Below, piece after piece: positions 1 through 23,126 of a DNA stretch of 23,126 nt. The translations under genes and the position numbers were made by a program. Source of the stretch: a virus. The first letter of the stretch is position 1. Each line of letters opens with the position of its first letter. The notes beneath the pieces were generated by a model, which did no database searches, was not told the DNA's origin, and saw nothing but the letters and a program-made list of their open reading frames with translations. The stretch spans positions 1 through 23,126 of IMG/VR virus record IMGVR_UViG_3300045135_000244. The stretch is one strand, 5' to 3'.

Positions 1-3000
1 CTGCAAATTGTTTGAGTCTTTCTTCTAACATTTTTGGCTCAATGACTTCTCCAGGAGCTATATGATTAGCAAACCTTTGATCTGCTCTTCTTGTAGCATC
101 ACCAACTAACTTTAACTGTAACTCACTGTTACCTTCTGCAGCTTTATAAGCACTACTTTGTTTTATTTTTTTTATTTCTGCATTCTGCATTTTTCTTCTA
201 GCATTACGAAACTTATTCATTTCAAAGGTGTAGTTGTATATTTTCCAAATATCGTCACCACCCTTGTATAAGTCTTCAGCTTTTTGAAAAGGTGTTCTAA
301 AGAATTGTCCTAGTTTACTTCTTTGTGTTGCTTTAAAATCTGGATTCTGCCTTGTTGCTGTGACTTCATCACCACCTTGTGCAACTCTAACGGCATACTG
401 AGCTTTGTCTTGTCTGTCGTATCCCATTCCTTTTCTTAAGTTATCTTGTATCTCTCGAAGTTGGGCCGAGCTACCAATAACACCTCTTTCTTGTAGCTCT
501 GTTAAGAAATCTAAAACTTCGTTATTCATCTTCATACTATCAAAAGTTTTACCACCTACTTGAAGTTCTCTGTCAATTATGTCTCTTAAAACAACATTAA
601 CTGATGTACCTAGACTTGCACCTTTACCAAAATTACCATTGGCTAAAGCAAACATAGCGGCAGATGTTACGTTTCTAACTTGAGTAATAGGAGATAAAAT
701 TGTTTTAGCGTATTGAGAATATCCTTTCAACTTCATCATAGGTTGATAAATATAACGAAGCATCATAGGAAAAGCATCTCCGTCTGCCCACACTTTAGAT
801 GACATATTATTATACATGGCTCTTGGAATAGCATATCCAAACATAGTTCCAAAAACACTTTGTGTTGGATTAGCCAGTGGATCAGAAGCTCTTCTACCTG
901 CTGTCTCTAATGTTCTACCGAGTATCTCGTAACCCGGGTTTCTTCCTTGCCAAATTTCTACTGCTTCAGAAATAACACCAGAGTCTAATTGACTTACATT
1001 TTTCAAGTCATCTGCATTATCCAAGCCTGCTCTAGCTAAAGAATCTCTTAAAGTTTCTGGATTCTCTTTTACTATTTTTAAGATCTCATCATCCATCTTA
1101 AAAAATAATTGTCCTTCTTGAACAATCTCTCCGTCTGCTCCTCGAACATTATTAGCAACATTCTCTGCATTTCTAGCAAGAGTAGATGCAATACTCGCAT
1201 CGACACTTTGCTTGAAGGTGTTTAACATTTTGTCTGAGGCTACAAAATTAGCTAGTTCAGATACAGTAGCAACATATGCTTCTCTAGGATCTCTTATTTC
1301 TCCAAGTATTAGTCTTTGTACTTCGTCATCTACTTTTCTTTTAGCTAAGAGACTAGTGTCTAATCTAACATTAAATATTCTACTAATTGCTCCAGAAGTT
1401 GCCTTAGCCCCTCTTTCCTTGTTTATTCTAAGATATCTATCAACATATGCTTTGGCTTGTCTTTCAGTTAGTTTTGCAGTTCCACTCATTAATTGAGCCA
1501 TCTGAGCATCATCAATTGCAAAAGGTGTGTCAGAAAGAATACCCTTTACATGACCGTAACTAATACCTTCTCCAGACAAAATCTTATCAATTATTATTTG
1601 TTTGTCTTCTGGTTTGAGGACATAATCTTTATCATTAAATACTCTATATAGTCTTCTTAGATAGCCACCTTTATTTATATTTTCTAGAAGTTGTTTTTTA
1701 AATTTAGCTTGAGTCATTTCTCTAGTGTTTGCACTTACTTCAGGTAGAGCTTTAAATGCAGCTGAGTCTAATATTTTTTTAGAAAGATTGTCTATGTTTT
1801 CTTTAGCTTCTATATATAGTTTTTTTAAACTTTCTGGTATTTCCCTCAACGAGTTTGGATCAGTACCCTCTAAGATATCCATAAAATTATCTACTAATTT
1901 TTTCTTTTCAGTGTCTGGTAAATTTCTGTAGGGTTGAGTTTTTAAAAGTCTTTTTATTTCTTTATCTATTTCTTTGATTCTATTAGTAGCTTGTTTGGTA
2001 GCACCTTCTATTTCTGGATTAACCAAGGACTTTGCTCTTGCAACAATTGGATCTAAAAAACCACCGTAGGTAAGCATAGAGGCACCATAGCCAACTACTT
2101 TATCTAATGTGGTTAAATCGTCTGGCTGTTTTAATATTTTTTCTTTGGCTCCAGTTATCTTTTTACCAGCAACTTCAAAACCCTTCCGTGCTGCGGGGAT
2201 CGTGAACCCACTTGCAACGTCAAGCACAGTTGCATTTGAACCTAATGATTCAAAGGGCCGTATAGCTGCAACCTTAGATACTGTTTTTAGACTAGCACCT
2301 ACAACTGGAGGTATGATAGCTGTAGCTACTCCACCTTCAACACCAACTTTTACTTTGTTTAATATTTTTTCAAAAGCTTTATCTCTTCCCTCTAGTCCTA
2401 CGGTATCAACAGTTTCTGTAGGACCTTGTTCAAAGAAATCACCTATTGTCTGTGTACCATCAGTAGACACAATTGCATCGGCTAGACCTGCAGCCGTGAT
2501 CTGTTGAGCTACAATACCTGCTCTTTGTGATCTGGTTAAAGCAGATTTTCTGCCTTTAACAACATTTCCATATTTTTGACCTAGTTCTCTTGCTCCTTTG
2601 GAGCCAACACTCTTTACACCTATTTTGGATTTACCAGAAGCTATTCTAGCAAGACGGCCTGCTTTACCTGCGGCAGAAGCAGCACCTATACCCGGGATAC
2701 CGAACTGTACAAGAGCTTCGGTAACTTTACCTGCGGCACCTTCTGGATCAATACCTAAAACTTCTTTTGTTTCTTCAAAAAAGTTTTCAACTGTTTCAGT
2801 TGAGTTTGTACCTGCAATGAGATCCGTGGCAAGAGTAGGTAGTGTGATCACCCCTTCAACAATATTTAATAAACCAGAAGCAACACCTTCACCAGCTTCA
2901 GTGAAAAATCCTTCGTAGGTATTTGATTCTTCATTGTTTGCTGTCTGTTCTTTTAGTATAATTTCTTCGGCTTTTTCTTGTCCTATGTCTTCTTGAAAGA

Positions 3001-3034
3001 AGTAAGATTTACCGTTTATAGTATAATTTGGCAT
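1..3034 (-). CDS. Very large internal virion (ejection-type) protein, C-terminus outside window
   Basis: An uninterrupted minus-strand frame runs from an ATG at 3034 to the window edge, giving 1011 residues without a stop, so the true protein is longer. A TAGG ribosome site sits 6 nt before the ATG. The N-terminus (MPNYTINGKSYFF) followed by a stretch reading EGVASGLLNIVEGVITLP resembles the start of very long phage proteins that are packaged inside the capsid and ejected with the DNA. Residues about 85-250 are Ala/Gly-rich and weakly hydrophobic. The rest is charged and helical, with no lysozyme or protease motif visible in the part present. It follows three other likely internal proteins, which supports a DNA-ejection role. 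A 'large polyvalent protein' identity is an alternative. The coding call is near certain; the function is inferred from context and style. Confidence 0.88.
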   Translation of the reverse strand, partial: MPNYTINGKSYFFQEDIGQEKAEEIILKEQTANNEESNTYEGFFTEAGEGVASGLLNIVEGVITLPTLATDLIAGTNSTETVENFFEETKEVLGIDPEGAAGKVTEALVQFGIPGIGAASAAGKAGRLARIASGKSKIGVKSVGSKGARELGQKYGNVVKGRKSALTRSQRAGIVAQQITAAGLADAIVSTDGTQTIGDFFEQGPTETVDTVGLEGRDKAFEKILNKVKVGVEGGVATAIIPPVVGASLKTVSKVAAIRPFESLGSNATVLDVASGFTIPAARKGFEVAGKKITGAKEKILKQPDDLTTLDKVVGYGASMLTYGGFLDPIVARAKSLVNPEIEGATKQATNRIKEIDKEIKRLLKTQPYRNLPDTEKKKLVDNFMDILEGTDPNSLREIPESLKKLYIEAKENIDNLSKKILDSAAFKALPEVSANTREMTQAKFKKQLLENINKGGYLRRLYRVFNDKDYVLKPEDKQIIIDKILSGEGISYGHVKGILSDTPFAIDDAQMAQLMSGTAKLTERQAKAYVDRYLRINKERGAKATSGAISRIFNVRLDTSLLAKRKVDDEVQRLILGEIRDPREAYVATVSELANFVASDKMLNTFKQSVDASIASTLARNAENVANNVRGADGEIVQEGQLFFKMDDEILKIVKENPETLRDSLARAGLDNADDLKNVSQLDSGVISEAVEIWQGRNPGYEILGRTLETAGRRASDPLANPTQSVFGTMFGYAIPRAMYNNMSSKVWADGDAFPMMLRYIYQPMMKLKGYSQYAKTILSPITQVRNVTSAAMFALANGNFGKGASLGTSVNVVLRDIIDRELQVGGKTFDSMKMNNEVLDFLTELQERGVIGSSAQLREIQDNLRKGMGYDRQDKAQYAVRVAQGGDEVTATRQNPDFKATQRSKLGQFFRTPFQKAEDLYKGGDDIWKIYNYTFEMNKFRNARRKMQNAEIKKIKQSSAYKAAEGNSELQLKLVGDATRRADQRFANHIAPGEVIEPKMLEERLKQFA

Positions 3035-3041
3035 GTTAGAC

Positions 3042-4547
3042 CTAATCTATGTTAATGAATAAATCTATATTCTTTTCTAATAAACTTCTTGTCCCATCTT
3101 TCCCAGGAGCAGTAAATAATTTTTTCATACGTTCTGTTTGTTTTGAAAAATCTATTTTACCACCATAAACTTTAGCAAATTGTATGTCTTGATTTGCGAT
3201 AATGTCGTTTTCTGCACCTATTGATTTTACAGATTCAGTTCTTCTTTTATTATACTCTTTTATCGCAGTTCCTATTTCTTTTGTGTTGTAGTCTTCTTGT
3301 TCTTTATCAAATACAATACCTGAATCTGTTTTTCCTAATCCACCCGCGGTTGATATTGCAACTTGTGTGTCTGTTATTTTACCAGATAAATTCTTAGTTA
3401 ATAAGTTTTCGATATTTTTCACACCATCTGGAGTTGCTTGTATGTTTTCAGGGGTAAGAGGTTTAGTTGGGTCAATAACTGTTATTTGACCTGCCGCTTG
3501 TAATATCTTTAAATCTTCGGGCATCATTTTAGCATAAGCCATTGTTATTGATTTATTAAAATCATCACGACCTACATTAAATTTTTTCGCTTCAAAATTC
3601 ATGTCTGCAAAACTTTTATAAACACTGATAGTTAGCTTTCTGTTTGCGACTTCATTTTCAACTTCTTTTATAAGTCTTTGTTGTTCGTCTCCAACTTCTG
3701 TTTTTAATAGATTTGTTATGGCAGCAGACTTCTGAATTTCTAAGGCTCTTTTTGCAAGAGCTTCTGACTTACCATCTTTCAATAAACCGTATATTGTCTT
3801 AGATGCTTCTTTTTTGTCTTGTCTTAATTCTTTTCTTAGTTCACCTATGTCTTTCCCGTAGCCTTCCAATCCAACTGTAAAGCCTTTTGCAAAATTTGTT
3901 AGAGTGTTAGAGCTACCACCAGCAGCCATAGCAGCTCCAGCTTTCATCATATTTAACCAAAAAGAAGCTTCTCTATCTTCTCCATATTGTCTGTCCATTT
4001 CTTCTGGATCAGCAAAACCCATCTTCTTAGCTACTTCTTTAGCATCGGCTATTGTGAATTCTTTGCCTTGATCTTTTAGTAATTCTATTTGTTTTGCTGC
4101 TTCTTTGTTGTATGTAGTACCTAAAAACTCCATGTCTTTCAGATTAGCAGTGTTTTGCTTCAATTTATCATAAGCGACACTAATCATCTCAGCTTCGTCT
4201 TTTATCTTATCTGAAACACCACCATATAGCTTATCAGCACTAGGGGTCACCGTGTTTGTAATATTAGGTTTTTTAATATCTTCTTTCTTTTCATCAATGA
4301 TCTTTTTGTTTGTTGCATTTATAACATCAGGCTTTTTTTCTGCTTCCTTTTTCAAAGCTTCCAAAGGTGTCTCATTGCTCAAGTCTGGGTCATTAATAGT
4401 GAAAGAGTTGGGATTGAGAATATTAACACCACCAACATTGTATCCTTTAACTGCATTCATCAATTGTGGTGATGAAGCAAGAATACCCATAGGTAGCTTA
4501 GACATACCTGCTTGACGAAACATTTTTCTTCTTAAAGGATCATTCAT
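3042..4547 (-). CDS. Putative internal virion protein, 501 aa
   Basis: The ATG at 4547 has a strong GAGG site 8 nt upstream that lies over the stop of the previous gene. The protein opens with basic residues (RRKMFRQAG) and a short Gly/Asn-rich segment. Residues about 75-115 are a Lys/Glu/Pro linker. A patch near residues 196-225 (FWLNMMKAGAAMAAGGSSNT followed by LTNFAKGF) is Ala/Gly-rich, and a long charged helix runs from about 225 to 320, probably coiled coil. Internal and ejection proteins of marine podoviruses often carry a comparable 'F-L--M-AG--MAAG-S-N-L-N-A-G' segment followed by a Lys/Glu helix. It lies between two other internal-protein candidates, so co-packaging or a scaffold role is plausible. 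No enzyme motif is seen. Coding is certain; function is inferred. Confidence 0.85.
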   Translation of the reverse strand: MNDPLRRKMFRQAGMSKLPMGILASSPQLMNAVKGYNVGGVNILNPNSFTINDPDLSNETPLEALKKEAEKKPDVINATNKKIIDEKKEDIKKPNITNTVTPSADKLYGGVSDKIKDEAEMISVAYDKLKQNTANLKDMEFLGTTYNKEAAKQIELLKDQGKEFTIADAKEVAKKMGFADPEEMDRQYGEDREASFWLNMMKAGAAMAAGGSSNTLTNFAKGFTVGLEGYGKDIGELRKELRQDKKEASKTIYGLLKDGKSEALAKRALEIQKSAAITNLLKTEVGDEQQRLIKEVENEVANRKLTISVYKSFADMNFEAKKFNVGRDDFNKSITMAYAKMMPEDLKILQAAGQITVIDPTKPLTPENIQATPDGVKNIENLLTKNLSGKITDTQVAISTAGGLGKTDSGIVFDKEQEDYNTKEIGTAIKEYNKRRTESVKSIGAENDIIANQDIQFAKVYGGKIDFSKQTERMKKLFTAPGKDGTRSLLEKNIDLFINID

Positions 4548-4549
4548 TA

Positions 4550-5566
4550 CTATTTCCTCGGTGTACCAAACATGTTTTGAAAACCACCAGCTTGTCCTAC
4601 GGCACCAAGACCTGCGATACCTAAACCTAACAGTTGAGAACCCGTGCTTGGACCGGGGGTCATGGTTGTTGAATAAGTTTGTTGTAATGCTGGGACACCT
4701 CTAAAGATATCAGACATAAATCCAACTTGTTGATAAGGTAGAGCTTGTTCTGCAAGTTGATTAGCTCTATCGATGTCAAGTTGCTTTTGATCTTGTCCTT
4801 GTTGTAGTCCACCAATACCTAATAATGTGTTAATGTCTTGAACACCTAACTGTTGTCCTAGTTGACCAAGACCTGCTGTTGCAGTACCTAATTGTCCAAT
4901 TTGTGCTCCAAGAGCACCAGTTGTTTGACCGAGTTGACCAGTTAATTGAGCTTGACTTAGTCTTTGTGCTGCCTGTTGTTGTGCTGCCTGTTGTGCAAGA
5001 TTAGAAGCTTGTTGAAATCCTTGTGATCTTAACTGAGCACCAGTTCTTGCTTGTTGTTCCATGACTCCTTTTGCAAGTTCTGCTTCTGCTACTCCTTGTC
5101 TTGACCCACCAAAAGCACCTGAACTCACAGCACCTGCACCTAGTTGTGCTCTTTGTTTCATACCTTGATCGGCAATATCTTGATACTGTCTTTGAATCAC
5201 ATCTTCCATATATGGATCCATGAAGTCTTGATAAGACTCTGGATTAAAATCATAAGTGGCACCAGCAGTTCTATCCAAAGCTTGACCAATTGTACCAAGT
5301 CCAGTGCCTAAAGCACCTACACCTTGACCCATAGCTTCGGCACCTTTTTGTAAAAAAGGTTGAAAACTTCCAATACCACCTAATGCATTTACTATAGCTT
5401 GTTGTTGTCCTTCAGAAAGACCTGCTAACTGCTGTCTAGCAAAAGGCATTTGTGAGCCTTCACCTGTCAAGCCCTTTGCACTAGCAAATATATCCGCTAA
5501 AAATTCTTCTTGAAAAGGTGCTAACCTTACAATTTGTTCTTGTTTGACTTCTTGTGGATCTGCCAT
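4550..5566 (-). CDS. Gln/Gly/Ala-rich internal virion (DNA ejection) protein
   Basis: This 338-residue protein starts at an ATG that overlaps the stop of the preceding gene by one base. Residues about 112-165 contain FMDPYMEDVIQRQYQDIADQ and then GAGAVSSGAFGGSRQGVAEAE. That 'NPYM-DV---Y-DI--QG ... GAFGGSR-G--EAE' signature is one I associate with ejection-type structural proteins in many marine podoviruses. From about 170 to 260 it is a low-complexity Gln/Ala/Gly/Leu helix (QQAAQQQAAQ, LGQLGQQLG) that could insert into or assemble across an envelope. The C-terminus is Gly-rich and mildly hydrophobic. Its position with the neighbouring Gly-rich gene and two long proteins fits a P22 gp7/gp20/gp16-like or T7 core-like set. 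No signal peptide or catalytic motif is visible. Confidence 0.88.
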   Translation of the reverse strand: MADPQEVKQEQIVRLAPFQEEFLADIFASAKGLTGEGSQMPFARQQLAGLSEGQQQAIVNALGGIGSFQPFLQKGAEAMGQGVGALGTGLGTIGQALDRTAGATYDFNPESYQDFMDPYMEDVIQRQYQDIADQGMKQRAQLGAGAVSSGAFGGSRQGVAEAELAKGVMEQQARTGAQLRSQGFQQASNLAQQAAQQQAAQRLSQAQLTGQLGQTTGALGAQIGQLGTATAGLGQLGQQLGVQDINTLLGIGGLQQGQDQKQLDIDRANQLAEQALPYQQVGFMSDIFRGVPALQQTYSTTMTPGPSTGSQLLGLGIAGLGAVGQAGGFQNMFGTPRK

Positions 5567-6363
5567 TATGCAACCCTTTCTAATTGTGACATCATGTCAT
5601 ACATTCTTGCAGCACCGACATCTCTGTCGCCTCCACCTGCACCACGGACAGCCTTTGCAGTTAAGACAAACTCTCCGTCTGATAATCTTGCAGGAACTGA
5701 GTCACTGGTTCCTGTTCCAGGGCCTGATACTTCGCCACCTCCAGCAAGCTCTATATCTTCTTCGTTCTGTCTTTTTCTGTTGTCTTCAAAATATTGTCTA
5801 CGCTCATCTGGATCATCTAAATTATACAGTTTATTGCCAATTCGTCCAGTGCCCAACCTTGTTCTTCCAACTGGATATTCTTGTTGTTTGAAACCTCCCA
5901 TAGGTGTTTCTTCTTCTACACCTGATGCCAATGCACCTATACCACCAGCTAATGCTAATTTACCCATTGTGCTTTCTGGAATTATTTTACTTAAAAAAGA
6001 ACCAGTGTCTGCTGATTTTATAGCAGTTGGAACACTTGCTGCTGCATCATTAGCAAACATGGCATTAGATGGAGCACTAGCACTACCTAAACCAAAAGCA
6101 GACACACCATCTTTACTTGGTAAAAATCTTCCTATACCTTCACCAACTCCTTTTCCAAAACCTGCACTTTTTGCAAATGATCCTACACCAAACGCTAACC
6201 CAGCATTCATTAAAGCATCTTCTACACTTCTACCACCAGCCAATGAACCAATACCAGAACCTATTGCGGCACCTCCTGGTCCACCTAAAGCAAAACCTAT
6301 TGTACTACCAATGATAGGTGCGGCTTTTTTTAATACTTTAGTGATATTTTTAAAAATTCCCAT
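5566..6363 (-). CDS. Gly-rich virion protein with conserved C-terminal GPGTGTSD motif
   Basis: The 265-residue protein begins with a basic helix (MGIFKNITKVLKKAAPIIG) leading into an Ala/Gly-rich region that may be membrane active. Its C-terminal 60 residues carry GGGEVSGPGTGTSDSVPARL, then SDGEFVLTAKAVRGAGGGDR and a final MYDMMSQLERVA. This tail is a recurrent phage motif, usually found in small structural or internal proteins next to ejection proteins, but its biochemical role is not established as far as I know. ATG and upstream TAA share one base. The gene is cotranscribed with the internal-protein genes on both sides. Coding is certain. I infer a virion location and possibly membrane interaction during DNA entry; the exact role is unknown. 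Confidence 0.86.
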   Translation of the reverse strand: MGIFKNITKVLKKAAPIIGSTIGFALGGPGGAAIGSGIGSLAGGRSVEDALMNAGLAFGVGSFAKSAGFGKGVGEGIGRFLPSKDGVSAFGLGSASAPSNAMFANDAAASVPTAIKSADTGSFLSKIIPESTMGKLALAGGIGALASGVEEETPMGGFKQQEYPVGRTRLGTGRIGNKLYNLDDPDERRQYFEDNRKRQNEEDIELAGGGEVSGPGTGTSDSVPARLSDGEFVLTAKAVRGAGGGDRDVGAARMYDMMSQLERVA

Positions 6364-6662
6364 TATGACACCGACACAGTTACAGTTCCTACAGAGTTTG
6401 TTGCAGATACTCCATCAACACCCGCTATGTTTATCAAACTTATCTTAACATCATTTCCAAATCTGTACAAGGTTCCAGCTTCTAATCCTACATCACTTGT
6501 AGGTAAGTTAGTAAGAACTAATTTAGTGTTTCTACCTTCTCCTGGATTATTGGATTGTTGTATAAAAAGATCTAAAGATCTAACCAAATCTATAATATAG
6601 CTTTGATCAACAGGACCTATTGGTAAAGGGAGCCTAGGAGAGGCAATATCTCTGGAGGACAT
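6363..6662 (-). CDS. Conserved small virion-operon protein, 99 aa
   Basis: This short protein has an N-terminal Pro-rich segment (SPRLPLPIGPVDQ), a helix (YIIDLVRSLDLFIQQSNNP), and a beta-rich C-terminus ending in alternating Val/Ser/Thr (SVGTVTVSVS). The segment TKLVLTNLPTSDVGLEAGTL matches a small family I associate with uvMED-type podoviruses, always beside the large gp10-like gene, as here. The C-terminal strand pattern suggests a small structural or assembly component. Start and stop codons overlap both neighbours by one base, so translation is probably coupled. No enzymatic motif is present and no function can be assigned from sequence. Confidence 0.82.
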   Translation of the reverse strand: MSSRDIASPRLPLPIGPVDQSYIIDLVRSLDLFIQQSNNPGEGRNTKLVLTNLPTSDVGLEAGTLYRFGNDVKISLINIAGVDGVSATNSVGTVTVSVS

Positions 6663-8527
6663 TATCTTCTCCCGTCAGGTCTGACATCCACTCTAGGTGT
6701 TCCAAGTTTCCATGCTACACCTTGTTCCGTTGATTCAAGTTTCATATTAAATGATCTTCCTCTAAGTCTTACATTTACCAAGTCTGTAAATTGTTCTACA
6801 GGAGAAGTAGCTGTTCTCGTGCTAGAACCACTAGAAGTATTACTGTAAAGACTCCCAGGTCCTTTTCTTGCTTGTAATGTAAAATTTACTGTTGGATTAC
6901 CAGTTGTAGAAGTTGAACCATCAAATGTAATGTCTGGTATTAATTGTTTTATAAAAGAAAATTGATAACCGTCACCTATATCTATCTGACTTGACTCTAC
7001 GGATGCAGTCATTGCACTACCATCATCATCGTTTCCGTTTTCGTGTTCATATAAATAGGATGAACCAGCTGCCACAGGAAATCTTCTTATTCCTCTGTCA
7101 TGCCATGCAGTTCTAGAAAGTGTTCCGTAATACCATACTTTTTCCAAATAATTGTATATAACATACTTGTCGTTTTCTTCTGATGCTGAAGAAGGATAGA
7201 ACCACCATATCTCTCCGTATTTAGAATTAACACCTGCTATTACTTTATCTTGTTGTTGAGTGTTGAAATCTAAAAAAACTTTATCTCTAACTGTGCAAGG
7301 TAATTGTTGTGTTTGCCCCCCATAGACATAAAAATTATCTTTGCCCATCCAAAACACAGCATCATCAACTGCTACGGCAGCTTTAGGACTTGCAATTGTG
7401 ATATTTTTAGAAAGTTCTTGTAGACCAAAAGTAAAAGGAGGACCGATGAACCTCATACTAAATAAACTTCTATCAGTAAAAACGAGTATTTGTTGCTTTG
7501 TTTCGACTGCTTGTACAAAAGTAGACCCACTACTTAATCTTAAATCACCAGCAGTATTTGTAGCTGTTGGTGTAAAATCTGTTAGAGACTCTTGAGAACC
7601 AAAACGAATAAGCAGTGGATCTTGGACCGATGTACCGAGGGTGTTTGCACCAAAAACAATTACATGTCGATCTAAATCAGACACTAAAACTTGTTTGGCT
7701 ATTGTAGGAGCATCTGAAGAACCAGATAAACTTGTTATATTTACTGCTCTAGTGCCAGTACCATTAGATTTATCCCAATAAAAAATAGCACCATCTCTTG
7801 GGTTTATAAGTAAATCTTCTCCAAAATTATCATGTGACCATAAACGTATTGTTGATGTAGTCCCGCTTGCAGCTGCTTGACCCCAACCAAATGTTGATAA
7901 ATCTGCATTTACACCACCATAGCCACCTGCACCCCATCCATTGCCTCCAACAGAAGTATCTAGACCGACGTTAATTTGATATATGCCATCGACACCCGAA
8001 CCACCGTTACCAGTATCAGAAGAATTTGCAGTTACACTCACTACTATTTCGTAGGAATTACCATCAACTACTTTTGTTATTTGATGTTCTGCATTAAGAA
8101 TATCTGCTGTAACAAGACCGCCTAAAGTTACAGCACCAGATATAGTTACAAAATCATTGACCACTGCACCGTGACTAGAGTCTGTTACAGTTATAGTTGA
8201 CGAACCGTCTGAAGCAGAAAAGGTAATACTGTTTGTAGATGTTTTACGAGTTGGTGTTATATCATTGAACTCACCACCCTCTTCTATATAGTACTTAAGA
8301 TGAGTACCTACACCCATATAATTAGAGCCGTCAAGAGCTACCCAATTGTGTAAAACTCTTGCTGTTCCTTGATATGTATTACTAGATTGTTTAACCCAAC
8401 CACCTATTTTTTCTGGAAAACCTGAATTAAATCTAACTTTATCACAATCAAAAAAACCACCTTCATTAGAATATGAAGTTATTTCTCTGTTGATTCCGGG
8501 TCTAAATTTTAAAGAAGTTATTGGCAT
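6662..8527 (-). CDS. Large tail/stabilisation-type structural protein (possibly P22 gp10-like)
   Basis: This 621-residue, beta-rich protein starts MPITSLKFRPGINREITSYS and continues with a stretch ending in KIGGW. Ser/Thr/Gly/Val-rich strands dominate, including ITVTDSSHGAVVNDFVTISG and the Gly-rich VGGNGWGAGGYGG near residues 193-205. The middle contains recurring 'W/F-hydrophobic' elements (FWMGKDNFYVYGG, EIWWFYPSSASEE) of the kind found in beta-propeller structural proteins. Its place before the ejection proteins and after the adaptors matches where P22 encodes gp10 (packaged-DNA stabilisation), so I suggest a tail hub or stabilisation role. That is an inference from order and fold style, not a motif match. 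An extended -10 promoter lies directly upstream, so this gene may start a fresh transcript after the oxygenase block. Confidence 0.85.
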   Translation of the reverse strand: MPITSLKFRPGINREITSYSNEGGFFDCDKVRFNSGFPEKIGGWVKQSSNTYQGTARVLHNWVALDGSNYMGVGTHLKYYIEEGGEFNDITPTRKTSTNSITFSASDGSSTITVTDSSHGAVVNDFVTISGAVTLGGLVTADILNAEHQITKVVDGNSYEIVVSVTANSSDTGNGGSGVDGIYQINVGLDTSVGGNGWGAGGYGGVNADLSTFGWGQAAASGTTSTIRLWSHDNFGEDLLINPRDGAIFYWDKSNGTGTRAVNITSLSGSSDAPTIAKQVLVSDLDRHVIVFGANTLGTSVQDPLLIRFGSQESLTDFTPTATNTAGDLRLSSGSTFVQAVETKQQILVFTDRSLFSMRFIGPPFTFGLQELSKNITIASPKAAVAVDDAVFWMGKDNFYVYGGQTQQLPCTVRDKVFLDFNTQQQDKVIAGVNSKYGEIWWFYPSSASEENDKYVIYNYLEKVWYYGTLSRTAWHDRGIRRFPVAAGSSYLYEHENGNDDDGSAMTASVESSQIDIGDGYQFSFIKQLIPDITFDGSTSTTGNPTVNFTLQARKGPGSLYSNTSSGSSTRTATSPVEQFTDLVNVRLRGRSFNMKLESTEQGVAWKLGTPRVDVRPDGRR

Positions 8528-8552
8528 ACTTGAATTTTACTTCAAAACATTA

Positions 8553-8581
8553 ATTATAGCAACCTGTGGGACTGAAGGTAA
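8553..8581 (-). promoter_or_regulatory. Candidate extended -10 promoter for the downstream structural operon
   Basis: In the 56-nt gap between the QueC-like stop and the gp10-like start, the minus strand reads TGC-TATAAT (8553-8561), a perfect extended -10 element with a consensus TATAAT. At 17 nt spacing the -35 position (8576-8581) is TTACCT, a weak match, which is acceptable when TGn is present. The predicted start of transcription is about 19 nt before the ATG, leaving room for a GAAG ribosome site. AT-rich DNA yields chance TATAAT matches. The intergenic location and the TGn support it. Confidence 0.45.
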
Positions 8582-8583
8582 TT

Positions 8584-9249
8584 TTATAAAGGATTGCCTT
8601 TTGAGTCTCTTAATTTATATTTTTGTGCTGTCTGACATTTAAAACATTCTCCACAATACCATTGATCTGAGATACAACTTCGGACTAATTTTTTTAAATC
8701 CATTTCTAAAGAGTCCCAAGCTTCTTTTTTTGTTTTAAATGCATCTAGTTCTTTTCCTGCAAAATTTAACCTTGGTGTACAATATTCTGCTGGTTTACTA
8801 GAAAACTTAGTTGCACATTCCATCCACATGCTCAAGCCTTCTCCATTTAAATTATCTTCAGTATCTTCTCCATCTCTACTTTTTACCACTTCGTTTGTGT
8901 AACTAAAGTTCCCCGTCCACATCCTAGGAATATTGTAGTTGTGACAAAACATTGATCCAAAGAAAGCACACCATTCATGATCTTTCGCAAAGTATTTTTC
9001 TCGATCTGGGTTATTTAAGCTTGCAAATATAGAGGCATGAGAGTAATGAAAATCACCATACTTTTCATACATGTATTCTAGAACTGATTTTACTGCTTTA
9101 GCTTGCTCATCTGCCTTTTGTCTTTCATTTACATCCCACCCCATTTCAATATATAAAACTCGAACTTTTTTCTTTTGCTCTAAAAAATATTTTAATAAAA
9201 TGGTGCTATCGGGTCCACCTGAAAACAATATTAAGTCTGTTGTATCCAT
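8584..9249 (-). CDS. QueC-like PP-loop ATPase (adenine nucleotide alpha hydrolase superfamily)
   Basis: The 221-residue protein has the PP-loop signature SGGPDST at residues 10-16, just after a short hydrophobic strand. It also has four cysteines near the C-terminus at 192, 199, 202 and 205 (C-x6-C-x2-C-x2-C), the pattern that binds zinc in QueC. QueC converts carboxy-deazaguanine to preQ0 using ATP and ammonia, and phage homologues feed tRNA queuosine or 7-deazaguanine DNA modification. Length fits QueC (about 220-230). The central region (MWTGNFSYTNEVV onward) is not one I recognise as QueC, so another ATP-activating PP-loop function is possible. No QueD, QueE, FolE or DpdA gene is in the window. 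It closes the oxygenase block. AGGGAG lies 7 nt before the ATG. Confidence 0.85.
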   Translation of the reverse strand: MDTTDLILFSGGPDSTILLKYFLEQKKKVRVLYIEMGWDVNERQKADEQAKAVKSVLEYMYEKYGDFHYSHASIFASLNNPDREKYFAKDHEWCAFFGSMFCHNYNIPRMWTGNFSYTNEVVKSRDGEDTEDNLNGEGLSMWMECATKFSSKPAEYCTPRLNFAGKELDAFKTKKEAWDSLEMDLKKLVRSCISDQWYCGECFKCQTAQKYKLRDSKGNPL

Positions 9250-9253
9250 TTAT

Positions 9254-9817
9254 TTACTCCCTTGGGTAGGTACATATACTTGCACAAATTCTTCTGTTTG
9301 TGTCTGTTTGCACAATGCCACTATGTTCATAAACATTACTAAATAGCACAGCACTATTTCTGAAAGAAGGAACATCAACATCTGCTATTCTTGTACCACC
9401 ATTGCAGTTAGTAAAATTCAATATAATTGAACTAGCTCTTTGATCTGGTACCAATAATCCTCTTTCAGACCCTACGTCATAATGTGGTGTAGCAATTATT
9501 TTTTTATTTTGGTTTGTGTAGCAGTTTAAATTTATTCTTAGAACATCACAATTAAATTTGTCTTGTATAGCTTTAACTACAGGTTTCCATGCATCGTGTA
9601 CGTTTTCTTCTATTTGTCCATAATGTTTATGATATGCAAAATGATACCATGCATAAGTACCATACTCTTGATCACCATTATCATAGGCAGGATGACAACT
9701 CCAATCTCTCCATATCCAGTTTATTTCATTTGAAAGCACATATTTTTCTAAGCTATCATATGCATCTTCTTGTAGAAAAGGCTTAAAAAAAACGTATTGA
9801 GGATAAGTTAAGATCAT
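9254..9817 (-). CDS. 2OG-Fe(II) oxygenase-like protein, 187 aa
   Basis: The C-terminal half shows the double-stranded beta-helix arrangement of 2-oxoglutarate and Fe(II)-dependent oxygenases. An HxD pair is visible at H112-D114 (TPHYD), followed by strands (ASSIILNFTNCNGGTRI), a distal histidine H165 (YEHSG), and R175/R176 (NRRI) about ten residues later for 2-oxoglutarate. Such enzymes hydroxylate amino-acid side chains, nucleobases or small molecules; the substrate here is not evident. The N-terminal 70 residues are rich in Trp, Tyr and His. It is the last of seven consecutive oxygenase-like genes and is 3 nt from the previous stop. It shares motif architecture with its neighbours but little obvious sequence identity, so it is not a recent duplicate. 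Confidence 0.85.
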   Translation of the reverse strand: MILTYPQYVFFKPFLQEDAYDSLEKYVLSNEINWIWRDWSCHPAYDNGDQEYGTYAWYHFAYHKHYGQIEENVHDAWKPVVKAIQDKFNCDVLRINLNCYTNQNKKIIATPHYDVGSERGLLVPDQRASSIILNFTNCNGGTRIADVDVPSFRNSAVLFSNVYEHSGIVQTDTNRRICASICTYPRE

Positions 9818-9820
9818 TTA

Positions 9821-10447
9821 TTAAACAGCTTTCCAATTACTAGATTGTTTGTCAAAGTTATAAGTATACCATCCAGTGAGTATCCATTTTTCATTAGAGA
9901 TTGGTGGGTTTCCTCTATGGGTGTGTGTGAAATCAGATGGGAACACACAAAGACATCCTTGTCTAGCTGGAATTCTGACTCCTTGGTACAAAAATTCTGT
10001 CTCACCACCCTCTTCAACATCATTTAAAAAAATAGTCCAAACTAAAAATCTGGTTCTTTCAGCCAAATCTTCAAAATGCCAACTATGAAACCCCATACCT
10101 TTTTCTGTTTTTTGTAACTTTATCTGACCAAAATCAACATTTTGTGCCATAAATGTTTCTTTAATTATTGGATATCTATCTGCATATACATTCAAAGCTT
10201 CACTTAATATAAACCCAATTTTATTAACTAGCGTACCATTACCCTTAAGTTCTAACAACTTCAGTGTAAAGAGACCATCATATAATCTATCTTGTCTTGT
10301 TGCTTCATTTACTTGTGTCTTTAAAATTAAATCAGTGTTTGCATAATGTTGTTTATAATACTCTTCTACTTCTGGTATCTGGTTTATTATTCCATCACAA
10401 TCTTCTTTACTTAAAACATCATGAATTAACATTATTGAGTTACTCAT
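9821..10447 (-). CDS. 2OG-Fe(II) oxygenase-like protein, prolyl-hydroxylase type, HxE variant
   Basis: The 208-residue protein has a well-formed oxygenase core: FHSWHFED at residues 120-127, strands FLVWTIFLND, then GGETEFLY (147-154), RIPARQGCLCVFPSDFTHTH (158-177) and a final strand WILTGWYTYNF. The GGETEF and P-x-x-G-x-hydrophobic-FP elements are typical of the prolyl 4-hydroxylase branch. The expected HxD appears as H124-x-E126, a substitution that some family members tolerate. Distal ligands are H175 or H177, and the 2-oxoglutarate salt bridge may use K187 or R178. Cyanophages and marine phages commonly carry this branch; substrates are mostly unknown. The ATG shares a base with the upstream stop. 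Confidence 0.88.
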   Translation of the reverse strand: MSNSIMLIHDVLSKEDCDGIINQIPEVEEYYKQHYANTDLILKTQVNEATRQDRLYDGLFTLKLLELKGNGTLVNKIGFILSEALNVYADRYPIIKETFMAQNVDFGQIKLQKTEKGMGFHSWHFEDLAERTRFLVWTIFLNDVEEGGETEFLYQGVRIPARQGCLCVFPSDFTHTHRGNPPISNEKWILTGWYTYNFDKQSSNWKAV

Positions 10448-11061
10448 TACTTTATATCCCTGCTTTCTTCTATATTTAATATATCATTCAATCTGTGTTC
10501 GTTTTTAGATATTACTGGGATTGGGTTTAACATATCCATTTTATAACCTTCTTTTATACCAGCACCAAAATAATTAAAATTTATTGTAATTCTATACGAT
10601 GCATCTGTAGGTGAAGAGCTAGAATGCATACTTACTGGATCGAACAATAATAGCCTATTTTCAACACACTCAATTTCTGTTCCATCTGCCATAGTCGTTG
10701 GAGCGTTACATGTGTTTACAAAAAACAGTGCTCCCTGATGCTTGAATTGAGAATCGGCATGAGGAGCATGATGAGATACTTCACCTGTTCTGCTAGGAAA
10801 ATAAAGGTTTGCTTTAATTCTAAACAGACCTTCAATATATAATTTAGATGTAATAGACAAAAACGGTTTTCTATCTACAATCTCTTGCCATCCATCATCA
10901 TATGCATGATAGATAGATGTTGCAAAATACATATCATCATTACGTTCATCAAAACCATTTATTCTTGGAGACATTCTCCAAGGAAAAGCTTCTTCTAAAT
11001 AGCCTTTTATATTACCAAACTCACTAGGTTTTAGAAAATTGTCGTAAACCACATAATACAT
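10447..11061 (-). CDS. 2OG-Fe(II) oxygenase-like protein, 204 aa
   Basis: The metal-binding set is visible as H101-x-D103 (APHADSQ), distal H146 (VSMHSS) and R157 (YRITINFNY), separated by a beta-strand core (GALFFVNTC and RLLLFDP). I start the gene at the ATG at 11061 because a consensus AGGAG lies 7 nt upstream. An earlier in-frame ATG 15 codons away lacks a site and would overlap the previous gene by 35 nt. The preceding N-terminal stretch YYVVYDNFLKPSEF is the usual 'hydrophobic strand then FL' opening of this superfamily. The C-terminal 40 residues after the core are variable and charged. It belongs to the seven-gene oxygenase run; substrate unknown. Confidence 0.86.
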   Translation of the reverse strand: MYYVVYDNFLKPSEFGNIKGYLEEAFPWRMSPRINGFDERNDDMYFATSIYHAYDDGWQEIVDRKPFLSITSKLYIEGLFRIKANLYFPSRTGEVSHHAPHADSQFKHQGALFFVNTCNAPTTMADGTEIECVENRLLLFDPVSMHSSSSPTDASYRITINFNYFGAGIKEGYKMDMLNPIPVISKNEHRLNDILNIEESRDIK

Positions 11062-11068
11062 AATATAT

Positions 11069-11073
11069 CTCCT
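11069..11073 (-). promoter_or_regulatory. Ribosome binding site AGGAG deciding the start at 11061
   Basis: Minus-strand AGGAG lies 7 nt before the ATG at 11061 and overlaps the TAG stop of the upstream oxygenase gene. It is the best site in the neighbourhood. It argues for a 204-residue product rather than the 219-residue extended frame. Confidence 0.8.
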
Positions 11074-11635
11074 ATCTAAAATTGGGGCCGTGCACCCAAC
11101 ACACAAGACTGTACCTTGTTCCTTTTGTTACTGGAACTACACCATGTTTCATATAAGATGGGAAAAATATTGCAGTTCCTTGTTCCATTGAATCTTCAAC
11201 TATAAATTTATCTTCGTCATCTGGAAACTGGAATGTTCCACCTTCATAATTATCTGGGTGACTTAGTTGTATAGATAAAGATAACTTTCTTACTGTTTGG
11301 TCTGGAGGTATATCCATATACTGTCCATCTTCATGAGGTTTGTAAAAGCCTTGATTGCTTTCATCATATTTTGTTATTTGAAAAGGTTCTGGGTCTCCTA
11401 AATCATAATGGTAAAATTCTTGATTGACTTTATTTATCAATTCTAAAACTGGTGTGTATAAATCTAAATATCTTACTACGCCATTTAACCATGCAACTTG
11501 GCTTTTTCTTATGGTGCTGTTTCTTCCACCACCACCAATCTTACCTTCTTCTAATCTAGGCTTTGCAACCTCTATGATTGTGTTGCATAAGTCTGCACTT
11601 AATGCTTTTTTTGCTACTATTATATTTCTTTTCAT
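11072..11635 (-). CDS. 2OG-Fe(II) oxygenase, prolyl 4-hydroxylase/PiuC (PKHD) type
   Basis: This is the most canonical oxygenase of the set. Residues 98-104 (YKPHEDG) supply H101 and D103. SIQLSHPDNYEGGTFQF gives the GG-x-F strand, GTAIFFPSYMKHGVVPV gives H164, and TRYSLVCWVHGP gives R174 and the closing strand. This matches the prolyl 4-hydroxylase alpha-subunit/PKHD hydroxylase family (about 190-230 residues; 187 here). Family members hydroxylate proline or related side chains or small molecules; the phage substrate is unknown. The N-terminus contains a Gly/Arg loop (GGGGRNST) and the WLNG segment often seen in PKHD proteins. A GAGG site lies 6 nt upstream. It abuts the next gene at 11636 directly. 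Confidence 0.92.
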   Translation of the reverse strand: MKRNIIVAKKALSADLCNTIIEVAKPRLEEGKIGGGGRNSTIRKSQVAWLNGVVRYLDLYTPVLELINKVNQEFYHYDLGDPEPFQITKYDESNQGFYKPHEDGQYMDIPPDQTVRKLSLSIQLSHPDNYEGGTFQFPDDEDKFIVEDSMEQGTAIFFPSYMKHGVVPVTKGTRYSLVCWVHGPNFR

Positions 11636-12328
11636 TTATATCCTCGCCATTTCTGATACTGGAAAGTAAGGTGCAAGTATGTCTTCAAAGAAAGTTATAA
11701 ACATAACTCTTTCATCGCTTGGTTTCATGCTATATAAAGCTCCATGAGGTGTTGCACCATCAAATCCAATTAATTTATTGTATGTTGAATTATAAACACA
11801 TTCTGTTTTGTATTGGTCTAGTTCTCTGTTGAACACTTCATAGTATTCATCAAAATTTAAATTGGGGTCTCTATTATAGTAAGCGTTTTTGTATTTAGAA
11901 CTTACTCTAACGGAATTAAATTCATTCTTAACAATGTCTTTTTTTGAGTATGTAACTGTTCCACAGTTATCTTGTTTTGATAAATACACTATAGCCATAA
12001 ACTTAGATTGAGCATCATTATGTATCCAACCTTTTCCTGGATTTTGTGTGTTTTGTATTTCTGCCTCAACATCTTCGTATCTTATTTTTTGAAAATGACT
12101 TTGTGCATTCCACTTTATATTCTGTGAAACTTTGTAGTCTGGATAAAGTAGTCTTATTATTTTAGCATTGATTTCCATAAAAACACTATGTTCATAGTCT
12201 GTTTCTGGTGTGGCTCTAGACCCTGGAAAATTACCATACGGATTTTTGTAATTTAATTTATCTGCAAATTCTCTTATACAATCTGGGTTATTAAAAAAGT
12301 TTAAAACTTGTATACTAGGAAAATTCAT
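11636..12328 (-). CDS. DUF6445-like 2OG-oxygenase-fold protein, paralogue A
   Basis: The 230-residue protein shows the pattern I associate with DUF6445: an N-terminal 'FFNNPD---R' segment, NFPGSRA at residues 33-39, GWIHND at 100-105, AIVYLSKQDNCGTVTY, then YNKLIGFDGATPHGALY and RVMFITFF. H103 and D105, H195 and R207 sit where a 2OG-Fe(II) triad and 2-oxoglutarate arginine would be, so a catalytic oxygenase is likely, although the family has no assigned reaction that I know of. The adjacent gene upstream is a gapless paralogue at about 55 % identity by hand count, including all four of these residues. No convincing ribosome site precedes the ATG, so translation may be coupled to the upstream gene ending 6 nt before. 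Confidence 0.85.
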   Translation of the reverse strand: MNFPSIQVLNFFNNPDCIREFADKLNYKNPYGNFPGSRATPETDYEHSVFMEINAKIIRLLYPDYKVSQNIKWNAQSHFQKIRYEDVEAEIQNTQNPGKGWIHNDAQSKFMAIVYLSKQDNCGTVTYSKKDIVKNEFNSVRVSSKYKNAYYNRDPNLNFDEYYEVFNRELDQYKTECVYNSTYNKLIGFDGATPHGALYSMKPSDERVMFITFFEDILAPYFPVSEMARI

Positions 12329-12334
12329 TTCACA

Positions 12335-13027
12335 CTATATTCTATTCATTTCAGGTACAGGATAATATGGAGCAATCAAACCATGAAAGAAACTAATAAA
12401 GATTAGACGTTCTTCCCCTGGTTTTAAGTTATAGAGAGCTCCATGAGCATTACCACCATCAAAACCTATCATTTTATTGTATGCAGAATTAAACAAACAA
12501 TCTAACTTATACTGATTCAAATGCTCGTTCAAATAGGCATAGTACTCGTCTAATTTTAAATTTGGATCTTTTCTATAGTATGCATCTTTATAGTATGGAT
12601 TTGCTTTTACTGACTTAAAGTTACTTTTTGCCTCATCTTTGTATGTGTATAATGCTGTTCCACAATTTTCATGTTTTGATAGATATATAATTGATGTAAA
12701 TTTAGATTCATGATCGTTATGTATCCAACCTCTACCCGGGTTTTCACAATTCAACATGTGTGCTTCAACGTCTTCATATTTTATTTTTTGAAAATATGAA
12801 TGTGCATTTATACCTACAGTCTGAAATACTTTAAAATCAGAATATAATAATTTTACAATTTTAAGATTTATTCTTTGAAAAAAATCATGATCAAAATCAT
12901 TTTGTGCTAATGCTCTTAGTCCTGGATAGTTTCCAGGTGGTTTTTCAAAACGTAGTGTTTCAACATAGTCTACAACAGAATTAGGGTTTTGAAAGAAATC
13001 ATTTACTTGCAAGCTTGGAAAGTTCAT
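12335..13027 (-). CDS. DUF6445-like 2OG-oxygenase-fold protein, paralogue B
   Basis: Start at the ATG at 13027 gives 230 residues beginning MNFPSLQV, matching the length and start of paralogue A; an in-frame TTG two codons earlier is less likely. Key residues align without gaps: GWIHND (H103, D105), NCGTALYT, YNKMIGFDGGNAHGALY (H195) and ERLIFISFF (R207). Most of the difference lies in the N-terminal 50 residues and the 125-175 region, while metal-site strands are conserved, which suggests both copies are active and may have different substrates. The start is 2 nt after the stop of the upstream oxygenase. Function is inferred from fold motifs only. Confidence 0.85.
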   Translation of the reverse strand: MNFPSLQVNDFFQNPNSVVDYVETLRFEKPPGNYPGLRALAQNDFDHDFFQRINLKIVKLLYSDFKVFQTVGINAHSYFQKIKYEDVEAHMLNCENPGRGWIHNDHESKFTSIIYLSKHENCGTALYTYKDEAKSNFKSVKANPYYKDAYYRKDPNLKLDEYYAYLNEHLNQYKLDCLFNSAYNKMIGFDGGNAHGALYNLKPGEERLIFISFFHGLIAPYYPVPEMNRI

Positions 13028-13029
13028 TA

Positions 13030-13566
13030 TCAATCACCCATTTGCACATATAAACTTGGTCTTTCATCAAATTGATACCTAGGATAGTATTGTCCGTTTT
13101 TTTCTATCCAATGTAAAAATACTTGATAATGTCTTTCGTAAGGCAGTTCATGTCGCCAGTGTTCTTGTTCCATACCTTTGTAAAGAAGAGCTTGACCGAC
13201 ATTCAAAATATATTTATCGTCTTCTGCATAGAAAGCCCAATCATCACCCCCTCTACCACCTATGTTCAATGTTAGACTAACTTCACAGGAGTTCCTATCT
13301 TTATGTGGAGGACAACATTGATGTTTGAAGTAGCATCTCCAAAATGAATATGTAGGCACAAGCTCTTTACCATATGCTTCCTCAACTTTAGGTTGTAGGT
13401 AGTGTAGTAATAGCTCCATAGGTGGGTCTGAAAACATTTCACATGTATTAGCGAAAGTAGAACCTTCTGGGGTTCTACCAACTAAGTTGTTATCAATTAG
13501 ATAATCTATGTGTGTTTTATATAGCTCGACTTGGTCTTTTGTAAGACAATCAATTATTTTATTCAT
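13030..13566 (-). CDS. 2OG-Fe(II) oxygenase-like protein, 178 aa
   Basis: The core is recognisable from CCPPHKDRN (H88, D90), CEVSLTLNIGGRGGDDWAFY strands, LNVGQALLYKGMEQEHWRHE with H136 or H139 as distal ligand, and ERHYQVFLHW with R145. This is a compact version of the oxygenase fold with a short N-terminal helical part. It is the first gene of the seven-gene oxygenase block. No Shine-Dalgarno sequence is seen before the ATG. Instead a -10-like TATATT ends 6 nt upstream, so the transcript could be leaderless. The upstream gap of 50 nt is one of the larger gaps in this packed region. Substrate unknown. Confidence 0.84.
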   Translation of the reverse strand: MNKIIDCLTKDQVELYKTHIDYLIDNNLVGRTPEGSTFANTCEMFSDPPMELLLHYLQPKVEEAYGKELVPTYSFWRCYFKHQCCPPHKDRNSCEVSLTLNIGGRGGDDWAFYAEDDKYILNVGQALLYKGMEQEHWRHELPYERHYQVFLHWIEKNGQYYPRYQFDERPSLYVQMGD

Positions 13567-13572
13567 GTGGAA

Positions 13573-13600
13573 AATATAATTGATTTATTTAAAAATGCAA
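13573..13600 (-). promoter_or_regulatory. Candidate sigma70-like promoter of the seven-oxygenase block
   Basis: On the minus strand, TTGCAT (13595-13600), a 16-nt spacer and TATATT (13573-13578) fill the gap between the tail protein stop and the first oxygenase ATG. TATATT matches the -10 consensus at five of six positions; the -35 matches only TTG. The -10 ends 6 nt before the ATG, predicting a start of transcription at or beside the start codon and hence a leaderless message. Chance matches are common in AT-rich DNA. The parallel with the 19766-19793 element raises confidence. Confidence 0.35.
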
Positions 13601-13616
13601 ATTTATTTTAAGTTTA

Positions 13617-13982
13617 TTACCAAGGAAAAGTAGCATTCCCATCTGAATCTTCTTTTGGATTTGCACCATAAACTGCATCCCAAAACTCAAGTTCACCCTC
13701 TATTGCTTGCTTTGCACTGTTTATACCGTCAGTGCCTATTTTACTTTCTAGCCAACTAATTACGTTTGCTTCAGTAATATCCCCATATAATGTAAAACTT
13801 GAATCTATGTTATCTACATTTAAATCCAAATCAAAACCACTGTTTGCCACAACAGAATCATGATTTTCACTAGTCCCTCTTAAAAAGGCAGTCACTCTTA
13901 GCACTACATCTGTATATGTTGTGCCATCTTTTGTTATATCTTTTGTATACAACCTATCTATGTGCCATGAATATGTTGCCAT
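13617..13982 (-). CDS. Conserved tail-region protein, 121 aa
   Basis: The protein opens MATYSWHIDRLYTKDITKDG and is a mix of strands and one C-terminal helix (ISWLESKIGTDGINSAKQAI). Its ending (ANPKEDSDGNATFPW) is short and hydrophilic. Similar small proteins starting MATYxW-I--L-TKD occur beside tail-fibre genes in cyanophages and other marine phages, as here after the polyglycine adhesin. A role in fibre assembly or as a small structural component is likely but unproven. A strong AAGGAG site lies 7 nt before the ATG, suggesting high translation. It is the last structural gene before the oxygenase promoter. Confidence 0.85.
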   Translation of the reverse strand: MATYSWHIDRLYTKDITKDGTTYTDVVLRVTAFLRGTSENHDSVVANSGFDLDLNVDNIDSSFTLYGDITEANVISWLESKIGTDGINSAKQAIEGELEFWDAVYGANPKEDSDGNATFPW

Positions 13983-13993
13983 TTATTTGCTCC

Positions 13994-15250
13994 TTAACTC
14001 TGTACAGTACCTGCCACTGTGCCATTATTTGTAAATGTAAAACTTATTGGTGATGCTCTTTCAACTGCTAAACCTGCAGCTCCACCAGAGCCTCCAGAAC
14101 CACCACCAGAACCACCTGTTGTTGATGGACTTCCAGTTGCTCCTGATGCTCCAGAAGAACCTGCCGAACCGTAGCCACCGCCTGCTCCACCAGTTCCACC
14201 TGCTCCACCATTACCTGCTTGACCAGTTGATCCAGCAGAACCACCTGACCCTGGGTCACCACCGGGTTGATTATTGTATCCTCTGCCTAGTCCTCCAGCA
14301 CCTCCAGCACCTCCGTTGTGACCAGTGACTTGTGTTTGCTGAGATTGTGGATATGTTCTATATATTCTCCACCAGTTTTGAATACTTGTGTATCCACTTT
14401 CTGGACTCGACATATTATATTGGTTATAACGAAACGGTCCTCTTTTGTATGTGTATTGACCACTGGTAAATTGAGATGCTTGACCAGTACCGTTCCATCT
14501 AGCATACGGGTTTGATGGGTTTCCAACCCATGCCCAACCAGCATTCCAACTGTGTGGTGGGGAGTATGACATACTAGTAGAGTGTTCGTTCCACCAGTAG
14601 TTTGGAAATTGTATAGAGAAAAATGGTCCTTGTTGAGCAGTTGTTTGTTGTTGTTGTTGAAGGTTACCACCTCGACCTCCACCACCTGCACCACCTCCTC
14701 CTCCTCCACCAGCGAGGATAGAACCGTTATTTACAAAAGTACATGCACTAGCAACTTTGATAGCATCCCCACCAGCAGATCCAGCAGATCCAGTTCCACT
14801 ATTGGCACCACCTCCACTAGCACCAGCACCACCAGCACCTATGATTGAGCCATTGTTAGTTACTGTGATAGTTCCAGAAGCCCCACTATCTATCTCTAAT
14901 GCATATTCTGAAGTATTGTTTGTCCCTAATGTCACTGAAGAAGGTATTAGTATCTCTTTAGGGTAGTCTACTGCATAATCATCGCCAAATAATGTAGATG
15001 CATTTTGATCTGTGCCTCCAGCACTGTATGTATACTTGAAACCTTTCGCTTGACCATAAAAGTCACTTACATCTAAGGCACCAGTTGTAGGTACATTTGC
15101 AGCCAGATTAGTTCCTTGATTATTTCCAGCTTTTGCCCTTATGTTAGAGCCACCTCTATAGAGACCACCCATGGGTACTGATCCAGACCCTCCTATGAAT
15201 TCAGTTCTTAAATCTGAAAAAGATACGGCACCAGAAGGAGATATAGGCAT
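13994..15250 (-). CDS. Polyglycine-rich tail-tip adhesin / receptor-binding protein
   Basis: The 418-residue protein begins with a conserved phage element, FSDLRTEFIGG and SVPMGGLYRGGS, then TTGALDVSDFYGQA (residues 55-68), a common fibre-attachment style N-terminus. Three glycine-rich tracts follow (about 138-160, 180-196, 312-394). They flank an insert of about 115 residues (197-310) rich in Gln, Tyr, Trp and Asn (NYWWNEHSTS, NWWRIYRTYPQSQQ). The C-terminus is ISFTFTNNGTVAGTVQS. Such tracts form polyglycine-II sandwiches in T-even gp38-type adhesins, where intervening loops contact the receptor, so I infer host recognition with the aromatic insert as the specificity region. A GAGG site lies 7 nt upstream. 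It follows two fibre genes and precedes a small tail protein. Confidence 0.85.
   Translation of the reverse strand: MPISPSGAVSFSDLRTEFIGGSGSVPMGGLYRGGSNIRAKAGNNQGTNLAANVPTTGALDVSDFYGQAKGFKYTYSAGGTDQNASTLFGDDYAVDYPKEILIPSSVTLGTNNTSEYALEIDSGASGTITVTNNGSIIGAGGAGASGGGANSGTGSAGSAGGDAIKVASACTFVNNGSILAGGGGGGGAGGGGRGGNLQQQQQTTAQQGPFFSIQFPNYWWNEHSTSMSYSPPHSWNAGWAWVGNPSNPYARWNGTGQASQFTSGQYTYKRGPFRYNQYNMSSPESGYTSIQNWWRIYRTYPQSQQTQVTGHNGGAGGAGGLGRGYNNQPGGDPGSGGSAGSTGQAGNGGAGGTGGAGGGYGSAGSSGASGATGSPSTTGGSGGGSGGSGGAAGLAVERASPISFTFTNNGTVAGTVQS
14645..14659 (-). repeat. Five-copy CAA microsatellite encoding polyglutamine in the adhesin
   Basis: On the minus strand five CAA codons in a row encode Gln 198-202, directly at the border between a polyglycine tract and the aromatic insert. 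Being a triplet array, slippage would change Gln number without shifting frame. Another CAA pair follows four codons later. Confidence 0.8.
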
Positions 15251-16249
15251 TTAGTTACCTCTTAGTTCGTTTATTTCTTGTTTTAATTCCTTGATTGCTT
15301 CAATCAATACCGCGGTAAGTTTAGCATAGTCAACTGATTTTGTCTGCATTTCATCATTTGCAGTTAATACAACTTCTGGAACAATCTCTTCTATGTCTTG
15401 TGCTAAAACACCAATTTTTAATTTGGCATCTTCTTGATCACTTCTTCTATAATAAACACCTTGCATTCTCATAACTTTATCAAGACCATTCGATATATTA
15501 GAGATATCGGTTTTTAATCTTTTGTCTGAGAAAGCAGTGACATCATCATTAAATGTAGCGGCACCAGCAGCAGACATGTCTAATGTCATGGCAGTTATTG
15601 TAGAACCACCATCGTTGCCTTTCACTATAAAATCTTTATCTTGAACCTGTGTGTTAAAGATTGCATTGGAGTCAGCCATACCAAGATGTATTACAGAAGT
15701 TCCACCATCTTTAAACAAAACATCTCCACCATCTGCATCTATTACAATGTCTGCGGCAGAATCAAATGTCATATCACCAGAGTTTGTTTTTACTGTACTA
15801 ACATTTACAGAACCACCAGATAAATCTAAATCTACAAAAGCATCTACAACGGCTGCACCAGATCCTGCACCATCTAAGTAAACACACTTTGCATCTCCTG
15901 GTCCTATCGTTACGTTTGCACCAGAACCTTGTGATATAATTATATTCTGTGACCCACTTGTTGCATTCTCAATGATATGCACTCTTTTCATTGTGTTCGG
16001 GCCGATAGTAATTGTGCAAGCAGAATCTAGTGTTCCAGTGTATTTTAAGAACAAGGCTCTTCCAGCATCTGAAGACCCATCTGCTATCGTAGTCGTATGT
16101 GTGTCTGCATTTGTTGTTATGGCTTCTGTTCCATAACCTAATGCTTCACCAATCAACTCTAAGTTTGTATTAGTGGATGTACCCCAAGTTCCAGATTCGT
16201 CACCTGTGGTGATCTCTTTTAATCTAAGATTATTTACATATGTTGCCAT
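15251..16249 (-). CDS. Tail fibre/spike with C-terminal S74 intramolecular chaperone domain
   Basis: From the ATG at 16249 (overlapping the upstream TAA by one base) the protein has 332 residues; a 7-codon extension exists but lacks a site. Residues 1-40 (ATYVNNLRLKEI then SGTWGTSTN) form a conserved fibre N-terminus. The middle is beta-rich with repeats like IVIDADGGDVLFKDGG. Residues about 241-332 are a peptidase S74 intramolecular chaperone domain: FSDKRLKTDISNI, IGVLAQDIEEIVPEVV, VDYAKLTAVLIEAIKELKQE and a final coiled coil. In this family the domain trimerises, helps the fibre fold and then cleaves itself just before the Ser of the SD pair, here S241. The mature fibre would then lose about 92 residues. 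The neighbours are the repeat fibre upstream and the adhesin downstream. Confidence 0.93.
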   Translation of the reverse strand: MATYVNNLRLKEITTGDESGTWGTSTNTNLELIGEALGYGTEAITTNADTHTTTIADGSSDAGRALFLKYTGTLDSACTITIGPNTMKRVHIIENATSGSQNIIISQGSGANVTIGPGDAKCVYLDGAGSGAAVVDAFVDLDLSGGSVNVSTVKTNSGDMTFDSAADIVIDADGGDVLFKDGGTSVIHLGMADSNAIFNTQVQDKDFIVKGNDGGSTITAMTLDMSAAGAATFNDDVTAFSDKRLKTDISNISNGLDKVMRMQGVYYRRSDQEDAKLKIGVLAQDIEEIVPEVVLTANDEMQTKSVDYAKLTAVLIEAIKELKQEINELRGN

Positions 16250-17607
16250 TATGCCGCCTTCTCTACCCAATTTGCCAGTTGATCTGGCTCAATTAAACTA
16301 TAGACTTGTTCCTCACCAGTTGCTCCAGTGACACTTAATCCTGTTAAAGATAACACAGAATTAGCAGCTATGGCAAGAGTACCTGATGAAATTGATAAGC
16401 CTGCTAATGTTACGGCAACACCCGCTCCTGCCGTTACAGTTTCTTCACCTAGTGCTGTTGTTCCAAGAACTGTTGTAACTGGTGCTCCAGTTGTAGTTTG
16501 TACTGTATAAACAATAGGAGTATTGGCTTGTCCACCCATTCCCGAATGGTTGGTACAATAATAATATAAGGTCGGAGCATCTGTCGCTACCGTGATTTCT
16601 GTGTAAGAACCAGAGTCACCAGCGTTTCCATAAGTTGTTACACCAGTTGTGTATTCAGTTCCTCCTGCATGTATACCATTTGACGTTGTTGATAGTCTTA
16701 ATGGGTGTCCGCTATTACTACTATCGCTTTGATCAAATCTGTAGGTATTACCTTCAAACAGTTCTAATGTGTCTTGTTGTACACCATCAATGAAATATTT
16801 ATTACCTCCAGCAGTTGATACAACTGTGACTGTTTTTGTTATTGTTGTAGCAGAATATCCACTTATTAATATAGAAGCAGAAACACCAGTAGGTGAAATT
16901 AAAGCAGTACCTACAACTGCTTCATCACCAATATTTACAGAACCAGTTAATCCTGTTTCTTCTACTATAGCTCCTGCAGCAGCAAGAGCATTACCAAGAG
17001 CCGTGGTTCCCGAAACACCAGTAACACTAAATGTACATGTTCCAATAACTGTTGGGTTATTAGATTGACCAGTGGCTTCCAAACCGGTTATTGGAAGAGT
17101 TTGTCCTACATCAGCAAATACACCTCCACCCCATATATGATCACCCCAAGCAGAACTACCCCATCCAGATAGAAATCCAGAGGTTGCTTCTAGTCCAGTA
17201 ACAGAAACATTTACTGGGATTTTGACTAATACACTATTTACGGCTGTGGTAGCAGAGACACCTGTTACAGTTACGTCTGTAGAACCACCTATTGTGGTTG
17301 AGCCTACAGTAGTGGTAGCAGATAGTCCAGTAGTACCAGTATTACTGTCTCCGTCAAAAGTAACTGTGCCAACGGATCCTGTTGTTGAAACACCCGATGT
17401 AAGAAATGCAAACAGAAATGTTAATCCAGCAGAATTAACAACACCAGTTGCTTCTAATCCAGTTTCAACTACTACACTAGTTCCAGTTACCCCTTCTTCA
17501 CCAACGGCAGAAGTAGCTGCAACACCAGTAACACTTACATCAGCATCTACAAATCCTCCCCAAAAGGAGGATCCCCAGGTACCATCACCCCAACCGCTAG
17601 TAGCCAT
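16249..17607 (-). CDS. Repeat-containing tail fibre protein with an embedded cupredoxin-like domain
   Basis: The 452-residue protein contains about nine copies of a loose motif TG-[VL]-x-[AG]-T (for example VTGVAATSAVG, VTGVSATTAVN, VTGLEATSG, VTGVSGTTALG), spaced 15-40 residues apart, and two WG-rich blocks with WGG (residues 6-18 and 149-161). Between residues about 257 and 370 the repeats are interrupted by a different domain with NTYRFDQSD, SGHPLR and YYYCTNHSGMGG, which resembles a small blue-copper (cupredoxin) fold with H301, C351, H354 and M357 as candidate ligands. The C-terminus (LIEPDQLANWVEKAA) is helical and may anchor the next fibre. It is the first of three consecutive fibre-type genes. 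Its start lies at the foot of a hairpin spanning the upstream stop. Virion location is inferred. Confidence 0.86.
   Translation of the reverse strand: MATSGWGDGTWGSSFWGGFVDADVSVTGVAATSAVGEEGVTGTSVVVETGLEATGVVNSAGLTFLFAFLTSGVSTTGSVGTVTFDGDSNTGTTGLSATTTVGSTTIGGSTDVTVTGVSATTAVNSVLVKIPVNVSVTGLEATSGFLSGWGSSAWGDHIWGGGVFADVGQTLPITGLEATGQSNNPTVIGTCTFSVTGVSGTTALGNALAAAGAIVEETGLTGSVNIGDEAVVGTALISPTGVSASILISGYSATTITKTVTVVSTAGGNKYFIDGVQQDTLELFEGNTYRFDQSDSSNSGHPLRLSTTSNGIHAGGTEYTTGVTTYGNAGDSGSYTEITVATDAPTLYYYCTNHSGMGGQANTPIVYTVQTTTGAPVTTVLGTTALGEETVTAGAGVAVTLAGLSISSGTLAIAANSVLSLTGLSVTGATGEEQVYSLIEPDQLANWVEKAA
16498..16839 (-). other. Cupredoxin-like domain with a potential type 1 copper site inside the fibre gene
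   Basis: This segment encodes residues about 257-370 of the repeat fibre. H301 lies in SNSGHPLR after a Ser/Asn-rich strand. C351, H354 and M357 lie in YYYCTNHSGM, giving Cys-x2-His-x2-Met, the spacing of amicyanin (CTPHPFM). The His-Cys-His-Met set is what type 1 copper proteins use. I see the ligands in sequence; copper binding is inferred. Confidence 0.6.
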
Positions 17608-17631
17608 AGCTTAACCTTAAAGTTAAGCTAT
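17606..17631 (-). promoter_or_regulatory. Perfect 10-bp inverted repeat over a stop/start junction
   Basis: Arms ATAGCTTAAC (17606-17615) and GTTAAGCTAT (17622-17631) are exact reverse complements around a 6-nt loop. In the mRNA the 5' arm holds the last two codons and stop of the 151-aa gene, and the 3' arm ends in the first two bases of the fibre AUG, with an AAGG-like site at the loop. No U tract follows, so it is not a typical terminator. Confidence 0.6.
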
Positions 17632-18078
17632 ACGAATAATAGCGTTAGAAGCATCGGCAGTTGGAAACTGTATTGTAAATGTTCCAGATGTTGAAGTTTT
17701 GTTAGATGTAAAATCTAAAACAGCAACAGCTTTATTACTATCAGTACTATTGTATATCAAAGCACCCATTGCAGTAATTGTTGCAGTTGTGAAACTTAAA
17801 TCAGCAAAATCTGTAAATGCAGTAGTTCCAGATGTAGTTGGATCTATTCTTGTTAAACTTCCACCACCAGTTGCATATGAACCACTAGATGCGACTTCAC
17901 CAGTTGTTGTAAACGCAGTTGTTGTAGCTCCTAATGTTGCAGTTGTAGATGATTTACCACCACCACCTTCTGCATAAAGTGCTAGTTTAAAAGTGTCACC
18001 ACCACTTAGTTTAAAATTGTGTACACCTTCTAACAACTCTTGCTTGAAGGAAGTACACATTGCTTGTGCTATAGCCAT
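17623..18078 (-). CDS. Conserved small structural protein, 151 aa
   Basis: The protein begins MAIAQAMCTSFKQELLEGVH and ends with FTIQFPTADASNAIIRIA; between are Ser/Thr/Gly-rich beta strands (LGATTTAFTTTGEV, ATITAMGALIYN, AVAVLDFTSNKTS). Both ends match a family common in marine phage genomes next to fibre genes, often called structural protein; its exact place (decoration, tail or fibre base) is not known to me. A strong AGGAG site lies 8 nt before the ATG, consistent with a protein needed in many copies. The stop is inside a perfect hairpin that may couple it to the fibre gene. No enzymatic motif present. Confidence 0.87.
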   Translation of the reverse strand: MAIAQAMCTSFKQELLEGVHNFKLSGGDTFKLALYAEGGGGKSSTTATLGATTTAFTTTGEVASSGSYATGGGSLTRIDPTTSGTTAFTDFADLSFTTATITAMGALIYNSTDSNKAVAVLDFTSNKTSTSGTFTIQFPTADASNAIIRIA

Positions 18079-18079
18079 A

Positions 18080-18367
18080 TTAGAGTCTCCTTATAAATTC
18101 GGCTGTTTCCTTTTGACCACTAGATCTCAAGGCTTGGATAATAGTACCACGCTCTTCCCTTCTTGCCAAGACTAGGTAGTGATACAATACTTTTTTAAGA
18201 TGCTCTCTAAACTGGTTAGCTTGTTGTCTTATATGTGGAGGTGCTTCGTCAGATATACTAACTATTTTATCAACAGCTAAATCAGCCAATTGTTCGTTTG
18301 ATAAGCCACCTTTATCTGAAGTCATTACATTTACTTTCCCTGCTTGTGATACTCCTACATTAAACAT
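18080..18367 (-). CDS. Conserved small helical phage protein, 95 aa
   Basis: The N-terminal 30 residues are flexible (MFNVGVSQAGKVNVMTSDKG), then a helical stretch begins LADLAVDKIVSISDEAPPHI and continues with QFREHLKKVLYHYLVLARRE, ending AEFIRRL. This 'APP-IR-QA--FRE---K-L--Y' pattern recurs in uvMED-type and other marine phages beside structural genes; no function is known to me. A strong GAGGAG site lies 8 nt before the ATG. The gene overlaps the end of the upstream Rossmann-like gene by 8 nt and is followed at 1 nt by the small structural gene. It may be an assembly factor; that is inference only. Confidence 0.85.
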   Translation of the reverse strand: MFNVGVSQAGKVNVMTSDKGGLSNEQLADLAVDKIVSISDEAPPHIRQQANQFREHLKKVLYHYLVLARREERGTIIQALRSSGQKETAEFIRRL

Positions 18368-19073
18368 CTTTTTTCTCCTCGTATGTTATACCGGGTATGT
18401 CTTCTCTACCAATTATATTAGGTGTTGCATCTAATGGTTCTGGTGGATCTAATTTAGATTTTTTAGTTATCAACATTTCCCCTTGAGTTGTTGTTGAAAC
18501 CAATGGATCATCTAGCCTATGATAGCCGTATAATTTTTGATCTTCTGGAACATTAGTATCTAACAAAGAAGAACTGTTGGCTATATGAAGTTTTATTCCT
18601 TTAGATACGGCTACAGCTAACCAGAACTCACAACAAGCTCTGCCTGCCTCTGCAAAATTAACTGCTTTATGTGTAAAATCTATTCCATATAAATGTAAGT
18701 CTGAAACTTCTTCTGCTACTGCGTAGGCAAGTGCATAAGCAACAGTGTTATTCAAATATGCATATTTAGTTTTTTGTAAAACTTTTTGTAATGGATATTC
18801 AACTACATCTGGACATCTTTCATCTAATGTACACGAAAAAATAGGGACATTGATCTTTGTCTTTAACCTATCTGCCATTATATTAGTTTGTTTTCCAGCG
18901 TTAGGTGTATCTAAAAATCTTGAAGGAGGATCCATCATAAAACATTTGTCATGGTATATAACACCAGACATGGCATTTATTGCCCAGACTTCATCGAACT
19001 TTTCACTTCTGGTTTTAGCTAAAATATATTCTGAAGCACTATTACCTAACCCAACAATAGCTACACTTTTCAT
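18360..19073 (-). CDS. Rossmann-like protein, possibly DUF115/sialyltransferase-like
   Basis: From the ATG at 19073 the protein has 237 residues and opens with VAIVGLGNSASEY, a nucleotide-binding style GxGxS loop. It continues with EVWAINAMSGVIYHDKCFMM, then a second part with YLNNTVAYALAYAVAE and LHLYGIDF near residue 140. The 'strand-GxGxS ... N-x-x-A ... LYGIDF' layout resembles DUF115 and family-42 sialyltransferase-like proteins, which transfer sugars, but I see no unambiguous catalytic set. The C-terminal 50 residues are Pro-rich and probably disordered. An 8-codon GTG extension would overlap the upstream oxygenase; I prefer the ATG 4 nt after that stop. It shares a transcript with the oxygenase, so the pair may modify the same substrate. 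Confidence 0.8.
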   Translation of the reverse strand: MKSVAIVGLGNSASEYILAKTRSEKFDEVWAINAMSGVIYHDKCFMMDPPSRFLDTPNAGKQTNIMADRLKTKINVPIFSCTLDERCPDVVEYPLQKVLQKTKYAYLNNTVAYALAYAVAEEVSDLHLYGIDFTHKAVNFAEAGRACCEFWLAVAVSKGIKLHIANSSSLLDTNVPEDQKLYGYHRLDDPLVSTTTQGEMLITKKSKLDPPEPLDATPNIIGREDIPGITYEEKKDV

Positions 19074-19077
19074 ACTT

Positions 19078-19758
19078 TTATTGTCTTTCTTGTACACGAA
19101 AATTAAGATTAAAACTTAATATTATTCTATCATTAACAGATTTATTTGCCAAAGTTTGATGAGGAAGCCAACCCGGAAAAAGAACCAATAGTCTTTCTTC
19201 TACTGGAACATTGACATTTACTCCACCACCAAATGGAAAGTTTTGATGTTCTTCACTTATGTGCTCACCATACAGATTAACCATGCTTTTAGCTATCCAT
19301 GCAGGGTCAGTAAAAATAATATCAGAAGCACCTTCTTCTGCTTGAACATAATAAACACCACTTATTAAACAATTTCCATGAACATGTTGTGGTATATAGC
19401 CACCTTTTGGATAAAAATTTGACCAAAGATTACCAATAGAAATATTAATGTTAGTCATGTCATGTGATTCTGAAAGCATATGTCTTGAAAAACCACATAT
19501 AAAATTAACACATTCGTGCCATTCTGGAACTTTCTTCAAATCTTCTGAGAAAAAAGTTGTCACTCCATCTCTATCTTTTTCTGCTTGATTGTCAGACCTC
19601 TTACCATAGCCCCAACTGTCAGACATTAATGCATTTGTTTCTGGCTTCTGTTTCCATTTATAACAAAGTTGTTTAATTTTTTCATGAAAAACTTTATTTT
19701 CATGACTTCCTTGATAGATAGGAATAGAAAATATATCTTTTCTAAATTGATTTTGCAT
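19078..19758 (-). CDS. 2OG-Fe(II) oxygenase family protein (TIGR02466/2OG-FeII_Oxy_5 type)
   Basis: The 226-residue protein contains NLWSNFYPKGGYIPQHVHGN then LISGVYYVQAEEGASDIIFT, ERLLVLFPGWLPHQ (residues 188-201) and DRIILSFNLNF (210-220). The 'H-x-H----LSGVYY ... I-F-DP ... LFP-WL-H ... RI-LSFN' arrangement is characteristic of the TIGR02466 putative oxygenases abundant in marine phages. Candidate ligands are H125/H127 and H200, with R211 for 2-oxoglutarate. The usual HxD acid is not evident next to the first histidine, as in many members of this subgroup. There is no ribosome site before the ATG, but a sigma70-like promoter ends 5-7 nt upstream, suggesting a leaderless transcript. Substrate unknown; the downstream Rossmann-like gene is a likely partner. 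Confidence 0.88.
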   Translation of the reverse strand: MQNQFRKDIFSIPIYQGSHENKVFHEKIKQLCYKWKQKPETNALMSDSWGYGKRSDNQAEKDRDGVTTFFSEDLKKVPEWHECVNFICGFSRHMLSESHDMTNINISIGNLWSNFYPKGGYIPQHVHGNCLISGVYYVQAEEGASDIIFTDPAWIAKSMVNLYGEHISEEHQNFPFGGGVNVNVPVEERLLVLFPGWLPHQTLANKSVNDRIILSFNLNFRVQERQ

Positions 19759-19765
19759 GTTTGAT

Positions 19766-19793
19766 AATATAAAGACTGAGTTTTAAAAGTCAA
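19766..19793 (-). promoter_or_regulatory. Candidate sigma70 promoter of the oxygenase/Rossmann gene pair
   Basis: Minus-strand TTGACT (19788-19793, five of six consensus) is followed after 16 nt by TATATT (19766-19771) or after 18 nt by TATTAT (19764-19769), each five of six. The element fills the 36-nt gap after the adaptor stop. The -10 ends 5-7 nt before the ATG, predicting a leaderless mRNA, in keeping with the missing ribosome site. Confidence 0.5.
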
Positions 19794-19794
19794 T

Positions 19795-20433
19795 TTATTT
19801 GGTAGGTAGACCTCTTCTATAAGAATCTAAGTTTTCTTGACCTTCTGCATATAGTTTTAGTCTTTGAATAGCTTCACCAAATCTACTATTGTATAGTTGA
19901 AGTACATCATTTTCACCTTTCATAAAGGTGTATGCTTCTACAAGACATGCATATAAAAGAGCATCTGGAGCATTTGTACTTATCCAAGTACTTCCAGAAT
20001 CATCTGTTGTAAGTGATGCAGGTCTATAATAATAGTGTAATTCTACTGCAAAACCAGTGCTTGGAGTTGGAGCAACTATAAAATTATCTACATCAAAAGA
20101 TGCATAGTAGATAGGAGATCCTGTTGATGTTGGATCAGCAGTATATTCTTGAAGAAAATTTACATCTTTTTGAAGAAGAAAAACATTTTCGTTACTGGCA
20201 TTTACATAAGATAAGGAATAAGTGGCTAAATAGTCAGAAGGCTTCTGTAAAAACTTATTATCTGCTGTCATTGTTCCAGTAACATTTTTTCTGAAATAAT
20301 CTAAATCAACAAGTTTGAATATTCTCTCTTCTGCATTTTTGATGAAAAAATCTATCTCATTAACAAAAGTTGTTTCATCATTTTCTGTCCAATCTTGTAT
20401 GGACTGTTTTAATGTTGTGTATGTAAAACTCAT
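19795..20433 (-). CDS. Head-tail adaptor protein (SU10-type/gp4-like)
   Basis: This 212-residue protein begins FTYTTLKQSIQDWTENDETT, followed by a helix with FIKNAEERIF (residues 29-38). That start is typical of the adaptor family of short-tailed phages such as SU10, whose ring bridges portal and tail nozzle. The middle is beta-rich with PSDYLATYSLSYV and SPIYYASFDVDNFIVAPTPS, and the C-terminal helical part (ALLYACLVEAYTFMKGENDV onwards) ends in a flexible tail. Length fits the family. ATGA overlap with the upstream stop implies coupled translation, and a GGTGA-like site lies 7 nt before the ATG. A second adaptor-like gene lies 1 kb upstream, so one may be the gp4-like and the other a different ring component. 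Confidence 0.88.
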   Translation of the reverse strand: MSFTYTTLKQSIQDWTENDETTFVNEIDFFIKNAEERIFKLVDLDYFRKNVTGTMTADNKFLQKPSDYLATYSLSYVNASNENVFLLQKDVNFLQEYTADPTSTGSPIYYASFDVDNFIVAPTPSTGFAVELHYYYRPASLTTDDSGSTWISTNAPDALLYACLVEAYTFMKGENDVLQLYNSRFGEAIQRLKLYAEGQENLDSYRRGLPTK

Positions 20434-20747
20434 GATGTACTCACCGTCACTTCTCCAAGGCCTGTAGTTGCCGTGAAGTTTGTTAATTTCTTACCTATTA
20501 TACCATCACCTGCATTTGTGTATACTATGAATGACACAATATCTGTATCTTGATTAGGTCTAGGTTGAAACAAGGCTGTTGGATCTGGGCCAGGATAATT
20601 AGGCTCTAGTTGTGGATGTTTAGCCTCATACTCATCTGGGCCAACCTTTAATCCATTCCATTCCGTTCTCATTTCTCGTAAACGGTAACGAAAGCCAGAT
20701 CGATCTGAATAGCCCCATGCTTTCTTACCCGATGCAAACCTAGCCAT
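20430..20747 (-). CDS. Conserved small phage protein between the two adaptors, 105 aa
   Basis: It starts MARFASGKKAWGYSDRSGFR and continues with RLREMRTEWNGLKVGPDEYE and AKHPQLEPNYPGPDP, a strongly conserved block in uvMED and pelagiphage-type genomes. The C-terminal third switches to beta-rich Thr/Val sequence (FTATTGLGEVTVSTS) similar in style to the end of the 99-aa protein at 6363..6662. The N-terminus contains many Arg/Lys and Trp, which suggests binding to nucleic acid or to the portal/adaptor ring, but this is speculative. It overlaps its upstream gene by 8 nt and its downstream gene by 4 nt. No function assigned. Confidence 0.85.
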   Translation of the reverse strand: MARFASGKKAWGYSDRSGFRYRLREMRTEWNGLKVGPDEYEAKHPQLEPNYPGPDPTALFQPRPNQDTDIVSFIVYTNAGDGIIGKKLTNFTATTGLGEVTVSTS

Positions 20748-20976
20748 GCTTCTTATATTCCATCTTTATCTTTTGTTCTAAATGGCTTATTAGAATTTTT
20801 CTCATCTTTTCTGCTCTATCACGATTTGTGAAAGAGTATTCACGAATATCATCATTACTTATACGAATAGAAAAGTTATAAAAAGCTCCAGATTTTTTGA
20901 TAGGCGAAGCACTACCAGAAGCTATTTTGCTTGTGTTTACTAATGTTCCAAATTTTGTTTCTATTATGTTTGTCAT
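20740..20976 (-). CDS. Small hypothetical protein, 78 aa
   Basis: The protein has a short beta-rich N-terminal half (FGTLVNTSKIASG, AFYNFSIRISNDD) and a charged C-terminal helix (RDRAEKMRKILISHLEQKIK). A GAGG site lies 7 nt before the ATG, overlapping the upstream stop region, and the stop overlaps the next gene by 8 nt, so it is embedded in the adaptor operon and clearly expressed with it. I do not recognise the family. The helix-rich tail could mediate oligomerisation. It could be an assembly helper, but nothing in the sequence proves this. Confidence 0.8.
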   Translation of the reverse strand: MTNIIETKFGTLVNTSKIASGSASPIKKSGAFYNFSIRISNDDIREYSFTNRDRAEKMRKILISHLEQKIKMEYKKHG

Positions 20977-20977
20977 T

Positions 20978-21643
20978 TTAATACCTCAAATATGAAATAC
21001 TAGGAGTTAGTTTTAATGGTGTACTGTTTGCATCTTCTGACATCGCTCTTTGAAATTCTTCTTCATAGAGTGTTTTTAATATTTGTATTCTGTCAGGTGC
21101 TTTCTTTATAGCTATATAGTAAGCAAGTCCTGCTGCCATACATGGTAAAAATCTAAAAGGTGCATCTGTTGTATTCACCAAAGAATCTGCATCTTGAATA
21201 CGTCTTACATAGTAGTAAACAAGAGTATATGAGTCATCTGGTGTAGACCACAAAGTTATTGTCGGTGTTGTTTGCCTGTCATAAAAGTATTGACTTGGCT
21301 GTCCACTATTACTTTTGTTTGGTATTCGTAAATACTCACCACGGCTCATTTGAGTTAAAGTAAAGTCTGTGCCAGAACTGTTTCGTAAAACAACTTCTAA
21401 TAAGTCTACAAACTCACTGTCTAATGTATAAGTAGCTGTACCAGATGTAACTGCTTTTGTCTCTTGTGTAACTGTCCACATATTCAAACCTCTGTTTGCC
21501 CAATCAGCAAACATAAGATTTAGTGAACGTCTGGCAGTCTTGGCATCATAGCCAGTTCTCATCTCTAAGCCACAACGCTCATAGGCTTCTTCTATTAGTT
21601 CTGCGACATCTAAGTCGAAATCTCTTGAATTTGATGTAGCCAT
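20978..21643 (-). CDS. Head-tail connector protein, P22 gp4-like
   Basis: The N-terminal helices read VAELIEEAYERCGLEMRTGY and ARRSLNLMFADWANRGLNMW (residues 12-60), a pattern shared with P22 tail accessory factor gp4 relatives ('I-EA-E--G-------A--SLN-M--DW-N-G--LW'). After this comes a beta segment (ATYTLDSEFVDLLEVVLRNS, PTITLWSTPDDSYTLVYYYV) and a C-terminal helical part (PCMAAGLAYYIAIKKAP, EEEFQRAM). The 221-residue length is near that expected. It would sit under the portal and extend the tail neck. An AAGAAG site precedes the ATG. It follows small basic proteins and leads the adaptor group, the usual order in podoviruses. Confidence 0.87.
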   Translation of the reverse strand: MATSNSRDFDLDVAELIEEAYERCGLEMRTGYDAKTARRSLNLMFADWANRGLNMWTVTQETKAVTSGTATYTLDSEFVDLLEVVLRNSSGTDFTLTQMSRGEYLRIPNKSNSGQPSQYFYDRQTTPTITLWSTPDDSYTLVYYYVRRIQDADSLVNTTDAPFRFLPCMAAGLAYYIAIKKAPDRIQILKTLYEEEFQRAMSEDANSTPLKLTPSISYLRY

Positions 21644-21922
21644 TTATTTCTTCTTTCTTCTAAGAGCCTTTACTCTTCTAGGTGCACCAGCTGGCTGACC
21701 TATTTTATTCTTTTGTCTTATTCTACTACGTTTTTCAGTAGAAGTCATCTCCGAAGCAGTCTTCGGAGTTTTCGAAGAAATCCTTTTAGTTGGACGACAA
21801 TAAGGCGTACCCCTCTTCTCGCCCTTTTTACGACCACACGGCTTACCCGTTTTAACATCTTTCCAGCCCTCCTTGAACCATCTTTTAAGTGCTAGTCCTG
21901 ATTTTGTTTTCCGTACTGCCAT
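21644..21922 (-). CDS. Small basic protein, DUF5872-like, 92 aa
   Basis: Residues 13-35 read KRWFKEGWKDVKTGKPCGRK followed by KGEKRGTPYCRP, the pattern I associate with DUF5872, found in cyanophages, pelagiphages and some giant algal viruses. The remainder is dominated by Lys/Arg with Ser/Thr, ending RRVKALRRKKK, so net charge is very high. Two cysteines (29 and about 40) could bind zinc or form a disulphide. The family has no established role that I know of; binding and compaction of nucleic acid in the virion is a reasonable guess. ATG overlaps the upstream stop (TAATG), and it sits with two other basic proteins just before the adaptor genes. Confidence 0.85.
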   Translation of the reverse strand: MAVRKTKSGLALKRWFKEGWKDVKTGKPCGRKKGEKRGTPYCRPTKRISSKTPKTASEMTSTEKRSRIRQKNKIGQPAGAPRRVKALRRKKK

Positions 21923-22224
21923 TATGAATACTTTGTTTCTTTACGTCTACCTGCCATGATCTTACCACAACCTCTGGCAATGTTTTTGTTTTTAGACTTT
22001 CTTTTTGTCATTCGAACAACCTTACCTTCTTTGGCAGTCATTGTTTGATTTTTAACTTTTTCTATAGCAGTATTTAAAGTACCACCCATGGCTTTCTTTT
22101 TACTCTTGTTTCCGTAATTTGCTGCACCAACTTTTCTACATTTGGCAATTGCTCCTGATGCATAGGCGGATGGGAAAACTCTATACCTTGCTTTTACTTT
22201 GTGATAACAGGCGTCTTTTGGCAT
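21922..22224 (-). CDS. Small basic Cys-containing protein, 100 aa
   Basis: It begins MPKDACYHKVKARYRVFPSA then YASGAIAKCRKVGAANYGNK, a motif block common in cyanophage and other marine phage proteins and sometimes fused to other parts. C6, C29 and a late C86 (ARGCGKIM) could coordinate a metal. Lys/Arg dominate the rest (TKRKSKNKNIARG, MAGRRKET). A strong AGGAG site lies 7 nt before the ATG. The front of the gene overlaps the end of a possible tiny zinc-ribbon frame. It resembles the flanking basic proteins in composition but not in obvious sequence, so they may form a functional set. Function unknown; binding to DNA or RNA is inferred from charge. Confidence 0.85.
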   Translation of the reverse strand: MPKDACYHKVKARYRVFPSAYASGAIAKCRKVGAANYGNKSKKKAMGGTLNTAIEKVKNQTMTAKEGKVVRMTKRKSKNKNIARGCGKIMAGRRKETKYS

Positions 22225-22357
22225 TTCTTATCTCCTCTAGTCCGGAAACTCTGTAACATCTGCATGACCATTTTCTATGACCACAATCAAGACAGTATTT
22301 AACTGGGCTTCCTCTTATAATTTCTCTTTCTTTTTGTTTTTCTTTTTTTACTTCCAC
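22181..22357 (-). CDS. Possible tiny zinc-ribbon-like protein, 58 aa, GTG start
   Basis: Between the one-TM gene and the next basic protein there are 123 nt, unusual in this operon. A frame there starts with GTG at 22357 and ends at TAG 22181-22183, overlapping the next gene by 44 nt. It encodes a charged N-terminus (MEVKKEKQKEREIIRGSP) and then YCLDCGHRKWSCRC at residues 21-34, with C22, C25, C32 and C34 plus H27 as potential zinc ligands. No ATG is in frame and no strong ribosome site is seen; coupling to the preceding stop at 22348 is possible. The clustered cysteines and the filled gap support it; the start and the overlap argue for caution. Confidence 0.45.
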   Translation of the reverse strand: MEVKKEKQKEREIIRGSPVKYCLDCGHRKWSCRCYRVSGLEEIRNAKRRLLSQSKSKV

Positions 22358-22590
22358 TTGAACCAGGCTTCATTATCTGTTTTGCCATCGAGCTTCGCAA
22401 GATTGCCATCTGGTTTACTCCTTCTTATAAAATCTTCCCACAAAGGCTTAATCATTTTGTGATTTTCAGATACTTTTTCTGCCATAATAGCAGTTCTCTT
22501 GTCTACCTCAATGAGAGTTTGTACAGTCCACCCAATACCACCTGCAAACAAAACAATAGATACACCTGTTGCTATCTCCTTGATATTCAT
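22348..22590 (-). CDS. One-TM small membrane protein, holin- or spanin-like, 80 aa
   Basis: I start at the ATG 22590, which shares a base with the upstream stop and has GGAAG 5 nt upstream; a 4-codon GTG extension is less likely. Residues about 5-27 (EIATGVSIVLFAGGIGWTVQ and on) form one hydrophobic segment. It is followed by a charged helix (VDKRTAIMAEKVSENHKMI) that may be a coiled coil, and a hydrophilic tail ending AWFKWK. Small phage proteins with an N-terminal membrane anchor plus coiled coil are often holins or lysis regulators of the XhlA-like type. No endolysin gene is visible in the window, so this is suggestive only. It could also be a minor virion membrane-interacting protein. Confidence 0.8.
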   Translation of the reverse strand: MNIKEIATGVSIVLFAGGIGWTVQTLIEVDKRTAIMAEKVSENHKMIKPLWEDFIRRSKPDGNLAKLDGKTDNEAWFKWK

Positions 22591-22874
22591 TAGCACTTCC
22601 ACCTTCTTCTAGCTTGTCTTAAACGGCTATTAGGATTCTTTGCAGCTTTAGGAAATTTTTTCATTTGCCCTGCTGATCTTGCACAATAGGATTTACGTCT
22701 TTTTGCAGCCGCACTACCTTTTTTTACTTTGCCAGTAACAGCTGTTTTTAGTTTACTCCCAGGGTTTTCTCTTCTATATCGAGCAACACCTGCTTTAGTC
22801 ATTCCCGCTCCAGACTTAGTGGAGCGGAAATACTTTTTAGTTTTTGGGGGTTGTTTATCCCTAGTTCTAGTCAT
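22590..22874 (-). CDS. Small basic protein, DUF6321-like, 94 aa
   Basis: The protein reads GAGMTKAGVARYRRENPGSK then LKTAVTGKVKKGSAAAKRRK, SYCARSAGQMKKFPKA and SRLRQARRRWKC. This 'GMT--GV--YR-ENPGSKLKTAVT ... RRKSFCARM-GM--------DP-SR------RKW-C' pattern is conserved in many marine phages and matches what I recall as DUF6321. Lys/Arg content is extreme and there are two cysteines, one at the C-terminus. The role is not established; packaging-related DNA condensation or a virion-associated basic protein are possible. Stop TAA overlaps the next ATG, and the front overlaps the upstream gene by 8 nt. Together with 21644..22224 it makes a cluster of three basic proteins. Confidence 0.86.
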   Translation of the reverse strand: MTRTRDKQPPKTKKYFRSTKSGAGMTKAGVARYRRENPGSKLKTAVTGKVKKGSAAAKRRKSYCARSAGQMKKFPKAAKNPNSRLRQARRRWKC

Positions 22875-23079
22875 AGTTCTTTCTCATCTGAAGAGTTACT
22901 GTGTATGTGTCTCCAGAAGTATGACCCACAGTTGTAAATACGACATCACCTGTTTTACCTGATCCAGCGTTGTTCGATAAGCCACCGAAACCAGTGTAAT
23001 CATGGTAACCACTTTGATTCTCACCTAGCTCTATTATAAAAGCATCAGATGTAGCATCAAAAAATAGTCTGGTTTTCAT
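22867..23079 (-). CDS. Small beta-rich hypothetical protein; start uncertain, may extend beyond window
   Basis: From the ATG at 23079 there are 70 residues: MKTRLFFDATSDAFIIELGE, a Gly/Asn-rich loop (YTGFGGLSNNAGSGKTG) and two strands ending TYTVTLQMRKNYD. The frame stays open to the window edge, with a hydrophobic extension including TIEKIWWQCIG before the ATG, and no good ribosome site precedes this ATG. It may therefore be the C-terminal part of a longer protein. An overlapping frame ends at 23057 and could be the tail of another upstream gene. Small structural or decoration-type proteins look like this, but I do not recognise a family. It is cotranscribed with the basic-protein cluster. 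Confidence 0.65.
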   Translation of the reverse strand: MKTRLFFDATSDAFIIELGENQSGYHDYTGFGGLSNNAGSGKTGDVVFTTVGHTSGDTYTVTLQMRKNYD

Positions 23080-23126
23080 GCCAATGCACTGCCACCATAT
23101 CTTTTCTATGGTTACTCCAGTACAAG

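Follow-up and report, generated by a model that had tools for sequence, protein, structure and literature searches.

What could a row of oxygenase genes be doing beside a putative host-recognition gene in a marine virus of bacteria? Genes for 2OG-Fe(II) oxygenases are abundant in marine phages and are usually filed as auxiliary metabolic genes. In the stretch of 23,126 nucleotides analysed here (the window), seven consecutive, tightly packed genes of this type, belonging to four families, run along the minus strand from 13566 down to 9254. The block sits inside a run of structural genes and, together with a QueC-like gene, adjoins the putative host-recognition gene.

Locus layout

A sequence-only reading of the window had listed the seven consecutive 2OG genes, the QueC-like gene and an eighth oxygenase gene at 19078..19758; all of these ORFs are present, and family matches were found. 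The features are as follows:

6662..8527, minus strand: g06, gp10-like 'stabilization' structural gene (phrog_3287, E 1.5e-63)
8584..9249, minus strand: P0001, predicted QueC-like PP-loop enzyme (conserved motifs, AF2 fold, 2OG neighbours)
9254..9817, minus strand: O1 (P0002), predicted 2OG-type oxygenase, phrog_274 family (E 1.4e-20; HxD...H...R nearly invariant)
9821..10447, minus strand: O2 (P0003), predicted 2OG-Fe(II) oxygenase with HxE motif, PF13640/phrog_61 (PF13640 38.1 bits, cut-off 27; phrog_61 E 1.5e-43)
10447..11061, minus strand: O3 (P0004), predicted 2OG-type oxygenase, phrog_274 family (E 7.7e-35; A4 profile match)
11072..11635, minus strand: O4 (P0005), predicted 2OG-Fe(II) oxygenase, PF13640/phrog_61, PKHD/prolyl-4-hydroxylase-like (PF13640 56 bits; PDB profile match)
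11636..12328, minus strand: O5 (P0006), predicted DUF6445/phrog_1644 2OG-type oxygenase (phrog_1644 E 3.7e-19; WxHxD...H...R)
12335..13027, minus strand: O6 (P0007), predicted DUF6445/phrog_1644 2OG-type oxygenase (PF20043 37.3 bits, cut-off 24; WxHxD...H...R)
13030..13566, minus strand: O7 (P0008), predicted 2OG-type oxygenase, phrog_2954 family (AF2 fold; HxD...H)
13617..13982, minus strand: g15, small companion protein, DUF7936/phrog_7802 (PF25590 34.5 bits, cut-off 27)
13994..15250, minus strand: g16, glycine-rich (23%), putative adhesin or fibre tip (phrog_10745 and tail-fibre phrog_11439 matches)
15251..16270, minus strand: g17, tail fibre (phrog_5668 tail fiber)
19078..19758, minus strand: O8 (P0009), eighth predicted 2OG-type oxygenase, outside the block (PF13759 69.6 bits; TIGR02466 92.8 bits; phrog_81)

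The slot holding the oxygenases is bounded on the side opposite the adhesin by g06, a backbone marker and not a module member, and in about 27 loci g15 is the gene immediately upstream of O7. The adhesin role of g16 is suggested by its position, its glycine-rich make-up and its tail-fibre profile matches. The O3 ORF runs to 11106 from a TTG, and its start is probably the ATG at 11061, which fits the homologues; for O6, the homologues likewise make the ATG at 13027 the probable start, preferred over the TTG at 13033.

Predicted oxygenases of four families

The seven block genes are confirmed as encoding predicted proteins of the 2OG-Fe(II) oxygenase type. The iron ligands HxD/E...H are conserved in all four families, and the 2OG-binding Arg/Lys about 10–12 residues after the distal His is present in six of the seven. 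The exception is P0008, whose HxD...H is invariant in 59 sequences and which has no conserved Arg/Lys at that position. The earlier claim of a ligand set in every gene thus stands for the iron ligands of all seven, but not for the Arg/Lys of P0008 or for P0009 (O8), which carries HxH...H...R instead of HxD/E and has no close match in the relatives compared. In alignments of relatives, WxHxD...H...R is invariant in the DUF6445 pair (41 sequences), HxD...H...R is kept at ≥90% in the phrog_274 pair (alignment of 42), and HxD or HxE...H...R/K is kept in P0005 and P0003. Purifying selection acts on the block genes, with dN/dS of 0–0.41.

Several subfamilies, two of the proteins being DUF6445-like, had been proposed, and Pfam and PHROG indeed resolve four families: P0007 scores above the PF20043 cut-off for DUF6445, and P0006 joins it through phrog_1644, to which both belong. 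These two (O5/O6) are 55% identical and are the only close pair in the block, in agreement with the low mutual identity noted earlier. As for serial acquisition or old divergence, the latter fits the three pairs in three families, but the genes are inherited largely by block transfer and not singly.

The grounds for predicting a double-stranded beta-helix differ between families. P0003 and P0005 are placed by Pfam and PDB profiles, O4 (P0005) matching prolyl 4-hydroxylases; phrog_274 is placed by profile comparison, O3 (P0004) matching a prolyl-hydroxylase-like alignment, A4, at 95.5%; and the DUF6445 pair is placed by its motif and a partial profile match. Direct comparison of the P0008 and DUF6445 profiles with the prolyl-hydroxylase-like alignment gave matches too weak to decide, and the fold of P0008, the hardest of the seven to recognise, was predicted for this reason. 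Its AF2 model (pLDDT 95.9) is assigned by Foldseek to the prolyl-hydroxylase fold, with 2OG oxygenases making up the PDB fold matches listed.

Database labels

Three PHROG labels in the block look wrong: 'ferrochelatase' for phrog_2954, 'DNA endonuclease V' for phrog_274 and 'minor coat protein' for phrog_1644. Instead of matching the ferrochelatase (HemH) family PF00762, O7 has a predicted oxygenase fold; none of 59 phrog_2954 members has a Pfam match, and PF00762 is absent from HTVC023P, HTVC027P and 023Pt_psg01, while controls gave signal. For phrog_274, HxD...H...R and a prolyl-hydroxylase-like profile match were found in place of an endonuclease V, with no nuclease or glycosylase Pfam family at E up to 1. 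The invariant WxHxD...H...R of its 41 sequences speaks against the coat-protein label for phrog_1644. The 'viral ferrochelatase', which one or more published studies of marine viruses count as such, would drop out as a metabolic gene.

The QueC-like gene

P0001 reaches no Pfam cut-off, its QueC score being 19.6 bits against the required 22. Its AF2 model (pLDDT 91.4) has Cap9 and QueC as best PDB fold matches, Cap9 ranking first (E 2.9e-7). SGGPDS and C-x6-CxxCxxC are conserved in 19 of 19 QueC-like sequences, the zinc motif having x6 between the first cysteines versus x8 in canonical QueC (motif form from PMC13329287). A pattern-based scan of genome contigs, by its nature no proof of absence, found no cellular relatives. 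Neither g15 nor g16 has the N-terminal Met-Gly that Cap9 uses as acceptor; in the window g04 begins with MG, a start not kept in every locus that carries the QueC-like gene. The length of g15 also correlated with the QueC-like gene, but this was discarded, as it looked phylogenetic and had exceptions, including the window. An anti-phage defence system was also rejected, since all PADLOC matches were generic ones to QueC and 2OG proteins.

The oxygenase set follows the adhesin

Relatives were sampled by g06 alone as an unbiased bait. In 35 of 35 close relatives the slot holds one to eight oxygenase genes and is never empty; among the distant relatives sampled in this way, 4 of 21 have oxygenases there. 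The oxygenase set tracks the adhesin (Mantel 0.66; partial on g06 0.66, p 0.0002; rank 0.475) and does not correlate with g06, g05, g03 or g19: it follows adhesin type, not backbone. The fibre gene g17 correlates with the set as well (0.41). Beyond the g15/g16 group only a weak adhesin signal is left (0.20, p 0.006), and oxygenases are also present in some slots with an adhesin that is not glycine-rich or with no obvious adhesin. O7, O4 and O3, nearest the adhesin, are the most constant, and the distal oxygenases the most variable.

Exchange of the block is directly visible in one phage pair. The two phages share a single DNA block of 6,532 bp at 92.5% identity and have no other DNA match; it comprises the 3' end of the fibre gene, the adhesin, g15, five oxygenases and the QueC-like gene. 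One edge lies in the 3' part of g17 and the other 4 bases past the last oxygenase, while dS differs from gene to gene within it. The block is thus an exchangeable unit shared by otherwise unrelated phages. Between the window and the locus L133, the backbone agrees at 91–95% and the module at 45–69%. Against phage records, the window DNA has a single match, of 123 bp only. The dedicated cassette with a PP-loop partner that had been suspected is borne out in that the QueC-like gene adjoins 2OG genes in 22 of 22 contigs and moves with adhesin and oxygenases as one block.

A candidate host-recognition module

We favour, at about even odds, the explanation that the block is a mobile module for host recognition and that its enzymes modify the adhesin. 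In short-tailed marine phages, the module would consist of the fibre end, a glycine-rich adhesin, its small companion and a set of adhesin-matched 2OG-Fe(II) oxygenases, the QueC-like PP-loop enzyme belonging to one version of it. With Fe(II), O2 and 2-oxoglutarate, the oxygenases would most likely hydroxylate side chains on the newly made adhesin or companion; the QueC-like enzyme would probably activate a carboxylate with ATP and then attach it to the same substrate or convert it there. The module is supported by the 22/22 QueC-like neighbours, the 35/35 slot occupancy, the adhesin tracking, the shared 6,532-bp block, the L133 contrast and dN/dS. Also in its favour, the fold and profile neighbours are protein-acting prolyl hydroxylases, and Cap9, which the QueC-like model matches best in the PDB, modifies a protein. 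The sequences themselves show the gene content, the conservation of active-site residues and of gene order, purifying selection, adhesin tracking and joint transfer; the adhesin as substrate, and the chemistry, we infer. Virion protein, DNA or a host metabolite had been named as targets; virion protein is now the likeliest. Against the module count the weak signal outside the g15/g16 group, the g17 correlation, the slots without a glycine-rich adhesin, the missing Met-Gly acceptor and the missing Arg/Lys of P0008.

Neighbours can also hitch-hike without joint function. Adhesin and oxygenases may simply adjoin in a hot spot and be co-exchanged through conserved flanks, the oxygenases doing unrelated jobs; the gradient from constant O7, O4 and O3 to variable distal genes is what linkage would give, and dS varies inside the shared block. 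We consider this rather unlikely: g06, equally close on the other side, is uncorrelated with the set, the edge of the shared block falls exactly behind the last oxygenase, and no close relative has an empty slot. Matching to the adhesin without a virion substrate would be explained if the enzymes oxidised or decorated host glycans, lipids or porins, for example blocking re-infection via the adhesin's receptor. Yet the recognisable enzymes fall in peptide-acting prolyl-hydroxylase/PKHD groups, the block has no glycan-handling gene by Pfam, PHROG or TIGR profile matches, and the genes lie in a structural run, which leaves such a role unlikely.

A metabolic role, in which the oxygenases steer the nitrogen, iron or energy metabolism of the host by using up 2-oxoglutarate or oxidising host metabolites, is a common proposal for cyanophages and pelagiphages (PMC9602691; PMC11561400), and host iron-transport genes rise during pelagiphage infection (PMC12753301). 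It does not explain the adhesin tracking, the joint transfer or why as many as eight diverged enzymes would be needed, and its supposed haem partner has a predicted oxygenase fold; we think it quite improbable here. DNA or nucleoside modification, with the QueC-like enzyme making a deazaguanine and the oxygenases oxidising bases, draws on preQ0, the product of QueC, from which modified bases in the DNA of some phages derive (PMC13329287). However, in eight contigs that carry the QueC-like gene, several of which are incomplete, QueD, TGT and radical-SAM genes all went unmatched, an argument against 7-deazaguanine DNA; the canonical QueC signatures YPDC, VPxRN and YxQxHxxE are absent in 19 of 19 sequences, and no nucleic-acid oxygenase family exceeds its Pfam cut-off. 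We consider such modification very improbable and rejected the 7-deazaguanine DNA pathway.

Returning to the mobile module, adhesin-matched, co-travelling oxygenases point to a concrete and testable job, the chemical finishing of the virion's host-binding tip. A bolder form, which we advance tentatively and hold doubtful, is a multi-enzyme post-translational pathway in which oxygenases hydroxylate the receptor-binding protein and the QueC-like enzyme conjugates or amidates a group on it. If this is true, the chemical finish of the tail tip would itself be a swappable part of host recognition.

Comparison with known systems

Pelagiphages of the HTVC023P type carry co-located 2OG-Fe(II) oxygenase and 'ferrochelatase' genes (Wittmers 2022, PMC9599517). 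The likeness is close: the same phage group and slot (HTVC023P, 023Pt_psg01), and a phrog_2954 gene that has several non-orthologous 2OG genes nearby. That study read them as metabolic genes with a haem-enzyme partner. Here this partner has a predicted oxygenase fold itself, the oxygenase set goes with the adhesin, and a QueC-like gene is added to the group. The block had been called unusual; oxygenase clusters as such are already known for this group, and the adhesin linkage, the QueC-like partner and the label corrections, not found in the literature searched, are new within it. Cyanophage S-SCSM1, with 24 2OG-Fe(II) oxygenase genes (PMC9602691), is another marine phage with many diverged members, but its genome is large and T4-like, the ORFs are spread, and they are not reported there as one adhesin-linked block. 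By sequence, the nearest solved relatives of O2 and O4, at remote similarity only, are bacterial and algal-virus prolyl 4-hydroxylases (PDB 3itq, 5hv0, 5c5t).

The Alteromonas phages A5, V22 and P24 have host-recognition modules common to unrelated phages (PMC10579305). There too a receptor-binding protein and companion genes are exchanged between otherwise dissimilar phages; in those phages the companion is a fibre chaperone, and in the present module its place is taken by a QueC-like enzyme with five to seven oxygenases. Cap9 of type IV CBASS and QatC of qatABCD are QueC-fold PP-loop enzymes repurposed away from preQ0 (PMC13279940), and P0001 shares their predicted fold, with Cap9 its best PDB match. 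Unlike those enzymes, which serve bacterial defence with a partner bearing an N-terminal Gly, P0001 lies among phage tail genes in a module without such a partner. P0001 would add a phage tail-linked branch to the QueC fold family, in which the other members with a new role target proteins as part of defence against phages.

Oxygenase genes of the window

The window comes from a short-tailed marine phage and covers part of its structural region. Relatives of its gp10-like 'stabilization' protein, g06 (6662-8527), occur in HTVC023P-type pelagiphages, lake phage DSL-LC04 and Roseobacter phage CRP-901. The run of seven oxygenase genes with a QueC-like gene, and an eighth oxygenase gene apart, described in the sequence-only reading, was confirmed:

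13566 to 9254, minus strand: seven consecutive oxygenase genes (P0008 to P0002, or O7 to O1), between the fibre/adhesin genes and g06
9249 to 8584, minus strand: QueC-like gene, likewise between the fibre/adhesin genes and g06
19758-19078, minus strand: eighth oxygenase gene, P0009, apart from the run of seven

Profile searches assigned P0003 and P0005 to PF13640/phrog_61, P0009 to PF13759/TIGR02466, P0006 and P0007 to phrog_1644 (P0007 additionally to DUF6445), P0002 and P0004 to phrog_274, and P0008 to phrog_2954. In alignments with relatives, WxHxD...H...R is invariant in the DUF6445 family (n=41) and HxD...H...R nearly invariant in phrog_274 (n=42). The P0003/P0005 family (alignment A4) displays HxD/E...H plus R/K; in the PDB its profile finds prolyl 4-hydroxylases (E 7e-21), and phrog_274 gives a 95.5% profile match to it. 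The P0009 motif is HxH. This gene resembles a separate insertion: in relatives such as L133, the flanking genes adjoin without it, and locus L295 has a different 2OG gene on the neighbouring gene's other side. P0010 (18360-19097), 75-94% identical in relatives, has a by-eye likeness to DUF115/MptE-like proteins; the profile search gave no PHROG match and no significant Pfam match.

The phrog_2954 'ferrochelatase' label

P0008 keeps HxD...H (n=59) and lacks a conserved Arg/Lys at the usual place; none of the 59 aligned family members has a Pfam match. For its AlphaFold2 model, built on the 59-sequence alignment (mean pLDDT 95.9), the PDB matches listed are 2OG oxygenases, with prolyl hydroxylases at the top; among the best BFVD matches is a 176-residue Synechococcus phage S-SM1 protein annotated 'Ferrochelatase'. 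As modelled, the phrog_2954 'ferrochelatase' P0008 has an oxygenase fold. PF00762 was found in eight control genomes and not in HTVC023P, HTVC027P or 023Pt_psg01. 'Ferrochelatase (phrog2954)' has been named as a viral gene with seasonal enrichment (PMC11561400), and ferrochelatases were reported always to adjoin 2OG genes (PMC9599517). HTVC023P gp67, labelled ferrochelatase, aligns with the P0008 family; therefore, at least in HTVC023P, the partner of the 2OG genes is another oxygenase-type gene.

The oxygenase slot in relatives

Loci were retrieved by g06 alone, independently of oxygenase presence, with at least 2 kb upstream required. Among the matches listed, which are not phylogenetically independent contigs, 2OG genes occupy the slot in 35/35 loci at g06 identity of at least 80% (1-8 genes each), 5/5 at 75-80% and 4/21 below 70%; 4/35 of the close loci (at least 80%) and 6/50 of the broader g06 sample carry the QueC-like gene. 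In some relatives (L019, L020 and L002:13292-14953, HTVC027P being one of these) the run and the structural genes are on opposite strands; the run can therefore be inverted as a whole. A similar run lies near baseplate genes in the SAR11 myovirus Pelagibacter phage HTVC008M (L359:7782-10602): two 'DNA endonuclease V' genes, a 2OG oxygenase and a 'minor coat protein' (DUF6445), followed by a gene with a methyltransferase domain. A tryptophan halogenase gene directly adjoins a phrog_274-type gene in cyanophage S-H38 (L360:5556-7486); in cyanophage P-SSM2 (L361:67-3194) such a gene adjoins one for tail-fibre assembly, and a 2OG oxygenase gene is close by.

Oxygenases follow the adhesin

Similarity in oxygenase content correlates with similarity of the adhesin, taken as the gene or genes from fibre g17 up to the first oxygenase: across 33 loci with the slot visible, the Mantel value is 0.66, and 0.66 as a partial on g06 (p 0.0002). 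Rank Mantel values against the oxygenase set reach 0.475 (adhesin) and 0.41 (g17); g06 (0.04), g05, g03 and g19 are not significant. Orthologues of O7, O4 and O3 are common to 10/10 loci with the pair of g15, a small companion, and g16, the glycine-rich putative adhesin; without this group the adhesin signal drops to 0.20 (p 0.006). Several alternative adhesins are glycine-rich too (32-34%), others not.

The adhesin-oxygenase block moves as one. IMGVR_UViG_3300047354_000101 (40 kb) and 3300017734_000011 (50 kb) share a single DNA region, 6,532 bp at 92.5%, comprising the fibre-gene 3' part, adhesin, g15, O7, DUF6445, O4, O3, the QueC-like gene and O2, and stopping 4 bases past O2. Outside it few genes match, at just 30-46% protein identity, and the two contigs have replication and structural genes of different kinds, differently arranged. 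Module dN/dS in this pair is 0-0.41; dS varies gene by gene from 0.05 to 0.27 (L364:7721-14229 vs L366:3142-9645), which suggests further exchange within the module. Between the window and L133, the backbone (g06, g19, g20, g23 and the 18360-19097 gene) is 91-95% identical and the module 45-69%, which is about the module's distance from the unrelated phage (44-67%).

The QueC-like enzyme

The AlphaFold2 model (pLDDT 91.4) best matches, in the PDB, Cap9 of type IV CBASS (E 2.9e-7) and QueC (E 1.3e-6). All 19 sequences have SGGxDS and C-x6-CxxCxxC, and all 19 lack the QueC signatures YPDC, VPxRN and YxQxHxxE (PMC13329287). Cap9 joins 7-carboxy-7-deazaguanine to the N-terminal glycine of a protein (PMC13279940); a protein-directed reaction is therefore plausible for the QueC-like enzyme. 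The gene adjoins or stands near 2OG genes in 22/22 distinct contigs, retrieved mostly with the gene itself as bait; pattern plus tblastn searches of a collection of bacterial and archaeal genomes found no relatives.

Interpretation and comparison with known systems

A host-recognition module carrying its own modifying enzymes would explain their place, their matching to the adhesin and their joint transfer, and we infer that the adhesin is the substrate. Linkage alone, by which the genes would simply travel together, is the weightiest of four rivals to this reading, followed by modification of the host surface and, with less weight, a metabolic role; modification of DNA weighs least. None of the papers found by the searches tested a virion protein as substrate for a phage 2OG oxygenase; one mentions, as an aside, a possible connection between viral prolyl 4-hydroxylases and tail-fibre collagen (PMC9301287).

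Unlike the Cap9 partner, with its N-terminal glycine acceptor, g15 and g16 of the phage module lack an N-terminal Met-Gly. Oxygenase clusters in these phages and the swapping of host-recognition modules were already known separately; judged by the papers searched, what is new is the combination of the two, together with the QueC-like partner and the corrected labels.

Follow-up and report, generated by a model that had tools for sequence, protein, structure and literature searches.

A mobile cupredoxin-type domain with a predicted type 1 copper site in tail proteins of marine phages

The locus and its fibre-like protein

The window considered here is a stretch of viral DNA of 23,126 nucleotides. 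Within it, a minus-strand open reading frame (ORF) with no internal stop encodes a fibre-like protein of 452 amino acids. The protein opens with a W/G-rich N-terminal motif, runs on into TG-x-x-T repeats, accommodates a domain at about residues 255-363, and then returns to repeats before ending in a C-terminal tail. The initial annotation described TG-x-x-T-like repeats broken by a repeat-free domain, and this is what the protein sequence contains. It had also named four residues within that domain, H301, C351, H354 and M357, as a likely type 1 copper site; their codons lie in the DNA where it had placed them, and the C-x2-H-x2-M spacing that it gave for C351, H354 and M357 is correct. Amicyanin has the same spacing in its ligand loop. 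The features of the window are as follows.

16249..17607, minus strand: fibre-like protein of 452 amino acids (ORF and translation)
16519..16845, minus strand: predicted cupredoxin-type domain, residues ~255-363 (AlphaFold2 model, Foldseek and VIA-align matches, alignments)
16705..16707, minus strand: H301, first predicted copper ligand, in the motif H-P-L/F (codon check)
16555..16557, minus strand: C351, predicted copper ligand, a thiolate (codon check)
16546..16548, minus strand: H354, predicted copper ligand (codon check)
16537..16539, minus strand: M357, predicted axial copper ligand (codon check)
15251..16270, minus strand: tail-fibre-type gene with an S74 endosialidase-chaperone domain (PF13884, E 7.2e-16; PHROG tail-fibre families)
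20430..20747, minus strand: small structural-region gene whose own copy is without the domain; homologues in related phages carry the cupredoxin domain
9821-10447, 11072-11635 and 19078-19758: matches to 2OG-Fe(II) oxygenase models among eight picked ORFs

The gene for the 452-residue protein is found directly upstream of the S74-chaperone gene, which places the domain within the tail-fibre region, and the PHROG tail-fibre families that match the whole protein fall over or around the domain. Its neighbours and these families suggest that the product, known here from genes alone, is a tail fibre. A similar architecture is seen in the relatives L001, L002, L003, L014 and L052. The initial annotation had also seen a metal theme in many Fe(II) enzymes of the same genome, with a link that it called speculative. 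This is only partly borne out: eight ORFs were picked for their resemblance to 2OG-Fe(II) oxygenases, and three of them match models of that family. One of the others has a match to DUF6445, and for the remainder the only matches are PHROGs that carry different labels. A link between the copper domain and the Fe(II) enzymes is unsupported.

Predicted fold of the domain

An AlphaFold2 model of the domain, made with 74 aligned sequences from the window and from viral contigs, is a beta-sandwich of nine strands of at least three residues, with a mean pLDDT of 89.8 and a pTM of 0.83. Numbered so that model residue 1 is protein residue 246, the model has C106 closing the strand 102-106, M112 immediately before the strand 113-117 and H56 shortly before the strand 58-61. 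In its secondary structure, the Cys, His and Met are thus predicted to share one loop, with the first His before an earlier strand. Such a layout of the ligand loops is that of the cupredoxins, and the ligand order His ... Cys-xn-His-xn-Met/Gln/Leu over two loops is present in both the model and the alignments. At the level of secondary structure, the prediction agrees with the proposal that had been made from the letters of the sequence: the sandwich is of the cupredoxin type, and a single loop carries the Cys, His and Met. A model of the full-length 452-residue protein, made with six sequences, has a pLDDT of 36.1 and is uninformative for the TG-repeat fibre.

When the domain model was compared with the PDB by Foldseek, all eight matches at E <= 1e-3 were rusticyanin (1rcy, E 1.9e-4). 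Those that follow among the 50 matches listed include a multicopper oxidase, AcoP, pseudoazurin and amicyanin; chains of semaphorin and immunoglobulin (Ig) come further down. The 50 matches listed by VIA-align, in which a Z below 8 can be non-specific, are copper proteins only; the best is 2dv6, the cupredoxin domain of a copper nitrite reductase (Z 8.9, rmsd 2.9, 103 aligned), and others include rusticyanin 2cal (Z 8.3, rmsd 3.4, 107 aligned) and auracyanin A (Z 7.7). In the 1rcy match, the aligned range stops at residue 119 of the model and residue 155 of the chain, which is seven residues past Met112 and Met148, respectively. Met148 is the axial ligand of rusticyanin and, to judge by their titles, is mutated in entries among these matches; the equal offset fits a superposition of the ligands.

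The predicted fold is therefore like that of rusticyanin, auracyanin, pseudoazurin, AcoP and amicyanin, in all of which the ligands come in the order His...Cys..His..Met. These proteins are 11-19% identical to the domain and are free electron carriers, whereas the domain is found on phage tail and baseplate proteins. It also resembles the cupredoxin domain of copper nitrite reductase, and its first ligand motif begins with H-P, as does the H-P-x-H motif of multicopper oxidases. Unlike copper nitrite reductase and the multicopper oxidases, it is a single domain with one predicted site, and no type 2 or type 3 ligands were noticed in it.

Conservation of the four ligand residues

Relatives of the domain were confirmed in at least 596 viral stretches in a first scan, and the best 80 of these were analysed. 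In these 80 loci, C351 and H354 are always kept, M357 is kept in 79 (the other has Leu), and the first His is kept in 79, four of them read by eye (the other has Asp). A profile (HMM) was built from a hand-picked 26-sequence alignment, 25 relatives of which are also counted among the 274 loci over which, together with the window, the profile was run. It returned 456 matches, 328 of them distinct; without the window, these are 263 complete copies, with no gap at any of the four ligand columns, and 64 partial copies, with a gap at one or more. Every sequence on which the HMM was trained keeps the ligands; copies that have none are therefore scored lower, and some may have escaped it.

Among the 263 complete viral copies, the ligand set is HCHM in 250, HCHQ in 10, and DCHL, HSDM and DATM in one each. 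The columns of H301, C351 and H354 hold His, Cys and His, each at 99.2%, and that of M357 holds Met at 95.8%, with Gln in 10 and Leu in one. Met, Gln and Leu are all natural axial residues of type 1 sites. The initial annotation had recognised that free substitution of these residues among homologues would speak against a copper site; the ligands are not freely substituted. By conservation, the four ligand columns rank 1, 2, 4 and 6 among 106, and as the four residues had been named before any alignment was made, such ranks are not attributable to chance. The ranks are the same in 152 complete copies (140 HCHM, 10 HCHQ, one DCHL and one HSDM), a set that leaves out copies with ligand-bearing search peptides and isolates fetched by hand. 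Once the 64 partial copies join and gaps count against a column, the ranks become 1, 6, 8 and 12.

Smaller alignments need to be read with their selection in mind. In the 26-sequence alignment, the members of which are 39-78% identical to the window domain, only Y39, F41 and the four ligands are invariant. This set left out PSS2 gp080 (L091), the addition of which, to give 27 sequences, leaves Y39, F41 and M107 invariant and lowers H51, C101 and H104 to at least 90%; the case for conservation therefore rests on the ranks over all copies. For the 74-sequence alignment used for the model (A3), the copies were selected among those with an HCHM or HCHQ set, and its conservation proves nothing.

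Phage isolates and cellular sequences give a similar picture. The 17 isolate loci (L082-L098) contain 19 complete distinct copies, of which 18 are HCHM and the remaining one is PSS2 gp080, as well as five partial copies. Nine further isolate copies were read directly, and all nine keep the four ligands; one of them is from DSL-LC01, an actinobacterial phage from a lake, and another from the podovirus P-GSP1. On contigs filed under bacteria or archaea, HCHM is found in 70 of 73 distinct copies, and in 23 of the 26 that are without a Cys-bearing search peptide, the other three being flavobacterial. A fifth conserved His, H313 in the motif THGG, was considered as a ligand and dropped, as this column holds His in only 121 of the 328 distinct matches and a gap in 129.

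Copies that have lost or altered the site

As judged from the copies at hand, loss of the site is not strictly all-or-none. In PSS2 gp080, a stand-alone protein of 112 amino acids, the set has become D-A-T-M, with three of the four ligands gone. The copy in L172 has H-S-D-M, and three flavobacterial copies are without the first His, the Cys and the second His together, such that the Cys and second His are lost jointly in all five. In L095, L260, L267 and L268, copies that contain a loop insert keep the Cys and a displaced His and have Glu at the place of the Met, and L275 has Ser-Gln-Leu. Many cyanophage baseplate-type ORFs harbor a further copy in which the first His is replaced by Gln or Asn and no C-x2-H-x2-M lies within reach. 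L179-L258 contain 46 partial matches. In 11 of these a second domain has been inserted, and C-x2-H-R-Y-M follows downstream of it; in 34 no C-x2-H-x2-M is present over a span of 150 residues, and most such partial copies therefore look ligand-free. All ten copies with Gln belong to L179-L258 loci and, by eye, to one paralogous position, and they may thus represent a single event.

The ligand-free relatives indicate that the fold is usable without copper, and they lead to the first alternative to a working copper site, namely that the domain is a cupredoxin-derived spacer in which the His, Cys and Met residues are kept for packing or for another metal, such as zinc. We regard this as unlikely, even with the support that it draws from the ligand-free and altered copies of the cyanophage baseplate-type proteins, PSS2 gp080 and the flavobacterial proteins. 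Four chemically unlike residues are held at 96-99% in a domain that is otherwise largely variable, and the axial place shifts mainly to Gln (10/263) or Leu (1/263); for zinc, a Met or Gln partner would be needless. An ancestral site that survives as a fold only, which the initial annotation had listed among its possibilities, does suit some of the site-less copies and fits badly with the ligands that are kept here.

Relationship to known copper proteins

The link to copper proteins came through profiles, intermediates and fold, and not through a direct sequence match. In Pfam, neither the window protein nor its domain matched any cupredoxin model, including PF00127 (Copper-bind), and the window protein gave no cupredoxin match in NCBIfam or in a phmmer search against the PDB. 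Members of the 26-sequence alignment gave one match to PF00127, at E 0.21, and a profile search of the PDB reached pseudoazurin at E 0.046. PF00127 is linked to the window domain only through four relatives. The domain of one of these, the Woeseiaceae lipoprotein L306, matches the phage-built profile at E 2.4e-29 and PF00127 at 24.5 bits, above the cut-off of 21.2, whereas the whole L306 protein, at 20.4, falls under it. The cellular domains L350, L351 and L357 match PF00127 at 28-34 bits, again above the cut-off, and their E values against the phage-built profile lie between 8e-7 and 7e-8.

The partners in hhalign were six sequences of plastocyanin and pseudoazurin type, all taken from marine genomes. 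Against these, the 26-sequence alignment reached 65% probability over 24 columns, and with the bridging domains included this became 94%, at E 1.3e-7 and over 70 columns, and the Cys, His and Met of the two sides fall on one another. Directly after the first His, the phage domain has Pro, as opposed to Asn in the partner set. In this alignment of phage and bridging domains, the 14 rows of which were chosen by hand and all keep the ligands, only F41, H51, C101, H104 and M107 are invariant. Model and sequences together make it very probable that the domain is a cupredoxin in which the ligand set of a type 1 copper site is intact, and it is quite likely that it binds copper.

A module on changing carriers

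A copper-binding domain had seemed unexpected on a phage particle. It is no isolated oddity, and the module is widespread on marine phage tail proteins and on surface-type proteins of bacteria and archaea. Among 50,697 phage records, 92 match the window domain, all of them named as cyanophage, Prochlorococcus, Synechococcus, Pelagibacter or Methylophilales phages bar four that are marine, uncultured or unnamed. The C-terminal domain of P-SSM3 gp9 is matched by 335 phage records, in 334 of which the match covers 80% or more of that domain, and the label 'baseplate wedge tail fiber connector' is carried by 18 of the 25 matches listed for it. The tail-fibre domain of Bellamy is matched by 36 phage records; these three record sets overlap. 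A tblastn search of 72,556 plasmid records at E 1e-3 gave no match to the window domain. At present the carriers are labelled 'tail fiber', 'virion structural', 'hypothetical' or 'immunoglobulin domain'.

In cells, the domain is found C-terminally in proteins with, by eye, a lipobox-like start in SAR86, SAR92 and Woeseiaceae (L306, L309, L311, L315, L326, L338, L339). It is also found in an archaeal lipoprotein-like carrier with a collagen-like stretch (L301), in giant repeat ORFs of Bacteroidetes (L285, L290, L319, L328) and in a DUF4214 protein (L333). Some of the 'bacterial' contigs look phage-like by eye, for example those from Pelagibacter single-cell genomes with fibre ORFs of the pelagiphage type (L280, L289, L291, L302).

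The carrier changes even among close relatives of the window. In the best 80 of the at least 596 loci, the domain is found in a homologue of the ORF at 20430-20747 in 31, where it is C-terminal in 28. In 30 it is found in an ORF that matches the TG-repeat fibre of the window (21 N-terminal, 9 internal), although these matches are of low complexity and some may be loose. A homologue of the stabilisation protein carries it in two loci, it is N-terminal of a homologue of the ORF at 20978-21643 in one, and in the other 16 it is in ORFs for which the window has no homologue at E 1e-3. The surrounding gene order is largely conserved in these loci, and across the changed carriers the domain is 68-82% identical to that of the window; in L011 the domain is 81% identical and the adjoining genes 52-88%. 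As the carrier changes while the ligands persist, a function of its own is the simplest explanation for the domain. From the sequences, it can be described as a mobile module that is shared by pelagiphage and methylophage tail fibres, the gp9-type connectors of T4-like cyanophages, and marine cell-surface-type proteins.

Possible functions of the copper site

We consider it likely that the domain is a genuine cupredoxin within a mobile module, and that it acts as a copper-locked rigid face for stability and host contact and not as an electron carrier. Phages are assembled in the cytoplasm, which contains little free copper, and copper would for this reason be loaded after lysis. The exposed domain would then take up a single copper ion, which would bridge the H-P and C-x2-H-x2-M loops and thereby lock the ligand end of the sandwich. 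The rigid, metal-fixed face so formed would stabilise the protein and contact the host surface, a role in host contact that is suggested by location alone.

A second alternative is a redox device, in which cycling between Cu(II) and Cu(I) on a host-surface reductant triggers or reports attachment. The closest folds include the electron carriers rusticyanin and pseudoazurin, and the type 1 sites of known families are electron-transfer sites. In the window ORFs that were scanned, neither a partner protein nor a haem nor a second redox centre came to notice, and the unrelated carriers of the domain are ill-suited to a fixed electron partner. For both reasons electron transfer is probably not the task of the domain, and a redox trigger appears improbable.

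Type 1 copper is buried beneath its ligand loops. This weakens the idea that copper displayed on the fibre is a bait that docks with host metal-uptake receptors, since such a receptor would meet protein and not metal. No receptor link was found, and the domain is just as much a feature of bacterial surface-type proteins. In favour of a bait are the tail-fibre and baseplate labels of the carriers and the iron 'Trojan/Ferrojan horse' of which it would be the copper form, as proposed for T4 and an Alteromonas phage in PMC11705849; on balance, we hold a copper bait to be very improbable. The same paper reports iron in T4 gp37 from X-ray crystallography and proposes that tail-fibre metal matters in the sea, for the HxH iron-binding fibres of T4 (gp37) and Alteromonas phage R22Y (PMC11705849). 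The present domain is similar in bringing a metal to the tail fibre, if copper is held, and differs from the HxH fibres in its metal and in its ligands.

That the domain is an Ig-like phage domain, as annotated in two cyanophage carriers (P-HM1 gp104, with a note of PF07686, which we take to be an Ig family, and MED4-213, 'Immunoglobulin domain-containing protein') and as hinted at by weak antibody matches in sequence, can practically be dismissed, because no Ig family is found in Pfam for the window domain at E 1 or for P-HM1 gp104 at E 0.01 and the best fold matches are copper proteins. The Ig annotation may perhaps have arisen from the motif TLYYYC, which resembles the YYC strand of Ig domains. 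Two cellular relatives match Ig families weakly (E 0.02-0.04) alongside PF00127. The Ig-like decoration domains of phages are mobile beta-sandwich modules found in many virion proteins; unlike these, the present module has a conserved set of metal ligands, and the window domain has no Ig match.

Significance for marine phages

In open-licence full texts, no description of a cupredoxin module on phage attachment proteins was found, and one may exist elsewhere; a term search of the A-1(L) paper gave no 'cupredoxin', and 'copper' only for grids. The fold and the site are already known, and it is the apparent use of them as a mobile phage-attachment module that would be the new part. A wider and more tentative proposal is that, in several lineages of marine tailed phages, the attachment apparatus bears real type 1 copper centres, and that their occupancy by copper governs fibre stability or attachment to the host. 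The lineages concerned would be the pelagiphages, the methylophages, the T4-like cyanophages by way of gp9, and some podoviruses.

If copper is held, the attachment proteins of very abundant ocean viruses would be copper proteins, and a property would be assigned to a domain that is now labelled only as 'tail fiber', 'virion structural' or 'hypothetical'. The idea of metal in tail fibres would be extended from iron to copper, and phage attachment would be tied to the copper chemistry of the sea. On the wider proposal, a sizeable reservoir of tightly bound copper in seawater would reside in phage particles, and the availability of copper would feed back on infection.

Apparently nested cupredoxin-like domains

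A cupredoxin-like domain appears to have been inserted into a loop of a second such domain in the cyanophage baseplate-type open reading frames at L244, L213 and L205, three of the loci carrying relatives of the window's cupredoxin domain, and in similar frames. The outer domain is split into a part that bears the His and a downstream part that bears C-x2-H-R-Y-M, and between the two lies a complete inner domain with the ligand set His-Cys-His-Gln. An additional copy of the domain, devoid of ligands, is found close by.

Ligand loss and domain fusions

Three further relatives are listed below.

L091, 2992-3327: PSS2 gp080 (cyanophage), a stand-alone protein of 112 amino acids consisting of the cupredoxin domain alone
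L094, 2560-6243: P-HM1 gp104 (cyanophage), a subtilase domain (PF00082, E 3e-28) and the cupredoxin domain in one protein
L326, 3335-4312: SAR92 lipoprotein-like protein, a phosphatidylethanolamine-binding-protein domain (PF01161) fused to the cupredoxin domain

The PSS2 gp080 gene directly follows the tape-measure gene, and its product has lost three ligands, namely the first His, the Cys and the second His. The copies at L095, L260, L267 and L268 harbor a long loop insert; their Cys is retained, their His is displaced, and Glu occupies the Met position. In P-HM1 gp104 the match to PF00127 (Copper-bind), at 741-777, is weak and below the cut-off.

Fold matches

The AlphaFold2 model of the window's domain is matched by three BFVD entries, A0A481Z6J5, A0A481YVH3 and A0A481Z7Q7 (E 2e-6 to 4e-6), labeled as 'Beta-sandwich' proteins with pithovirus and marseillevirus names.

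Other genes of the window

8584-9249: PP-loop/QueC-like protein, with Pfam matches under the cut-off

Seven small neighboring genes, some of them overlapping, run from 9254 to 13566, and two of the seven match 2OG-Fe(II) oxygenase models. The genes at 11636-12328 and 12335-13033 look like paralogues; both match phrog_1644, and the latter additionally matches DUF6445.
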